Shown here piece by piece: positions 1-64,000 of a DNA stretch of 64,000 bases. The DNA is taken from positions 1 through 64,000 of the IMG/VR virus record IMGVR_UViG_3300033388_003971; one strand, 5' to 3'. The notes below the pieces were generated by a model. That model did not search any database. It was not told the origin of the DNA and saw only the letters and a program-made list of their open reading frames with translations. The first letter of the stretch is position 1. Each line of letters starts with the position of its first letter. The DNA is from a virus. A program made the position numbers and the translations under genes.

Positions 1-123
1 AGTAAGACCATTCCCAACATATAGTGACTCAAACGTACCATAATTACTATCTGCTAAGCTATTAGTCATTACATTATCTTCAATTACCCCATCATCTACG
101 CCATCTTCAATAGTAATATTCAT
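1..123 (-). CDS. DNRLRE-like protein, N-terminal fragment (runs off left edge)
   Basis: Forty-one codons are visible from an ATG at 123-121; the rest lies beyond base 1. The start overlaps the stop of the preceding gene as TAATG, so it is probably translationally coupled. The visible residues are acidic, then carry a DSNYGTFESLYVGNG stretch. This resembles the start of DNRLRE-type beta-sandwich modules, in which an NYG element precedes a strand with a VG pair. The larger protein at 5392-6078 looks like the same general class, so a spike or fibre accessory role is a fair inference. With so little visible, the family call is tentative, but the reading frame itself is well supported by its context. 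Confidence 0.6.
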   Translation of the reverse strand, partial: MNITIEDGVDDGVIEDNVMTNSLADSNYGTFESLYVGNGLT

Positions 124-452
124 TACGCGCTTATTATATCTCCAGTAACTGAAACCTGTATTGGATCCAGCTCATATGTGTAGTCATCTGCTGCACGGTT
201 AAGCTGAACAGCTAGATAGTAGGTGTCAGGTACTAGCGTATCTGAATCTGTCGCTGTAAGCGTAAGATCAACTGTACCTCCACTAGAACTAGACGTGATA
301 ACAGCAGTCAGTGTTGCTGACGGTGTCTGAAGCCTCTCTTTCTTCTCATACAAACCGGCAACTGCTGTGAAATCTGTTAATTCAAATGGCGCCGTAACAG
401 TGATTGCCGGTGTCCAGGTATTTCCTCTCTTAAATGTTAAAACTGTAGCCAC
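123..452 (-). CDS. RGNTWTP-type small virion protein, copy 2
   Basis: This 109-residue protein opens with a GTG codon. An AGGAG sits seven bases upstream, inside the last codons of the previous gene. Residues 9-15 read RGNTWTP, followed by an APF-LTDFTA-AGLY stretch. The same pattern occurs in the 113-residue protein at 2984-3325, so the two are clear paralogues. The rest is predicted to be beta-rich, with a TYYLAVQ strand near residue 78 that is also shared. The fold could resemble the N-terminal domain of baseplate upper proteins such as BppU, but that is only a guess from the RGNTW-like start. It probably sits at the base of, or alongside, a receptor-binding protein. Function is not established. 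Confidence 0.75.
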   Translation of the reverse strand: MATVLTFKRGNTWTPAITVTAPFELTDFTAVAGLYEKKERLQTPSATLTAVITSSSSGGTVDLTLTATDSDTLVPDTYYLAVQLNRAADDYTYELDPIQVSVTGDIISA

Positions 453-453
453 A

Positions 454-747
454 CTAGTTCTCCTTATCGCATTTTATGTTTGTATTTATATCATCAATAT
501 TAACAGACCCATCTATTTCTGTATCTTCTATGGATATGTCTATAGTATCATCTATTACAGATATTCCTATTCCTGTGTCAGATATACTGGCAGTAAGTGT
601 GTCACCACCGTCAGCTTCTATCTCTATTATGTCACTTGCTATAGATGTACCGTATGTATAGTCGGTTATGATTGATAAGAACCTTACTTCTTCTATTGTG
701 TCAGAAAAAGTCCCGCTCACCGGGAAATCATATGCTGCTACTGCCAT
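454..747 (-). CDS. Small acidic beta-rich protein
   Basis: This is a 97-residue protein of unknown function. Residues 8-16 contain a PVSGTFSDT stretch. The C-terminal half is a run of alternating Ile, Asp, Ser and Thr, as in a beta-solenoid or low-complexity beta sheet. It lies immediately before the RGNTWTP-type gene, just as the 53-residue gene at 3325-3486 precedes the other RGNTWTP copy. That small protein has a similar PVDGTLSAEIEGD segment. The two therefore look like a repeated two-gene cassette. I see no signal peptide or membrane segment. A small structural role near the tail fibres is likely from the setting only. Confidence 0.7.
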   Translation of the reverse strand: MAVAAYDFPVSGTFSDTIEEVRFLSIITDYTYGTSIASDIIEIEADGGDTLTASISDTGIGISVIDDTIDISIEDTEIDGSVNIDDINTNIKCDKEN

Positions 748-748
748 T

Positions 749-1159
749 TTATTTTCCTACTATTTTAAAAAGCCTATTTAATATGTCTTCTGGCATTACA
801 TCATCTAAATGATATACTACTGGTTGTCCGTGCTTAGACAAAACAACATTAATACCTTCATTTAAGAAAACATTAATTTGACCATTCACATATTTAAAGT
901 CTTTGTGGTTTGGATCAACTGTGCCGAACATTATGTCATCAACTATCTTTTCAAAAATTATCCCACAATTATCAGGACGTAACTTAGTTGATGCTATTTT
1001 CATTTGGTGATATGCACAAGAGAATTCAGCGCATGCATCAGGTCTATTGCTGTATACTGTGCAGCCCTCATTACAGTGCTCACATACTACTGAGGCTGCC
1101 TTATCAATCTCGGCAACCTCAAGCAGTGTACAGCACGCTGTGCAATTCCCGCATTCCAT
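749..1159 (-). CDS. YkgJ-like cysteine-cluster protein
   Basis: The N-terminus carries nine cysteines within 48 residues: C3, C6, C9 and C10 (CxxCxxCC), then C26, C29, C33, C43 and C48, with an RPDAC motif near residue 40. This is the pattern of the YkgJ or CxxCxxCC family, annotated as binding zinc or an iron-sulfur cluster. At 136 residues it matches the compact members. Residues 50-136 have no recognisable domain. It lies among fibre and spike genes, and its late-module position suggests expression with virion proteins. Whether it is an enzyme, for example one acting on lysines as proposed for FliB relatives, or a metal-bound structural protein cannot be told from sequence. Confidence 0.8.
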   Translation of the reverse strand: MECGNCTACCTLLEVAEIDKAASVVCEHCNEGCTVYSNRPDACAEFSCAYHQMKIASTKLRPDNCGIIFEKIVDDIMFGTVDPNHKDFKYVNGQINVFLNEGINVVLSKHGQPVVYHLDDVMPEDILNRLFKIVGK

Positions 1160-1189
1160 TATACTATCTTACCTGTTTTATTGTTAATT

Positions 1190-1215
1190 GGTAGCCCCTA
1201 TTTCTAGAGGCTACC
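1190..1215 (-). terminator. Hairpin after the 1224-2956 gene, possible terminator
   Basis: GGTAG at 1190-1194 pairs with CTACC at 1211-1215. The inner arms CCCCT and AGAGG extend the stem with one mismatch around a six-base loop. It lies directly after the stop of the upstream gene. There is no T-run on the minus-strand 3' side, so it may slow transcription or protect RNA rather than terminate it. Confidence 0.4.
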
Positions 1216-1223
1216 GATACTAA

Positions 1224-2956
1224 TTATGCATCTGTGGTTCTAATAGCATTGATTGTTTGATTAGAACTTGTTTGCGACCAACTTGATATGAACTGCTTAA
1301 TTGGTGTACCAGCACCGTCTCTAACGATAACAACAAGGTCTCTACTTCCAGATTGAACACTTGTAAATGTAGCACTTGTTGCACCTGCAAGCTCATCTAT
1401 GTAAGCTATGTAGACATCGTTATTTACAGCGGCTTCATCAGCTAAGAAGTCTTCGTTACCATCAGTTGTGTCGATAGTAAAGGTTTTAGTAGGTCCATCC
1501 CAAGCACTGTAATGCAGTCTTCTCTCGAAACCAAGGTCATCAGTTACTCTGATGTAACCATCTGAAGGAGTATCAGTAGGTATTACTTCTACTACAACTA
1601 CTTCGGCTTCATTTTCAGCATCTAGTATTGTTGCCAACGACAGCTGAGCTTTAGTGATTGCTGGGTCTCCATTTGTGTCGTATGTACCTCCATCCCAAGG
1701 TGCAACCAGTATTCTGTCTTCTCCTGATACAAGTCCTGCCACTGTGTTAGTAACATAGTTAGGAGGATTAACAACTGTATTAGTAAGGTCGGTAACTTTA
1801 TCAGTAGATGACAAGTCAAGTACTTCTATACCGAAACCATAAGCACCGATGATTGCTGAACCAGTTGAGGCTCCACAAAATGGCTTTGAAATACTTCTTT
1901 CCGTATTTGGAGATGCAAGAACTACAGCTGTAGCACTACTTGAAGTTCCAGTAAGAGTATTACTTGATGGCACTACACCAGAGAGCAATTGCATCCACAA
2001 TGTTGTTGCAGTAGTTCCATCTGTAGCATCTACCGCTAGAAGCTGACCTACACCAGCAGTTGCTCCTGAGCCCCATGTTAATTCTTCTGCGCCTGCCCAC
2101 GTACCTGTACCAGAGTCAATTGCTACTTGGTGAGTTATACCTCTGAACAGCTCTCCACTCAGTCCATATATCGTTGAGCCTGCGCCATCCATTGTTAACC
2201 ACTTCATTCTCTCATAGAATTGGTTTATTGTATATGCATCCCTATTCCATTCTGAGTAGTAGAATTCATCTGTTCCGTTATTATCAACATCAAGATTAGC
2301 ATATCCCTCTGTGACATTAGTAATGTTAGTCCATGTAAGAACTACACCTTCTGCAGTCGCATTGTTCAGGTCATCGCTGTCTGTCAAAGCAAGTACATTG
2401 TTACCCCTTGAAGTAGCGTTAATAACGAACTCTGAATATGTGTATCCGAATCGTCTACAAGTACCTATGACCCTTCTGTTGTCAATGTCTCCTCCAGCGG
2501 TTCTTGTTTGAATCATGAACCTATGAGAGATACCTGATGTTGCGTCAGGATTAAGGCCTGCGCCAGCTTCATTCCACCAATCGTCTGCTAATACCGCACC
2601 ATCCTGAATGATTTGAATCTGTACATCTGCATTACCAAAGTTAACGATACCATCATAAATTTCATCTCCGCCACCTTGGATGATACTACCATCATAAATA
2701 TGTTCTGCTTCTGTTGCTGTTATATTATAATCGTTTATCAGCGTGATGATGTTATCTGTTGATCTACGAGATGGATCTGTGTTCGTGATGTCCAGCTCGT
2801 CGTCGCCAACCGCTACTGCATCGTCTGCCAATCCTTGTAGCCACCTGTGAAACTGAATTACTGTTGCATAAGTAGCTGCACCGTCATGGTCAGCCCCGTA
2901 TATCTAACGTTTCCTGTTGCTCTGTCGACTGTCCAGTCTCCTGCGTCAATAGCCAT
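1224..2956 (-). CDS. Large virion protein; N-terminus out of frame at a G4 run
   Basis: A strong Shine-Dalgarno sequence (AGGAGG) precedes an ATG at 2956. That frame encodes MAIDAGDWTVDRATGNVRYTG and then stops after 32 residues. From the G4 run at 2894-2897, the minus-1 frame continues as ADHDGAATYATVIQFHRWLQ and runs in phase into the 535-residue frame ending at 1224. The combined N-terminus matches a pattern I associate with large phage virion proteins: a short strand, a YTG turn, an ATV-FHRWLQ-LADDA helix, then DITN and RSTDNII. The long frame alone would have to start at a TTG (2831) with no good ribosome site. A programmed slip, a real mutation or a one-base sequence error are all possible. 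The body is beta-rich, with a GATAGVGQLL/SSSATAVV repeat like those in other fibre genes here. Confidence 0.75.
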
Positions 2957-2983
2957 TCTATGTTACCTCCTAATTATCCTAAT

Positions 2984-3325
2984 TTATACTACTGCTTCTA
3001 TTGTATCTTCTGAGACTATTACTGAGCAATAATCTATTTCGTGTACATACCCATCACTGTTTCTATATATCTGTACAGCTAAGTAGTAAGTACCTGGATC
3101 TAATTGATCGCTATTTGCAGCTGTTAACAGTAAAGAAATATCCCCGCCACTTCCTGTTGGAGTAACGGTTGCTGTCAGAGGAACCACTTCAGCTCCTGTT
3201 GTCCTTGAAGGCTTATCGTATATTCCTGCAAGTGCAGTGAAATCCGTCAAAGAAAAAGGTGCTGCAATTGTAACCTTGGGTGTCCAAGTATTCCCTCTTC
3301 TAATATTAAAATTTGTTAATGCCAT
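2984..3325 (-). CDS. RGNTWTP-type small virion protein, copy 1
   Basis: This 113-residue protein is paralogous to the one at 123-452. Shared landmarks are RGNTWTP at residues 10-16, APFSLTDFTALAGIY, and a GTYYLAVQ strand near residue 80. Its start overlaps the stop of the upstream 53-residue gene as TAATG. The shared cassette of a small acidic beta protein followed by an RGNTWTP protein occurs twice in 3.5 kb, implying duplication and divergence. It probably forms an adaptor or accessory of the neighbouring fibre proteins. A BppU-like N-terminal fold is possible but unproven. Confidence 0.75.
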   Translation of the reverse strand: MALTNFNIRRGNTWTPKVTIAAPFSLTDFTALAGIYDKPSRTTGAEVVPLTATVTPTGSGGDISLLLTAANSDQLDPGTYYLAVQIYRNSDGYVHEIDYCSVIVSEDTIEAVV

Positions 3326-3486
3326 TATTCCACCTCACATGTAACTGTAGCTGTTATTTCATCTTCTGTTATAGTAGCAGTCACAGCATCACCCTCAATC
3401 TCTGCTGACAGTGTACCATCAACAGGGATAAGAGCAGTGTCTTCTGCATCGCTTTGTGATATACCTACTGGATAAATATTAAACAT
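3325..3486 (-). CDS. 53-residue acidic beta-rich protein
   Basis: This short frame fills most of what would otherwise be a 170-base gap. It starts at ATG 3486-3484 and ends in a TAA that shares its last base with the next ATG, the coupling seen throughout the window. It begins MFNIYPVGISQSDAEDTALI, continues PVDGTLSAEIEGD and ends in alternating Thr, Ala, Ile, Val and Glu. The PVDGTLS segment resembles PVSGTFS in the 97-residue protein at 454-747, which also precedes an RGNTWTP gene. Length, junction and the paralogue make it a real gene; its function is unknown. Confidence 0.7.
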   Translation of the reverse strand: MFNIYPVGISQSDAEDTALIPVDGTLSAEIEGDAVTATITEDEITATVTCEVE

Positions 3487-3496
3487 TTTCTATCCT

Positions 3497-5392
3497 TTAT
3501 ACCCTTGTTTTTCCACTTGGATTTACATAATCAGGAGTTAGATCCCACCTTGCAACTTCAACAGAACTTTCATTTAAAAGTACAAGCTGACTATTAGGAA
3601 CATCAAGCTGATATGTACCAAATGCTGCATCTGCTGCCTTCTGAGCTATAACTTGAACGTTAGCCAGAGTTGCTTCTTCAGCATACTGATTTAGATTCAA
3701 TGCTGTACTTCCTGTTCCTAGAAGCTGCATCTGATCTCCACCTGAATTATTGTTCGCAACACTTATAGACGGACCTATAACTATAGTGCTATTAGCAGTT
3801 GCTGTATCGTTGATCCCGTATCCAGTGTTGTCTTGAATAGCAAGCTCACCGAATATCATATTGTTACCGGTATTAGCTCCTGTTATGGTTATGCCATCAG
3901 CATTGTTATTTATGATCCTACCATCAGATATAAGATTCCTTCTTGCTCCTGTGCCGTCTCCTTGTACTCTTATTGCATCTGCTCCACCTCCAGTGGCTGC
4001 ATCCTCAATTAAGAACTCATTTATCATACAGTGATTAGCATTGTCTATAAAGATTCCGTGTCCAGCTGACGAGTCAATCCATATGTCGTGGACAAATGCA
4101 AAGTCTCCAGTTATATGCAGGCAAGGTGCTGTACCCTGGTCTGTGTTAATTCTAACGCCAGACAGCTCTGTTCCTTCTGCAGCCAATGTAATAGCTGGAC
4201 TGTTTTCACCTGTCCAATTAACATAAGCATCTCTACCAGGTCCACGCAAAAAAGTGTATCTTGTGTCGATAATGATCTGTTCATTTATCTCTGTAGCTCC
4301 AGAAGGACTACCTGGATATATAATAATAACATCATGATTACTATCAGTTAATAAAGAATGCACTCCATCAGCAACACCATGTGAATATGTTAGCTTAGCT
4401 GTATCAGGTGTTAAACCATCGTTTGCATCGTCACCACCAACCGGATCCCAGTAATATACGTTTGTTATACCTGTATGTGATCCTCGTTGGGACTCAACCA
4501 TAGACAGGATTCTTTGTGACTCATTAACTATTCCTAAATTTGCACTCTGGATGCCAGCGTTATCAGCAGGGACATAGATTCTTTCTATCTCGCCAAAACT
4601 CATAGTATCAATCCATAGCTCATGCCATGCAACAGTAGCAGGCTCATGTGTTATTCTGATCTGAGCAGAATAAGGTCCGGTGCCTTGATAGAAATCTCCA
4701 TCAGGTACATCGAACTGTATAACTGTGTCTTGGCTTGTATTTGGAATATCTCTAGGCTGAACATCCACATCTACCCAGTCACCTAAAGTGTAATCCCATA
4801 ACTCAATTTCCACTCTATGATTGGTGCTACCTATATACCTTCCAACAAAAGTAAACGTAGTGTATGGAGTGTCTATATTATTGTCGTAATCTAAAATTAT
4901 CTCAAAATTACCAGACTCCTGTACTTTGAAATACTCTTGGTTAACATTTGACATTAAGGTCACCCAATCACCCTCTACACCAGGAGAAAGCACTGTGCCA
5001 TTACTAACAGTAACGCCTGTAGGACTAGCTCCACCAACAACATAAGACTTAGATGCTAACCTTGTCTTAACGGCTACCATAAGCTCTTCTAGTGATTCGT
5101 TGGTAAAGCCACCACCCATAATAGTATCTAGTGTGCTTTGTTGTGCTATGTCTCCATCAGCTATACCGAATATACCTACAGCAAAGTTCTCAGGAGTAGC
5201 AGTCTCATATACATAGAAATCTGTGTCTTCAGTTATGTTGGGATTTGTTAGCTTATAAAAACCATTCCCGCGCTCTACAAGTTCCATATCTATCTGAGAC
5301 ACAGCGAAATCGTCAGATATCCTGTTGCACCAGTCAATCGTAAGATCATCAAATATTAATCCGGTACTTGTTAGGTTTATTATCGCTTCCAT
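3497..5392 (-). CDS. Beta-helix tail spike or fibre, 631 residues
   Basis: Residues 1-120 form a mixed domain that may be the virion-attachment part. Residues 120-270 look like a beta-sandwich, with WDYTLGDWVDVDV and a second acidic strand set, plausibly carbohydrate-binding. From about residue 315 (YYWDPVGGDDANDGLTP) a parallel beta-helix begins; that opening with DAN-DG-TP is typical of pectate-lyase-like repeats. It continues through asparagine- and isoleucine-rich rungs to about residue 560. No catalytic pair can be assigned by eye. It follows the spikes at 9461-12556 in the same module and probably binds or degrades surface polysaccharide. It shares one base (TAATG) with the upstream gene. 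Confidence 0.75.
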   Translation of the reverse strand: MEAIINLTSTGLIFDDLTIDWCNRISDDFAVSQIDMELVERGNGFYKLTNPNITEDTDFYVYETATPENFAVGIFGIADGDIAQQSTLDTIMGGGFTNESLEELMVAVKTRLASKSYVVGGASPTGVTVSNGTVLSPGVEGDWVTLMSNVNQEYFKVQESGNFEIILDYDNNIDTPYTTFTFVGRYIGSTNHRVEIELWDYTLGDWVDVDVQPRDIPNTSQDTVIQFDVPDGDFYQGTGPYSAQIRITHEPATVAWHELWIDTMSFGEIERIYVPADNAGIQSANLGIVNESQRILSMVESQRGSHTGITNVYYWDPVGGDDANDGLTPDTAKLTYSHGVADGVHSLLTDSNHDVIIIYPGSPSGATEINEQIIIDTRYTFLRGPGRDAYVNWTGENSPAITLAAEGTELSGVRINTDQGTAPCLHITGDFAFVHDIWIDSSAGHGIFIDNANHCMINEFLIEDAATGGGADAIRVQGDGTGARRNLISDGRIINNNADGITITGANTGNNMIFGELAIQDNTGYGINDTATANSTIVIGPSISVANNNSGGDQMQLLGTGSTALNLNQYAEEATLANVQVIAQKAADAAFGTYQLDVPNSQLVLLNESSVEVARWDLTPDYVNPSGKTRV

Positions 5393-6078
5393 TAATATGT
5401 TCTCCTAGATCGTTGTGGCGAATTAATACTTGCTATACTTCTGTTTCCGTAATGGGAATTAGAACTCCATCCTACTACTTCTATATACTCCATGTAGAAT
5501 TTAACCCTATATACTGTGTTAACGTTCTCTGAGGAGTACCAATATATATTATTATCAAGAGAACGCATAAGGATTCCTTGATTCATGAAATCTCCATCGT
5601 GCCATCCCTGCGTGTCTGCTACCGGGATACTAACGTCAAAGGATGCATCAACTCCAGTAGATGCAGAACCTATCTGTGGAGTAATATCTCCTACCCCTTC
5701 TGTTGCACTTTCATTTTGTGCTCCAGGAGTATCCCATAATTCCTCATTGTGCCTAGCACTATTATACGTTACTTCTCCATCTAATGTTGTGTGCCCACTG
5801 GTTGTCCCGGTTCCTTCGTTCCATACTTTCTTGATTCTATTCCAATATATATTTGCTGGTCCAGTTACTTGATAAACCCATAATATAAACTTCGAATCTA
5901 TAACTTCTATATTGCCAAAATCAGGCAATACAGCCTTTAATACAGTAAATATGGTAGCGCCAGATAGTGTATAGCCAACGTCATATAAACCCATATTTCT
6001 ATTTGCATGTGAACCAGGATATAACCAGCACTCTTGGACGATTCCTTCACCCACACGATCTTTTATCTCTACAATCAT
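5392..6078 (-). CDS. DNRLRE-like beta-sandwich protein
   Basis: This 228-residue protein resembles DNRLRE-type domains. Its core reads WNRIKKVWNEGTG at about residues 80-92, then a tract of acidic and Thr residues, then VSIPVADTQGWHDGDF near 150 and NQGILMRS. The W-N-G-T-T and GW-GD-NQGILMRS landmarks fit that family. Such domains are found in extracellular and phage spike proteins, and carbohydrate or protein binding is the usual proposal. Both junctions are one-base TAATG overlaps, linking it to its neighbours. The last 25 residues are Ser- and Arg-rich. A spike accessory role is inferred. Confidence 0.7.
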   Translation of the reverse strand: MIVEIKDRVGEGIVQECWLYPGSHANRNMGLYDVGYTLSGATIFTVLKAVLPDFGNIEVIDSKFILWVYQVTGPANIYWNRIKKVWNEGTGTTSGHTTLDGEVTYNSARHNEELWDTPGAQNESATEGVGDITPQIGSASTGVDASFDVSIPVADTQGWHDGDFMNQGILMRSLDNNIYWYSSENVNTVYRVKFYMEYIEVVGWSSNSHYGNRSIASINSPQRSRRTY

Positions 6079-6752
6079 TACATCCTTACAGGTGCTGTAG
6101 CTGCTCTAAGCCATGCCTCATCTACAACTTTCTTGAATGTCTGAAGGCCACCAACCTCTCCGGTCAAGACTAAAGTAACTGGACTCTCTTCGTTGACAGC
6201 ATCAGTTGCCGGGTTAGCTCTTACTGTGATAGTTTTTTCATCATCTCCAGTAGCCACTATTGCTCCATCAACTTCAGCATAAGTATAGCCTTGCCCATAT
6301 GTTTTAATTGAGAAAGAATATTCAAACGGCGCGGTCAAAAGATCGCTAATCACAATCTCTATTGCCACTCCTTTATATGTAGGAGTGTGCTCTATCTCGA
6401 CTCCGTCGCTACTTGTAAACTTAGGCTTACCATTAGATACGTCAGGAAGGCCACTGTCTCCTCCCAAGTATTTAAAGCTAATCCCTTTTTCATCTTTATA
6501 TTTTATCTTACAGAGGTGCTTGTTACTTTTACCTGTATCAGCGAACCTAAGCTCACCATATCTACCACGGTTAACTCGATGAGTTGTTACTCCATCAACA
6601 GCTTCGTCTATGTCCATGTTACAAGGAACAAAAGAGCCGTCTGGCTCGATATCGTTCAGACCATTCTGGAACGTAGCTCCTATGATCTTCTTACCTTCTT
6701 GGAGTCTACCAGTATCCTCTTCGTCTATATCCCAACTCTTATGTCTCTTCAT
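6078..6752 (-). CDS. Unknown virion-associated protein, 224 residues
   Basis: I do not recognise this protein. The N-terminal 100 residues are polar with several Lys and Gly turns. The C-terminal half (about 115-215) reads as a beta-sandwich with alternating strands, including GVAIEIVISD and KTITVRANP. No signal peptide or membrane segment is visible. The first ATG overlaps the stop of the spanin-like gene upstream, and its own stop overlaps the DNRLRE-like gene. It is therefore co-translated at the boundary between the lysis block and the spike accessories. A structural role is more likely than a lytic one because of the Ig-like C-terminus. Confidence 0.6.
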   Translation of the reverse strand: MKRHKSWDIDEEDTGRLQEGKKIIGATFQNGLNDIEPDGSFVPCNMDIDEAVDGVTTHRVNRGRYGELRFADTGKSNKHLCKIKYKDEKGISFKYLGGDSGLPDVSNGKPKFTSSDGVEIEHTPTYKGVAIEIVISDLLTAPFEYSFSIKTYGQGYTYAEVDGAIVATGDDEKTITVRANPATDAVNEESPVTLVLTGEVGGLQTFKKVVDEAWLRAATAPVRM

Positions 6753-7159
6753 TATATACCTACTATTAATAATAATGTTAATAAAATACCAGCGCCCGCA
6801 CTTTTAAAATCTATCTTCCACCACGGAAGCTCATCGCATTCACCTAGTTCTTTTTTGCACTTTGTATATTCTTTTTTCCACTCTTCTGCTTGTGTTTCTT
6901 TTATCTTAAAGTTGTCATTGCAGATATCGCTTTTCTTATCTAGCATATCAGCCCTACCTTTTTCCTTGTCGACAATCTTACTTAATACATCAGCCTCTTC
7001 TATAGATGATACCAAGGAACTATTACAAGACTTAAAGTCTACGATCAGATTCATAGAGTGAGGAACACTAAGGCCAACCTTATCATCCATGGCATACAAG
7101 TTACTACTTAATGCAGATAGGATAACCCATGTCAGCAAACATGCCGCAGATGTCTTCAT
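6752..7159 (-). CDS. Outer spanin-like exported protein
   Basis: I take ATG 7159 as the start (135 residues) because AGGTGAG lies ten bases upstream; an in-frame GTG lies at 7174. The N-terminus MKTSAACLLTWVILSAL-SSNLYA is a good secretory signal with a likely cut after residue 23. The C-terminus is a hydrophobic stretch (GAGILLTLLLIVGI). The middle is charged and helical, with four cysteines near C45 to C107. Its 5' end lies inside the upstream inner-spanin-like gene, the nested arrangement known for Rz/Rz1 pairs. There is no clear lipobox, so it is either an atypical outer spanin or closer to a one-piece u-spanin-like protein. Confidence 0.55.
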   Translation of the reverse strand: MKTSAACLLTWVILSALSSNLYAMDDKVGLSVPHSMNLIVDFKSCNSSLVSSIEEADVLSKIVDKEKGRADMLDKKSDICNDNFKIKETQAEEWKKEYTKCKKELGECDELPWWKIDFKSAGAGILLTLLLIVGI

Positions 7160-7517
7160 TGCTATTGATCTCACCTAGTCCCTCCATTATCTCTGTTTTT
7201 GTTTCAGGCTTTTTACGTGCAGCATCCAGCTCTTCATATAGACCTGCTAGCTCTAAATCTTTTTCCTTTAGCGCTTTAATTATTATTCTTATTTCATCTA
7301 TATTTTTATCAACTATATTGTCGTCTGCCTCTATTCTTAGCTCACTACTAATCAAGTCAATACTCACTTGTAAGCGATTAGCCTTAGACTTATAATGATT
7401 AGCAGACAAACCAGCAAAAATCAAAAGACACACTACTATGATTCCAGCAACATCTCTCTTGGTTAGGTTCAAGTCATCTATGAACCCTGTTATATTTTTT
7501 ATTATTCCTATAAACAT
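7104..7517 (-). CDS. Inner spanin-like membrane protein
   Basis: The 137-residue product has one membrane segment at about residues 22-40 (VAGIIVVCLLIFAGL) near the N-terminus. A long charged heptad-type helix follows to about residue 112. This is the plan of inner spanins (Rz type): anchored in the cytoplasmic membrane with a periplasmic coiled coil. The last 56 bases overlap the chosen start of the exported partner gene, a hallmark of spanin pairs. It lies after endolysin and holin-like genes, so a role in outer-membrane disruption at lysis is likely. If correct, the host is Gram-negative. Confidence 0.65.
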   Translation of the reverse strand: MFIGIIKNITGFIDDLNLTKRDVAGIIVVCLLIFAGLSANHYKSKANRLQVSIDLISSELRIEADDNIVDKNIDEIRIIIKALKEKDLELAGLYEELDAARKKPETKTEIMEGLGEINSNEDICGMFADMGYPICIK

Positions 7518-7554
7518 AGTCTTATTCTACCATAAGTTATTACTATTGGAAGCC

Positions 7555-7785
7555 CTACTGTCCCTTATATATCCTGTATACCTCTACAATTGGAGCAATC
7601 ATATCTGGTAACTTCTTAGAGAAGTTATATAACAGCAAAAATCCCAGGACATAAAGATGGTGTATCTTGATATCAGAATCATTCCACCATATATGTAGCG
7701 CAGGGATTAATGTCAACCATAGGCTTACTCTACCTATCGACATCTGCTTGTCTCTTTCGCAAAAGAGCTTATTTACTTTCCACAT
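7555..7785 (-). CDS. Holin-like membrane protein
   Basis: The 76-residue product has two hydrophobic segments: about residues 18-34 (RVSLWLTLIPALHIWW) and 42-55 (HHLYVLGFLLLYNF). A short charged turn separates them, and both ends are positively charged. That size and two-segment layout fit small class II holins. It starts immediately after the endopeptidase stop, with AGAGGATAAC upstream. Holins form the membrane lesion that releases endolysin. Small membrane proteins cannot be classified by sequence alone, so the call rests on its neighbour. Confidence 0.7.
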   Translation of the reverse strand: MWKVNKLFCERDKQMSIGRVSLWLTLIPALHIWWNDSDIKIHHLYVLGFLLLYNFSKKLPDMIAPIVEVYRIYKGQ

Positions 7786-7786
7786 G

Positions 7787-8179
7787 TTATCCTCTCAATT
7801 CATAGTGTGGTAAATCCATAAAGGTTTGGTCATGTAAGTCTGTATCTGAATCCCAGTCTCCACCAAATCTGATATCTAGTTCCATTCCAGCAGCTATACC
7901 TTTAACAACACCGGCAAAAAAATAGAACCTGTCAGTATCGTTCCAGTTAATTGGGTATGGTGCTACGTCTACAGCCATGCTAGGGCTGCTATTATGCTTG
8001 CTTTGTGGGTACTGAACTTTTGATCTGCCAGTTCTGTAGTACTCAGTTTGCTCTTCTTCTGTTCTTTCTCCACACATTACAGTGCAATCAAAGTGTTTAA
8101 CCACCTCTTTAAAAAGTCTCTGCAAGTCTGGATGACAAGTAGCTAGTATACTTTGTGACTTTCTTGAAAAACTAGGCAT
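7787..8179 (-). CDS. Endolysin, M15/VanY-type peptidoglycan endopeptidase
   Basis: The 130-residue protein matches the L-alanyl-D-glutamate peptidase type of T5 endolysin. The zinc ligands are H62 (in SKHN), D71 (in MAVDVAPY) and H125 (in LPHYEL). D122, three residues before the last histidine, fits the catalytic acid. An ERT-EEQ-E-YY-GRS helix at residues 38-53 is typical of the family. It has no signal peptide, so it would need the adjacent holin for release. It is a single-domain enzyme without a cell-wall-binding module, as is common in phages of Gram-negative hosts. It overlaps the preceding small gene by eight bases. Confidence 0.93.
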   Translation of the reverse strand: MPSFSRKSQSILATCHPDLQRLFKEVVKHFDCTVMCGERTEEEQTEYYRTGRSKVQYPQSKHNSSPSMAVDVAPYPINWNDTDRFYFFAGVVKGIAAGMELDIRFGGDWDSDTDLHDQTFMDLPHYELRG

Positions 8180-8360
8180 TGCTCTTACCTCTTATTGCTA
8201 TTAAGTTATGTTCTAGTGCGTGTATCTTAGCTCTGTGTGCATCTAGATCTTTTTGATGTTCAGACATGTACATATATACTAATGCACATGGTGGCTCTAA
8301 TTCTTTGTGATCACTATTCTCAATGGACTCTCTAGTATAGCACGTATTGCTACACGCCAT
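8172..8360 (-). CDS. Small Cys- and His-containing protein
   Basis: This 62-residue protein is unrecognised. It has cysteines at 3, 7 and 25. The C-terminal half is a charged amphipathic helix with several histidines. It overlaps its upstream neighbour (receiver-like gene) by 11 bases and the endolysin by eight, so it belongs to the lysis transcript. It has no convincing membrane segment; the VYMYM run at 28-32 is too short. A regulator or antiholin role is conceivable but unsupported. Confidence 0.6.
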   Translation of the reverse strand: MACSNTCYTRESIENSDHKELEPPCALVYMYMSEHQKDLDAHRAKIHALEHNLIAIRGKSNA

Positions 8361-8706
8361 TGTAGACTTGACCTATCACGGTTAAGAACTGAGCAACTTG
8401 TAATGGCTTCTCTAGTATCATAGTTACATTATGCCTCATGCTACTAAGTCCTCTCCTATCACTAGATACTATTATGATCTTAGTCTCTGGAGAGTTTCTT
8501 TTTATACTATCTACAACAGATTCACCGCTAATAAATGGGAGCTTATTGTCTAGTACTATAGCATCTGGAGCTTCTTTTAAGATTCTCCTTATGACATTCT
8601 CAGGACTAACCTCTTCAATAGTTGCATCAGCATGCTGCTCTCGTATTAGATCGCTCTCATAATTAGAATAGAACTCACTAGATTCTGTTACCCAAATCGC
8701 ACACAT
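8350..8706 (-). CDS. Receiver (CheY-like) domain protein
   Basis: The 118-residue product has the length and landmarks of a response-regulator receiver domain. D53 sits at the end of the third strand (AIVLDNKLP), where the phospho-acceptor aspartate is expected. S81/S82 end the fourth strand (KIIIVSSD), matching the conserved Thr/Ser. K100 lies in an EKP motif matching the conserved Lys-Pro. The usual acidic pair after strand one is replaced by TESSE (residues 7-11), so metal binding may be weak. No output domain is attached. It lies between two putative lysis genes. It could act as a stand-alone regulator, a decoy for a host kinase, or a fold reused for binding. Confidence 0.7.
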   Translation of the reverse strand: MCAIWVTESSEFYSNYESDLIREQHADATIEEVSPENVIRRILKEAPDAIVLDNKLPFISGESVVDSIKRNSPETKIIIVSSDRRGLSSMRHNVTMILEKPLQVAQFLTVIGQVYNGV

Positions 8707-8709
8707 TCA

Positions 8710-9141
8710 TTACACCTTTATCCCGAATAGAGCGCCTAGGAATTTTAGTATTGCCATGCCTGGTCCTGAGCCTGACAGTATAAGTATTAAGATTGTAAAA
8801 AGTGCCCCAGCCGCTACGTACTCTGCAGCTCTTATTGGATTGTTTTTCCAGAACTTAAAGAAGCCATCATTTGCTCTATAACTCTCACACTCAATTTTAT
8901 GTGTAGCAAAAGCGTCAGGAACATCTTTAAACTCTTTCAGTTGTATTGCAAACGTAGAGAATTCTGTACACATGCCTTTCATTTGCAGTAGCACTTCTCT
9001 GTACTCCTTCTCATGATCGTCATACTTTCCATAAAGATCATTCATTTCTTGGCTAAGCTTTTTTAATTCTTCTTCGTGCTTCTTAACATATATGCCAAGC
9101 TCAGCAACTTTCTTTATTGTATCAGGCATCATGTCTCCCAT
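8710..9141 (-). CDS. Coiled-coil protein with C-terminal membrane segments
   Basis: Residues 1-55 form a strongly charged heptad-like helix (AELGIYVKKHEEELKKLSQE). After residue 98 a hydrophobic region follows (AAEYVAAGALFTILILIL and GMAILKFLGALFG). This layout resembles XhlA-type or other lysis-associated membrane proteins, though it is longer than XhlA. The start could be ATG 9141 or an ATG four codons on, where GGGAG is better spaced. It is the first gene of the lysis block, so a holin or holin-partner role is possible. A virion membrane protein is the alternative. Confidence 0.65.
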   Translation of the reverse strand: MGDMMPDTIKKVAELGIYVKKHEEELKKLSQEMNDLYGKYDDHEKEYREVLLQMKGMCTEFSTFAIQLKEFKDVPDAFATHKIECESYRANDGFFKFWKNNPIRAAEYVAAGALFTILILILSGSGPGMAILKFLGALFGIKV

Positions 9142-9157
9142 ATTCTTTAATTACTAC

Positions 9158-9439
9158 TTAAGATATTGTTCCAGCAAAATCACCTTGAGCAATCAGCTGA
9201 GCATATACAGCATCTTCCATCCCTGCTACTACTGCAAGAAAAGCATCCCCGCTTATATGTCCTCTACCTCTTTTAAGTTGCACAAAGTTCTCTCCATCCA
9301 TGTATCCTTTAGAGTATTTAACACGAATAGATTGACCATCTACATCTATGTCTATGCCTGATATCTGAACAGTGGTGATATCCTGAGATGAAGTTGTTTG
9401 TACTTGTGTAGTTTCTGTTTGATCTAATGTTACTGGCAT
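9158..9439 (-). CDS. Small unknown protein, 93 residues
   Basis: The protein starts with a Thr/Gln-rich stretch (residues 5-22). It continues with short strands (QISGIDIDVDGQSIRVKYSKG) and ends with an Ala-rich helix (AFLAVVAGMEDAVYAQLIAQG). No domain is recognised and no signal peptide is present. It sits between the second beta-helix spike and the lysis block, with good spacing and a plausible ribosome site (GGAGAGGGT). A minor virion or spike-associated protein is the default reading. Confidence 0.6.
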   Translation of the reverse strand: MPVTLDQTETTQVQTTSSQDITTVQISGIDIDVDGQSIRVKYSKGYMDGENFVQLKRGRGHISGDAFLAVVAGMEDAVYAQLIAQGDFAGTIS

Positions 9440-9460
9440 ACCCTCTCCTTACTTCTTATG

Positions 9461-10888
9461 TTATAAGTTTCCTAGTGTTTGAGCTTTAGCTGGTGTATCA
9501 ACTATATCAGTTGCGAAGTTAGTGATATTATTATGAGACACGTCATAGTTCTCACTACCTGCAGCGGGACCTCCTATCAAAATGCCTGTGCTGGTTGCTA
9601 CAACTGAATCGTTACGGAAAATATTTCCGTTTACCTGAGAGTTCCTAATGTCCCATAAGTCTAATCCTGGTTTTCCAACCCCTACGTTAAAGACCTTATT
9701 ATTTTTAATTGTTGTAGCATCCAGATCAGATATCACTCCAATCCCTATGTCACATCCCTCTATAGTGTTGTCCGAAATGTCCGAGTTTAACATAGTATGA
9801 AAACCAATTCCATAAAAAACAAAGTCTTTAATCGTATTATTTTTAATTGAAAGCCTATTATGTATATGGCCAGTGAAGTCTTCTATTCCTGACATGGTGG
9901 CTCTATTAGATCCTTTAATTATATTTCCTTCTATAGCACAGTCAGTTAGTACTCCGCCAATTTCAATTCCGTGATAAGCATTTACTGTGTCTTCGATATG
10001 ATTATCTAAAATGCGCACATTATCATGTGAAGAATTTAACCCTATTCCATCAACCATAAGTAGCCGGTTGCCAATAATGTCAACATTGCTTACTCCTGAG
10101 CTAAGCTGTATGCCACAATACCAACGATCTCCTGCTCCTAGAGTTAAAGTATTTTCAGATATTATGAAATTTGCTTCGTGGTTACCACCATCTGATTCTA
10201 TGTTAATTCCATAAGCATTTTCAAAATAATTAGCATGGATCAATCCATGGCCCCCATCCACTCCGTAAACTACAAAATCTCCTTCCATGTCAGTGACTTT
10301 GCAATCTGTCATTGTGAAGCCGTCAGCATACACAAAAACCCTGTCTGTAGATGCAGCTGTTCCATAAAACCTACACCTATACATGGCAAAATCTTTTAGT
10401 GCATCACCGCCACTATCTATAAAATGGTGGGTTGTAACGTTCCTAGTGAAATCAACTATATCAAAAACAACATCTGATATACCAATAGCATTCCACTGAT
10501 GTTCAGTGTCCTCGAATGTTAAGTTAGTAAAACGAAGGCTTGATCCAAAATACAAAGGAGTAGGTGACGCTGTTGGCCGCTTAAACACTACATCTCCAGG
10601 AACTACTCCTAGACCTGTAATAGATGTGTTTGATATCTGATTGGTGCTGCTGCCTATTTCGCCTCCAACGTTTCCTAATGTAGAGCAATCATATGTTCCT
10701 GCAAGCACGCCTATGCTTGTTTCACCTGCTTCTATAGCATCAACTATAGCTGTAGCTCCAGTGTAGTCGCCTTCGCTTATCCCGCATACCGCATCGAATA
10801 TAGATGGGCCGCCAGGAGCTGCTGCTGGTGGAGCTCCTCCTGATTCTACCTCTTCTCCAGGTACTGTGACTTCTGTAATTTCTGGCAT
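9461..10888 (-). CDS. Beta-helix tail spike 2
   Basis: The 475-residue protein shares residues 1-26 exactly with the spike at 10901-12556 (it begins MPEITEVTVPGEEVESGG), at both protein and DNA level. It then shares a related FDA-CG-EGDYTG-TAI-DA segment to about residue 55. The rest is a right-handed beta-helix with Asn-rich turns (DNHIEDT, NNTIKDF, HNNITNF), typical of pectate-lyase-like spikes. It probably trimerises and binds or cleaves surface polysaccharide. The common N-terminus is likely the virion-binding part, and the distal helices differ. No catalytic residues can be assigned by eye. Confidence 0.85.
   Translation of the reverse strand: MPEITEVTVPGEEVESGGAPPAAAPGGPSIFDAVCGISEGDYTGATAIVDAIEAGETSIGVLAGTYDCSTLGNVGGEIGSSTNQISNTSITGLGVVPGDVVFKRPTASPTPLYFGSSLRFTNLTFEDTEHQWNAIGISDVVFDIVDFTRNVTTHHFIDSGGDALKDFAMYRCRFYGTAASTDRVFVYADGFTMTDCKVTDMEGDFVVYGVDGGHGLIHANYFENAYGINIESDGGNHEANFIISENTLTLGAGDRWYCGIQLSSGVSNVDIIGNRLLMVDGIGLNSSHDNVRILDNHIEDTVNAYHGIEIGGVLTDCAIEGNIIKGSNRATMSGIEDFTGHIHNRLSIKNNTIKDFVFYGIGFHTMLNSDISDNTIEGCDIGIGVISDLDATTIKNNKVFNVGVGKPGLDLWDIRNSQVNGNIFRNDSVVATSTGILIGGPAAGSENYDVSHNNITNFATDIVDTPAKAQTLGNL
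10812..10887 (-). repeat. 76-bp direct repeat, copy A (spike N-terminal coding)
   Basis: This segment is identical over 76 bases to 12480-12555. It encodes the common N-terminal anchor of the two beta-helix spikes. It ends one base short of the start codon's first base, where the two genes differ (ATG here, GTG in the other). Confidence 0.95.
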
Positions 10889-10900
10889 TATTCTTTCCTA

Positions 10901-12556
10901 TTAATAAATTAAGTTATTAACTTTTTGTGCAGTTACTGAGTCCTCAACCAGCTCACTTCCTCCAGGCGCTCCATCTATCCTGTTGAAAGAGAAGTCCATG
11001 TTTGTAGCTGAAGAATTTGTATGATAGATTCCATATCCAGTTGTTGCTCTAACACCTTTTATACTATTCATATTGATTGAGCTTTTAATGCTCTTATTAT
11101 ATATCCCATAAAGAAACGGTCCCTCTATGCTATTTCCAGTAATAATATTACTTGAGCTAGATGTTGAGGCAGATGATATTCCAGCATCTGAGTCTACACC
11201 ATCAGTTGTGGTTACAGTGTTATTGGATATAACGCAATCTTGCATCTGATAATTATCAAGTATCCCAGTCTTACATTCATCTATCGTGTTTCCTGTTATT
11301 GTGCAATTATTAGCAAACTTAAAAAAACCTATCCCCCTATAGCAATTCTCAATGATATTGTTGGAAATAACACAACTATCTAAAGTTTGACAAGAAAAAT
11401 CTATTGCTGAATAAGAGGCCTCTGGTGCTAGACTCCTTATTATGTTGCCAGAAAAACTACTGTTTATTACAGGCCTAGTCGAACCTTCGACTGTTATCCC
11501 TGACCCAACATTTGTTGTAGCAACCATAGTATTACCATTAAACTTTAAGTCCTTGCCACCTTGTATTTCACATCCCCAAACATTAATGAACCTATTATTA
11601 ACAAAGTCGCCAGAGACTTCAAATAGGTTAAACCCATAATTTACAAGATCTTCCTCAGCAATAAGCTGAAATGTTACTTCGTTATCTACAACGGTGTCAT
11701 CTACTGTAGTTGGCCATGGTGGCTCAGATTCTCCTGACTTCTTTGTGCCAGTTACAGCTATAACTTTATAGTAGTACGAGTTAGATACTGTCGGAACTAC
11801 CTTGTCTCCTAGCTGATATGTCGTACTTGCTGCCCATGTTTTTAAGTCTATGTTAGACTGCATAGTATTGTTATGCACATTAAAGTATGCGTCGTATGGG
11901 TCTACCCAATATGAGAACTCTATACTATGACAATTAACAGCTCTATTGTTAGTGAAGTTAAATGTGGCGTTAGCTGACGCATAAAAACTTGACTGAGAAC
12001 TAATGTTCTCAAATAAGCAGTTATCTATTGTTACTATTCCACATCCAGCTATACTGAATCCTGCACCTCTCTTAATATGAGAATTTCTTATAATAATGTT
12101 ATAAACATCCTGATTATTACTTCTCATTGTGTATCTAGCAGAGGTCTTGTTGTCAATAACGATATTATTTACATAGTAGTTTTCTGTATACTCGGTGAAC
12201 TCTGTAATGATATCTTTAAACGTAAGGTTCTCTATTCTAGTATTAGAGTGAAACCTTCTATATGTCGTTAAATCTTGTCCGTCAAGAACAACACTGTCAC
12301 GAGTCCCTAGTCCATAAAGAACCAGATTCTCTGGATAATTTGTTGTACCGGTTACATCATATGTCCCTGGTGTTATTCCTAGCCTAGTATGTCCTGCCGT
12401 TAAAGCATCTGTAATAGCAGTCGTACCTGTATAATCACCTTCTGTCTCTCCGCATATAGCATCAAATGAAGCTGGTGCTCCAGGAGCTGCTGCTGGTGGA
12501 GCTCCTCCTGATTCTACCTCTTCTCCAGGTACTGTGACTTCTGTAATTTCTGGCAC
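10901..12556 (-). CDS. Beta-helix tail spike 1 with inserted carbohydrate-binding-like module
   Basis: The 551-residue protein starts at GTG 12556, with AAGGAG seven bases upstream. It has the same anchor as the neighbouring spike, followed by a beta-helix rich in NN turns (SNNIIENC, TGNTIDEC). At about residues 240-298 a separate module interrupts the helix. It starts WAASTTYQLGDKV, has a YYYKV strand and an SGESEPPWPTT turn, and resembles the small chitin-binding-like (type 5/12) folds found in phage fibres. The product is probably a receptor-binding spike or depolymerase. The insertion and the identical anchor point to modular swapping. Confidence 0.85.
   Translation of the reverse strand: MPEITEVTVPGEEVESGGAPPAAAPGAPASFDAICGETEGDYTGTTAITDALTAGHTRLGITPGTYDVTGTTNYPENLVLYGLGTRDSVVLDGQDLTTYRRFHSNTRIENLTFKDIITEFTEYTENYYVNNIVIDNKTSARYTMRSNNQDVYNIIIRNSHIKRGAGFSIAGCGIVTIDNCLFENISSQSSFYASANATFNFTNNRAVNCHSIEFSYWVDPYDAYFNVHNNTMQSNIDLKTWAASTTYQLGDKVVPTVSNSYYYKVIAVTGTKKSGESEPPWPTTVDDTVVDNEVTFQLIAEEDLVNYGFNLFEVSGDFVNNRFINVWGCEIQGGKDLKFNGNTMVATTNVGSGITVEGSTRPVINSSFSGNIIRSLAPEASYSAIDFSCQTLDSCVISNNIIENCYRGIGFFKFANNCTITGNTIDECKTGILDNYQMQDCVISNNTVTTTDGVDSDAGISSASTSSSSNIITGNSIEGPFLYGIYNKSIKSSINMNSIKGVRATTGYGIYHTNSSATNMDFSFNRIDGAPGGSELVEDSVTAQKVNNLIY
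12480..12555 (-). repeat. 76-bp direct repeat, copy B (spike N-terminal coding)
   Basis: Identical to 10812-10887. Retention of third-position identity across the whole segment implies recent duplication or ongoing gene conversion, since the genes diverge quickly after it. Confidence 0.95.
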
Positions 12557-12566
12557 TGGTTACTCC

Positions 12567-12905
12567 TTATGATACGAATACGTCTACATTAACTGCAGCG
12601 TCAAGTCCTAAGTCTTCTATTTTTAAAGTACTTACAGCAAATTCCATTGGGCTGAAAGAAAAAGTATCCGCGCCTCCAAGAACTACTGGGTTCATTGATC
12701 CGCTTGGATCTGAAGTGTAATTAAAATACAGCTCAATTATGTTTTCTGTATTGTTTTTTATGTATCCTGTATGAGCCGCTCTTCCTAGATCTCTCTTAAA
12801 ATCGAACTCTAAAAAATTGTCAACACCACTAGTTGCGTTATTATAAAACTGATACCTTGATGGTCTTTGGATACCTCTATCTAATTTTGCTATTATGTCT
12901 GACAT
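12567..12905 (-). CDS. Unknown small structural protein, 112 residues
   Basis: It starts at ATG 12905 with AGGAGG upstream. The sequence is beta-rich with aromatic strands (RYQFYNNATSG, IIELYFNYTSD, DTFSFSPMEFAV) and no signal peptide. I do not recognise the family. It lies directly upstream of the first beta-helix spike with an 11-base gap, so it may be an adaptor for, or be assembled with, that spike. No catalytic motif is evident. Confidence 0.65.
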   Translation of the reverse strand: MSDIIAKLDRGIQRPSRYQFYNNATSGVDNFLEFDFKRDLGRAAHTGYIKNNTENIIELYFNYTSDPSGSMNPVVLGGADTFSFSPMEFAVSTLKIEDLGLDAAVNVDVFVS

Positions 12906-12952
12906 TACTTCCTCCTGTTACTATAATATAAAAAAATCCGCACCACAAGAAG

Positions 12953-13546
12953 CTACTTTATGTTTAGTAGACCTTCTAATGAGCCTATTACCTTGTCGTC
13001 TCCGATACAAGCTTGCTCTTTTGATAGTGAGTCTAAGTCTATGCCCATACAATCCAGACTATCAACTGCACCTGCAACTCCTTGGGCTTCTCTGGAAAGC
13101 CTAATCTCAAAATGCTTACGCTCGCCATCTTCAAACTGCTCCCTAGTATACTTTGGCAGCTTCTTGAATACCTCATAGTGTGCAGACAGCTCATGCAAAG
13201 CATCGTTAATAAGCTTTTTAGTGTATGTCTTATTCTCATTCTTCTCTTCTATCTCAATTGCAAACCTGCGCTTGTCCCATTCAGATGTAGACTCTTGATC
13301 TATCTTCCACTCTAGCTCCTCTATATCAACCTCTTCTTTCTTCATGCTAAAGTATGCTTCTTTGAGTGCTCTAATCCTAGATGATACTGCAAGTCCTATT
13401 GCTCTGTATGCTCGCTCTGGAGTATACTGAGAGTTTATTACGAAGTTCTCTATCTGAAATTTAGAGTTTCCAAATAGAATATCAGCAAATGCATCTTCAC
13501 ATTCACTAACAACTCTTGCAATATCTTCTTCTTTTAATGCTATCAT
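12953..13546 (-). CDS. Helical protein of unknown function
   Basis: I choose ATG 13546 (197 residues) because AGGA lies about ten bases upstream; an in-frame GTG at 13567 has no good site. The product is almost wholly alpha-helical and charged. A central KYTREQFEDGERKHFEIRL segment lies near residues 132-150, followed by REAQGVAGAVDSLDCMGID. It could be a fibre-assembly chaperone or an adaptor from its place between the Kelch-like protein and the spikes. That is inference only. The gene begins one base after the upstream stop codon. Confidence 0.65.
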   Translation of the reverse strand: MIALKEEDIARVVSECEDAFADILFGNSKFQIENFVINSQYTPERAYRAIGLAVSSRIRALKEAYFSMKKEEVDIEELEWKIDQESTSEWDKRRFAIEIEEKNENKTYTKKLINDALHELSAHYEVFKKLPKYTREQFEDGERKHFEIRLSREAQGVAGAVDSLDCMGIDLDSLSKEQACIGDDKVIGSLEGLLNIK

Positions 13547-13547
13547 T

Positions 13548-14462
13548 CTACACCGTTCCTGCAGCACAACTCATTCCTGCTCCGTATGATCTTCCATCAG
13601 ATAGAGTGGCACTTAATGTTGATATCGTACTTGAACTAAAAACAAAGTCTTCTATTTTAGTAGTATGGTCTCCAGTAAATCCACCTCCAAAATATCCGTC
13701 TGTGTCTGAACTGATTCCAGCCGGGCCTTGTGTTGCAATAGATAAAGTTGCACTTGGATCATCCAGTGTCTCTGAGGAGAATTGGATTCCGTCTATTTCA
13801 TTTGATCTGGATGTAGAGTATCCGCCTCCTACGTAACCATGTGTGGATGAATTTATTCCTCCACCTTGTCGTCTAGAAACACTTAATATTGCGCCAAGAT
13901 CTGTTATTGTGTCTGTAGAAAACTCAAGCCTATCTATTTTATTTGTTGCTCCTCCAGGATCTCCACCTGCAAAATAACCTCTTGTAGACGAACTAAATCC
14001 AATTGGGCCATATTTAGCAGTGGTTAAAGTCTCAGATATCTCTTCGGCTGTTTCCGTAGAAAACTCAAGACTGTCTATTTCGTCATGTGTTCCAGTAGAA
14101 AACCCAGCTGCAAAATATCCGTTTGTACTAGAGTTTGTTCCTGCTGTGTAATATCTGGCAACAGCCAATGCAGCGCTTGGATTTATTGCAGACTCTGTTG
14201 CGAATGCCATTCCGTCTATCTCAGTGGTATAGGTTGTAGAATAATATCCGCCTCCAGCATAGCCTTTTTCAGCCGATTGCAATCCGGCCATATGATATCT
14301 CCCTTGAGCCAGAGTTGCAGATGGGTTTATTTCTGCCTCTGTATCGAATTGGATTCCGTCTATAAGATCAGTCTCACCACCCAAGTCCAGATACCCGCCT
14401 GCAAAATAACCTCTAGGTCCAAAGCCAAGTAAAGCATATATACCAATAGGAAAAGTAAACAT
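13548..14462 (-). CDS. Kelch-like six-repeat beta-propeller protein
   Basis: The 304-residue protein has six repeats of about 47 residues. Each contains GYFAGGY (or GYAGGGY, GYVGGGY, GYFGGGF), an ID-hydrophobic-F-STE strand, a PSATL-type turn, and an R-x4-G-SS element. The Gly-pair strand and regular spacing fit a Kelch-like, probably six-bladed, propeller. It is encoded immediately after the long fibre gene with TAATG coupling, so it may be the distal receptor-binding head of that fibre. No enzymatic residues are visible. The first 10 residues are hydrophobic (MFTFPIGIYALLGFG), which may pack against the fibre. Confidence 0.75.
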   Translation of the reverse strand: MFTFPIGIYALLGFGPRGYFAGGYLDLGGETDLIDGIQFDTEAEINPSATLAQGRYHMAGLQSAEKGYAGGGYYSTTYTTEIDGMAFATESAINPSAALAVARYYTAGTNSSTNGYFAAGFSTGTHDEIDSLEFSTETAEEISETLTTAKYGPIGFSSSTRGYFAGGDPGGATNKIDRLEFSTDTITDLGAILSVSRRQGGGINSSTHGYVGGGYSTSRSNEIDGIQFSSETLDDPSATLSIATQGPAGISSDTDGYFGGGFTGDHTTKIEDFVFSSSTISTLSATLSDGRSYGAGMSCAAGTV

Positions 14463-17400
14463 TATTTAAAGTCCAATTGCATTGCGCATCTTAGTACGGT
14501 GCCGTCATAGATGCAGGTTAATGTATCTTTTGCATTCGCCGTAGTACTCAGTGTAGGAGTAGCTCCACCTGGGAATTTATATAGCGTATCATAAGCTAAG
14601 GTTCTTGGTGGCGTTCCGTCCTGATCAATATGAATAATATAAGTTCCCCCGGATATTAAATTCGTAGGATTACCTAAAGTTCTATTTCCTCCTAGAGTCA
14701 CAGAAAACACATTACTTAAAGAAGCATCTACAGCTATCGTTGCAGTATCTGATAATGCCACTGTAGACACAGCCTGAGCCTTAGTCCAAGTATTATTGAC
14801 AGCTAGTGCTCCATATTCAGATCCCTCTAAACCATCTAGCAAGTCAGCATTAAGGTTGTCAATAAGCTCTGTTGATGTAACGGTAAATGGTTCCTGTGCC
14901 GCAGACCCTGAGAATGTAGAAGATCCTAGTCCATTAGCAGATGCAATCGTACCAGTTATAGTTGGAGTTACAGCTCCAATAGATAGGACTGATCCATTAA
15001 TATCTGTAACGGTTCCAGATCCTGTACTACCTGTAACTGCATCACCCACAAAGAATGAAGAAGTAACCGCAGACAAAGTCGCGTCTGATTCAGCGCCACT
15101 AGTTGAATCTGTTATTCTGTCTGCTGAAAGTGCAACAGTATTTAAAACCTTAAGAATCTTATTTGGCTCATCTATCAGCTTAATAGTTCCTGAACCAGAC
15201 CCTGTATCAGTAACAATATTTCCTACTGCAAATTCCCTATCTACTGAAGAGTCCACAGTAAACTCTATTGGACTACGTTGATTGCTTACTACATCAGTTG
15301 CAGAGACAGTTCCAACTAGATCTCTAACCCTTATAAGTACTCCGGATATGTCAGTCTCTATTACTTCTGCTGTTGCTCCAGTGTCTGTAGTTATAATATC
15401 AAGAACCTTGTATGTAAGATCATCTTGTCTTACTGCCGAACCTTCAGCTAGTCCAAGATCACCATTGTCAATATAGTCTGTGCTTAAGAATGTTCCTGAT
15501 GTAGGAGCAATCCAAATGGTGTCCGCAGAATCATCTACGTATATTATGGTTCCGGTTGCACCTGATCCAGCTGGGCCAGCTCCTGTTACTCCTGTTACAG
15601 TGTCATCTACAGCGTAAGCAGCATACTCTGTGCCTATTAAAGTTGGCACAAATGATCCTGATCCTGGCGCACTTACTGTATTAGTTGTGTCCCACGTTCC
15701 AGTACCTAGGTCACTAACAGTGATAAAGTCGTTTATATCATCTGTATATGTGATTATTCCAGTGGCTCCAGATACTGCTTGAGTAGCAATCTCTTTTCTA
15801 TCAAAGGTAGACAGGTCGACAGCACCAAACTCAATATCAATTACGTTAACATCGTTAACATCTATTTCATCATGCTCAAGATCAGTTACAGCAGGAGCAA
15901 CTATATCAGTGTGCTTTAGATCATCAACTGCTAGGTCCTGGTGATTAGCATGTGCAATGTTATCCATGGTGAAATCTTCACCAGATACAAAGTTATGTCT
16001 TGCATATATGTCATCTGTACTAAGGGTCTTTACGGAACCACCAAATATGTCAGCTAGTATCTGCTCTACATCATTGTTAGAAAAGTTACCCGCCGAATCC
16101 TCTACATGTATGTCTGCTGCATAGTGTTCCCCAGCAGATGGTGGAGCTGAACCAGATCCTTGTATATGAGTTACATCTATAAACTCTGAAGTATGAGTTT
16201 CGTTACCGTGTGCTTCCGGAGCTCCACCTGCAAGTCTAGGGTCATCACCAGCACATATCGTATCGGCTGTTGTTCCAAATCCTACTGCGCTATCAAGGAA
16301 GCCATAGGTTATGTCTGATGCCTCTAAGAATGAAGATCCAAGCAATGTGTCAACATCTGTTCTTAGGTCATTTGTATTCTCTGTACCAAGGACAGTTAAT
16401 GCAGAATCTATATCTGCATGCGTATTACTTCCTATGTCTGTAAGTGACAGGTGACTTTTTGTAGCCAGGTCAGCTAGGCTACTTCCTGTCTTGTCGACAT
16501 TATCCCAGTCTATTAGACTAGAGTTAGTATTTATTTCTGTAGCTATAGCTGCATGTCCAATTTGTGCAGCAGTAACACCATGAGGATTATTGAAATCAAG
16601 CTCATGTGCTGTGCCTCCTGCGCCTACAACATCTATTGCTTCATCGAGCTTTGCGAGGGCCTCTGTTACACTGTCGTCACTATCTATATATGTTAATGCT
16701 GTACCTTCTGGAGGATATGCTGCATATGGAGGTTGCTGATGTGCGCTTGTAATTCCAAGAACACTCCTGATATAATCTATATCAGTGCCCTCTACATCAT
16801 CAAACGTTAGTCCATGTGGATTGTTTGCAGCTCTTGTTCCAGTTCCACTGTCCCATATGTGTCCGTTAAGATCTACAGGTCCACCAACGTATGGTTCTAA
16901 TATCTCATCTGCCCAACCAGCAGTTCCTTTAAATATTCTGATTACCGTTCTAGCTACATTAAGATCATCAAGAAGAGTCTCTACAGGATCGACACCTATA
17001 TCAAATGTATCTATGGCGCCTGCACCTGAGTTATCAAGCTTAGTCTGAACTATTGCAGCATTGTCATTGACATCTGCGTTCACTATATCGTGTATTAAGG
17101 TAACATCTGTATCCCAACTACCTTGATGTAAGGTTAGTATGGCATCTAGTGCATCGTTTATACTGTTTGTGAAGTTTGCAATACCATCAGAATCTAATGA
17201 GAATGATGATCCATAGATATCTTTTGCTAACTGAACTATGTTATATTCATTATTCTGAGATCTGGTCAGTATACTTACGCCACCAAAGGTATAGTCGTCA
17301 CTGAATATCTCAAGACCTATAGCTCTCTTCTGGTCATGTGTTAGTGCTCCAGAAGCCTCAGCTACAAGTGCAGCAAGATCATTATAGTTTGACTCCATCT

Positions 17401-17737
17401 CCTCTCTAACCTCTGTAAGAGATTCCTTCAGAGTAATAGGCCTACTATAAGTTTCATTCCAGTATGCACCATTGTCGTCTGACTCTGTTGAGTCATGATC
17501 AACATAAAGCTGTGAGCCATCTAGGCCGTTTGTAAATGCGTCTATGTTAACGTCATCAGTTCCGTCTGGCACACCCAGGAGCAGAGGATAAAGCTTAAGA
17601 TTCCACTCAGATATAACAGATGCTAAATCAGTTGAGATTTCATCTATCGTATCATTCCATGAATCAGAAGTTCTCGGACCTCTGTATGGAGCGTTTCTCC
17701 TTATTAGTGACAGTGCTATTTGATTTATACCGCTCAA
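14462..17737 (-). CDS. Long tail fibre protein, 1091 residues
   Basis: It starts at TTG 17737 with GGAGG five bases before it. Residues 1-150 are helical and probably attach to the baseplate. The middle contains fibre motifs NNPHGLTFDDV and NNPHGVTAAQIG, SHLSLTDIGSNTHADID, and NETHTSEFIDVTHIQG. Histidine-containing repeats like these occur in T4-like fibres. Residues about 660-960 hold repeats built on a GATG or GSGT strand (for example TDTVTG-type, GSGATGTIIYVDD, GSGSGTIKLID), related to the repeats in the 315-residue protein at 24696-25643. The C-terminal 130 residues contain a strand-rich cap with LSDTATIAVDAS and GGNRTLGNPT, seen in many phage fibres. Confidence 0.85.
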   Translation of the reverse strand: MSGINQIALSLIRRNAPYRGPRTSDSWNDTIDEISTDLASVISEWNLKLYPLLLGVPDGTDDVNIDAFTNGLDGSQLYVDHDSTESDDNGAYWNETYSRPITLKESLTEVREEMESNYNDLAALVAEASGALTHDQKRAIGLEIFSDDYTFGGVSILTRSQNNEYNIVQLAKDIYGSSFSLDSDGIANFTNSINDALDAILTLHQGSWDTDVTLIHDIVNADVNDNAAIVQTKLDNSGAGAIDTFDIGVDPVETLLDDLNVARTVIRIFKGTAGWADEILEPYVGGPVDLNGHIWDSGTGTRAANNPHGLTFDDVEGTDIDYIRSVLGITSAHQQPPYAAYPPEGTALTYIDSDDSVTEALAKLDEAIDVVGAGGTAHELDFNNPHGVTAAQIGHAAIATEINTNSSLIDWDNVDKTGSSLADLATKSHLSLTDIGSNTHADIDSALTVLGTENTNDLRTDVDTLLGSSFLEASDITYGFLDSAVGFGTTADTICAGDDPRLAGGAPEAHGNETHTSEFIDVTHIQGSGSAPPSAGEHYAADIHVEDSAGNFSNNDVEQILADIFGGSVKTLSTDDIYARHNFVSGEDFTMDNIAHANHQDLAVDDLKHTDIVAPAVTDLEHDEIDVNDVNVIDIEFGAVDLSTFDRKEIATQAVSGATGIITYTDDINDFITVSDLGTGTWDTTNTVSAPGSGSFVPTLIGTEYAAYAVDDTVTGVTGAGPAGSGATGTIIYVDDSADTIWIAPTSGTFLSTDYIDNGDLGLAEGSAVRQDDLTYKVLDIITTDTGATAEVIETDISGVLIRVRDLVGTVSATDVVSNQRSPIEFTVDSSVDREFAVGNIVTDTGSGSGTIKLIDEPNKILKVLNTVALSADRITDSTSGAESDATLSAVTSSFFVGDAVTGSTGSGTVTDINGSVLSIGAVTPTITGTIASANGLGSSTFSGSAAQEPFTVTSTELIDNLNADLLDGLEGSEYGALAVNNTWTKAQAVSTVALSDTATIAVDASLSNVFSVTLGGNRTLGNPTNLISGGTYIIHIDQDGTPPRTLAYDTLYKFPGGATPTLSTTANAKDTLTCIYDGTVLRCAMQLDFK

Positions 17738-17746
17738 AATATCCTC

Positions 17747-19756
17747 CTAGTTACCAATCTTAATTCTGTACCCAGTCATTATTGGACTAGAGTCTGTGTT
17801 TGTTGTAGATAGCTTAGCCTTAAAAAGCACTTCGTCAACACTATTTACTATGTTTTTATTAATAATATAAAAAGATTCTTGACCGAAATCGGATATATTA
17901 TTATTATATTTTACAAGAAAACTTAAAGTATTTGACTCATTTATAATTGAGTACCTTGTATAGTCGTCTGCCTTTACATTATAGCTAAAATCAAACAACG
18001 GTGAGAACTCCATTACTTGAGATGCATATAAGTCTACTCCAGCATATACTTGATCTCCAACGTATGAAGGATCGTAAGCATATCCCTCTATTATCATCTT
18101 ATGATTATATGGATATAGCGGATCATTACTTCTCATCTCGCTTTCATCCAATGCAACAAATGTTTCAAGCTTTTTCCAATTTGACTTATGCGTCTTAAAC
18201 TTATGCTGACCGCCACCAATAAATACAGTCCCAGTTACAACTTGTGCATCTATCTCTGCTTGTGTGTCTCCTAATTCTATGTACACTCCGCTTGTATTCT
18301 CTATGTTAATATATGTTGTGTAGTATGGATCTTCATATTGCCATCCACTAACTACTCCACGGGTCAACACATCGTCTCCCTGGCCAACATCTCTCCATAC
18401 TTTTATATGCTCATATGGAACCTCATACACAGAGGTGTCTATAGTATGCTCTAGAAGTCTATCGTGAGTGTTCTTATAGCCATATGATGTAACAAGATCG
18501 AGCTTAACATCAGTTCCAGACTCACTTGTTGTGCTTCCTCCTACACTGAAAACCTTTGGGTACGGTGCATCTACTCTGTTTACTGGGGTTATACCTGTCC
18601 ATGTCGTGCCAGTATCAGTAGATATGGAATACTCTATATCTGTTCCTTCGGGTAATATCTCACATACCTCACATGACAGAACGTTAAACTGTTTCTTTGT
18701 TACTTCATCTTCTTCTAGTACTGAGAGCGGAGTTGAAATAAATTCCCCGCTCAAAAGAGAATATGATCTAGAGAAGAATGATATATTTTTAGCTCCAAAT
18801 TCATACACATAGTTTGATCCGTCAACATCATCATGCCCATCCTTAGTCATTATGAACTTGATGTATTTTGCATCTAAACTTTCAAAGTCAAAGAACCCAG
18901 AAGAAATAATAACCTGAGGATTATTGAAGAACGGAATGTCTTGCCAGTTATAGTCGTCTATTGAATATTGAGCTTGGACAGATATTGACGAGTTGATATC
19001 AGACGAATGAGATACAAATTCTATCCTATTTATTGTTACAGGCTCTTCTGCAAGTTTTACTTTTAATTCAACATCTACCGGCTCGCTAAACGAACCCATG
19101 TATACCTGATGCTGCCACGAATTAGTCTTATCCTTAAACGCATTCAACACAGATGATCCTGGTACTACATTATAGCTAAGCAGGTTCTGCCTAGTTAACA
19201 CATTAAAAGTTACATCTTCTGCAAACAGGGCATTAAGATTCAGTAGTGTCTTGGAGTTTTCGTCCACTGCTATTGTAGCTGTGTGGTTATCAACGTTTAA
19301 GCTTACATTACTGTCAACCATATTAACCCTATTAAGGTCTTCAAGGTAATCTTCTATCATGTCAAAGTAACCTGCTGTATCTTTCTTAAGCAGTAACAAC
19401 CCATTAAGGCTGGCTCTAAGAGCGTCTACCTTTCTAGATGTCTCAATGAGTTTCATTTTCCATCTCTCAAAATTGATCGCACGCTTTTGTGCAACAGCCA
19501 CAATCGTATCATAGACATCTTCAAGATCCATATATATCTGAGTGACTGCATCATTGTACTTCGATGCACTTGCAGCCTCTCGTATAGCAACCTTAGAAGC
19601 AGACAAATCAAAATGCTTATCAGTTATACTAACCTCTTCCATTAAGTCTGTAAGCTCATCTAGAACCTCTGATGCAGTTATAGCTATACCCTGCTGCAGG
19701 TTCTCTTTGATGATACTCTCAAGCATCTTATTGACTTTCGTTTCTGTTAAAGACAT
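17747..19756 (-). CDS. Discoidin-like tail protein C
   Basis: This 669-residue protein is the last of three consecutive genes with one plan. Residues 1-150 are helical (VNKMLESIIKENLQQGIAI and later coiled-coil-like stretches). At about residues 203-305 lies a beta-sandwich with F-D-TNSWQ, INRIEFVSHS, SVQAQYSIDDYNWQDI and KYIKFIMTKD. That is the pattern of F5/8 type C (discoidin) domains. The rest is beta-rich. Discoidin folds usually bind sugars or other ligands. It starts with TAATG overlap to the 1026-residue paralogue. Probably a fibre or baseplate-attached adhesin. Confidence 0.75.
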   Translation of the reverse strand: MSLTETKVNKMLESIIKENLQQGIAITASEVLDELTDLMEEVSITDKHFDLSASKVAIREAASASKYNDAVTQIYMDLEDVYDTIVAVAQKRAINFERWKMKLIETSRKVDALRASLNGLLLLKKDTAGYFDMIEDYLEDLNRVNMVDSNVSLNVDNHTATIAVDENSKTLLNLNALFAEDVTFNVLTRQNLLSYNVVPGSSVLNAFKDKTNSWQHQVYMGSFSEPVDVELKVKLAEEPVTINRIEFVSHSSDINSSISVQAQYSIDDYNWQDIPFFNNPQVIISSGFFDFESLDAKYIKFIMTKDGHDDVDGSNYVYEFGAKNISFFSRSYSLLSGEFISTPLSVLEEDEVTKKQFNVLSCEVCEILPEGTDIEYSISTDTGTTWTGITPVNRVDAPYPKVFSVGGSTTSESGTDVKLDLVTSYGYKNTHDRLLEHTIDTSVYEVPYEHIKVWRDVGQGDDVLTRGVVSGWQYEDPYYTTYINIENTSGVYIELGDTQAEIDAQVVTGTVFIGGGQHKFKTHKSNWKKLETFVALDESEMRSNDPLYPYNHKMIIEGYAYDPSYVGDQVYAGVDLYASQVMEFSPLFDFSYNVKADDYTRYSIINESNTLSFLVKYNNNISDFGQESFYIINKNIVNSVDEVLFKAKLSTTNTDSSPIMTGYRIKIGN

Positions 19757-22700
19757 TATACTATACTATCCTTATCTATTATTGATATCGCATATCCGTT
19801 TACGAATGGTGTGTAATATGGTTCAAGCTCAGACAAAGATCCTTCTTCTTTCTTTACATACTCATAAAGAACCTTGAATATTAACTTTGATCCTGTCTCT
19901 CTAACTTGAGCTATGCTGTCTATTACTTCGTTGTCATTTACAACTATTGAATTAGCTTCAGCATCGTAATAATACTTTTCTCTAGATATTAACCTGGCAA
20001 TATTATATACTACCTCATAATTTGAATATTCATAGTCCACAAATGTATTTTCATATATTTGATCGTAGCTATATAGTATCCCATTCTCATAGTCTACTGA
20101 ATACTTGCCATCCATAGTTACACTATTATCTGAATAGTAGTATGACACGGTTGTGTCTGCATCAACTGCTGTGAACACTAGAACTTGCCCGCTTGAGTAT
20201 TGTATTGCATACTCTCCTGGCGCTGTTAATGTTGTTCCCCAAGTAAGCTCTAACGCAGGATCAAATACAACCTTATCTGAGAATTCAGGCCTAGGCTCAG
20301 ATTCAAGAGTAATACCAGTTGTTGCAAGAGCTTTCAGCTGGAATGATGTTACTCCCTCTTCTATTGTCTCATCTCCAACCTGTATAAGTTTGCTCAGTTC
20401 AGAAATACCATCAACAAATGCAACCTCTTCAGTTAGCCTACCGCCTCCAGCTTCATCCTCTGTTATAACTATACTCCCAGGTTCTATGTTGGTATATGCA
20501 AATTGATTAGTTTTAACTCCTAAAATAGCAAGCTCTCCTACTATAGACTCAGTCTGATATGCATCCTGCGACATAGATATTTGTTTCTTAACTCCGTAAG
20601 TTTCAGCTTCTGAATAGAAGTCCCATCCACTATCGTCTAGCTTTGTTCTTGGGATATATGAATATGAAAAGTATGAGACGCTATCAGCATCCATTGGAGT
20701 ATATGTATAAACAATCCCGGCACTGTAATTTATAGAGTAATCACCAGAATCAAGAAGCTCTGATGATCCGTCAACATATGTTTTCTTGTCAGTCATTGTA
20801 GTAAGAACTGTATCGTCAACCCATTCAGAGTCCTCAACTAAATTACTATGCTCAAGCCTATGTATAGCAGCTCCTTTTTTTAGTACCTCTGCGGTTACTG
20901 TTTCTACTTTTCCAATCCTATATACAATAAAATTACTCTTGTCAGCATCAGTATGAAAATTAAGATCAGCTATTAAGTTAGAGTTTATCCATATTCTCTC
21001 ACTAATAAAGTTAACCTCTATCTTGCTGCCATTAACAGGGAGCTTACCGTTTGTTCCGTCTCCAAATACGAACTCTCCAGTCTCATAATTCATAGCGTAA
21101 ACAGTTGCGGTTGCTGCGGCTGATGAAAGATCTGCAACCCTAGACCATACGCTTCCACCTACAAGTATTTGTTCGCTATCCCTATCGAAGTTTATCCATG
21201 GTAATGTAAATTTCTGGTTTGCTTCTCCAGATGCTAATCCAATAAGCTTCTTTCTACTGTCATTTCCAACTGATCCAAACATAGGATCTAACAATAATAT
21301 AGAGCTTGGAATTGGTGCCTCTGTAAGATCAAGCCTAAGAGGAGCCTTGTCAGATACATTGAATGTTTCTGCTAACTCACTTTTCGTTTCAGACAAAACA
21401 GAAGACGTAGAAGAAAACTTTGTATCATTTCTTTTTAAATTTATCTTATATCTTATAGAGTTGACAGGAGCACTAGTAATTACAGAGCCTACATCTATTG
21501 TATTGAAATTCAATATCTCTGTACCACCTGTAGCCTGTACGTTTCTTGGTTGTATTTCGTGCCACTTGATACCATCATCAGGAGATATAAAATGAGAAAC
21601 GGTAGCCAGGTCAGCCTCTAGACTAGACAGCTCACTAGACTGTAAAGACACTTTCTTTATTTCACTTGGAGCAAATATCTTTGTAGATACTATTTCGCTC
21701 TCCTTTATGTATTGGTTCCCGTGTATCTCAATGTCTTTTATTCCTATTGCATATCTTATCTTTGTGCCAGATGACGTTTCTATTGGATAGTAGTCATACT
21801 GAGTAAAAACAACATGTACGTATCTGGTGCTTCTTGGAAAGAATGGAAATATTCCTTTCCCTTTATACTGAGACGATGCAGGAGACAGTTCAAATGGATC
21901 GCCTTCTGACTCTCTTAAGAAGTCAAGCGCGCTCTTTTGTGGCTCTATTGCAGTCCATGTATTCCCATCTACTGAGGTTTCAAGTGCATCTATAACAACT
22001 GGACTCTTTGTTCCAAAGTTGTTTGGGTCTATGATTATATTGTTAATTACATCTGTAGCTTCAAGCTCTAACATAAGATCAAGCTTAAGCGGCTCAGTTA
22101 AAGGAGCATCTTCATTTGCTACTAACTCGTATTCAAACCAGGTATCCGGATTAGAGTCAAGTACAGCATCTATCTCTGCGTTAAGTATCGCACCAACTTG
22201 ATGGTTGTTGCCGGCAAAGCCATTACTGCTATCGTTGATAGATATGTTTACAACCTGTCTAGTGGATGTCTGATCAGTAACAGGTGCAAGTGTAAGTGAT
22301 CCTACACCGTCATGCACTTCAGCTCTGTCCAAGTTTAATAGATTTGGATCCTTATCAACCTTAGACGAGTCATTAAAGCTATCAGTAAAGTATGTTATGC
22401 CGGCAGATATACTATCAGTATATATCCCATAGTCAAGAAGTGTAGACCCTATCCTTCTTGTTTCAGTAGCTATTCTATCTGCTTCAGATATAATATAATT
22501 GAAAGATGAAACTATGCTCTGCTCAAGGTCATCTATTCCTTCAAATAGAATCTCAAGATTCATCATAATATCTTTTAGGTTGTCGTTATGCCATTCAGAG
22601 TTAGGCAGCCCACCATGTGCGGCTTTATGCTTCTCTCCTATTGGTCTACCTATATTAGATGAGAATTGAGCCAACAGTGCAGACGCTTCTATCATTGCAT

Positions 22701-22836
22701 TTTCTACAGAAACAAATTGCCCAGCCTGTTGAAGCTGATTGATCCTATCTGTAATAGCTCTAAGCTGTATATTAAAAATATCTGACGGATCTATTCTTGT
22801 GTCCTTGTTAAATTCCACTAGTAAACCTCGTGTCAT
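19756..22836 (-). CDS. Discoidin-like tail protein B, 1026 residues
   Basis: It has the same plan as its two neighbours: an N-terminal helical part (to about residue 160), including ITDRINQLQQAGQF; then at about 215-350 a discoidin-like domain with DSNPDTWFEYEL, DALETSVDGNTWTAI and RYVHVVFTQYDYY. Further on are at least three copies of a strand pair of the form SGDYSINYSAGIVYTY, GEYAIQYSSGQVLVF and GKYSVDYENGILYSY, which are also found in capsid-associated, sheath and adhesin proteins here. Its start lies 29 bases inside the upstream gene. Likely an elongated tail-fibre-like protein that binds surface glycans. Confidence 0.75.
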   Translation of the reverse strand: MTRGLLVEFNKDTRIDPSDIFNIQLRAITDRINQLQQAGQFVSVENAMIEASALLAQFSSNIGRPIGEKHKAAHGGLPNSEWHNDNLKDIMMNLEILFEGIDDLEQSIVSSFNYIISEADRIATETRRIGSTLLDYGIYTDSISAGITYFTDSFNDSSKVDKDPNLLNLDRAEVHDGVGSLTLAPVTDQTSTRQVVNISINDSSNGFAGNNHQVGAILNAEIDAVLDSNPDTWFEYELVANEDAPLTEPLKLDLMLELEATDVINNIIIDPNNFGTKSPVVIDALETSVDGNTWTAIEPQKSALDFLRESEGDPFELSPASSQYKGKGIFPFFPRSTRYVHVVFTQYDYYPIETSSGTKIRYAIGIKDIEIHGNQYIKESEIVSTKIFAPSEIKKVSLQSSELSSLEADLATVSHFISPDDGIKWHEIQPRNVQATGGTEILNFNTIDVGSVITSAPVNSIRYKINLKRNDTKFSSTSSVLSETKSELAETFNVSDKAPLRLDLTEAPIPSSILLLDPMFGSVGNDSRKKLIGLASGEANQKFTLPWINFDRDSEQILVGGSVWSRVADLSSAAATATVYAMNYETGEFVFGDGTNGKLPVNGSKIEVNFISERIWINSNLIADLNFHTDADKSNFIVYRIGKVETVTAEVLKKGAAIHRLEHSNLVEDSEWVDDTVLTTMTDKKTYVDGSSELLDSGDYSINYSAGIVYTYTPMDADSVSYFSYSYIPRTKLDDSGWDFYSEAETYGVKKQISMSQDAYQTESIVGELAILGVKTNQFAYTNIEPGSIVITEDEAGGGRLTEEVAFVDGISELSKLIQVGDETIEEGVTSFQLKALATTGITLESEPRPEFSDKVVFDPALELTWGTTLTAPGEYAIQYSSGQVLVFTAVDADTTVSYYYSDNSVTMDGKYSVDYENGILYSYDQIYENTFVDYEYSNYEVVYNIARLISREKYYYDAEANSIVVNDNEVIDSIAQVRETGSKLIFKVLYEYVKKEEGSLSELEPYYTPFVNGYAISIIDKDSIV

Positions 22837-24694
22837 CTTGTATCGCCACTAACATCTTATACTCATTCAAGTATGGCGAATCGTTTATCTCTATAGAATT
22901 TCTTCTCATTAAAACAGTAAGGTATATGTCTGACTTTACAACAGGAAATGTAGCCCTATTAACAGTGAGCTCTATCATGTTGTTCTGGTCCATAAATACA
23001 GTGGCTGCAGTATTCAAGTATATTTCTCTTTGAGGCTCATACGATATCGTGTATGTTGAGAACGGATAAAAAACTGCCCCCGTTCCTTCAGGATCATGAT
23101 AAAAAGTAACCAGTGACCTGTTCGCATCTATGTCATAGTCTAGCCCTTCTGTCAATGGAGTTGTACTACCATCTACAAAGATAGATACAGCTCCTACTGC
23201 TGCCTGGAACCTCAAGTTAGATTGCATCGTGTCCTGATTAACAAACATGTATTCTCTTTTTATTGTGTCTGTCCAGCTAGGTAATACATTAAATACCTCA
23301 GTATCTATAAGAGCTCCTGACTCATCATAGTTCTTCTTGTATACCGAGAACTCTATACTACTTTTTGGAAAGTCAGGATTGTCTCCGATATAATTATACA
23401 GCTCAATAGTCTCAAGAGACAATAATATAGGAGCATCAACAACTAGTGGCTTTGATGCATAAATCCCTATGTCCCTGTATTCTGATGTTCCAACTCTAAT
23501 GTTGTCTAGACCTATTGTGTACGCATACCCTATTACCTGCTCTGACTCAGTTGTTCCAGTTATATTTAGTAACTGATTAACAGGGCTTGCCACCTGATCA
23601 TCTCGTATAACTGATGCAAGAGCAGCCATATCTATAGTCCCATTTCTTACCTGTGTATCATACAGTGTGCTGGAATCGCTCACATAATACGAAGTATACA
23701 CATAACTTTTTTGTAAAACCTCTACAATTATCTTCCTTGCCTGAACCTCTTCAAACGTTATCTTCTTCTGCTGGTCAACTAAAACCGCGTCTGATTCTCC
23801 GAATATTTGTTGTTGTTCATCATTCCTATCTATATAGTATAGCTTGTTTATATAGAAGTCATTATATAATATTGGGTCAATCTCTATGTACGACACAGGC
23901 CTTAAACCGTCAAGAGTCATAGTGAGCTCAACTGTTGCTCCACTATCTATAACTCCATCTCCCATTATTGTAGTTACCCAATAAGTGTCTACAGTATTAT
24001 CAGATATAGCATTCACATCAAACTCAGGGAAGTCTACGTTAAAATAATTTACATCTGCACTAGTATTATATATAAGATCGACATTAGTTATCGTGTGCAT
24101 ATCTACGCTTCTATACGGAAGTGATAGAGATTTTCTTAACACATCTACGGCGCCATCATACTTAGCAGGCAAAACTGTTTGCGCACTTCTCTCATAAAAT
24201 AGATCGCTGGCAATATCACCTTCTGACCTAGAGAACCTAAGATCATCTTGGTTCGAGAAGTCATCATACTGAACAACTGAAAATCCAAGATCAGTTCTAT
24301 TTAAAATCTCATACTTTTTTATGTCTTTTTCTAAAGAGTTTAAAGCTAGCTCTATATTTTTTAGAACCTTATCTCCAATGAGTGATCTGTGTAGATCAGC
24401 TGTATCAGATATCACCTGCATCTCATTAAGCAAGGTATCTATATCGTCAGCAAATCTATCTAGCATAAAGTTAAACGACTCTGAGTCTATTGTGTTGCCC
24501 TTCTCTCCGAAGAAAAGCTTTGATATAGGCATCGGTTTGCCTGCAAGAATTTGAGTCATCTCCCTGAGCTTCTCTCTGTATTCTTGAGCGGTACTTATAG
24601 ACCCAGTTACGCGCATGTCATTAAGGACAGATATAATCTGCTTACCTTGAATTGCAGGCACACTCTGTATGAATTTTTTTAAATACTTTGCCAT
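22808..24694 (-). CDS. Discoidin-like tail protein A, 628 residues
   Basis: Residues 1-130 are helical with a coiled-coil pattern (VLKNIELALNSLEKDIKKYE). At about 225-330 lies a discoidin-like domain (DNTVDTYWVTTIM, VSYIEIDPILYND, ARKIIVEVLQKSY). The C-terminal third is beta-rich, with GLDYDIDANRSLVTFY resembling the recurring GDY-ID module. Similar architecture in the next two genes shows tandem duplication with divergence. Its C-terminal coding sequence overlaps the next gene by 29 bases. Probably part of the tail fibre or baseplate periphery. Confidence 0.72.
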   Translation of the reverse strand: MAKYLKKFIQSVPAIQGKQIISVLNDMRVTGSISTAQEYREKLREMTQILAGKPMPISKLFFGEKGNTIDSESFNFMLDRFADDIDTLLNEMQVISDTADLHRSLIGDKVLKNIELALNSLEKDIKKYEILNRTDLGFSVVQYDDFSNQDDLRFSRSEGDIASDLFYERSAQTVLPAKYDGAVDVLRKSLSLPYRSVDMHTITNVDLIYNTSADVNYFNVDFPEFDVNAISDNTVDTYWVTTIMGDGVIDSGATVELTMTLDGLRPVSYIEIDPILYNDFYINKLYYIDRNDEQQQIFGESDAVLVDQQKKITFEEVQARKIIVEVLQKSYVYTSYYVSDSSTLYDTQVRNGTIDMAALASVIRDDQVASPVNQLLNITGTTESEQVIGYAYTIGLDNIRVGTSEYRDIGIYASKPLVVDAPILLSLETIELYNYIGDNPDFPKSSIEFSVYKKNYDESGALIDTEVFNVLPSWTDTIKREYMFVNQDTMQSNLRFQAAVGAVSIFVDGSTTPLTEGLDYDIDANRSLVTFYHDPEGTGAVFYPFSTYTISYEPQREIYLNTAATVFMDQNNMIELTVNRATFPVVKSDIYLTVLMRRNSIEINDSPYLNEYKMLVAIQDDTRFTSGI

Positions 24695-24695
24695 A

Positions 24696-25643
24696 TTAAC
24701 TAGATATACTGTAGGTTAATGCTGTAGTAAACTGCCTAGTGTAAGCAGCAAGATCTGGCTCCTCATCTGTTGATGGTACCACCATTTTAAACTTAACACT
24801 TACAGACTGATTCTCCACTATCTCTCCGTTCACCTGTCCTGCCTCTGAGCTTCCGACTACCGAATCTATTGTTACAGTGATCGGATGAGTCTTGTCGTTA
24901 CCTTCAAGATTCTTAAACTTTGTCCATGCTGACTCTGTTCCTATTGAAGTAGTATTTGCAACGCCTGTTCCAGTATCAGTTATTTCCTCTACCTGGAATG
25001 GTCCACTTTGTACCGAGCTTACAATCAGCTTACCAGTCTCTACCCTAACAACTGTAGCAGATGCTCCAGATGTTGTTCCTGTTACATCTAGCCCTTCTAC
25101 AAATGTACTTAGATCATCTACGTTTAGAACAGTATAGTCTGCAAAGCTATCAAGATAGTTCTGATTAATGTAAAGGCCGCCGTCAGAAATGCTTGACACT
25201 GTGGCTGATCCTGCTCCTCCGTTACCAACATCCTCAGAGTCGCTAAACTCTCCTGATATCACGTCGACAGTTAGTGTTACATTAGTAGCATCTGTACCAA
25301 CTAATGTTCCTGTTGCTCCTGATGTTACCCCTGTAATAGTGTCATCTACATTGAAGTCTGCAATTGTATCAACGAACAGGTTAACTGTTGTGTCATTACC
25401 CCAGCTCAAAATCTCAGATATATCTGCTTCTCTTGTAGCTCCTCCTGTATACCCGCTATCATAAGCGGATGCATAGAAACCACAATCAAAAATCTGAGAA
25501 GCACCACTATGCCTCAAGTAAATCTGATTTTCTAATGATTCGAATGCTGGTGTTATTCCAGCATCTACTACCTCTTCATATACTACGTTATCAGTTATCT
25601 GATATCCATTGTATGCATCTGACCAAATTATTTCTACTGCCAT
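24696..25643 (-). CDS. Tail protein with two TSGATGT-type repeats
   Basis: The 315-residue protein contains two tandem units, at about residues 92-150 and 172-235. Each has a F-V-D-VTG strand, TSGATGTLV or TSGASATVV, a hydrophobic strand, and a SGEF or SGPFQ strand ending in E. Related units occur in the long fibre at 14462-17737 and in the protein at 1224-2956. N-terminal residues 1-90 and C-terminal residues 240-315 look like separate beta domains. Probably a fibre or baseplate decoration protein; no enzyme signature. Confidence 0.7.
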   Translation of the reverse strand: MAVEIIWSDAYNGYQITDNVVYEEVVDAGITPAFESLENQIYLRHSGASQIFDCGFYASAYDSGYTGGATREADISEILSWGNDTTVNLFVDTIADFNVDDTITGVTSGATGTLVGTDATNVTLTVDVISGEFSDSEDVGNGGAGSATVSSISDGGLYINQNYLDSFADYTVLNVDDLSTFVEGLDVTGTTSGASATVVRVETGKLIVSSVQSGPFQVEEITDTGTGVANTTSIGTESAWTKFKNLEGNDKTHPITVTIDSVVGSSEAGQVNGEIVENQSVSVKFKMVVPSTDEEPDLAAYTRQFTTALTYSISS

Positions 25644-25652
25644 GATATCTCC

Positions 25653-27767
25653 TTACACGAATGGTGCAAATGGCATTGCACTCCATATTTCAGATTTTGG
25701 ATATGATATCCCATCCTTACTAGCTATAATATAAACATAATATATCTTGTTATTGACCAAAGAATCTACAGAGTAACTAGTAGTTGCTATTGGAGCTCCA
25801 TTGTGTTTTGTGTACACTCCATCATGATTGGTGCTCGTATACACATCATAAGTGTACCCAGTACCTAGATCACTCCATGTCATATCTATTACAGTGTCTC
25901 CTGGTATAAATGATAACACATCTGCAACGTTTCCATAGTACCTGATAACTGCATGTGTCCCAAATGCTACGTGTCTTTCTACTATGCTTTGAACCTCATT
26001 CTTTTCAAATGTCCCACCATAATCTGCTAATATGGTATATGGCAACTTTACAAGTAAGACTGAGTTTCCTGAGTGCGGCTGTCCATCCCAGTATCCTATA
26101 TCTTCGTACCACTTAATTTCTGGATGTGAGTCTATGCCCTCGTCAATGTCGTAATCCTCTCTGATTCCTCCACCTTCAAGCCTAGTATCAATGACTGACA
26201 ACTCATCGTTCTTATATGGATCTGTTAATGTGACCTCTCCAACTAGCAGGTAATGAGTGTCCTCTGAGTCTTCACCTATTGTTGTATATCTATCGACAAA
26301 GTTATCTACATCCTTGTCATAAGATAGTGTCCCTTCTATACCGGTTGCAAGGTCTACGTTTCCATCTCCACCTTTCTGACTGCAATACTGTATAACTCCA
26401 AGATCATCTACCATTAAATAATATATCGACTTTTGCCTGCTAGGATTTGATAAGCCTCCTGGCACTAGGTAGAACGCATATCTAAATACACCTGCATCTA
26501 TGTTACTAATAGGATTTATATTGAGCAGTGTTAACTCATAGTGGTCCTCTTTATAGTAATATGTAGCCTGTACCTTATCACTAAATCTCAGCTGAGCATT
26601 AAGTTTTATGAAACCTCCAGCCTCATCATAGCTATGTATAAGATCATTATCCCAGGTGATATCATGCGTACCCTCTTCATCTATAAAAGGAGCTCCATCT
26701 TTAGAGCTTATTGTAGACGTTGCATGTATTATGTTGTCTTCGCTGTCCTTAATAACAAGATCAACATGAAGACTTTCACCTACATAGATACGTATATTTT
26801 CATCTGGAAGTTTTATAAGTCCATCTGTCAGTACGTCACAATCTTGCATGATAGCAAACTTGTATGGCTCATATGGATTGAATAGCTGATCTGAGAACTC
26901 AGGGATATCATACCTAAATAGATCTCCGTATGCCTTGATGAAGTCTCCATTCTTTATCCTAAGAAACCATATCCTATCTAGTATGTCTGCCTTTGGAGGT
27001 ACTATGCTTATTGATGCACGAGCTTCATATGTTATTGCATACTGATCTGTTAATGGCATAGTTAAAGAATAACCGCCGCCACCAGAGTCGTAATCTAATA
27101 TGTATTTCTTTACTCCAGACTTAAGGCTTCCAAAATCATCAAGGTCCTCAAAATCTGCCGGCTCGTATATCGGATGAACATTAAGAAGAAGATTAGAACT
27201 AGTAGAGTCCTCGTAGATATACTTAACATAGTAAACTGAAAGCTCACCAGAAGACTCGTCATAACTATTGTTTAAGTTTGTATATAGTGAATTTCCATCA
27301 ATATCTTTTATGAATAATCTCTGACTAACCGGGTTATAGTTGGAGTCAAGCACGTCACAGTCTACAACAATATTTCCATTTAATGTGGTTGGGATAATAT
27401 GAGCGTAGTACAGTGGTGCAGATGGATCTGTTGATGTGGCTACTGTAAATTCATCAGAGACCAAGAAGTACGGAGATATTACATCATCGTAATTAGGTCC
27501 AGTAAATGTTAAGTTCAGAGTAGATATAGATTCGGCCAATGCATTCTCAGGCATGAGCGCGCCTTTATTTATTATAGATAGATTATCCTCTATGTCTTTT
27601 ATTGGGATATAAACATACGCTATTCCAACATCACTTTTATCTGTTGTCTCGCTAACTCTTATGTCAACAATATCTTTTCTCACTAGTTGACGAGTATCAA
27701 TGGCTTCAACCCTGTGAATGTTTGACACTTTAAATTCTGAGTTTAACTTTGAAAAATTATGTGCCAT
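25653..27767 (-). CDS. Large beta-rich tail protein with C-terminal FN3-like domain
   Basis: The 704-residue product is beta-rich throughout. At about residues 614-700 a fibronectin-III-like domain is visible: TVIDMTWSDLG, then YDVYTSTNHDGVYT, then TTSYSVDSLVNNKIYYVYIIASKDG. FN3 domains are common on phage exteriors and may aid weak carbohydrate binding. The first 100 residues (RVEAIDTRQLVRKDIVDIRV) could attach it to the baseplate. It is preceded by the glycosyltransferase gene with a six-base gap. I do not recognise the body of the protein. Confidence 0.65.
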   Translation of the reverse strand: MAHNFSKLNSEFKVSNIHRVEAIDTRQLVRKDIVDIRVSETTDKSDVGIAYVYIPIKDIEDNLSIINKGALMPENALAESISTLNLTFTGPNYDDVISPYFLVSDEFTVATSTDPSAPLYYAHIIPTTLNGNIVVDCDVLDSNYNPVSQRLFIKDIDGNSLYTNLNNSYDESSGELSVYYVKYIYEDSTSSNLLLNVHPIYEPADFEDLDDFGSLKSGVKKYILDYDSGGGGYSLTMPLTDQYAITYEARASISIVPPKADILDRIWFLRIKNGDFIKAYGDLFRYDIPEFSDQLFNPYEPYKFAIMQDCDVLTDGLIKLPDENIRIYVGESLHVDLVIKDSEDNIIHATSTISSKDGAPFIDEEGTHDITWDNDLIHSYDEAGGFIKLNAQLRFSDKVQATYYYKEDHYELTLLNINPISNIDAGVFRYAFYLVPGGLSNPSRQKSIYYLMVDDLGVIQYCSQKGGDGNVDLATGIEGTLSYDKDVDNFVDRYTTIGEDSEDTHYLLVGEVTLTDPYKNDELSVIDTRLEGGGIREDYDIDEGIDSHPEIKWYEDIGYWDGQPHSGNSVLLVKLPYTILADYGGTFEKNEVQSIVERHVAFGTHAVIRYYGNVADVLSFIPGDTVIDMTWSDLGTGYTYDVYTSTNHDGVYTKHNGAPIATTSYSVDSLVNNKIYYVYIIASKDGISYPKSEIWSAMPFAPFV

Positions 27768-27772
27768 TATAT

Positions 27773-28780
27773 CTATACCTTGTTTTTTATTAGGGACTTA
27801 TACAGTTCGATATTATCTTTGATATTTTCATGCAAACCATACTGACTCACAAGTTTATTGTGCGCAGCAACTTTCATACTGTCTATTTCTTCTGGCGACT
27901 CTATCAATCTGGACAATGACTTATACCAATCCTTATACCTGTTTGTCTTAACTATTATCCCATCCACATTATGCTCTATGGTATCAGAGTAAGGACTTAT
28001 ATTAGATGCTACGGTGCAAGCTCCAATCATTGAGTACTCAAGAAACTTCAGGTTTGATCTGCTTACATTATACTTAGTAAAAGCAAGTGGCGCTATCCCT
28101 ATGTCAATGCTGAACTTAGAGATATGAGAATAGTAGTTCTCAAAATCTACCCAACCTTTAAACTCTATCCTATGCTCAGGGATGATACTCTTAAGTGTGT
28201 CAGGAAAATATCCCGCCCAAACTATCTTTACATTATCATATTTCTTAACAATGTCTGCCAGAACATCTTGTACGATAGGAATGTCATCTAGATGATATGG
28301 AGACCCCATCCATCCTATTCTTATCTGGTCAACATCTGTTCTTTTAGCATACTTAATATGCTGTGACGGTATGCGATTAGGTAATACTGTTACGTTTTTA
28401 TTATGCTTAGACAGCTCATTCTTCAATGGTTCAGTAGGACACGTCACATGATCACATGCCCCTATGAACTCAGAAAAGCTCTTCCTGTTTGCAGGGTCTT
28501 TAAGTTCCCAGTAGCTTGCGCTAGATGGATCTATATTTAACAGGTCATCGTCGTTCTCGTAAACGTGAACCTTATTGTTGTACTTTTTTAGCCATTCTAT
28601 TTGTCCAGGCCTGCCTCTTCTTTGCCATACAAATACATCTCCCCACTCCATTAGCTCATCTGTAACTTTGTGAGACACAAGCACTTCAGCATCTCCGCTA
28701 CTTGCTATTGCTTCTGCTGGAAGCATGCATCTGTAGTGTCCACAACCTTCATTATCCGCTGGATAGAAAACTATTCTCAT
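27773..28780 (-). CDS. Glycosyltransferase, GT-B fold, group 1-like
   Basis: The 335-residue protein has the features of a group 1 glycosyltransferase. The N-terminal half starts MRIVFYPADNEGCGHYRCMLP, a Gly-containing loop at the first strand. The C-terminal half has IRIGWMGSPYHLDD, then IEFKGWVDFENYYSHISK and IDIGIAPLAFTKYNVSRSNLKF-LEYSMIG, which includes the usual late acidic residue (E in LEYSMIGA) of the nucleotide-sugar site. It is near full length for compact family members. It sits between tail-fibre genes, not with nucleotide metabolism. It could glycosylate a fibre such as the Gly-rich adhesin upstream, or modify the host surface. It lacks a signal or membrane segment, so it acts in the cytoplasm. 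Confidence 0.9.
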   Translation of the reverse strand: MRIVFYPADNEGCGHYRCMLPAEAIASSGDAEVLVSHKVTDELMEWGDVFVWQRRGRPGQIEWLKKYNNKVHVYENDDDLLNIDPSSASYWELKDPANRKSFSEFIGACDHVTCPTEPLKNELSKHNKNVTVLPNRIPSQHIKYAKRTDVDQIRIGWMGSPYHLDDIPIVQDVLADIVKKYDNVKIVWAGYFPDTLKSIIPEHRIEFKGWVDFENYYSHISKFSIDIGIAPLAFTKYNVSRSNLKFLEYSMIGACTVASNISPYSDTIEHNVDGIIVKTNRYKDWYKSLSRLIESPEEIDSMKVAAHNKLVSQYGLHENIKDNIELYKSLIKNKV

Positions 28781-28789
28781 CCTTATATT

Positions 28790-29095
28790 CTACATCATTC
28801 TCTTAGAAAAGCAATCCCCCTCAAGGAACATCTCTACTAGTCTTGGATCATTTGCAAATCCAGCCTTTTCAATAATAGTGTTGACATATTCCATGGCAAT
28901 TTCTGGAGTTCCTGCATCAGCGTAAACATATATTTTGATTTTGTCTTCATAGTCATATAGTGTTCCACGAGTCACATTGTCAAAAGCCTTACCTGAGCTT
29001 GGCAATCCGATTTTCTCAAACCATATTGGATGCAGCACCTTCTCTTTTGTTACTTCTACTTTACCACTATGTATGGCCCAAGATATTAATATCAA
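28790..29095 (-). CDS. Unknown small protein, 101 residues
   Basis: The likely start is TTG 29095, which overlaps the upstream TGA (TTGA) and has AAGGA just before it. No ATG is available until far inside the frame. The protein is mixed alpha/beta (KIKIYVYADAGTPEIAMEYVN). I do not recognise it. It lies between a small 154-residue gene and the glycosyltransferase, suggesting a linked assembly or modification role for the adhesin. The non-ATG start lowers confidence slightly. Confidence 0.6.
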   Translation of the reverse strand: MILISWAIHSGKVEVTKEKVLHPIWFEKIGLPSSGKAFDNVTRGTLYDYEDKIKIYVYADAGTPEIAMEYVNTIIEKAGFANDPRLVEMFLEGDCFSKRMM

Positions 29096-29556
29096 TTTCC
29101 TTCTCTTTCTATCATTACTTGCAATATCTTTTCTGAATGCACTATCAACGAATCTATTTCTTCTTCATTTGGCAGGCCATTATTTTCATCTATAAACCCT
29201 ACTGTAAGCCTAAAAAATATACCATTCAGATTATCAAGCTTGTCGTAATCATCAAAAGAGTTCAATACGGTTATAACTTTAGCCTTTGTTTGCTGGCTAA
29301 CCTCTATAAGAACGTCGTCGCCAAGCATAGATTCAAATATACCACTTACTTTTTCGCGTTTGCTGCTTAAGTTTCTAGCTGGATTAATAAAGTTTTTTCC
29401 ACCAGTATGCTTATACCCACATCTAGGCCTATTGCCTTCTACTATCTCTGTTATATCTACGTATTTGGACTCGTCTGAAAACTGATCTCCATTGCTTTGA
29501 GTATCTATTTCACAAATAACGTTTCCATCTACATCTACTTCAACGAATCTTTTCAT
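29092..29556 (-). CDS. Unknown protein downstream of adhesin, possible fibre-assembly factor
   Basis: This 154-residue protein has a short N-terminal beta part (MKRFVEVDVDGNVICEIDT) and a GYKHTGGKNFINP turn near residue 48. A helical C-terminal half follows. Small proteins with a D-G-N-V strand and a P-GYKH-like turn often lie beside fibre genes and are annotated as fibre assembly factors or minor virion proteins. That is only an analogy; no firm family is recognised. It starts 14 bases after the adhesin stop. Confidence 0.6.
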   Translation of the reverse strand: MKRFVEVDVDGNVICEIDTQSNGDQFSDESKYVDITEIVEGNRPRCGYKHTGGKNFINPARNLSSKREKVSGIFESMLGDDVLIEVSQQTKAKVITVLNSFDDYDKLDNLNGIFFRLTVGFIDENNGLPNEEEIDSLIVHSEKILQVMIEREGN

Positions 29557-29570
29557 TGTTTAAACCTCTA

Positions 29571-31838
29571 TTAAGAGTGATACAGTATTTTAACACGGCC
29601 TTCTCCACCAGGGTTACCGACTAGATAACGGCCTCCTCCTTTTCCTCCGGATCCAGGCTCACCTGTATTACCTGCCATTCCTACTAGGCTTGGAGCTTCA
29701 TAAATTATAAATCTAGGTCTAGTTCCTCCAGAGCCAGCTGAACCATTTGTAGAGCCACTGGCGTTACCGCCGTTACCACCCCATCCTGCAGATCCACCAC
29801 CACCACCATTTGAAATGGCTCCATCTCCATTACCACCACTTCTAAGTGTCCTATATGGAGACTGATAATCATAGAAGAATCCTCCTCCAACAAACGTCAG
29901 TCCGGAGTACTCAACCGCATAACTATTTGAAGCGTGATACGATCCTGTTCCTGCTCCTGTACCTCCTGTCCATCCTAGACCACCGCCTCCACCTCCAAGT
30001 GCTCTAGCAACAGTGTTTCCGTTTATAACTACGTTGCTCTCTGCGCCAGCAGTACCAGCACCACCAGGAGCTGTACCTGCTGCACCAACGTTAACAGTAA
30101 CACTATGTCCAGGGGTAACAATCAGGTCAACAGCTGTAAAGCCGCCACCACCGCCTCCTCCACCACCGGAACCTTTAGAAAAACCACCATCACCGCCACC
30201 ACCACCAGCACCCCATATTGCTATCCATACACGTGTGACACCTGCAGGTACTGTCCATCCAAATGATCCTGTATTACTCCATGTGGCTGTGTTAGCTGCA
30301 TATTCATAGTAAGCTGGTGCAGATATGTCAGCTGTGTGAGTGTGTAGACCGTCAGCACTTGTCCCATCAGATAGATTCTCTAATTCTTCACTTGTTATAT
30401 CAGTAGTAGTTGTACTGTTTATCTTTGGAGAGTTTAGCCTCTTAGTTGTTAGTATCTGATCATCGGTTGTACCAACTATCGTTCCTGTAGGAGCATGCTG
30501 CCCATCAAGCAGGTCGGCATCTAACCCATTTCCAGTTCCTGTCTCCAATACGCTATTAGGAAACTTAAGGCTTCCATCTAAAGCAAGAAGCTGATTAGCT
30601 GCGGGAGAAGCATTAGCATGAATCCCATCAACCTTATCTGCACTCTTTCCTGTTAGTGTCTCTGGAAGACAGTTAAGGGTTAACGGTTGATACTGTGTAT
30701 CTAGCGAATTTCTAAAAGCAACCTCACCTTCAAAGACTCTAATTATTACATTAGTAACGAATCCAGCTCCTCCAGTATCAAAGAACAATGGGTCAACTAA
30801 TGTCTTGTTTGTAATTGTTTGAGTATCATCAATACCAACTATAGCACTTGTTGTTCCGTGTGCAATAGCTGCATCAGACCCAAGGATTTTAGTATGGTCT
30901 ATGAATGGTGTCTGGTTATCCTGGTGATCATGGTTAAGAATTAAGTCTCTTAAACCTTCCATCATCTTTGTTATCTGACTACCAACAGTTATTAAAGAAT
31001 ACCTATCTGGGTCACCTGCCGAAAGAGCTAAAGTATTGCCTTCTGCATACGCTGAAGTCAAAGTAGCAGTCTTTTTAAATGTTATCCCTTCTACTATTGT
31101 GTTGGTTGTATTATCCCAAACATACATGAACCCAGCTGGAATCTCATCGTCTGGACTTAGTATGCTAAGGTCAGACGGAATAGTTAGCTGTTGTAGATAA
31201 TTCTGACTACCTGAATCTGTTACTACTGGCAATCCTATCTCATACCCACTTCCGCTTACTATAACTGTGCATCTTGTTCCTTGGTCAGGATCAGGAATAA
31301 CATTATATGTAGCTCCGGAATAACTATCTGTTACAGTTGTATAGTCATAGCTAACTGTATGATCGTTATCAGTTTCTGTAAACGTGTATATTAATCCACT
31401 TACATCTATAAAATAATCCCCGGCAGAAACGACAAGAGCTAAACTAGCAACAAGCGTATCGAATACTCCAGTTGGATTTGTAAACGTTATAGCTGCTGGT
31501 GTTGCAGGATCGTCAGGTGCATGCGCTAAAGCGAATATCTTCTTTCCAGTTGGAACTGCTTCTCCAACCACAGAAAGGGTATTTCCACCAAGAGACTTAG
31601 GATTCATCTTTGACATGTTTCCTATTGCTCTTGACAGGTTAGCTATATAGTTAGGATTTAAGTCGAGCGGTCCAGCCGTCACAGAGTTCTGGTTCCATAT
31701 ATCACCAACTGCTCTCTCAAGAACGTTCATTGCAGTTGCTACTTGCCCGAACGAATTCTCAAGCTTATTTGGAGTAGGTGATTCTCCCTGTACAAAGCTA
31801 ACTAGGACCGGTGTTAACTCTTTTAATTTATCAGACAT
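29571..31838 (-). CDS. Glycine-rich tail adhesin
   Basis: The 755-residue protein has an N-terminal helical part (residues 1-85), including NKLENSFGQVATAMNVLERAVG. A GDYFID module lies near residue 140. Fibre-type segments follow, such as DDTQTITNKTLVDP near 345 and ADLLDGQHAPTG near 450. From about residue 529 (WTVPAGVTRVWIAIWGAGGG) the C-terminus is extremely Gly-rich. This matches the W-VPAGV-V-I-WGAGGGG entry of phage adhesin tips, and long Gly runs may form polyglycine-II-type bundles like those known in S16 gp38. It is likely a receptor-binding protein. It is the first gene of the recognition block and is followed by small genes and the glycosyltransferase. Confidence 0.85.
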   Translation of the reverse strand: MSDKLKELTPVLVSFVQGESPTPNKLENSFGQVATAMNVLERAVGDIWNQNSVTAGPLDLNPNYIANLSRAIGNMSKMNPKSLGGNTLSVVGEAVPTGKKIFALAHAPDDPATPAAITFTNPTGVFDTLVASLALVVSAGDYFIDVSGLIYTFTETDNDHTVSYDYTTVTDSYSGATYNVIPDPDQGTRCTVIVSGSGYEIGLPVVTDSGSQNYLQQLTIPSDLSILSPDDEIPAGFMYVWDNTTNTIVEGITFKKTATLTSAYAEGNTLALSAGDPDRYSLITVGSQITKMMEGLRDLILNHDHQDNQTPFIDHTKILGSDAAIAHGTTSAIVGIDDTQTITNKTLVDPLFFDTGGAGFVTNVIIRVFEGEVAFRNSLDTQYQPLTLNCLPETLTGKSADKVDGIHANASPAANQLLALDGSLKFPNSVLETGTGNGLDADLLDGQHAPTGTIVGTTDDQILTTKRLNSPKINSTTTTDITSEELENLSDGTSADGLHTHTADISAPAYYEYAANTATWSNTGSFGWTVPAGVTRVWIAIWGAGGGGGDGGFSKGSGGGGGGGGGFTAVDLIVTPGHSVTVNVGAAGTAPGGAGTAGAESNVVINGNTVARALGGGGGGLGWTGGTGAGTGSYHASNSYAVEYSGLTFVGGGFFYDYQSPYRTLRSGGNGDGAISNGGGGGSAGWGGNGGNASGSTNGSAGSGGTRPRFIIYEAPSLVGMAGNTGEPGSGGKGGGRYLVGNPGGEGRVKILYHS

Positions 31839-31849
31839 TGTGCTCTCCT

Positions 31850-33877
31850 CTATATATTGATATCAAATTGACTTCTTAATTGCGAATTCTCTATAGGATT
31901 AACAGTTAAGTAAGTTGCCGTTCCTATGCTAGATGCAGCAAATGAATGCTCATCAGCGAATCTAAATCCATAGTATATGTAGTTGTTCATATAGTCTATG
32001 AAGGCGCCTGTTATATATGACGGCAACTGGATCTTTACGCTTACACTGTTGCCTCGTACTGTTGACCTGTGCAACTCGTTGAATCCACTTACATTTATCT
32101 TTACAACTTTACCTGTTGTTACCAGGTATCCAACAACATCTCCTGCTATTGGATCTAGTTCAACATTATATTTTACTCTGTTTCCATCTACGCTTATTGG
32201 CCTTAGAGGAACATTGCCACCAGTCTTAAAGTAGTATGGATGCTCAGTATCTCCTATTGCATCTCTTGGGCTTCCTGCTTCCAGCCATGCTTGGTACTTG
32301 TTTGGATCTATAGCGTCTGCATCATATGTATACATGATTACTTTTCTATTGTCTCCACCTTGTAGCTCAAGATCATCAGTTCTTAGCTGGAACAGGTATA
32401 CGTCTTCTGTTGTTGTCCATCCTTCTACTGTCTCATCTAATATTAACTCTTTATTGTCAACAGATAGCGTATTAGTTGTAGAGCTGACAGACTCAAGAGT
32501 TGATGCTGTATTCAATGTTGCATATGCATATCCTTTAAAGTCTGTAAAACTAGTTACAGGTCCTTGCTGCCCATTAAGATATCCAAAGTCTCCTGCCTCT
32601 ACATCGAATGTTATCTCTGCATCTGATAGAGGTTGTCCACTAAGGTTATATGCTTTAGCTGTTATTACAGCGTAGTCTCCACCTGTGTACATTGGGCCAT
32701 ATATATCGTTACCCATATCAGGCTTATTAACAGTAACAACTATCTTGTTTAAAAAATTATCCCGCTCGGATAGGAATAAGAATCCCCTGTTTGTTCCAAG
32801 CCTTAATGGATTGATATTTATGTCAGACTCTTTATAGTCGCTACTGAATGCAGGCTCATACTCTACTCTTGGCGTTTTCTCATAAGTAATATAAAACACT
32901 ATTGCAACGCCTAAGTCTGATTGTTTTACAGACAGGTCAGTGAATATCCATGTTTCTCCAAAGCTTATCAGGCCTGTGTCATAGTCTATCGCTGCTGGCA
33001 TAGTTGCACTAGGAGTATCTAAATCGGCAACCAAAGGAACTTCAAAGAACGTATCTGCTATTTTATCATAAGCATAAAGCTTTGCACTGTCAGGCACCAT
33101 TGGGAAATACCTTGTTGTCAGTATCATGTCCTGGTTTTGAATATGCTCACCAAGTAGCTCACAAGACAGAACCTCTTCATTGGTCGTAGCTGGAGAAACT
33201 CCTATTCTTTCTATGTATGTCTTATTAAAGATGAACTTCTGGTTCTCTCTATCGACAACGAACTCATCCTTAAACAAGTCTACATTAGCCCATATAATAT
33301 CTCCGTTCCCATCAACAGTTTCTAGTGGCTCTCCGTCAACGATAGTTCCAGAGAATCTTGCCCTCTGTCTTATGTTGGTATCTATAATAGGTATTCCTTC
33401 AGTATCATTTCTCTTGTAAATGTTTGCTGCTGACTGTATAAAGTCTTTTAATGGGAGATCATAGTTATACACGTCTACTGTACTGCCATTGATATCCTCT
33501 TCTTCAGTAACTCTATCGTTCACTGATTCACTACTATATAGGTATCTTTCATTGAAATGCCTGTAATAGTGACCATGATTAATTATAGGATTCCACTCGT
33601 AACTATTCTTGTTTCTATGTAGCTTTATGCCTTGGTATTCAAGGTCAGCACCATGGCCTATACCAGACTGGAAATCTTCGTAATAGATTCCTCCTCTAGA
33701 CTGGTCCCATAGCACAGGAAAATATGCTGTAGATTTCTCTTCATCAGTGGTTGGCCACGTTCTATCATCCCAGTTAAATCCAGGAGTATCATTATGTATG
33801 TCTACGTATGCAGAAAGCTTGTCTGAGTTTACAAGTATCTGTCTTGTGTCTATTGTAATTGATCCAGCAGTTGCCAT
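31850..33877 (-). CDS. Baseplate/tail structural protein with Ig-like domain
   Basis: The 675-residue protein is beta-rich with a large N-terminal region containing many Tyr and Asn residues (YYEDFQSG, NHGHYYRHFNERY). At about 404-456 a bacterial Ig-like (Big_1 type) segment is visible: VITAKAYNLSGQPLSDAEITF followed by FTDFKGYAYATLNT. Other parts are unrecognised. It shares a one-base TAATG overlap with the upstream 298-residue gene. It is placed after J-like and neighbouring wedge genes, so a peripheral baseplate or fibre-attachment role is most likely. Confidence 0.65.
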   Translation of the reverse strand: MATAGSITIDTRQILVNSDKLSAYVDIHNDTPGFNWDDRTWPTTDEEKSTAYFPVLWDQSRGGIYYEDFQSGIGHGADLEYQGIKLHRNKNSYEWNPIINHGHYYRHFNERYLYSSESVNDRVTEEEDINGSTVDVYNYDLPLKDFIQSAANIYKRNDTEGIPIIDTNIRQRARFSGTIVDGEPLETVDGNGDIIWANVDLFKDEFVVDRENQKFIFNKTYIERIGVSPATTNEEVLSCELLGEHIQNQDMILTTRYFPMVPDSAKLYAYDKIADTFFEVPLVADLDTPSATMPAAIDYDTGLISFGETWIFTDLSVKQSDLGVAIVFYITYEKTPRVEYEPAFSSDYKESDININPLRLGTNRGFLFLSERDNFLNKIVVTVNKPDMGNDIYGPMYTGGDYAVITAKAYNLSGQPLSDAEITFDVEAGDFGYLNGQQGPVTSFTDFKGYAYATLNTASTLESVSSTTNTLSVDNKELILDETVEGWTTTEDVYLFQLRTDDLELQGGDNRKVIMYTYDADAIDPNKYQAWLEAGSPRDAIGDTEHPYYFKTGGNVPLRPISVDGNRVKYNVELDPIAGDVVGYLVTTGKVVKINVSGFNELHRSTVRGNSVSVKIQLPSYITGAFIDYMNNYIYYGFRFADEHSFAASSIGTATYLTVNPIENSQLRSQFDINI

Positions 33878-34773
33878 TATTTACCCCAGTAAAGTGCTCG
33901 TTTAGATAATACTTCTCTAACTATATCAACATATTCTGATTTTGGTAGTCCACTGTACTCTTCTCCAGTAGGAGATATGAACTGATCGTACATTCTGTTT
34001 TGGAATACGTCATCGTTTACATCTTTAATGGATACTGGACTAGTCACAAGTGTGAATGGAGATGCAGTTTTTACATCTCTGTATTTATAGCTAACAGTTC
34101 CGCTACCTGATGGTGTGTTCTTTACTACTGTTTCACCGGTTTCATTATCTACAAAAAAGTCCCCGGCCACCATTAAGCTTGGGTCTGAAGATGTTACCCT
34201 ATTGTAGAATATGTCTGACTCAGCAAAGCTTATAGTGCCTGTGATTATGTCTGAGTTGCTTATGAAGAATCTGTTTGACATTGGTATTAGCTCGTCGAAC
34301 ACTTCCACATTACTGTCCTGGTGAACCAGTGTCATACTTAGGTCATCTTCTCTAAGCGCATCTACAAGTGTACAGCTGAAATTAGTGCTTGCATTTATAG
34401 CAATCACAACGTCTGATATGTTGTGTGCATAATTGTCTTTTTCTTTATCGTATATTTCTATCTCTACATCTATTACACCTGTAGCATAATCCTCATATAG
34501 AGTTATAGTTGCGTGGTCAACGAACACTGCTGGTACTGCACCTTCTGCAATCACGCCAGATACCAATACCTCTATAGTGTCGTAAGGTGTTAGCCCTAGC
34601 TCTCTATTGATACCATTCATTAAACCGGTGTAAGTTGAGCTTGCCCTGTTGACTCCAACGTCCATAAGCCTTTGCTTATAGTCCTTGTTCTTCTCGCCTC
34701 TCAGTCTTTCAAGGCCAACCAATACTCCATGCTCATCAAACGTATTAAATATGTTTTTTGTTTTTTGTTCCAT
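33877..34773 (-). CDS. Baseplate-associated protein, 298 residues
   Basis: The N-terminal 60 residues are helical, with NKDYKQRLMDVGVNRASSTYTGLMNGINRELGL split across two helices. A beta-rich middle follows, and near residue 210 there is an AGDFFVDNETGETVVKN module that recurs in several virion proteins here. The tail end (SEYVDIVREVLSKRALYWGK) is helical. It sits between the 543- and 675-residue genes with one-base overlaps on both sides. It is likely a wedge or periphery component of the baseplate. No enzymatic motif is seen. Confidence 0.65.
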   Translation of the reverse strand: MEQKTKNIFNTFDEHGVLVGLERLRGEKNKDYKQRLMDVGVNRASSTYTGLMNGINRELGLTPYDTIEVLVSGVIAEGAVPAVFVDHATITLYEDYATGVIDVEIEIYDKEKDNYAHNISDVVIAINASTNFSCTLVDALREDDLSMTLVHQDSNVEVFDELIPMSNRFFISNSDIITGTISFAESDIFYNRVTSSDPSLMVAGDFFVDNETGETVVKNTPSGSGTVSYKYRDVKTASPFTLVTSPVSIKDVNDDVFQNRMYDQFISPTGEEYSGLPKSEYVDIVREVLSKRALYWGK

Positions 34774-36404
34774 TAGTACCCCACGCTTATTGAGAAGTAC
34801 TCTTCTCTGGTGTAGACTATCTTGCTATCTATATCTATCATAGCTGTATCGTGATGTAAGTTGACTCTGTGTATACTATCTACATTATCAAGCACATACA
34901 ATTCATAATCAGAATTAAAAGAAATTCCCACCGGGTTAGAGATTCCATGAGCCAGAACAACTATCGGCTCTGTAAATCTTGAGCTAACTATTCTCTTGTC
35001 TACATCTTTTGATCCATCGAGATACTCTACAGATAGTGTCCATATGTAATCTCCATGGTCGTCTATTGTGTATTCAATATCCCTATTGTAGAAGTGGTTT
35101 AGATCTGTTGTTTCATATGGGTTTCTATTCCATCCATCATAATTTTCATCTACTATATATGTCACTTCGTCAAACGACTTGGTGGAAGCATTGTATATCA
35201 GTGTAACCTTGGTTCCATCTGGCTTCTCAAGATCCCACTTATACTTTATAATTTGCTTTATGCTCTCATATGGTTTTGGCTTTAGCTTAACTATGTCACC
35301 CTCTATCACACTATCTAGACTAGAGAAAATCTGTATTGATGCGTCTGGAGTTCTTCCTACAAGCTTCTTGCCGTCAACATAATCACTTCTTAGATCATAA
35401 ATTATAATGTTAGAAGCAGTCAAAGCGATACACCTTGTGCTATCTGGCTGCAAAGCTATATCTTCTACACCAGTTATCTCATCGCCAACCTCATCTATAA
35501 TTTTTATCTTTCTAACTTCATGTTTTGTGTTAAGTCCTCCAAGAAGATCATTCACAGTGTTAGCAGTAAATACTTCGTAGTCCAGATACGTCTTACCGCT
35601 CAACTCTTCTTTGCCCATGTATAACTGCTTATCGTATGCTAGTTCATCAACATATCTTTCCGCATAGTATGGGAGCTCTTCATGGTTAAACTCTATAGCA
35701 TCAATAGACACTGTAGCTGTATCTGGTACGATATTTATAACCTCAATCTCAGTAAGACTTTTCCACTCTTTGAGAGTTCTCGTTGTTCCATTATATGTAT
35801 ACGGAATAACTTCTGAATCTAGGATGCCTCTCCTGTTGATTCCAGTTACTTTAACATGGGCTAACTCTGATGATTCATTATTTACGAAACCGGTTCCGTC
35901 AGCAATAGTTACATGGAGATAGCCGGCCTCATATATATCATTGAAAGCTTTAATCTTTCCTGGTGCTATTTCAGTTGCATCAAGCACAGAGCTATACGAC
36001 AGAATGTCTGCGTCTACAGTAAGTCTGTTTGGTATTGCATCGTACCAAAATGACTGTATCGAATTGTCTTCTGATATTGGCACTTCTACAGGATCTTCTC
36101 CATCATTTATAACTACTGTGATGGTAGGGTCTATTGGCTTTGGAATCCTGAAGTCTGTTGTGTCATACTGTATTTCGAAATCTCTTCCTAGTCTAGTCTC
36201 GTATGTAACGTCTACTTCAGCAAGACTAGTAGTGTTTACAAATCTTCCACTTAGGTTAGTTCTTGCTTTATTGTTCAGGTCTTCCATCTCAATCCCAACA
36301 GGATTAATCAACTGCTGAAAATAGCTCTGCGCATCCTTTCTGGCAAGAGTCCATGATGGCATATAGTTGGCAAGCCTCTGTGTTGCATAGGCGTATTTTG
36401 ACAC
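34773..36404 (-). CDS. Baseplate protein, 543 residues, possible propeller-type repeats
   Basis: It starts at GTG 36404 with AGGAG six bases upstream, sharing a base with the J-like gene's stop (TAGTG). Residues 1-60 are helical (QRLANYMPSWTLARKDAQSYFQ). Later, ALQPDSTRCIALTASNIIIYDLR (split here by line of thought into two strands) and NPVGISFNSDYELYVLDNV look like NHL/propeller-type units, but only two are clear. Its neighbours indicate a baseplate wedge or periphery protein. I cannot name a family. Confidence 0.65.
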   Translation of the reverse strand: MSKYAYATQRLANYMPSWTLARKDAQSYFQQLINPVGIEMEDLNNKARTNLSGRFVNTTSLAEVDVTYETRLGRDFEIQYDTTDFRIPKPIDPTITVVINDGEDPVEVPISEDNSIQSFWYDAIPNRLTVDADILSYSSVLDATEIAPGKIKAFNDIYEAGYLHVTIADGTGFVNNESSELAHVKVTGINRRGILDSEVIPYTYNGTTRTLKEWKSLTEIEVINIVPDTATVSIDAIEFNHEELPYYAERYVDELAYDKQLYMGKEELSGKTYLDYEVFTANTVNDLLGGLNTKHEVRKIKIIDEVGDEITGVEDIALQPDSTRCIALTASNIIIYDLRSDYVDGKKLVGRTPDASIQIFSSLDSVIEGDIVKLKPKPYESIKQIIKYKWDLEKPDGTKVTLIYNASTKSFDEVTYIVDENYDGWNRNPYETTDLNHFYNRDIEYTIDDHGDYIWTLSVEYLDGSKDVDKRIVSSRFTEPIVVLAHGISNPVGISFNSDYELYVLDNVDSIHRVNLHHDTAMIDIDSKIVYTREEYFSISVGY

Positions 36405-37636
36405 TACTCGCTCCTAACTGTTATTGGTGAACTTATGCTTTGCTCTACAATCACCCTCTCATCAAAGTGCGCAGAGTAATCTGCAAGTAAAGTCTGCTTC
36501 ACTCTATTGTCTGACAATCTTGAATCCCTATAGATATATATGTCATCAAAAGGCTTACTTGATGTTCCTATGCTTTTAATCTGATTACTAGTATTAAGGA
36601 TTCTTCTGATTAATTCCTGAGTAGAAAACTCTTCTCCTATTGCTAGGTTGTTGCAGTAGTTAATTATCTCGTCCTCTACAACTGTCTCTAGAGTTACTTT
36701 TTGATCTTCGGTAATTTCCGTCCTATACCTAAGAGTAACAGTCATCTGTATCCCTACGTTTTTAGGCGCCCTTGATATTCCAGAGTTGCCAAAAGCTTTA
36801 ATTCTATTTATAGCTTGCTGCACCTGCTCTATTAGTGCATCTGATACGATTGGATATAAAGCCTTAATAAGAACTGTAAAGGTTCCTGACCCTCTGTCAT
36901 AAGGAATCATAGTTACATCTGCAACTCCTGCAACTCCAAGTGCTGCAAGCCTAACAGCTATTATATTAGCTGCCTCTGATGCAACTATAGCATTGCTAAC
37001 CCTGTACCTGAAGTTTGTATCTGACTCTCTGTTGGATCCTCCAACTATTCCTGATACGTTAGTTATCTTTAATGTGCTGTTAGCAACGTCCTCATAATCA
37101 GAGTACCCATGAGTATTAATAGCTCCTATTCCTACTGTAGACTTTGTACCGGTCTGTGTGCTTACTGCTGACACATAAGCTTCTGTTGCAGTTGGCAATA
37201 GATCTACGTTAGCTGTTAGTCTGTATGTTGCTGTAGTTCTGCTTCCGGCTATAGAGGTCTGATTAGCATATAATAATGTTCCCGCCGGAACTGTTGCTGT
37301 GACGCCATCGTTTATATCTCCGAATGTTCCAGATATAACATAGAACTTTATGTTGTTGTGTGCGGCATCTATCTCTGCGCTTTGAGCTTCTAATCTAACT
37401 ATACCTACTATCTCTCCTATTAAGTCAAGACTGTCTCCGTTAGATGTTCTCACGAATGCCTGTGCCATCTCTAGATCAAAACTCTCAGCTAAAGAGCCTT
37501 GCTCTCTAGCGAATGCCTCTAAGATTGCCCTTGCTTTTCCGCCAGGAGATAACTGCGTGATACCAGTGTCTCCACTAAGCGTATCAATTGTGTTTTGTAA
37601 TATTTTATTTTCGTCGTGATAATTGGATATCGGCAT
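36404..37636 (-). CDS. Baseplate J-like wedge protein
   Basis: The 410-residue protein fits the baseplate J/T4 gp6-like family. Landmarks are a helical start with SPGGKARAILEAFAREQGSL, a DSLDLIGEIVGIVR element, a beta region beginning TVPAGTLLYANQ, GGSNRESDTNFRYRVSNA near residue 200, and VTMIPYDRGSGTFTVLIKA near 250. It forms the ring that joins the wedges and triggers sheath contraction in known systems. It follows the gp25-like gene, the canonical order. Length agrees with J-like proteins of other myoviruses. Confidence 0.92.
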   Translation of the reverse strand: MPISNYHDENKILQNTIDTLSGDTGITQLSPGGKARAILEAFAREQGSLAESFDLEMAQAFVRTSNGDSLDLIGEIVGIVRLEAQSAEIDAAHNNIKFYVISGTFGDINDGVTATVPAGTLLYANQTSIAGSRTTATYRLTANVDLLPTATEAYVSAVSTQTGTKSTVGIGAINTHGYSDYEDVANSTLKITNVSGIVGGSNRESDTNFRYRVSNAIVASEAANIIAVRLAALGVAGVADVTMIPYDRGSGTFTVLIKALYPIVSDALIEQVQQAINRIKAFGNSGISRAPKNVGIQMTVTLRYRTEITEDQKVTLETVVEDEIINYCNNLAIGEEFSTQELIRRILNTSNQIKSIGTSSKPFDDIYIYRDSRLSDNRVKQTLLADYSAHFDERVIVEQSISSPITVRSE

Positions 37637-37644
37637 GCTTACCT

Positions 37645-38085
37645 CTAATAAACAGTTACTATATTATCGTTATTAAGATCTAAAACTAGTGTTAGTTTAA
37701 TATCATCTGCATAATTGTTTTCTTCTGTTGGCTCAACACTAATTTTTATTCTGTATGCTATAGCATCTTTGCTCACTGGCATATACGTAATATTAACATC
37801 TTGCGCAGCAATAAAAGCCCCTGTAGTTAGCGAATTCAGTATCTTTTCTTTCCCTATCTCAGCTGTTTCTTTTGAATTTGGTTCACCAACTATTTCTGTT
37901 AATCCTGCTCCTATCCATGGGTGCACAGCCCAGTCAGACAGATCACTCTTTACTCTATTTCTAATCTCCTGCTTAAGAGACAATAGGATATCGTGCTCGG
38001 TAGATGCCACATCCTTGTCACCATCTATTGCTATGTCTCCTGCACCATTGAAAAACAAATCTATACTGTCCTGATTTTTAGGCAT
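37645..38085 (-). CDS. gp25-like baseplate wedge protein
   Basis: I prefer ATG 38085, which has GGAGG five bases upstream, over a GTG one codon earlier. The 146-residue protein has an HDILLSLKQEIRNRVKSDLSDW helix near residue 30, followed by HPWIGAGLTEIVGEPNS. It then has a C-terminal strand region with YRIKISVEP. That is the gp25/W-type baseplate wedge pattern (a lysozyme-like name is used in T4, but the role is structural). It links the sheath to the baseplate and is always next to the J-like gene, as here. Confidence 0.85.
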   Translation of the reverse strand: MPKNQDSIDLFFNGAGDIAIDGDKDVASTEHDILLSLKQEIRNRVKSDLSDWAVHPWIGAGLTEIVGEPNSKETAEIGKEKILNSLTTGAFIAAQDVNITYMPVSKDAIAYRIKISVEPTEENNYADDIKLTLVLDLNNDNIVTVY

Positions 38086-38094
38086 CACTTCCTC

Positions 38095-38418
38095 CTAGAT
38101 CAACATGGCTGCTAATTCTGCAACCGTTGTAGTTATATTTGCAACACCAGATAGTGGCTGCGAGTTACTTAGGACAGGTATCGGCGTCACTATTGTTGAT
38201 GGAAGGGTGCTAAGTATATTGTCGTTGAATGTCCACATACCACCTATCCTTATATCTGATGGAGCACATACAAAACTATGCTTCCCACCGTGATACGTTC
38301 CTTCTGATGTTAGTACTATAAAGTTGCTCTTGCTAGACTGCATAGTAGTCGCATCTTCACTAACGGACATTCCAGCACTAGCGCTAAGACTACTTTTCCA
38401 TATCTTTTTTCTTGCCAT
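38095..38418 (-). CDS. Small baseplate or spike-associated protein
   Basis: The 107-residue product has a Ser-rich N-terminus (KSSLSASAGMSVSEDATT) and a strand region FIVLTSEGTYHGGKHSFVC. A GG-W-F turn (RIGGMWTFND) follows. It lies between the OB-like spike gene and the gp25-like gene, where small spike tips (PAAR-like) or hub components are often encoded. The residues present do not prove a PAAR fold. It starts two bases after the upstream stop. Confidence 0.55.
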   Translation of the reverse strand: MARKKIWKSSLSASAGMSVSEDATTMQSSKSNFIVLTSEGTYHGGKHSFVCAPSDIRIGGMWTFNDNILSTLPSTIVTPIPVLSNSQPLSGVANITTTVAELAAMLI

Positions 38419-38419
38419 A

Positions 38420-38818
38420 CTATTCTCCAGGAGTAAAAATTAAAAATGCATCTTGTCCAATCTCAGACGCACCATACGACTGTGCATTATCGCCTCTAAC
38501 CATATATACTTTCCCTAACCATGGCGATGACTTGTAAACTATAACTACCCTATCTCCAGACTGAGGCTCACCAAACCTTAATGCTATATCAGTTGGATCT
38601 TCACCAAGTTCTAACCAGGATCCTTCTTCGTCACCTAAAAGTAATCCGGAATCTTCAGACCTAACCTTCACTAACGGTTTTGACCATGTTCCGTCTTCAT
38701 CTGTGAACACCTTAGATATTGTACCATAGATTTTCTTTTCAGATGACATAGAGCTCTTACTTCCTTCGAGCTCAACAGACCTTTTATTCTCTCCTATCCT
38801 TCCTCTATTCTTTGCCAT
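38420..38818 (-). CDS. Putative OB-fold baseplate hub/spike protein
   Basis: The 132-residue protein begins with a charged flexible stretch (1-28). It then has YGTISKVFTDEDGTWSKPLVKVR, split into two strands, and FGEPQSGDRVVIVYK with a following WLGKVYMV strand. A strand, GEP-GD-V and hydrophobic-strand sequence is the usual OB-fold arrangement of gp5/gpV-type spike bases. It follows the hub gene and precedes a small possible tip protein. No lysozyme domain is attached. The call is fold-level only. Confidence 0.6.
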   Translation of the reverse strand: MAKNRGRIGENKRSVELEGSKSSMSSEKKIYGTISKVFTDEDGTWSKPLVKVRSEDSGLLLGDEEGSWLELGEDPTDIALRFGEPQSGDRVVIVYKSSPWLGKVYMVRGDNAQSYGASEIGQDAFLIFTPGE

Positions 38819-38833
38819 ACTAAAATCCGCCTA

Positions 38834-41800
38834 TTAAAAAATTTGCTTCTCAAGATTCTTAAGCATCTCTTCTGCATCTTTTCTTGCATCTGTGACACCT
38901 TCACTAAATAAATACCCAGCATCAATAAATGATGACTTCAGGTCGTCTTGCTTAAATCCTTCTATACCTCCAACAAGTGGCTTCTTGTTTAGTGTAAGTG
39001 GGTGAATAAGTACTGGCTGCTTAAGCTGTGTCTTCTTCACATAGTAAGAACCTGCAGCATATAGTATACCTGCTCCTATTCCTAGCCATCCTCCTTTACC
39101 GATAAACTTACTTCCCTTGCCAAGCAGCTTGAAGAACCCCTTTGAAAATTTCTTACTTTTTAATGCATCCCATGTCTTAGTTGCACTAGCAGATACAGTA
39201 TCTTTTGCTTTGCTAGTAACTTTTAATGCTGCATCAATTGACACTTTACTACCAGCACTCTTAAGCTGAGAAGTCGCCTTTACGATAGTAGGCCCAACTT
39301 GCTTTCCAAGTTTTGGTCCTGCTGCAGCTATTGTCTCTCCGATTCCAAGCTCTGCAATCGCCTTACCTGCTGCATACCCTTTGCTAGACAGAGTTAAACC
39401 AGGCCCACCTAGCATAACTCCGAATACCATCATATCATATACGCCAAAGAACTGTGACATAGCTTGCGATATTGGAAGCGTTGCGTACTGGTTGCCAGAT
39501 ACACATAGGTCTGGAACTATCTCAGTTATAAACCCTGTCTCCTGTGAGAAATGATGAACAACCTGCTCTACCTCTACTGGTCCGTACATATCTGTTATCT
39601 TGTCGAATATGTGGCACGTGTCATATGGTTTAATCTCCGAATTCCCAAGCACTGTAATGCTACCACCATACATATCTTTCATATGTCTCAATAGAAGGCC
39701 AAGAGCATATCTTCTTGCCATATGTTTCTTCTCACAGTTTGGCTGCTGTGAAAATAACAGGTTAACAGTCTCATCTCTTAGGTCTGCATCAGCCTTAAGA
39801 GTTTCGTAATTATCATAATCATAGTTAACACGTCCAGTCTCGTCGTCAGCGTCTTCCATAACATCTTCTACATATTGAACTGTTGCCGCATTGTACGCAT
39901 CTGCATTTACGCTTATATTATTTGCTATAATATTTACAGTATCACTCAGATAATGATGATCTCTAAATGGTTTTATCCTATGTGCCTGAGTAGCTTTTCT
40001 TTTTTCAAATTCTGACGATAACACACCTGGCTCTTCTCCATAGAATATTGGCTTAACTCCAGACTTAATATCAGTTACAGAATACTGTGTTGGCAGGTGT
40101 ACTGATTGGCTCAATGCCGTATATACTTTTCCAGGATCATTGGCTGCTGCCTTCATCTTGTCGAGTTCACTAACCCTTGACTTATCAAGTAGATCGTCAG
40201 GCCTGTACCAGTACTCCATATCAGGCGTACCAAAGAACAATGTCATTCTGTTTCCATATGGAACTACACTTGCTACCCAACCAGGATGCCTTAGCTCCAT
40301 CTCTTTTAGTATATCCCATACGGTAGTTTGATGTATCTTATAGTCTAGATTTCCATATCTCTTTACTAATTTATCTGCATTAAATCCTGCTCCAATCACT
40401 GCTGCTGTTCCAACTGCATACGGATTTGCTGTTGCAAATGCAGCTGTTCCTCCCCATTCTACAGCTCCCCATGCCATTGACTTTAACCCATTCCACAGCT
40501 CTATATCTACAGCCTCGTTCCATGTAGAAGGATCTAACAAAGCCATATTAGCTATATACGTATGAGGCTGAGGTGCAAAAACATTATCATCTCTTGGGTT
40601 TAGGTTTGGGCCGTAGAGGCTATTTGCCCTATCTTCTAAATCCTCGTATGATGCCAGCATAGATATAAACCAATTCTTTCTCTTGTTTCCAAAATGCACA
40701 ATCTCAGGCGCCTGCATAACATAGTTTATCAATCCTGACGTTACCTTATCCTTAACTTTAGTTATACTTTCTGCTCTATGTAATCCTTTTACCTGGCTAA
40801 CAAGCTCTGTTGCGTAGCTCTGACATACAATCTGTACAACTTTACCTGGCTGTACCTCTACTATCTGCCCATTGAATACTATGTCAAGGTTTTCAGGATT
40901 ATTGTCATACCCTAGTCTTACCTGTATTCTTTGTCCAGGTCTAAGCAGTAATGCATCTACAGGGTTTTCTTGTGTAGTGTTTATTTTTGATTCATTCTTA
41001 TCCTCATAGAACTTGTCAAGGTTTCCATTATTATATTGAGTAGTATCACTAAGCTTTCCTGATTCATTTGACATGCTTATAATGCAAAGATCAGCCGGCA
41101 CTTTTCTGCTTCTTATAACTTTTATATCATGGACTGCATTGAACCCAAAAAACTCATCAAAGCTAAGCCTTGGAAGTATGTTGAATTCCTCACCATAGTC
41201 CTCCTCTATAAAGAAGATCTTGTAAGTAGGGAATGCCTTGTTCATAGAGTAATGTCCAGTATCATCCTTAACCTTTGCAATATGCTTATCCATTACAGCT
41301 CTAATACTAGCTTCATCATAGTTGTGAGTTGTCTTAGTGTCGTTTTGATTAAGCTCAAAATACTTTGTCTTATCGTCTTTTGTCTCAACCTTGCCATACT
41401 CTTCTGGCCTTGCCTCACCATTCTCTGCTGGTGAGTCTGAAGACACATCAGGCGGAATTAGGCCAAGCTCTTTCTTGGCAGTGGATGAAGTAGTATAAGG
41501 CGCTACCTCCATATCGTGGACTATTTTAAGTATGTCATCCTGGTAACCCTCTATATCTCTTACTAAGTCCTCTGTAAATTTACCATCATTCATGTCCTCG
41601 TAATAGTAAAAATTTGGATTCGTATCTATAGACGGAAGATTAAGATCTGGGTAACATGGAACTAAAGAAGCTTTTCTAACCTTTTCCATGTCAGATCTAA
41701 TGACGTTGAACTGTTTTAAATCAAACACTCCTCCTCGTAGCATATCCCAGAACACTTCAGATAAATCTGAATATATACCTGCAATCTTACCGTAGTCTAT

Positions 41801-44014
41801 TGGCTCAATTACTGCAGATTCTGCCTGTACACTTGTTGTAGAGAATCCACCACTAAGAGCTGCTAGCTCAGGATCCCATTTTGCATCTGCAAGATCTTTA
41901 TCTGTCTTTTCTTTTCTCTTTGCAATTTCAGGAATAACCATGTCTGCAAAACCATGTAGGTCTCCCATTTCAGAGATATACCTTTCATCTATTTCTTCAT
42001 CAAGTATAATGTTATTTAGGATATTAGCAACCTTATCTATTGAAACTGACAGAGGAGCGTTATAGTCTGGCAATGTTTCTACATAATCTCTCTTGTACCC
42101 TTCTGTATATGTTCCTTTATCTGTTGCTACTTGTAATGTCTGGATCCCAGTCACTATAGCTGCTGCTACATCTGCTACGACTCCTTTTGCTTCTAGTTGC
42201 GAGTACCTTGAAGGGTCTTGATCTTTTTTTATAAACTTTCCAGTCTTAGGGTCATAAAGCCCAACAGTTGAAGTTGCAGCGCTATGTAGCTCTGTTATTG
42301 GGCTATACTTAAAGTATCTCTTGTTCCTCATTATAGCGAATGCTCTATCTTTGATTTGATTTGTAGCAAGCACATGCTCTTGCGACAAGTTCTCCTCGAA
42401 GAATGGATCATGCTCAGTCAAACTAAACACAAAGATGTCCATCTCAGGATTACCAGGAACAGTAGAAGATTCAGTGCTGTCTCCTAATACTGCATTAAGA
42501 CCTAGCATCTTTGTTACAGGGTTTGAAATAGTTAATGATGCTGCATTCTTTACCTTATGAAACTCTAGTCCATTCTTATGCGCCCTATTTAGTGCGAACT
42601 TTACACCGTCTAGCGTTCCTCCTCTTTTACCTTCTGCTGAGAATATAGCTCTAACATGCTTTCCTCCTAGGTACTGATGAGTTGGATACTCGTGACCAAG
42701 TAACGGGATAGACGTTATACTGTTTGTCATTGCAACATTCAAGCTAGTAACAACAGCATCTGTTGCGTCATTATATTTCCTTGAAGACGGAAGCGTATAT
42801 ATAGCTTTCTTTTTAAATGTATTTCTTTCACTGGTTGGCAGCCATCCATTGTTTTTCTGTACAACAAGGAACTCTTGGTAAGCCTCTATGAAGTCTGCAT
42901 GCTCTGAAATATATCTTTTTGAGCTAAGGACACCTTCAACGTTTGCAGTGTTATTATCCTTTATCATATCATTAATATTTCTAGAAGCCGTCTCCATGCT
43001 TACATATGAAAAATGCCATGGAGCATTTGTATCTGGAATAAAATCATACTCAGAAGCTACCTTAACGAACCTCTGGTAGTCTTTGTCTGCTCTATACTTA
43101 GCAGCTTTTTCCTCTCCACTACCACTAAACATAGCAAGATCAAAAGCAATACCTGCTCTATGTTGATCTAGTAGACCTTCACCTTCATCATTATAGAAGT
43201 CTATGTCTAGTACAGACAGGAACATATTAGATATAGGAACCCTTCCACCATAAACTCTAGTCATTAATCCAAAAGCTCCAGATGAAATCCTGCTCATCTT
43301 TGGCATAGCTCCTGAGAAATTAGCATGACTCATATTAACTCTAAATAGGTTCTTGCCTATATCTTCTATGTCTGCATCTAGTACTGATTCCGGACCTGTT
43401 TCAACAGGAGGGCTTACAAGTGTAAGCTCATCAAAGCTTATCTGAGTGTCAAAGTCTGCATCACTTATTCTTGGCACAGTTTTCAGAATAGTCTTTAGGT
43501 GCCCAGTGTAAACGTTTGACTTAGATATGTCTGCTACAGCTCCATACTCTTGGCTGAGCTGTGGACCATAAGGATACGTCTTAAACTTAAGAGCATTAGT
43601 GTATGGTGCATGATTGAATATCATCATGTCTAAGGTTGCATATAGTGATCTTGGTTCATTTGGCTTTGTGTATACGCTAAGGTTACTTAGTGTTCCAGCT
43701 AATGATCCTGATAATGATGCGTCTGAAAAAGCTGCCCCGGCAATATAAGAGCTTGCAAGTTGAACGAATGGTGATACTTTAAAGCACGCAACCAAGGTTC
43801 TCAGAGTATTGTTTATCTCGTCTAAGTTAGGAAACGCCAGCTCAACAGTTATCCAGAACTGAGCATTCCCAGAACTAACACCTATTGGAGGTCCTTGTCT
43901 AAGCACATGATTGTAAGAGTTAACGTTCCTCTTGTGTGTCTGTATCCTTGTTGCATTAGCCTTAAGCTCTATCCCATTGATAGCAAGATCATATATTATT
44001 TTTTCATCTGCCAT
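38834..44014 (-). CDS. Giant baseplate hub protein, gp27/gpD-like
   Basis: The 1726-residue protein has an N-terminal domain (1-130) with GPPIGVSSGNAQFWITVEL, a possible tube-like fold. A second one appears near residue 430 (GHEYPTHQYLGGKHVRAIFS). Around 961-1061 is a hub domain: RKVPADLCIISMSNESG, LLLRPGQRIQVRLGYDN, DIVFNGQIVEVQPG, IVCQSYATELVSQ. At about 1451-1501 the segment GGSITVLGNSEIKPYDTCHIFD (in two parts) and GFITEIVPDL fit hubs of large myoviruses. Residues 1520-1660 are Ala/Gly/Lys-rich with a membrane-like stretch (GGWLGIGAGILYAAGSYYV). It probably plugs the tube and may contact the host membrane on injection. Its length is far above the T4 gp27 size. Confidence 0.85.
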   Translation of the reverse strand: MADEKIIYDLAINGIELKANATRIQTHKRNVNSYNHVLRQGPPIGVSSGNAQFWITVELAFPNLDEINNTLRTLVACFKVSPFVQLASSYIAGAAFSDASLSGSLAGTLSNLSVYTKPNEPRSLYATLDMMIFNHAPYTNALKFKTYPYGPQLSQEYGAVADISKSNVYTGHLKTILKTVPRISDADFDTQISFDELTLVSPPVETGPESVLDADIEDIGKNLFRVNMSHANFSGAMPKMSRISSGAFGLMTRVYGGRVPISNMFLSVLDIDFYNDEGEGLLDQHRAGIAFDLAMFSGSGEEKAAKYRADKDYQRFVKVASEYDFIPDTNAPWHFSYVSMETASRNINDMIKDNNTANVEGVLSSKRYISEHADFIEAYQEFLVVQKNNGWLPTSERNTFKKKAIYTLPSSRKYNDATDAVVTSLNVAMTNSITSIPLLGHEYPTHQYLGGKHVRAIFSAEGKRGGTLDGVKFALNRAHKNGLEFHKVKNAASLTISNPVTKMLGLNAVLGDSTESSTVPGNPEMDIFVFSLTEHDPFFEENLSQEHVLATNQIKDRAFAIMRNKRYFKYSPITELHSAATSTVGLYDPKTGKFIKKDQDPSRYSQLEAKGVVADVAAAIVTGIQTLQVATDKGTYTEGYKRDYVETLPDYNAPLSVSIDKVANILNNIILDEEIDERYISEMGDLHGFADMVIPEIAKRKEKTDKDLADAKWDPELAALSGGFSTTSVQAESAVIEPIDYGKIAGIYSDLSEVFWDMLRGGVFDLKQFNVIRSDMEKVRKASLVPCYPDLNLPSIDTNPNFYYYEDMNDGKFTEDLVRDIEGYQDDILKIVHDMEVAPYTTSSTAKKELGLIPPDVSSDSPAENGEARPEEYGKVETKDDKTKYFELNQNDTKTTHNYDEASIRAVMDKHIAKVKDDTGHYSMNKAFPTYKIFFIEEDYGEEFNILPRLSFDEFFGFNAVHDIKVIRSRKVPADLCIISMSNESGKLSDTTQYNNGNLDKFYEDKNESKINTTQENPVDALLLRPGQRIQVRLGYDNNPENLDIVFNGQIVEVQPGKVVQIVCQSYATELVSQVKGLHRAESITKVKDKVTSGLINYVMQAPEIVHFGNKRKNWFISMLASYEDLEDRANSLYGPNLNPRDDNVFAPQPHTYIANMALLDPSTWNEAVDIELWNGLKSMAWGAVEWGGTAAFATANPYAVGTAAVIGAGFNADKLVKRYGNLDYKIHQTTVWDILKEMELRHPGWVASVVPYGNRMTLFFGTPDMEYWYRPDDLLDKSRVSELDKMKAAANDPGKVYTALSQSVHLPTQYSVTDIKSGVKPIFYGEEPGVLSSEFEKRKATQAHRIKPFRDHHYLSDTVNIIANNISVNADAYNAATVQYVEDVMEDADDETGRVNYDYDNYETLKADADLRDETVNLLFSQQPNCEKKHMARRYALGLLLRHMKDMYGGSITVLGNSEIKPYDTCHIFDKITDMYGPVEVEQVVHHFSQETGFITEIVPDLCVSGNQYATLPISQAMSQFFGVYDMMVFGVMLGGPGLTLSSKGYAAGKAIAELGIGETIAAAGPKLGKQVGPTIVKATSQLKSAGSKVSIDAALKVTSKAKDTVSASATKTWDALKSKKFSKGFFKLLGKGSKFIGKGGWLGIGAGILYAAGSYYVKKTQLKQPVLIHPLTLNKKPLVGGIEGFKQDDLKSSFIDAGYLFSEGVTDARKDAEEMLKNLEKQIF

Positions 44015-47000
44015 TAGTATGCACCTTCAAGTAGTCTGTCTATCATTTCAGAAGTTATTTGTTTAGAGTTATCATTTACGTTAACGTTCACACTAGATGG
44101 AATTTTCATGCTTTCAACTATTTTCTTAGTAATATCATTATAGTCTGAATTTGCAGAATCCCTACCCCTTATCTTTATTACATTGGACATTGGAGTTTGA
44201 TTTTGATTTAGCATTCCTCTAGGTGTCTGTTGTATTGGGTTCGGAGCTTCAGGCATACCTGTTCTTCCTTGTACCTGATCAGGAGTAACAAACCTAGGCT
44301 TTGCCTGGAAGTTCATCTCAGGGACAAGAAGCTCTGTTCCTGATGGAGCAGCAATAGGTCGTCCTTCTGGTGCAGCCATCATATTGTATCCTCCAAATGG
44401 AGTGCTTTCTCTTGCTGCTAAATAAAACATTGCTCCAGCCACAGCTGTTGCTCCTGCTATAAGGCCGGCACTCATTCCTGGTCCACCTCTCATTGATCTC
44501 ATTTTTGTTTTAACATTTGAGATAAGGCTTTCAGTTGCTGAATCTGTCCTTGGCCTTCTAAGCATTGATTCAGTTATAGTTGAGTCTGGAACCATAGAGG
44601 AATACATCTCTGACTCTCTAATCATGCTCATCATTTTTCTTGGATCTTCTGCTAAGGCTATCGTATTAGCATCATACGCTCCCTTTTTAGCAAGGTTCAT
44701 AAAGTCTTCAGCTATATCTTTTTCCTTAAGCCCTGCAAGAGATTCAGTCAAAACTGTCTCCAGTGGCCTAGATAATACACTACTCTCTAGTAGGTCTACA
44801 TCAAACCTACTTGCTATCGAGCGCCCTATTATTGTTTGCAGTGCGTCAGCTTTTCTACCCTGATACCCCTTGCTGATATCGGTTACAGCTCCAAGAAGCT
44901 TCTCAGATATGCCAGTCAAATTTTCTGCTTCTGCTGCTGTTAAGTGCTTAGCTGATATCAATTCCTGAGGAACAAAATCATATAGAAGTGCTGCATCATC
45001 TATCAGTTCTCTTTTTCCAGTTGCTATTGCTCCCTTAAGGATTTGAGAATATGCATAGTCAACTCCACCAATCTCATTAGCAAGCATCTGCTTGGTCTTC
45101 TGCGCCATTACATCAAAGTGCTCTAGAGCATCAATCTTTGCTCCTCCACGTTTAGCAGCTTGAACAAGGCTGTAATCATTTCTATACGCAGAGATCTCTG
45201 CCTGGAAGTTTGAATCGCCAATCATCCTTCTAAGAGAGTCCTCTTCCCTTTTGTTCATCACAGAAGCTAAGCCTAGTCTGTCGGCATCAAAGTCACCTCT
45301 GAAAAGCTCCTTCATCATTGTCTCATCTGCCCTTAAGTGATGTCCTACTCCACCTAGATCCTGGCCAAGCCTCATCTTAACAGGAATAGCACTAAACTTT
45401 GAAACCTGAGGATGTCTCCAAGCCATTCCCATGACTTCTTCTCCTGCTTCAAATGCAGCTCTTTGTTCTTTAAGGAACCCTTTGTCAGCTCCTGCAAGTC
45501 GCATGTCATCCCACATCTTATCCATTAAGTCCATGCTTGTCTCTACAGTAAACATATTCCCTAATGGTTGTGGTCCAATCCCCTGATATAACTTCTGTAC
45601 CTGAACTCTTGCCGTACCTGTAAGCTTATGTTTTCCTGCTGCAAGATCAGCATACTGCTCAGATAGAGTTATGTTGAGTTGTCTAGCTTGCCTCTTTACG
45701 TCTTCTACTTCTGCACCCTCATCCATCATTTTGAGGAATTTCTCATACTGGCTAAGAGTTGTTCCTGCCATTCTCTCTCCAGTTGCTTCACTTACATATG
45801 GAGACATTGATTTTAACTCTAGATGTGATGGGAGATAAAGATGTTCCCCGCCCTGAATAGCTGATCTATATTTTTCTGGTATTTGCACAGTCATTCCTTC
45901 TTGTGCGAATATATTTCCAGCTACACCTTTAGCTAATATGCCAGTTCCTATTTTTCTGGATCCAGCTATTTGCTGTTCAGTAAGCACACTTGTATCGCCA
46001 GCCATTGTCATTACTGCTCTCTCTACTTCAGAGATTGCACCACCGGTTTCAAGCCTTCTTCTGCCTGCCATTATACCACCAAGCTCAGAAGTGTATTCTC
46101 CTTCTGCCATCATCTTCCATATGGCTCTTTGCTCGAACGTGCCTCTTCCTATGTCTGTTGCAAGCTCTCCTCCACCTGGAGTCATGCCAGCAATACCAAG
46201 AGCTGCACCTTTAGATCCTCTGATCCATGCTTGCTCTTTAGCTGAGAAACCTATGTCCTCTATGACATCCATAGCCATTTCAGATTTCTTGTATCCTCCT
46301 AGCTCCTTGAAGTACGTTCCAAAGACAGCTCCAAATCCTGCTGCTCCTATTGTGCCTTTCTTTACTTGTCCTCTTGCAACTTTAAGCAGCTCTTTCTCTA
46401 CTCCATGTTTACCACTCATCTTCTCTACATAAAGCGGATCGCTTACAAACTTGTCATCTATGCCTGCGGCTGCCATTACATGTCTTAGGCCACTTGTCAT
46501 TTGAGTTCTTCTTAATCTAAGATCTTTGAATAGGATATCCCCTTCTACAATGATGTCAGTGTTATACTTATTAAGCATCATGTTTGTAACTTTTTTATCA
46601 AGCCCAATCTCGTAAGCTTCTCTTTCAAACTCCTCTACACCCCTACTCATAAGAGTATGCTTAAGATCTTCAAACACTTTTACTCCAGAGTGTCCACGTA
46701 TCATTCTTCTTGTAACTACATGTAGGTAGTCAGAGTCAGCAGTATGTTTAGCAGATATTATCTCTTCTGTAACATCTCCTCCAAGTCCAGTTGATGATAC
46801 TAACGCACCCATATCATCAGAAGCATACGTTGTCACACCTTTAGCGGTGACCTCTCTTAATGTTTGGAATCCCATTCCTAGTGATGCTCCCTTTGGAAGA
46901 CTCACTCTTTTACCGGTTCTTTCTGCCTCTAGTATCTGCTCAGCTATTGGAATTGATCCTGGGGCTGCTGATATCTTAAAATGACGCTCTTGCTCTAGCT

Positions 47001-48471
47001 CTAGTATATCAGTTATAGTTGATCTAGCCATAGCTTCACCTTCACCAAAACGTGATGGCATTGCTCCTTTTGGAGTATAAAGAACAGCCGCGCTCAAGTT
47101 ACGTTTGTCTGCCATGTCTATTGCACCCTGGCTAGTAACAAGTGATCTTACACCTCTTTGTGCCTGGTATCTTTGTGCTTCACCGATAGCGCTCTCTGTC
47201 ATGTAGAGCTCATTTCTCATCATGTTCAGCGGCTTTCTTGACCAGTTCATTACCCCACTATCACCAGATCCAAATGGAACCCACTTAGACACGTCTACTC
47301 CCTTGTGAACCTGAATTGCTTGCATTGCACGCATTCCTTTTGCTGCATCTACAGACACCACCTCTTGCTTAGTCCCTGCAAAGTAGCCCCTTTTCTTAAT
47401 GGCTGTACCCATAGTCTGTTCAGCTGTAGAACCTTGAGCTATTTCTATATTAACTGCTGATGCATACTTTGCCTCCCAAGCTGCTCTCATTCCAGTTCCT
47501 TTTGGAGCCGGCATAACATTAGGAAAATATCCAGAGTAAAGCCCTCTAAGCTTGTTTAGAGATTGCTGTCCTGTATTACCAAAGTGAAACTTACCATTGT
47601 CCCACTTATCAAGAAGTCCACCTTTTTCCACTAGCTCATTAATAATATGATCTGCAAATGTTAAGGGCTTCCCGCCTCTTGCTTGATTCTTAATTGGATC
47701 AAACAATCCATACACGAAATAATTAGCATTATTAAGAGGCATCCTTCCTGTCAATGGCAACGTTAATGGTATTTTTTTTCCACCTTTCATTATGTCCAGC
47801 TCTACAACTGGAGCACCTGCCACATTACGAACCCTAAAATCCTCAGCCACATTAAAGCCAGTAGCTTGGCCAGTTATTGCTTGAGATAGCTTCTGGTGTA
47901 GTACGCCAGCTCTTTTGTGATACCTTTCTCCTCTTAATGGTGATGGGGTAACGTCTGAAAAGCTATACTTTGTAGACATGTTTGAGATGTTTCTCTTGCC
48001 TATAAGGCCAAACTGCTTACTAAGATTAGCCATTAGCGATGGTTTTTGAGTTTCTATAGACAAAGCTTGAAGCTCTGACATTGCAGTCGTAGGGTCTAGC
48101 AGACCTCTTGAAACAATCAAAGCTGATATCTCTTTTGGAGACAACTCTTTAAATGTTGAGCTAAGCGCTAACCTTGTACCGTACTCCATCTGTCTATGAA
48201 GCTCATTCGTGCTCATCCCTGATATCTCATGAGTCGTAACAGATTTAAGTATGTCATGTATATTAGACTGCGTGCTTACGTTGCCTTTTAGAGCATTGAT
48301 CCTGGTATTAGCTATAACATTCTGACGGTATAGACTAGCACTATTAGCATACTCAGGCGCAGTCTTAGCGCCGCTAAGCAAAACTCTATTGTTATAGTTG
48401 AGATTACGATTACTTACTCTTGAAAGGAATAACTTATCCCTTCTCTTTGATTCTGTTTTTCCTATTCCCAT
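44014..48471 (-). CDS. Giant tail-module protein with RNA polymerase beta-prime-like barrel motif
   Basis: The 1485-residue product has no whole-length family I recognise. Residues 1019-1027 read RHPQVSKFS, and residues 1058-1066 read RGDFDADRL, giving D1060, D1062 and D1064. The RxP followed about 40 residues later by DxDxD is the signature of the catalytic double-psi beta-barrel of RNA polymerase beta-prime (E. coli R425, P427, D460/D462/D464, spacing 35). Upstream, residues 466-477 (TPKGAMPSRFGE) recall the NPLGVPSRMN element of beta, and 592-599 (RGHSGVKV) recall GRHGNKG, but in reverse order. A hydrophobic segment lies at about 1327-1350. The gene lies between the first giant protein and the hub, so it may be a virion component delivered with DNA. 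It might also be a degenerate relic; the second aspartate pair has Ala where Gly is usual. Confidence 0.6.
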   Translation of the reverse strand: MGIGKTESKRRDKLFLSRVSNRNLNYNNRVLLSGAKTAPEYANSASLYRQNVIANTRINALKGNVSTQSNIHDILKSVTTHEISGMSTNELHRQMEYGTRLALSSTFKELSPKEISALIVSRGLLDPTTAMSELQALSIETQKPSLMANLSKQFGLIGKRNISNMSTKYSFSDVTPSPLRGERYHKRAGVLHQKLSQAITGQATGFNVAEDFRVRNVAGAPVVELDIMKGGKKIPLTLPLTGRMPLNNANYFVYGLFDPIKNQARGGKPLTFADHIINELVEKGGLLDKWDNGKFHFGNTGQQSLNKLRGLYSGYFPNVMPAPKGTGMRAAWEAKYASAVNIEIAQGSTAEQTMGTAIKKRGYFAGTKQEVVSVDAAKGMRAMQAIQVHKGVDVSKWVPFGSGDSGVMNWSRKPLNMMRNELYMTESAIGEAQRYQAQRGVRSLVTSQGAIDMADKRNLSAAVLYTPKGAMPSRFGEGEAMARSTITDILELEQERHFKISAAPGSIPIAEQILEAERTGKRVSLPKGASLGMGFQTLREVTAKGVTTYASDDMGALVSSTGLGGDVTEEIISAKHTADSDYLHVVTRRMIRGHSGVKVFEDLKHTLMSRGVEEFEREAYEIGLDKKVTNMMLNKYNTDIIVEGDILFKDLRLRRTQMTSGLRHVMAAAGIDDKFVSDPLYVEKMSGKHGVEKELLKVARGQVKKGTIGAAGFGAVFGTYFKELGGYKKSEMAMDVIEDIGFSAKEQAWIRGSKGAALGIAGMTPGGGELATDIGRGTFEQRAIWKMMAEGEYTSELGGIMAGRRRLETGGAISEVERAVMTMAGDTSVLTEQQIAGSRKIGTGILAKGVAGNIFAQEGMTVQIPEKYRSAIQGGEHLYLPSHLELKSMSPYVSEATGERMAGTTLSQYEKFLKMMDEGAEVEDVKRQARQLNITLSEQYADLAAGKHKLTGTARVQVQKLYQGIGPQPLGNMFTVETSMDLMDKMWDDMRLAGADKGFLKEQRAAFEAGEEVMGMAWRHPQVSKFSAIPVKMRLGQDLGGVGHHLRADETMMKELFRGDFDADRLGLASVMNKREEDSLRRMIGDSNFQAEISAYRNDYSLVQAAKRGGAKIDALEHFDVMAQKTKQMLANEIGGVDYAYSQILKGAIATGKRELIDDAALLYDFVPQELISAKHLTAAEAENLTGISEKLLGAVTDISKGYQGRKADALQTIIGRSIASRFDVDLLESSVLSRPLETVLTESLAGLKEKDIAEDFMNLAKKGAYDANTIALAEDPRKMMSMIRESEMYSSMVPDSTITESMLRRPRTDSATESLISNVKTKMRSMRGGPGMSAGLIAGATAVAGAMFYLAARESTPFGGYNMMAAPEGRPIAAPSGTELLVPEMNFQAKPRFVTPDQVQGRTGMPEAPNPIQQTPRGMLNQNQTPMSNVIKIRGRDSANSDYNDITKKIVESMKIPSSVNVNVNDNSKQITSEMIDRLLEGAY

Positions 48472-51400
48472 TAAATCCAGCCTTCTTTTTGTGCCTGGTC
48501 GAAGCCAGTCTGTAGAGAGTCTCTAGTTATGTCTAAGTCTATAAGGTTCTTTGGATCATCCAAGTGTAATTTGTCTACTGTAATATTAACATCATTTATG
48601 CCATAAGTAGCTAGTATATCATGCAATGTTGCCTGTATATCTGACGAAGACATATCTTGATCTATTGCCATTACTTGGCTCATAGCTTCTTCATCTATAT
48701 ATGGCTTGTACGGTAAAGTCTTCTCTCTTGATTCCCAGAGGTTAAAATCGTGCATATCCAGTCCTGCATTATTAACAGAGGTAAGCTTAATGTCTTCTAG
48801 GTCTGCTTGTGGATGCCATCCTACCCAGTCTGCACGAGGAAGAGGCTTGTTCTCAAAGTACTCAGCCAATGTCCTCTCTCTCTGAAAGTCTGCATAATCC
48901 TGCATTCCATCTTCACCTGCTCCTCTCATATAAGACTTGTACGCAGCAATGTCCTCTGCACCCACAGCCTGACCTTCTGCAGCTCTTTCTTGTTGAAGCT
49001 GAGTTAGCATCTCGTTCTGCTCAGGAGACAAAGATCCCTTTACTTTTCTTTCTGCATGTATCTGCCTAATAAGATCAACATTCCATCTGGCTCTAACTAA
49101 GTGATGTTCATACTTAGGGAGCATTGTCATTATCTCATCTCTTTCAGCTTCGCTTGATGCTTTTACAAATGCATCAAAATAAGGCTTGTCTCTTTTCTGC
49201 ATAGCAAGAAGAGCATTTATAGGATTACCATATGGATCTGCTCCAAATGCAGTCCTGTTTCTTTTCAGCTCATACTCTGAAGCAGCTTCCGTGTCACCTT
49301 TTGCTGCGGCTTCATTTTTTAACTTTGTATACTTTACATAGTCAAGCTTATCATAGTACTCTTCTATCTCGTTTCTTTTTTGTATATTGGCAGGTAACTC
49401 ATCCATGCCTAGATACTTATACCCAAACATCCTCATGGCCGGCCTTAGGAAGTTCTCCCATGGCTTATCCCAGAATGCACTTGTAGTTCCATATGCTTGA
49501 GAAGCTGCATACGTCTCAGTAGCTGTTCTTGTCTTACCAAATAAGAACTTATGCCCAGGAGCAAATGGAGTTATGAACTCTGTAGGCTGATCTAGTGCTT
49601 TAGCTCCTGCTTCCCAGTACGTTCCTATAGCTCTCTCAAGTTTACTGAATGCTACTTGTCCTTCTAGGACACCAGCAGAGGCTTTATCATATTCTGCAAC
49701 CTGAGCATCCATAAGCATTCTGTTTAAGTTTACTCCCTCTTGAGTTCTTACTACAGCTCTTATCTCTGGAGTATCTGATCCTGTCTTTGAATATTGCCTT
49801 AAAACATCTGCGCCCATTTCTATCTCTACTTTAGATCCTGGTAGCATTCCAGTTTCCTTTAGTAGTTGCGATGCTTTTGCTCTCTTTATATTAGCTCGTA
49901 TACCTGCTTCTTCTTTTGTTATTTCATTATGTTCTGTTATAGCTAATCTTGACAGCGCAGCCTGAGAAGTCTTTATGCCGGCCATAGATATCACAACACC
50001 TGGCATCTCCTGTATCTCAAACTTACCAGGCTCAATCATCCTCTTTACAGTTACTGTCTGAGTCTTTGTGTCTTGCTCTATGAACCTATGTCTAGTCTGA
50101 CCAAAAGGCTGAAGAGACTCTTTTATCTGCTGTCTCTGCTCACGTATCGTTTGATACATTACTTCTTCTTGCTCTGTAAGGCCACCTTGTTTACGTATCG
50201 CTTCAATAGTCTTCTTGTAAAACTTAGCTTGAGCAGAATACGGTGCAACATCCTGAAGTATCTTGTAACGATGCATTACAGAGTAATCTTCAGGTGCAAC
50301 TCCTTCTAGCTCTGGATACAGTGCTGCGTATCCTCTACCTGGAAGTCTTACTTCTCCTTCTAAGATCTTTCCAAAAGCAAAGCCATGCTGAAAATCTGGA
50401 GATGGTTCTCCTGGTCCAGGCATCCATGAAGGCTGCATATTCTTTATCGTATTATAGAAGTCTATCTGATTCCTCTTATGAGGAAACATTCTTCTATATA
50501 GCTCGGTAGAAAGGAATCCTCCACCAATCTGCATATCCCAGTATGCTCTTTCTATACCTGTGGCACGCCTAGATGTTTCAAGTCTTTCATATTGATCATA
50601 AAATTCTGCCCGTCCAGTAAGCTTCTCCTTTATAGACCCAGCTGTAAATCCAGTAAGACCGAACATTTCTGTGAGCCTGTATGCTTGCTCACCAAATGTC
50701 TGCGTTGGACTATATGGATCCACCGGTGCACCTTTTGGTATCTCACCAAGATCATATGCAGTAGTCTGTCCGAATGGTTGAGGGAGTCTTCTTACTGCAA
50801 ATCCACCTTCTCCATATCCATATCCCTCAATGCTTCTACCAGCTTGGTCAACTTGAATTGGACCTTGTCCTTCTTGGTATATTCCTGCAGGTCCGAAAGA
50901 TGGTCCCATAGGTGTCATCCATTCTTGAGCATGCATTATCTTTGAAGGCTTAATAATCTGTCCAAGTGTTGCTGCTAGTGCTGGTCCTATGAACGGAACA
51001 TCTTCAAATGCAGGGCTGGTCATAGGGAACGGGAACTCATAATAGTGTTCCTTTTCCCAAGCATAAGGATCCATCAAAAATCCAACAGGATTAAAGAGTG
51101 GATCATGTCGCATCTTATCAAACTGACTACCGTAGATAGCTTTTACTTTTGCCTTCTTCTCAGACATTGGGATAAAATGCTGTCTGAAGTACTGTATCTT
51201 ACCGCCTTCAAATGAAGACCTTCCCATCTCCCACCATCTACCCTTTTTAATGGCAACTTCTTTTTCACCACTGTATATGGCGCTTAGCTCTTCTGATGTG
51301 TCAGTTCCAGCAATTGCTCCTGGCAAGAATGGTAACGCATATAATAGTCCGGCTATTGCTCCGGTTCTTCTCATTGCGCTAGAAAGAGTTCTCTTCTTTA

Positions 51401-52709
51401 GGCTTTCGAAACCTAGCTTTTTCCCTAACCCGAATCCTACACTGTAGTCCTCTTTCTTAAAGTGTTCAAGTGCAAGTCTTGCAGATTCTGCCATACCATG
51501 TTTTTTTGAACCAGCAACAGTACGGTACATCCTAGCGCCATATGCACCAAATCCAAGTAGAGCTCCACCTGCTGGAAACGCAGCAAGACCAAGCAGACTT
51601 GTTGAACCAGGAGCTATCTCTTCCTGTCTCTCTGCAAGCTGCTGCATTCCAGTAGCTTCCATAAGCTTTGCTTTGCCTATTCTTGCAAACTTGTATGCTC
51701 CATATACTGACCCTGAAAGAGCTCCTCCAGTCATATAGTTGGCTAATTCTACGCCTTTCCATACTGCTACAGCAGGAAGAACCCTCTTCATCAGATACCT
51801 ACTTATAGTCTGATGTGCTGATCCTGCCTCAAATGCTGGAAATACTTTCCTGAAACCTTTTTGGTAACGTGACCCTTCTATTTTAGGGCCAAGCTTCTCT
51901 GCAAGCTTTTCTTTATATCCTCTGATAATAGGTAGTTCAGCAATTTCAGTAGGAACTACTCTTAATATCCTGTTGACTTGTTCTGTTGCTAGTGCATAGC
52001 CAAACCTAGAATATGCTTGACCTATACTCTTTCCTCCTATCGGAAGATACTTAACACTCTCGTCTACAAAGTTTAGACCTGGAGCATTTATAGACCTAGC
52101 GTAGTTCTTATAGAATTCAGCTTGGCCTGTTACTGAGTGTGCACTTAGTTTTGTTGCTCTATTTAAAAGAGTGGCGCCGGTTGTTGCTGTCTTAAGTTTA
52201 CCGGTTGCAGTATCAAGGATTACTCCTGTATCAAGAATATCTGCTCTATGTTTTTGGAATAAGCTTTTACCTACTAGCTTTTCTAGGTATGTCTGCCTTG
52301 ATTTGTCTTTCCAAAAGTCAGGACCCCAGGCTAAGTTGCCAGCTGATACAGAGCCTAACTTTGTGTCTAATGTTCCTAGTGGACTAAGTATCTCGCTGGC
52401 ACGATATGTAGACAGGATTCTGCCTGGAGACATACGCTCTACAGCCTGAGCTCCACGTATGTATGCGTCCCATACTCTTCCACTCTTGTATGGCAACGCT
52501 CCTGCAGCAAACACTCCTGCACCTACAGCAAGGCTGCTACCAAGTATAGACCTCTGTTCTCCTTCAGACAAGACTGGGCGCTGCCTTCCTCCTGCCCATA
52601 CTATTGGCTCAGACGAACGTCTACGTAAGTCCTGTGCAGAGGTCACATTTGGATCCTGCGAAGAACTAATTTGATTTATTGGGTATCCTGGTATGTCTGG
52701 TCTTGACAT
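48471..52709 (-). CDS. Giant tail protein in tape-measure position, with SNase-like domain
   Basis: The 1412-residue protein follows the chaperone-like pair, where tape measures are encoded. Hydrophobic stretches lie at about 54-75, 308-340, 366-393 (LLGLAAFPAGGALLGFGAYG) and 446-469, as in tape measures that reach the host membrane. It lacks the long coiled coil of most. Residues about 880-1010 resemble staphylococcal nuclease: TVTVKRMIEPGKFEIQ, then ISMAGIKTS, a helix ending LLKETG, KVEIEMGADVL, and GVNLNRMLMDAQVAEYD. The acidic and arginine catalytic residues of that enzyme are not apparent, so it is likely a binding fold. The start ATG has GGAGAG upstream, just beyond a terminator hairpin. 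Confidence 0.7.
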   Translation of the reverse strand: MSRPDIPGYPINQISSSQDPNVTSAQDLRRRSSEPIVWAGGRQRPVLSEGEQRSILGSSLAVGAGVFAAGALPYKSGRVWDAYIRGAQAVERMSPGRILSTYRASEILSPLGTLDTKLGSVSAGNLAWGPDFWKDKSRQTYLEKLVGKSLFQKHRADILDTGVILDTATGKLKTATTGATLLNRATKLSAHSVTGQAEFYKNYARSINAPGLNFVDESVKYLPIGGKSIGQAYSRFGYALATEQVNRILRVVPTEIAELPIIRGYKEKLAEKLGPKIEGSRYQKGFRKVFPAFEAGSAHQTISRYLMKRVLPAVAVWKGVELANYMTGGALSGSVYGAYKFARIGKAKLMEATGMQQLAERQEEIAPGSTSLLGLAAFPAGGALLGFGAYGARMYRTVAGSKKHGMAESARLALEHFKKEDYSVGFGLGKKLGFESLKKRTLSSAMRRTGAIAGLLYALPFLPGAIAGTDTSEELSAIYSGEKEVAIKKGRWWEMGRSSFEGGKIQYFRQHFIPMSEKKAKVKAIYGSQFDKMRHDPLFNPVGFLMDPYAWEKEHYYEFPFPMTSPAFEDVPFIGPALAATLGQIIKPSKIMHAQEWMTPMGPSFGPAGIYQEGQGPIQVDQAGRSIEGYGYGEGGFAVRRLPQPFGQTTAYDLGEIPKGAPVDPYSPTQTFGEQAYRLTEMFGLTGFTAGSIKEKLTGRAEFYDQYERLETSRRATGIERAYWDMQIGGGFLSTELYRRMFPHKRNQIDFYNTIKNMQPSWMPGPGEPSPDFQHGFAFGKILEGEVRLPGRGYAALYPELEGVAPEDYSVMHRYKILQDVAPYSAQAKFYKKTIEAIRKQGGLTEQEEVMYQTIREQRQQIKESLQPFGQTRHRFIEQDTKTQTVTVKRMIEPGKFEIQEMPGVVISMAGIKTSQAALSRLAITEHNEITKEEAGIRANIKRAKASQLLKETGMLPGSKVEIEMGADVLRQYSKTGSDTPEIRAVVRTQEGVNLNRMLMDAQVAEYDKASAGVLEGQVAFSKLERAIGTYWEAGAKALDQPTEFITPFAPGHKFLFGKTRTATETYAASQAYGTTSAFWDKPWENFLRPAMRMFGYKYLGMDELPANIQKRNEIEEYYDKLDYVKYTKLKNEAAAKGDTEAASEYELKRNRTAFGADPYGNPINALLAMQKRDKPYFDAFVKASSEAERDEIMTMLPKYEHHLVRARWNVDLIRQIHAERKVKGSLSPEQNEMLTQLQQERAAEGQAVGAEDIAAYKSYMRGAGEDGMQDYADFQRERTLAEYFENKPLPRADWVGWHPQADLEDIKLTSVNNAGLDMHDFNLWESREKTLPYKPYIDEEAMSQVMAIDQDMSSSDIQATLHDILATYGINDVNITVDKLHLDDPKNLIDLDITRDSLQTGFDQAQKEGWI

Positions 52710-52720
52710 ATACTCTCCAC

Positions 52721-52756
52721 AAAAAAGGGAGACAAACTATAAAGTAAGTCTCCCTT
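52721..52756 (-). terminator. Intrinsic terminator before the giant genes
   Basis: Perfect nine-base arms (AAGGGAGAC at 52725-52733 and GTCTCCCTT at 52748-52756) flank a 14-base loop. On the minus strand the stem is followed by TTTTTT. It lies four bases after the chaperone gene stop and twelve before the next start. It should reduce, but not abolish, transcription into the giant genes. Confidence 0.85.
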
Positions 52757-52759
52757 GTG

Positions 52760-53383
52760 TTATTGAGATCTCATCCTATCCAAATTCCAGTCTCCTGGAG
52801 GAGGCTTAAAGTTAGCATCAGACAAATCCTTGTTCGCTTTTGATGTGTCTACTCTTTTGTGCTTAACTTTCTTTCTAGTAGATGTAGCGCCCATTTGTAT
52901 TGGTTCTTTTAGCCTTCCACTTTCAAGTAATATACTTTCTGCTAAAGCTAGCATTCCTGCAACCTTGTCCCAAGACATAGAGATTATCTCTTCTGGTTTA
53001 AGGCCTGGAAACGCCATACATATAAGTGATACTATCTGGCTGTTTAGACTGTATAGCTTGCTACGCTTCTCCTCTAGCTTGTCAGCAACATCAGCTTCTG
53101 TTTGAGGTCCTGATTGCACAAGGATAAGATTAACTAATGTTAAAATATCCCCGGCCAAAAGAGAATCTATATTTGCAGCATAAGCCTTGTCTAGTACGCA
53201 ACTACTAAATATTTGCTCTTCTACTACTGACCTTGGTAGAGCATCTGATTCAAGCAGCTCTATATAAGACGTATACTCTTTCCATGTTAGTAGTCTATAC
53301 GTTACGACTACTTCCTGGTCTAGAGAGCTATACCTATACAGGTCTCCGTACTTTAATTTTGCATCTATTAGATAGTGACTCAT
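52760..53383 (-). CDS. Tail assembly chaperone-like protein 2
   Basis: The 207-residue protein shares key elements with its upstream neighbour: VTYRLLTWKEYTSY near residue 27 and EEQIFSSCVLDKAY near 55, both lying before a helical region (LEEKRSKLYSLNSQIVSL). This is the region of tail assembly chaperones, which coat the tape measure during tail assembly. Residues 165-207 are basic and disordered-looking. It has no good Shine-Dalgarno, and its ATG follows the upstream stop as TAA TGG TAA ATG, all in one frame, so reinitiation after the first gene is likely. Confidence 0.7.
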   Translation of the reverse strand: MSHYLIDAKLKYGDLYRYSSLDQEVVVTYRLLTWKEYTSYIELLESDALPRSVVEEQIFSSCVLDKAYAANIDSLLAGDILTLVNLILVQSGPQTEADVADKLEEKRSKLYSLNSQIVSLICMAFPGLKPEEIISMSWDKVAGMLALAESILLESGRLKEPIQMGATSTRKKVKHKRVDTSKANKDLSDANFKPPPGDWNLDRMRSQ

Positions 53384-53389
53384 TTACCA

Positions 53390-53857
53390 TTACAGCTTGA
53401 CAACTAGGTTCATAGCCATTTGAGGAGGAATAAAGTTTGACCCCTCCATGATTTGCTGAGCAAGAGTTGGAACTGTTCCGCCTTTTAGTACTGGCATTGT
53501 TTCAGGTAGAATCTTTGGCCATAACACACACTTATACAGTATCTGTTCGTCAAAGAAATTTGGATTCTGCGCATTCTCTGCGGCAGACTGTTGTAAAGTT
53601 TTATATTCGTGCCATGTGATCGGTCTCCAGATATATACTTCAGTCTCACTAAATACTGATGCCTCTACATCTGTGCTTTTTTTCCACATTTCGATCTTTT
53701 CTTTTGATGGAGCTTCAGGAATAGAACTGAGAAGCCCATATATGTCCATGGCTGGCACTTCTGCTTCTTCCTCTGTCACACTGTCAACTTGTGGCTCTGC
53801 GTATTCTGCTGGCGCTTCTGGTGCTTTCTCTTCTACTGCTTGATTTATTGGATCCAT
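53390..53857 (-). CDS. Tail assembly chaperone-like protein 1
   Basis: The 155-residue protein has an acidic Glu/Pro/Ala-rich N-terminus (to about residue 35). A core follows with VYIWRPITWHEYKTL near 74-88 and EQILYKCVLWP near 104-114. The same two elements occur in the following gene, suggesting tandem duplication. Its place between tube and tape-measure-position genes fits the first partner of a chaperone pair. A consensus-like promoter and AGGAGG lie just upstream, so expression is probably strong. Confidence 0.72.
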   Translation of the reverse strand: MDPINQAVEEKAPEAPAEYAEPQVDSVTEEEAEVPAMDIYGLLSSIPEAPSKEKIEMWKKSTDVEASVFSETEVYIWRPITWHEYKTLQQSAAENAQNPNFFDEQILYKCVLWPKILPETMPVLKGGTVPTLAQQIMEGSNFIPPQMAMNLVVKL

Positions 53858-53884
53858 TATTTCCTCCTAAGGGTTTATATAGTT

Positions 53885-53912
53885 ATTATATTATAAAAGT
53901 TAAATTTGTAAA
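53885..53912 (-). promoter_or_regulatory. Candidate sigma70-type promoter before the chaperone genes
   Basis: On the minus strand TTTACA (53912-53907) is followed after 16 bases by a perfect TATAAT (53890-53885). AGGAGG and the ATG at 53857 lie about 30 bases downstream. The region is AT-rich, so chance matches are possible. A host-type promoter here would restart transcription for the tail-assembly and giant genes. Confidence 0.45.
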
Positions 53913-53915
53913 CCC

Positions 53916-54656
53916 CTATATAACATCTCTAGCAATAAAAGTGTATGCCTCTTGTATTGGCTCTCCGCTTACTTCTACAAGTTGTGACTGTCCTATTAAC
54001 TCAACCTTCTGTATTCTTTTTACAGTATGGTTTGATGTCTGATCGTCCATGTTTCCATATGTTAAAAATATATCAAACGACTCCATATGGTCAACTCTTC
54101 TATGTTCTGCAGAAGATACAGAATCAAGAGTTTCACCGGTGCTACCCCAAACCCTATCTTCAAATGCTTCAGCATAGTTTTCAAATTTAGCATCTGGCAA
54201 ACTTGCTATGTCTGCTATATCTTGATATTTTAATTGATCCATTGGTTTCTCAAGAAACCTTTCTATTGTATTTCTATCTATTGGGTTCGTCACTGATGTT
54301 GAGCCTTGTGCAAGTTCAGTAGGTGTCAGGTGTGCATTTGCTCCTGCATCCTGAAGCCTCTTAAGAACATAATACAAGTAACCTGATTCTTTAAAGTTTA
54401 TTGTAAACATTCCAGTAACCATTGAAGTTCCCTTTGCAACAAAATCCCAATGATACGATGCGTATCCATATATAGGTCTCTTCTGTTGCTCAATCTGATA
54501 CTTGATAGATGTTATCTCGTCTACCCATATGTCGCCAATATACAGCGATACATTAGCACCACTATAATGATCATAGTCGTATGTCTGTTTGCCTGGACTT
54601 ATGTTTTTATTAGATGGCTTGGAGCCATACTCTCTACTTGGTAATTTAGGTGCCAT
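53916..54656 (-). CDS. Tail-tube-like paralogue 3
   Basis: The 246-residue protein shares a fold-level pattern with the two proteins before it: YSGANVSLYIGDIWVDEITSIKYQIE in separate strands near residue 32, KRPIYGYASYHWDFVAKG near 60, and a FTINFKESGYLYYVL strand. Its middle carries a helical insertion (IDRNTIERFLEKPMDQLKYQ). A tube-initiator or distal/proximal ring role is plausible, since one tube gene normally suffices. It ends 58 bases before the chaperone gene and starts at TAATG overlap. Confidence 0.7.
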   Translation of the reverse strand: MAPKLPSREYGSKPSNKNISPGKQTYDYDHYSGANVSLYIGDIWVDEITSIKYQIEQQKRPIYGYASYHWDFVAKGTSMVTGMFTINFKESGYLYYVLKRLQDAGANAHLTPTELAQGSTSVTNPIDRNTIERFLEKPMDQLKYQDIADIASLPDAKFENYAEAFEDRVWGSTGETLDSVSSAEHRRVDHMESFDIFLTYGNMDDQTSNHTVKRIQKVELIGQSQLVEVSGEPIQEAYTFIARDVI

Positions 54657-55393
54657 TAGAATTTAAGTCCTTTCATTCGTGATTCCCTATTTGCTTCTTC
54701 AGACATCTCTTGCATCATAAGATCACTTGCACTAAGAGCATTTGTTATTTGAAGTCTCTTAGAGCTATCTTCATCTGGAAGCATAGGCCTAATATCTGTA
54801 GCTAAATACTGAACTACATTTTCTGTGAAGTAGTCATCTATTGACATTGTTATTCCTTCTGAGAATAATTCCACACCGTATATAACAAGATTAGAAACAG
54901 CTCCATACTCATTAGCAAAAGTTATAGTTATATCAAACCTAGGCAACTGATCTATAAGTGGAGTAGATACGTCTTGACTTGTGTCTGCTTTGATCCTAGA
55001 AAACACGTCATAGAGTACCTGCTTATTAAACATGGTGAAGATTATTGTCCCGGAAATTGTACGTGGACCTCTTGTGAACCCTTTAGGATATCCCATTCCA
55101 ATAGCTCTAACAGGATACTTCTCTCTATAGATAGAGTAGCTTAATGTTTGAACATCACCAAGGACAAGTGGTTTACTATAATCTACAGCTATATCTTCTG
55201 CAGAATCAGGGTCATCATTTTTTATGAAGCCAGGTGGGATGTGGATTATGGCTTTAATATCGGCTCCACTATATACATCGTATGTAGCTTCAGCTGATAT
55301 CTCTCCAGTTGGAGTATATTCTATGCCTTTATCAGCAGCAAGGGTTGCTGCTCCAGGTGTTATTTTACCTTCTCCTGCCACACTCATCTCCAT
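54656..55393 (-). CDS. Tail-tube-like paralogue 2
   Basis: The 245-residue protein shows YSGADIKAIIHIPPG, LVLGDVQTLSYSIYREKYPV, IGMGYPKGFTRGPRTISGT and IIFTMFNKQVLYDVF, parallel to the 211-residue protein upstream. Near residue 165, FDITITFANEYGAVSNLVIYG repeats the same element (FDVTLSAANEYGAVS). The start is uncertain: ATG 55393 lacks a ribosome site, whereas GTG 55381 has GGAG six bases away. Likely a tube or tube-cap subunit. Confidence 0.75.
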   Translation of the reverse strand: MEMSVAGEGKITPGAATLAADKGIEYTPTGEISAEATYDVYSGADIKAIIHIPPGFIKNDDPDSAEDIAVDYSKPLVLGDVQTLSYSIYREKYPVRAIGMGYPKGFTRGPRTISGTIIFTMFNKQVLYDVFSRIKADTSQDVSTPLIDQLPRFDITITFANEYGAVSNLVIYGVELFSEGITMSIDDYFTENVVQYLATDIRPMLPDEDSSKRLQITNALSASDLMMQEMSEEANRESRMKGLKF

Positions 55394-55430
55394 AAAAAGA
55401 AGCGGCCAGCCAAAAATGGCTTGGCCGCTT
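55394..55430 (-). terminator. Intrinsic terminator after tail-tube gene 1
   Basis: Arms AAGCGGCCAGCCA (55400-55412) and TGGCTTGGCCGCTT (55417-55430) form a GC-rich stem with one bulge and an AAAA loop. On the minus strand CTTCTTTTT follows. It lies 32 bases after the tube gene stop and immediately before the next gene's start. Confidence 0.85.
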
Positions 55431-55461
55431 TATTATTAAAACTATACTATTGTACTACGTG

Positions 55462-56097
55462 TTAGACACCAGTGCTAGTACCTAGAACGATGGAATCCTG
55501 AGCAGTCCAAGGAGCAATTCCACGACATACGTACGTGTACTGTTGCTCGGAGACTATGTCATCAATACTGATTCCATATCCTTCGTTGAGTATTTCAACT
55601 CCGTAGATCCTCATTACAGATACTGCCCCGTACTCATTCGCTGCGCTAAGAGTTACATCAAACGGTAGCATCTGGTCAGTATACCAAGGCGTGAAAGCTT
55701 GTTTCTGCGCCCCTGCTTGGGTTATGTCCTGCTCACCAGCCTGGACTTGTCCAGCACCAGTAAGACCGGTTGCACCAAGAGGAGTGTTAACTGCTTCAGT
55801 CCTGTTGCCTGTTACCTGTGAACCAGGAGGCTTAGGATCTGATATCTCGCCTGCAAACTGAAGATCTCTCATTTCTTCAAGTAGTGCGTTTCTATCAAAC
55901 ATCGTAAAGATAAGGGAACCTGCGATACCTCTCTTTCCTCTAGAGAAAGCTCTAGGGTCAGGAGATCCCATTGTGTAAATGGGCGCTTTTTCCCTCGTCA
56001 CAGAGTAGCTGATGCCTTGTAAGGCTCCAATAACTTTGCTGCCAAAGACAGCTGTTATGTCTACTCCACTAAACGAGTTATATGCTTGTTCTGCCAT
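55462..56097 (-). CDS. Tail tube protein (main candidate)
   Basis: The 211-residue protein has FSGVDITAVFGSKVIGALQG, YSVTREKAPIYTMGSPDPRAF, SRGKRGIAGSLIFTMFDRNAL and FDVTLSAANEYGAVS. Tube proteins of large SPO1-type myoviruses show this pattern of strands and SGT/IAGS turn. Residues 86-135 form a Gly/Gln/Thr-rich insertion. It directly follows the sheath gene, the standard order, and a strong terminator ends its transcript. It should form the inner tube through which DNA passes. Confidence 0.82.
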   Translation of the reverse strand: MAEQAYNSFSGVDITAVFGSKVIGALQGISYSVTREKAPIYTMGSPDPRAFSRGKRGIAGSLIFTMFDRNALLEEMRDLQFAGEISDPKPPGSQVTGNRTEAVNTPLGATGLTGAGQVQAGEQDITQAGAQKQAFTPWYTDQMLPFDVTLSAANEYGAVSVMRIYGVEILNEGYGISIDDIVSEQQYTYVCRGIAPWTAQDSIVLGTSTGV

Positions 56098-56115
56098 TTC
56101 TATTTTCCTCCTTTA

Positions 56116-58290
56116 TTATAGTAGTGCGCTAAGTGACAGTACTATTGTGATCTGTCTCAACTCGAAAGCAGGAACAAGAACTAGCTCTATTGTGGCATCG
56201 CCCTGTACTTGCTGTTGAGGAGTAGAAGACACAGTCAACTGGAAGTCTTGCAGGTATCCTTGTCTTTGAAGTATACCAAGTCCAGCATCCACAGCAGTTT
56301 CAAGTGCAGCTCTTCTTTGCGCAGTATTAGCCTCTCCAACGAATGGATCAGCAACAGACCTTACAACGTCGATAGACTCTTTTACGATTCTAACTGTTGA
56401 CAGTCTATTATAGTCTGAGCTCTGTCTAGCAGCAGTTGGAGCGTCAACAACAACTGTTCCTTTAGGTCTCTGAGCAAACATTGTATATTTGACTCCAGCA
56501 AGATCATCAAGAACCGTGTTATTCAGTCCATGAATAGCTCTTACCCTAGGAACTACTTTGTTTGTTGGTGCAGACTTAGAGTCAAGAGACATAATGAATC
56601 CAGCATAACTAGGTGCTGTATTACTCAAATATCCATTAACATTACTAGTCCACTGATTTGCCAGCCTAACATAACTAGGAGTTATTGATATGTATTTTCC
56701 AATATCAACAAATTCGTTGTTCTGATCTAAGAGCTCGCTTCCACCAAGGTTTCCTGAATCAGTTGCTATGAATCCACCAAATGCATCACCACCTCTGTAG
56801 CCGGCTGATCCTGACATAAACTTGTTTCCAAGTAGTCCAGTACCATCGTCTCCAGCATCAAAGATTACGCTAGTTCCGTCATCATTAACTGTGTAGTCTG
56901 GTAGGTTACCAACCCATCTTGCAATGTCCCTTGGGCCAAAGCTTTGAGGAGGTAGAGTACCTATTGTTCCTATACACTCGTTATTGTTTACAGACATAGT
57001 GAAACAGAAGTTAGCTAGCTGATATGCAAAGTTAACCTCTATGAAAGAGCCTGTTATGTCACTTCCATCAATGCTAGTCGTTGCACTTGCAGCTCCAACG
57101 GCAGGGAAGATATTAGCTTCTCCGTCATCGTCAGTATCCCAGTAGAAATATGTCTCTCCAAGATACTCTTCAGTAAACACTTTACCAAGTATGTCTTGCT
57201 CATTACCAGCTGTAGGATAATCAGAAATCGAAGCAAGGTCAAGTGTCGTGATCTGACCAGAAGTCAGGTCAACAACGTTGTTGTCGTCAAGATATACATC
57301 CATCGGAACAACCATGTCTACTCTTTCATTCTCTAGTGCGCTATACGCATAAGCAAGATTCTCATACTGCTCCATCTTAGATGGATTAGTTCCATCTGTA
57401 CCAGCTGTACTAACCACGAATGGTGTATACGTGTGGTAGTATGTTACAGTAGCATCTAGTGCTGTTTGATCACCAGACATAGTTATCACACCAGTTGTGT
57501 AATCAATATGGTAATCTCCAGCTGCAAGAACAAGAGCTGCTGTGTCAACTTCTGTTACAAATTCTGCAACGTCTGTTCCACCGAATACAGGTACAACTCC
57601 TGGGCTGTCGCCAACAGGAATGGTTCCAAGTGCTACAAGTGTACTTTCAGGATCACCAAAAGCATCAAATACTAGTACTTCATCCGTTTCAACTGTGTAA
57701 GCTGCTATACTATCTTTGGCAATGTCCTCTAGAGCGATAGCTCCAGCTGCACTGTCAGTACCGATTCCAGAATCGGTTGTTGTTCCTCCCAATAGTGATC
57801 CAGAAACGATTACGTCAAGAGTATCAATCTCTTCACCTTCTTCGTTGCTATACACTAGGAAGTCATCAGAACTTCTCCATACTTTAAGTAGACCAGCAGT
57901 ACCGTTTGTAGTTGGGTCAAAATGAACCGCGTACTGTGTTCCTGCTGTGTCGTCTTTGTCAGAAGTTTCAATGATGTATCCAGGGTCTCCAGATGATGAG
58001 AAAGCAGTGTTACCTACTCCTTCCGCTTTAGCAGAAGTAGCTCCCATTCTGTAGACTCTTATGTTGGATGCACCACCATCTTTAACTTCGTACATTCCTC
58101 TAGTTAGAGTTCCATCGAGCCCGTATTGAGCTACGATGTCAGCTGTTCTAATGACTCTGGTCAATTCGTTTGCTGCTCCCTTAGCCGAAGTACCAAGTAC
58201 TACAGTTTGTGGCGCAACTTGAGCCTGAAAAATATCCAAGCCACCGTCGACCTTTTCGCTGAAAACGCCAGGTAAGTTCTCAAAAGCCAT
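56116..58290 (-). CDS. Tail sheath protein
   Basis: The 724-residue protein starts with NLPGVFSEKVDGGLDI and VVLGTSAKGAANELTRVI, the N-terminal arm and first domain of sheath proteins. Its C-terminus (VRIVKESIDVVRSVADPFVG, DAGLGILQRQGYLQDFQLTV and a last Ala/Leu-rich strand) matches sheath C-domains. A large insertion at about 150-330 includes an LAAGDYHIDYTTGVITMS module. Sheaths usually have 400-660 residues, so this one is long because of that insertion. It contracts to drive the tube through the cell envelope. Confidence 0.93.
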   Translation of the reverse strand: MAFENLPGVFSEKVDGGLDIFQAQVAPQTVVLGTSAKGAANELTRVIRTADIVAQYGLDGTLTRGMYEVKDGGASNIRVYRMGATSAKAEGVGNTAFSSSGDPGYIIETSDKDDTAGTQYAVHFDPTTNGTAGLLKVWRSSDDFLVYSNEEGEEIDTLDVIVSGSLLGGTTTDSGIGTDSAAGAIALEDIAKDSIAAYTVETDEVLVFDAFGDPESTLVALGTIPVGDSPGVVPVFGGTDVAEFVTEVDTAALVLAAGDYHIDYTTGVITMSGDQTALDATVTYYHTYTPFVVSTAGTDGTNPSKMEQYENLAYAYSALENERVDMVVPMDVYLDDNNVVDLTSGQITTLDLASISDYPTAGNEQDILGKVFTEEYLGETYFYWDTDDDGEANIFPAVGAASATTSIDGSDITGSFIEVNFAYQLANFCFTMSVNNNECIGTIGTLPPQSFGPRDIARWVGNLPDYTVNDDGTSVIFDAGDDGTGLLGNKFMSGSAGYRGGDAFGGFIATDSGNLGGSELLDQNNEFVDIGKYISITPSYVRLANQWTSNVNGYLSNTAPSYAGFIMSLDSKSAPTNKVVPRVRAIHGLNNTVLDDLAGVKYTMFAQRPKGTVVVDAPTAARQSSDYNRLSTVRIVKESIDVVRSVADPFVGEANTAQRRAALETAVDAGLGILQRQGYLQDFQLTVSSTPQQQVQGDATIELVLVPAFELRQITIVLSLSALL

Positions 58291-58315
58291 TATTAAAAGT
58301 CCTCCTTTTTTCTTT

Positions 58316-59020
58316 TTATTGTGATATGCTCAAATTGAGCACTATTTGTTCAATCGCCTTTTCACTAATAACTGAGATCTCCTCAGTCTTAACGAAAATT
58401 TTTATTGATCTCCCAAATATTGTATAACCATCGAATTTTTCCGATGTTTCTTCCCCTCTTCCCAAATATAAAACACGATTGATACCAGAATACCTAAAAA
58501 ACCATAAATAATTATTCATCATCTTTTCAAACCACAATGCTCTTTCGTCAGCTTCCTTATTCGTACGTCCATAACAAGTAAACTGTACCTCATTGTCATA
58601 CCAGTATCCAAATATAAGCTTCTTATATGTCGGATTATCTGGGTCATCAAGAGACTCTCTAAAAATTGGCTTGAGATTTTTTACAGATCCGCCAAAAGGC
58701 TCGCCCTGACTAAAGTCTCCAGGCTGTCTTTTTGTTAGCTTATATGTTATTATCTCATTTTTCATACCACCTGGACCCAAAGAATAATCTCTAGTAAAGT
58801 CAACCTTTCTTTCTTCGCTAACTCTAGATTCATTTTCAGAATGAGTTATAGCTTCTTTTACTAGATCATAAAACTCACTAATATCCTTAGCTATTCCAAT
58901 AGTCCTTGATGCTGGTTGTCCAGCAGCAGTCTGTATACCGCCAGCTATATGATTAGCGATAACTCTTGGAGTTTGACCTTCAAGTCCTTCAGGTAAATTT
59001 GGTAAAAGTTCAATAGCCAT
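58316..59020 (-). CDS. Tail terminator/neck-like protein
   Basis: The 234-residue protein has an N-terminal helical part (about 25-70), then KLIFGYWYDNEVQFTCYGRTN-type strands, then KEADERALWFEKMMNNYLWFF, and near the C-terminus FDGYTIFGRSIKIFVKTEEI. The last element is typical of tail terminator or completion proteins between neck and sheath genes in large myoviruses. Position directly before the sheath gene supports that. It begins with a one-base overlap to the Cys-rich neck gene. Confidence 0.7.
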   Translation of the reverse strand: MAIELLPNLPEGLEGQTPRVIANHIAGGIQTAAGQPASRTIGIAKDISEFYDLVKEAITHSENESRVSEERKVDFTRDYSLGPGGMKNEIITYKLTKRQPGDFSQGEPFGGSVKNLKPIFRESLDDPDNPTYKKLIFGYWYDNEVQFTCYGRTNKEADERALWFEKMMNNYLWFFRYSGINRVLYLGRGEETSEKFDGYTIFGRSIKIFVKTEEISVISEKAIEQIVLNLSISQ

Positions 59021-59511
59021 TACGGTCCTAAGTATCTTCTGTTCATTGGCGCTCCTATAACTCTATAGTATGCCAATCTTGCATGATCTCCTCTAAGGAA
59101 ATCAACTGAAACGATATTGTATATTTTTACTCTATTGATTGGTGTTACTATTGTTCCATCATCGTTAAGACTTACCATTATTAGTTCGTCTATACCTGAC
59201 GGTGCAACATCATGGTTAAAGTAAAAAATAACACTATCATCTGGGCCAGGACGATACCAATATGCCTTTACAAATTCTTCATCCCAATAGTACTTGGAAC
59301 CAAGACAGTATGGGCAATAAGTATCCCTATCTGGCTCACCACTCGTGTCACTAACACAGACGCATTTAGTAGAGTTATTATCTGCGTCCTTTCTTATTCT
59401 TCTATATATTAAATCTTTACCTTTGGGGGCTTCTGAACCCGACCCAAAAATAAAGTTGTCCATATCTACTTGTAGATTAATATTGTTTCCGTATAGGTCA
59501 AAGTTTCCCAT
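59020..59511 (-). CDS. Cys-rich neck/head-closure-like protein
   Basis: The 163-residue protein contains KCVCVSDTSGE, then TYCPYCLGSKYYW, giving CxC and CxxC pairs about 14 residues apart near residues 48-72. That could bind zinc. The rest is strand-rich, with YRRIRKDADN and YYRVIGAPMNRRY. Small Cys-pair proteins often lie between connector and tail terminator in large phages. It probably closes the portal or joins head and tail; that role comes from gene order. It overlaps both neighbours by one base. Confidence 0.68.
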   Translation of the reverse strand: MGNFDLYGNNINLQVDMDNFIFGSGSEAPKGKDLIYRRIRKDADNNSTKCVCVSDTSGEPDRDTYCPYCLGSKYYWDEEFVKAYWYRPGPDDSVIFYFNHDVAPSGIDELIMVSLNDDGTIVTPINRVKIYNIVSVDFLRGDHARLAYYRVIGAPMNRRYLGP

Positions 59512-60887
59512 TACCTAGACTCCCAAGTATTTCTCCATCTGAAGTAGTGTGATTCCTTACTGTTTGCTCCAGGGATAGATCCAGATTCCTTTTCCCATAC
59601 TCTTCCGATTACAGGACGGTTAGGATCATATCTACCTTTCACAGCCATTGTGAAATCTTTCTGATTTCCTCCACTCATTAGCAGTGGTTCCCACTTGTCC
59701 ACACAGTCAGCAAGCCTATCAAGAATTCTTGGCATATGACCAGTATCATACTCTACAGAGAAGTCACCAAGCTTTTTACTTGCTATTCCTCCATCCATAG
59801 AAATGCCTTGCAACAGTATTCCAGCTGCTTCACATATAACAAAGCTTCTCTTAACCATATCAAAATAAGTCTGATTAGTTACGCTTCCTGTCCATGCGAT
59901 AGCATCTGCTGTCCTGCTAGCTTCAAAGATAGCAAGATTAATAGTGTCGTCAGGTATTCCGGATAAGAAACCTCCTATCTCCATTCTTATTCTTCTAGTG
60001 CTAACATATAACGGATTATATGTAGTAGTAAAATAGAACGAATAATCACTAGCCACTAATGGGTTACCATCTGTGTCCGACAAGCTTCTTCCAATTATAA
60101 CATCTACTACATTGTTCTGCATAAGAGCAGCTGTAAGAGTAATTGTTACTTGTTTTTCGCTTGTTGAACTTACAAATGAAATAGTACCCGTCGCAGGTAT
60201 AGACATATCACCATTAACAGATTCTGCAACTATTGAGATTGCTGAATCCACTGTGGCACTGTCGACATAGCGGTTAAAGTTTAAGACAATTGTGTCCGTA
60301 GATATATCTAGGTTGGTTGCCCTACTATCAGGTACGCTACTAAGTAATGCAAATGGTTCACTTACAGTTGACGATGTGTCTACTGATGGTGGAACAGATA
60401 CAGCTGTTGACGCTTCAGTTGGAACATCAACAACACTTCCGCTTCCAGAAGTGAATGTCCATATATATGTTCCAAGTAAAACTGTAGAGTCTATAGCAGA
60501 AACAGGAGGAACTATTGCATCCTCAATTCCTTCATCACCGGTTAGGTAGATGACATATTCTGTATTTGCAACTAGTGGTTTTGTAGGAGTAAAGATCGCC
60601 CGTGTTACAGGTGATCCTTGTATACTCTCCTGTGTAAAAGAAATAGCGCCATCTAAGTATGCCTCTCCATTGAACTCAAGGAGGACATTTTCAGGTGACT
60701 CATTATCTATTATTCTTACACCGGGAGTTTCCCAGTTAGAAGTATCTGGTCCGGAGACCAGAAATGTTGAACTAGTAATAGTTGTCTCATCCATTAACTG
60801 GTTAAAGACAACCGATACTTGTGTTTGAAGTGGAAGTCCTAAAGAACCGTCTAACGGGTGGACAGATTCAATCTCTACTGTAGCCAT
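59511..60887 (-). CDS. Ig-like (Big_5) domains fused to a head-tail connector-like domain
   Basis: The 458-residue protein begins with two Big_5-type units. The first, at about 8-150, has VHPLDGSLGLPLQTQVSVVF, a STFLVSG turn and a Y-W-FTSGSG end. The second, at about 185-295, has VPDSRATNLDISTDTIVLNF and ends DYSFYFTTTYNP. From 300 a helical domain follows with MEIGGFLSGIPDDTINLAIF, DMVKRSFVICEAAGILLQGI and RILDRLADCVDKWEPLL, resembling gp6/gp15-type head-tail adaptors. Big_5 units probably decorate the outside of the neck. It starts at ATG 60887 and couples to the next gene by TAATG. Confidence 0.75.
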   Translation of the reverse strand: MATVEIESVHPLDGSLGLPLQTQVSVVFNQLMDETTITSSTFLVSGPDTSNWETPGVRIIDNESPENVLLEFNGEAYLDGAISFTQESIQGSPVTRAIFTPTKPLVANTEYVIYLTGDEGIEDAIVPPVSAIDSTVLLGTYIWTFTSGSGSVVDVPTEASTAVSVPPSVDTSSTVSEPFALLSSVPDSRATNLDISTDTIVLNFNRYVDSATVDSAISIVAESVNGDMSIPATGTISFVSSTSEKQVTITLTAALMQNNVVDVIIGRSLSDTDGNPLVASDYSFYFTTTYNPLYVSTRRIRMEIGGFLSGIPDDTINLAIFEASRTADAIAWTGSVTNQTYFDMVKRSFVICEAAGILLQGISMDGGIASKKLGDFSVEYDTGHMPRILDRLADCVDKWEPLLMSGGNQKDFTMAVKGRYDPNRPVIGRVWEKESGSIPGANSKESHYFRWRNTWESR

Positions 60888-60907
60888 TCTTTAAGACCGC
60901 CTTTAAG

Positions 60908-61393
60908 TTAACCTACCTTAATCTCTATTGTTTCAGAATCATCCTCATCGTCTAGTACAGTTGATACTCCTCCTGTTTTCTCTAACGCCTTTTCGATAGC
61001 TCCAATAACACCCTTTCTCTTTTGCTTGCTTTTTTCTATCTTAAGCATGGCTTCCAATATTTGTGGGCCAGCTTGTACACCTTGTTTCTTAGACCAGGCT
61101 ACAATAGTTTTGGCACTGCCTTTCAAGTGGGTCTTAGCTCTACTGATTAAGCTTTCTGCTCTGTTTTCCACAACAGACTTCTTATCAGGTTCATCTACTT
61201 TTACGTTATCTACAGTGGCGTCATCAGGGTTAGACTTAAGTAAAATCCCGAAATTAATAGCATTCTGCAGTAGTATTTTTGCTTGATCATCAAGTGAATC
61301 TACATCTATATCTTTTGGACCTTTATCGGCAAAAGAAAAATGAATATCCCCGTGATACCAAAGCGTTGCTCTATCTGAAAGTTCAAGTAACAT
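60908..61393 (-). CDS. Helical capsid-module protein, 161 residues
   Basis: ATG 61393 is chosen because GGAGG lies nine bases upstream. A longer frame from 61444 would run through the terminator hairpin. The protein starts with a short strand region (LWYHGDIHFSFAD), then a charged segment, then a helical, Lys-rich body (RAKTHLKGSAKTIVAWSKKQG and KIEKSKQKRKGVIGAIEKALEK). I do not recognise the family. It lies right after the capsid gene, so a head-vertex or head-completion role is possible. Confidence 0.7.
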   Translation of the reverse strand: MLLELSDRATLWYHGDIHFSFADKGPKDIDVDSLDDQAKILLQNAINFGILLKSNPDDATVDNVKVDEPDKKSVVENRAESLISRAKTHLKGSAKTIVAWSKKQGVQAGPQILEAMLKIEKSKQKRKGVIGAIEKALEKTGGVSTVLDDEDDSETIEIKVG

Positions 61394-61410
61394 AATTTTT
61401 TTTCCTCCAT

Positions 61411-61452
61411 GAAATATATAAAGTGGCGGTGGACCGAAGTCCACCTACCACT
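61411..61452 (-). terminator. Intrinsic terminator after the capsid gene (UUCG loop)
   Basis: GGTGGAC (61428-61434) and GTCCACC (61439-61445) form a perfect stem, extended by AGTGG and CCACT outside a small internal loop. On the minus strand the loop is TTCG between C and G, an extra-stable tetraloop. TTTATATATTT follows. Placed 34 bases after the capsid stop. Confidence 0.85.
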
Positions 61453-61485
61453 AATATAACATAGATTACTTCTTATGCAACCCTA

Positions 61486-62721
61486 TTACAGAGTTATTGC
61501 GTCTGTTCTAACTAGCGGATCAACAGTACCAGTTGAATTGATTACGGTTTGAGCTGGTAGAACAATTTCGTTCGGAACAACTCTTACGTTTCTCATTACA
61601 CCGATAGCATGACCTTCGTTAAGAATAGCTATACCATACCTTTCACGAAGCTTGATCTTTCTGATATCAACTGAAGGATCGTTAAACTCTTCAGTAGAGA
61701 TGTCCTCGTCTACGACAAGTACACCAAGCTCAGATGAATCGAACATCATGATGTCTGTAAGCTTGTTCTTAGGATCATAAGGAACAAACGGAGAAACGAT
61801 TATCCTCATTGGAACATTGAAATAGCTAGGTAGCTTAGGAGCTGAAGTGATTTGTTGAGAGTAAGCGTTAAGCGCACTCGCACCTTCTCCAGCTGCATTT
61901 CCACCAGGCATAATGCTCTGTCCAGGAGATACTCCCAGAGGATCGCTCCAGTTTGCTTGACCAGCGCCACTTCCATTCCATGTAGCGAAGAATACTCCAC
62001 CACCAGAAGCAAGAGCGAAGGCTCTAAGAACCGGATCCTTAACAAACATTACCCATGTCAATGGATGCATAAGCAATGTGTTAGGTGTGAATCCTTGTGT
62101 GATAATCTGTCCGTAAGCATCAAAGATATCGTCCATAGTAATAGATCCGTTTCCGGCTCCATCCATAGCTCTACCTGTTGTTGTTCCGAATATAGAATCA
62201 GCAGGATTCAGGTTGTCATGAGTTGTTAGACCCATGCTGTTTACATAGTTGAAGATTTTCACTTCTTTGTGTCTGGCTAGCGCTCTACCAGCTTCTCTAA
62301 GATGCATTCCTATCACATCAAATTGGCTATATCTGATCATTTCGTCGGTTACTTGAACCGCGAGACCTGACTTACCAACAGTCGCTGTTACAGTGGCTCC
62401 TTCTCTTGCAAGACCCCTGATTGGATATTCCTGACCTTCAGCTATATCTGCAGCTACCATTCCGCCTACGGCAGGGAATGTGATAGTCTGACCATATGAA
62501 TAGTTGATACGCTGAAGTAAGGACGTACCTATCAGAAGTGGCTCTCCCGCTTCTTTTACGATGTTGCTAATTACTTTTGGAAGCAGGGTAGCAGCATTTG
62601 GAGTAGACAATGCGTCTGTCAGTGAGACATGCTTATCTTTGCTGTCTTCACCGAAAGGACGACCATTGTTCTTCCAGATCCACTCGTAGCCCTTAACATC
62701 GGTTACGTCGAACTTAGGCAT
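61486..62721 (-). CDS. Major capsid protein, HK97 fold
   Basis: The 411-residue protein fits phage capsids of the HK97 type. It has an N-terminal arm (to about 60), then ATLLPKVISNIVKEAGEPLL, FPAVGGMVAADIAEGQEYP, AVQVTDEMIRYSQFDVIGMHL, REAGRALARHKEVKIFNYV (the long spine helix) and FTPNTLLMHPLTWVMFV. The C-terminus has YGIAILNEGHAIGVMRNVRV and a hydrophilic end. It lies downstream of a capsid-associated gene. A strong AGGAGG and a UUCG terminator bracket it, consistent with high output as the most abundant virion protein. Confidence 0.95.
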   Translation of the reverse strand: MPKFDVTDVKGYEWIWKNNGRPFGEDSKDKHVSLTDALSTPNAATLLPKVISNIVKEAGEPLLIGTSLLQRINYSYGQTITFPAVGGMVAADIAEGQEYPIRGLAREGATVTATVGKSGLAVQVTDEMIRYSQFDVIGMHLREAGRALARHKEVKIFNYVNSMGLTTHDNLNPADSIFGTTTGRAMDGAGNGSITMDDIFDAYGQIITQGFTPNTLLMHPLTWVMFVKDPVLRAFALASGGGVFFATWNGSGAGQANWSDPLGVSPGQSIMPGGNAAGEGASALNAYSQQITSAPKLPSYFNVPMRIIVSPFVPYDPKNKLTDIMMFDSSELGVLVVDEDISTEEFNDPSVDIRKIKLRERYGIAILNEGHAIGVMRNVRVVPNEIVLPAQTVINSTGTVDPLVRTDAITL

Positions 62722-62739
62722 TATTACTTTCCTCCTTAT

Positions 62740-62747
62740 TATTTATA
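62740..62747 (-). promoter_or_regulatory. TATAAATA box before the capsid gene
   Basis: On the minus strand TATAAATA lies just before AAGGAGG and the capsid ATG. It equals the T4 late promoter core. The same octamer precedes the next gene upstream at 63904-63911. The region is AT-rich and the leader would be very short, so chance is possible. Confidence 0.35.
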
Positions 62748-63884
62748 TTATCTGTTTATTAGATTTACTCTAACAACAGCATTTGCAGCTCCAGAGTAAC
62801 TAATGTTATGCGGTACTCCGCCGTTAGCAGTTCCAGGCATTTGCTTCTCAACTCCAAGGCCTGCGTATGCAGTCCTGACTTTGTCAAGAGCATCCTTAGG
62901 ATACCTAGTGTCTACAGCAAGAATCTGACCTACGATCTCAGAGTCGTTTGTTCCGTTCCAAACAATATAGTTAGAATCATTGTCTGTCATTACAAACTGC
63001 CCAGGCTGAAGATCACCAGTAGCACAAGCGTAAGTGCTAGGTGCTGTTCCAGCAACATACTGGTAAGATGTTAACTTGTACTCTGCTCCTGAATCGAAGT
63101 CAGTTGCTTCAGCAGCTGTACCATAAACTGAGAGGATACCAGTTACGTAGTCAATGTAGTAGTCTCCAGCTACAAGAATCTGCGCTCTAGATCCAACTTC
63201 GTCAACAAATCTTACATCAGCTGATGCCCATGTAGGTGTTCCAGTACTATCTTCAAATAGAAACGGAGTCCTTGGCGTGTTCTTAGCTAGGTCTGTTCCC
63301 AGAGTAGTATAGTCATAGATGTTAGCTCCACCAGCATCTATTGTACCTATACTTAGATCAGCAGCTGCCTGAACCAATGGCACAAGCGGTAGCTCAACGT
63401 AGTAGTCACAAAGTACTGCTACTTGGTGTTGTAGATTATGGTTGTGCTTCCTGTATTGAGCAGGATTGAAACCATCTCCACCAGCCCACTGCCAATAGTT
63501 ATATGGTGCAACTCCGATGTGACTAGAGATTACCCTATAAGTATCTATAGTGTATGGCGAATTTGATATAGATGCTGCATTACAAGCAACTCCAGTAGAA
63601 ATATCTACAGTTCCACTATCTACATCGTCTTGCGTATACGACACTGCATTTGCAGCTAGAAGTCCCGCAGGAACAACTCTTCCTTCATCGTCTAGAGCGA
63701 CGATTTTACCAGCAGAGATTACGAAAAACTCTTCATAGTGCTTGTCATACCTACCGACAGGCAACCATGCTGCAGGCTTAAATTCCTCCGCAGGTCTAAC
63801 TCCTTCAGATATTTCAAAATCTGGAGTGATAGAGCCCACGTGATCCCACTCTTTGTGGTTTCCAACGTATGGTTGAATAGCCAT
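62748..63884 (-). CDS. Putative capsid-associated (decoration-like) protein
   Basis: The 378-residue protein lies directly before the capsid gene. It opens MAIQPYVGNHKEWDHVGSIT and has FFVISAGKIVALDDEGRVVPAGL near 52-74, a short beta-barrel-like segment often seen in head-decoration proteins. HNHNLQHQVAVLCDYYVELPL lies near 145-165. At about 215-290 there is an AGDYYIDYVTGILSVYG module shared with other virion proteins. The C-terminus includes a QPGQFVMTDNDSNYIVWNG strand pair and YAGLGVEKQMPGTANGG. It is too large and structured for a scaffold. A decoration or head-fibre role is inferred. Confidence 0.65.
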   Translation of the reverse strand: MAIQPYVGNHKEWDHVGSITPDFEISEGVRPAEEFKPAAWLPVGRYDKHYEEFFVISAGKIVALDDEGRVVPAGLLAANAVSYTQDDVDSGTVDISTGVACNAASISNSPYTIDTYRVISSHIGVAPYNYWQWAGGDGFNPAQYRKHNHNLQHQVAVLCDYYVELPLVPLVQAAADLSIGTIDAGGANIYDYTTLGTDLAKNTPRTPFLFEDSTGTPTWASADVRFVDEVGSRAQILVAGDYYIDYVTGILSVYGTAAEATDFDSGAEYKLTSYQYVAGTAPSTYACATGDLQPGQFVMTDNDSNYIVWNGTNDSEIVGQILAVDTRYPKDALDKVRTAYAGLGVEKQMPGTANGGVPHNISYSGAANAVVRVNLINR

Positions 63885-63903
63885 TATTACTTTTCCTCCT
63901 TTG

Positions 63904-63911
63904 TATTTATA
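63904..63911 (-). promoter_or_regulatory. TATAAATA box before the capsid-associated gene
   Basis: The minus strand reads TATAAATACAAAGGAGG just after the previous gene's stop and 20 bases before the ATG. This is a second exact T4-late-type octamer in the head cluster; see 62740-62747. Functional only if the phage has a T4-like late sigma factor, which is not in view. Confidence 0.35.
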
Positions 63912-63914
63912 CTA

Positions 63915-64000
63915 TTATTTGAATGCATCTAAGTCAGCTGGTATCAGCTTCTTAGTTTTACAATCGTCTAAATATGCTGCTGCTGCAATTCCACCTTTAC
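63915..64000 (-). CDS. C-terminal end of an upstream head-module gene (partial)
   Basis: The last 28 codons before a TAA at 63917-63915 are visible, including KGGIAAAAYLDDCKTKKL and ending ADLDAFK. The frame remains open to the window edge. Position upstream of capsid-associated and capsid genes would fit a prohead protease, scaffold or another head gene, but the fragment is too short to tell. Confidence 0.7.
   Translation of the reverse strand, partial: KGGIAAAAYLDDCKTKKLIPADLDAFK

Follow-up and report, generated by a model that had tools for sequence, protein, structure and literature searches.

A candidate single-polypeptide two-barrel virion RNA polymerase encoded beside the baseplate hub of a contractile-tailed 0305phi8-36-like phage

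The stretch of viral DNA analysed here (64,000 nucleotides, hereafter the window) comes from a 70.8-kb IMG/VR fragment and carries a contractile-tail module. In transcription order, the block encodes a major head protein, the tail sheath protein (56116–58290, minus strand; phrog_16991, E 3.4e-76), tube-like proteins, a protein of 1412 amino acids (48471–52709, minus strand), the ORF that is the subject of this work, a 1726-aa baseplate hub of the 0305phi8-36 type just downstream of it (38834–44014, minus strand) and a baseplate wedge, which bears out the tail-module setting in a contractile-tailed phage proposed by the initial annotation. The hub was identified by tblastn to the hubs of phages ME3 and KLEB27-3 and by phrog_20474 and phrog_4930; it also matches, over a short stretch only, that of Moorella phage MTATph1, and the ME3 hub is annotated as homologous to the hub of Bacillus phage 0305phi8-36. 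Two adjacent genes of the window (53916–54656 and 54656–55393) both match phrog_9206 and likely encode paralogous tube or head-type proteins. By eye only, a VxDGDT(I/L/F) segment resembling a staphylococcal-nuclease-type domain was noticed in the hubs of KLEB27-3 (L002:10660-17640) and of loci L003 and L004.

The ORF itself (44014–48471, minus strand) starts with ATG, encodes 1485 amino acids and has no prior annotation. Its translation carries RHPQ at residues 1019–1022 and GDFDAD at 1059–1064, precisely where the initial annotation had placed what it read as the catalytic signature of an RNA polymerase (RNAP) beta-prime barrel, and R1019 lies 41 residues before D1060, in keeping with the spacing described there. 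By arithmetic, R1019–D1064 is coded by bases 45280–45417, where the initial annotation gave 45271–45420. The RxP motif (R1019-H-P1021) is thus encoded at 45409–45417 and D1060-F-D1062-A-D1064, the candidate Mg-binding triad of a beta-prime-type barrel, at 45280–45294, both on the minus strand; the latter has Ala where cellular enzymes carry Gly. When residues were shuffled within the window ORFs, an RxP followed 30–60 residues on by DxDxD arose 0.34 times per window on average and at least once in 30% of shuffles, while shuffling of the target protein alone gave P = 0.008. Taken by itself, the motif is therefore poor evidence, and the decision fell to the homologues. This frequency is what speaks for the motif having arisen by chance in some unrelated structural protein, a reading that is refuted by the family conservation, the match to RNAP beta-prime profiles and the two independent structural signals presented below, and to which we give almost no credence.

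Searches with the window protein did not detect relatives. No match was returned by tblastn against 50,697 phage records or by two scans of viral contigs, and neither hmmscan against Pfam and PHROGs nor phmmer against the PDB gave an RNAP match; up to E 10 the protein had no Pfam match at all, PF05183 (the YonO/QDE-1 family) included. A scan of genome contigs returned a single contig, which was irrelevant. The neighbouring hub was used as bait instead of the target, and alignment of hubs recovered 28 and then 80 viral loci, bringing in 0305phi8-36-like phages, namely ME3, KLEB27-3 and dozens of contigs from IMG/VR. In 37 sequences, window included, the gene immediately upstream of the hub gene proved homologous, with lengths from about 1400 to 3000 aa. 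In the first locus set, this large ORF contained RxP and DxDxD in 22 of 23 distinct cases, L024 being the one without, and window-like members from the second set had the pair as well; four loci of that set fell outside the search pattern, with DxDxD in place and RxP farther upstream in the alignment (KxP in L042). BLASTP between members repeatedly aligned the motif region only (e.g. window residues 1013–1114 with L026, E 6e-5). No recognisable member was found upstream of the hub at L024 and L046, nor, within the DNA available, at most of the loci with weaker hub matches (L052–L110), and at L043 and L050 the sequence ends at the target position. In MTATph1 (L004:2569-9925), an element that encodes a transposase and an ATPase-like helper seems to interrupt the homologous gene, of which the C-terminal part survives and the catalytic region is missing.

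Conservation within this family is concentrated at the motif. A plain MAFFT alignment of 24 full-length members has only ten columns that are invariant or nearly so, five of them being R1019, P1021, D1060, D1062 and D1064. Across 37 core ranges cut around DxDxD, a count that leaves out L024 and L046, and with identities of 11–36% to the query, the sole invariant columns were P1021, D1060, D1062 and D1064 (37/37 each), with G545 and R1019 near-invariant (R in 35/37). The initial annotation had made conservation of the three Asp and of RxP in homologues decisive for its proposal, and both are conserved. It had also allowed for a relic reused structurally, that is, a former RNAP with a dead active site serving as a structural or tape-measure protein. 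In support of such a protein, the corresponding gene of 0305phi8-36, orf146, owes its tape-measure assignment to a correlation with tail length (PMC2147016), and member length varies over the range given above. Yet it is exactly the catalytic residues that are invariant, at an overall identity of about 15%, no full-length member detectable by profile lacks DxDxD, and the closest relative, L033 (36% identity over 1416 aligned residues), carries the canonical DYDGD. A structural relic is accordingly disfavoured and seems to us very unlikely. By position, although this is not proven, the 1412-aa protein upstream of the target, which takes the place of ME3_35 in the gene order, looks a better candidate for the tape measure protein.

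Sequence profiles link the family to RNAP largest subunits. With a profile built from family members only and searched against all PDB sequences, the best 60 of 109 matches were all RNAP beta-prime or gamma (best E 2.2e-4), and the alignment to beta-prime in the PDB falls on the NADFDGD site. The core profile found the PhiKZ RNAP (PhiKZ055) as its best PDB match (1.4e-3), followed by archaeal and eukaryotic Rpb1, with a few weak non-RNAP matches mixed in; its match to gp96 of Thermus phage P23-45 (8h2n) was weak (E 0.72). No Pfam family other than PF00623 (Rpb1 domain 2) recurred in the 37 members (4/37), and when PF00623 was run over 20 whole related phage records it fell on the gene of this family in seven, KLEB27-3 included (E 2e-5 to 0.017), with no match over the window's own 70.8-kb record. 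No NCBIfam family recurred among the members. Among further profiles, that of the window's own clade (A4) matched AR9 beta-prime only (E 0.41), A7 reached ASFV and PhiKZ RNAPs at E 1.3, and clade profile A6 gave no RNAP match. Family profile A3 matched neither crAss gp66 nor P23-45 gp64, and its match to P23-45 gp96 lay away from the gp96 active site. Two family members match the phrog_192 exonuclease.

Two AlphaFold models were examined, the first of residues 222–1345 with 16 relatives (mean pLDDT 56) and the second of residues 424–1200 with the 37-sequence alignment (pLDDT 75.5, pTM 0.71). In the second model, all Foldseek matches listed were beta-prime or Rpb1 (best E 1e-5; 258 matches at E <= 0.001), and VIA placed Rpb1/beta-prime over model positions 401–777 (Z 10.9–11.8), for example with 286 residues at 4.8 A for 8xxp_A and 152 at 2.9 A for 4c2m_P. 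These alignments continue beyond the barrel into the matching part of Rpb1, on the bridge-helix and trigger-loop side. Residues 826–1200 (44872–45996, minus strand) are predicted by VIA and Foldseek to form a beta-prime/Rpb1-like region with the catalytic barrel and the bridge-helix and trigger-loop positions. For the first model, all Foldseek matches listed were RNAP largest subunits, and the top 50 VIA matches were all RNAP beta or Rpb2 (Z 7.8–8.6), most of them over model positions 173–545. The latter correspond to residues 394–766 (46174–47292, minus strand), a beta/Rpb2-like region that would hold the second barrel. This beta-type barrel is present in the weaker model with low confidence, given its pLDDT of 56 and a Z of 8.6 near the VIA caution level. 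Taken together, the predicted structures contain the two double-psi barrels whose absence would have told against the initial proposal, and the two emerge independently because no RNAP sequence was included in either alignment. In the viral structure library BFVD, the top structural match was a “minor tail protein” of Siphoviridae sp. ctnpt50 (A0A8S5SD80, E 6e-11), which may be a further virion RNAP fused to a tail protein. In third place came one half of an ME3 protein that is uncharacterised and has a length suited to ME3_36. ME3 has a further uncharacterised protein of matching fold (A0A172Q0S6, 798 aa), perhaps its non-virion RNAP.

Of the two weaker beta-like stretches that had been pointed out, residues 592–599 contain the conserved K598, whereas 466–477 show no such conservation. 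K598 (K in 32/37) and K604 (K or R in 32/37), encoded at 46660–46680 on the minus strand, are good candidates for the catalytic lysines of the beta barrel, on the grounds of sequence position and not of superposed coordinates. Several members have these two basic residues 8 positions apart (KLIMGGVEK in L021, KVFGEGGVK in L033), as is the catalytic lysine pair of bacterial beta (E. coli K1065/K1073). After the beta-prime-type barrel and the bridge-helix position, a conserved QxxIxxKH segment, Q1169-ELISA-KH1176 in the window protein (44944–44967, minus strand; Q 27/37, I 27/37, K 31/37, H 29/37), is a candidate trigger-loop element. The chain would thus place the beta-type barrel first (about 394–766, with K598/K604), the beta-prime-type barrel second (RxP at 1019–1021, DxDxD at 1060–1064) and bridge-helix- and trigger-loop-like segments after it.

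The family conservation, the beta-prime profile match, the models of both barrels and the lysine pair lead us to conclude that the protein is very probably a single-chain two-barrel RNAP of the cellular kind. The homology to RNAP, the invariant catalytic residues of the 37 distant members and the single conserved locus beside the hub are established directly, and both barrel folds are so in predicted models; that the enzyme synthesises RNA is inferred, and it is probably active, there being no RNA-synthesis data.

Whether such an enzyme is packaged has to be argued from its setting. A true two-barrel RNAP might remain in the cell, as a late-type intracellular protein or a primer-maker whose location among tail genes is incidental. 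There is no mass spectrometry for the window phage to rule this out, and two-barrel enzymes also act as a non-virion RNAP, as with P23-45 gp64 (PMC10770324), and as a DNA polymerase (PolD). Against this stand the location of the gene, which in each of the 37 members lies immediately upstream of the hub gene, the annotation of the KLEB27-3 homologue as “structural protein” and the C-terminal features of the protein. The latter consist of a conserved tail (about 1400–1485; 44017–44274, minus strand), a candidate virion docking domain whose NxNxNDN motif is common to KLEB27-3 and MTATph1 and whose P1410 is near-invariant in the 24-member full-length alignment, and of a single hydrophobic segment detected by hydropathy scan (residues 1335–1353; 44413–44469, minus strand), a candidate membrane anchor. 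Moreover, an enzyme whose synthesis begins only with the late tail genes could not serve the early genes in time, and related phages carry a separate YonO-like RNAP elsewhere. We therefore regard an enzyme that stays out of the virion as unlikely. A packaged and injected RNAP fits the tail location, the known precedents and the KLEB27-3 annotation, and packaging with ejection is most likely what happens, although this is inferred without direct evidence of presence in the virion.

Virion RNAPs have already been described in crAss-like, N4-like, PhiKZ-like and P23-45-like phages. The closest precedent is P23-45 gp96, a virion RNAP fused to the tail tape, which like the target is a giant protein of the tail module that has a hydrophobic segment and a single-chain two-barrel RNAP, its beta-type barrel preceding the beta-prime-type one, and which likewise has a second RNAP elsewhere in related phages (PMC10770324). 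However, gp96 is a 5002-aa tape measure of a siphovirus with the RNAP at its N-terminus (PMC10770324), whereas the target is a separate ORF beside the hub of contractile-tailed phages, with its core (about 394–1200) in mid-chain behind an N-terminal extension; the target is not a tape-measure fusion of the P23-45 type, and sequence similarity between the two is marginal. Gp66 of crAss-like phage phi14:2 is also a giant virion two-barrel RNAP in one chain, but it belongs to a different phage order, does not lie beside a contractile hub and was not matched by the family profile. The RNAPs of PhiKZ and AR9 share the beta-prime-type barrel and are split over several subunits, while the target holds both barrels in one ORF.

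The YonO/QDE-1-like enzymes are likewise single-chain two-barrel RNAPs and occur in the same phage group, orf99 of 0305phi8-36 being one that lies apart from the tail genes (PMC2147016). They are non-tail genes recognised by PF05183, unlike the window protein. Both kinds occur together in relatives such as G010–G014. A second PF05183 gene apart from the tail gene was observed in many related phages (L133–L140, in G003, G005 and G009–G014, and also in G017). The presence of this enzyme makes a two-polymerase programme likely in those phages, without showing it for the window phage. In the phage of L013, a 573-aa frame (L142, G004:182223-182393) scores above the Pfam cut-off for Rpb1 domain 2 and is possibly a separate non-virion RNAP.

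Our main reading, to which we assign a probability of roughly 0.83, is that the ORF encodes the tail-module two-barrel RNAP of a contractile-tailed 0305phi8-36-like phage, made late, packaged, ejected and transcribing early, packaging and activity being inferred. By inference, the enzyme would be built into the phage tail at the hub end by way of its conserved C-terminal region and ejected ahead of or together with the DNA; the hydrophobic segment may tether it at the membrane, and it would transcribe the first phage genes while the genome enters. In several related phages, the second RNAP could take over later, as in P23-45.

No report of a tail RNAP in the 0305phi8-36-like group was found in the literature, although most subscription journals lay outside the search and a prior description is not excluded. 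We think it probable that the tails of these phages have as a core component, placed at the membrane end, a family of ejected two-barrel RNAPs that is ancient, large and has gone unrecognised, that the “tape measure” label at this locus is wrong, and that many of these phages possess a virion and a non-virion RNAP as a pair independent of host RNAP. If this is true, transcription would start as the genome enters, and the range of virion two-barrel RNAPs, which covers crAss-like podoviruses and a Thermus siphovirus, would widen to a broad group of phages with contractile tails, among them the cultured and testable ME3 and KLEB27-3. A gene assigned as tape measure would be reinterpreted, 0305phi8-36 orf146 itself having been outside our comparison. 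Finally, a divergent clade would be added to the deep history of two-barrel polymerases, made up of compact enzymes that can travel through a narrow tail tube.
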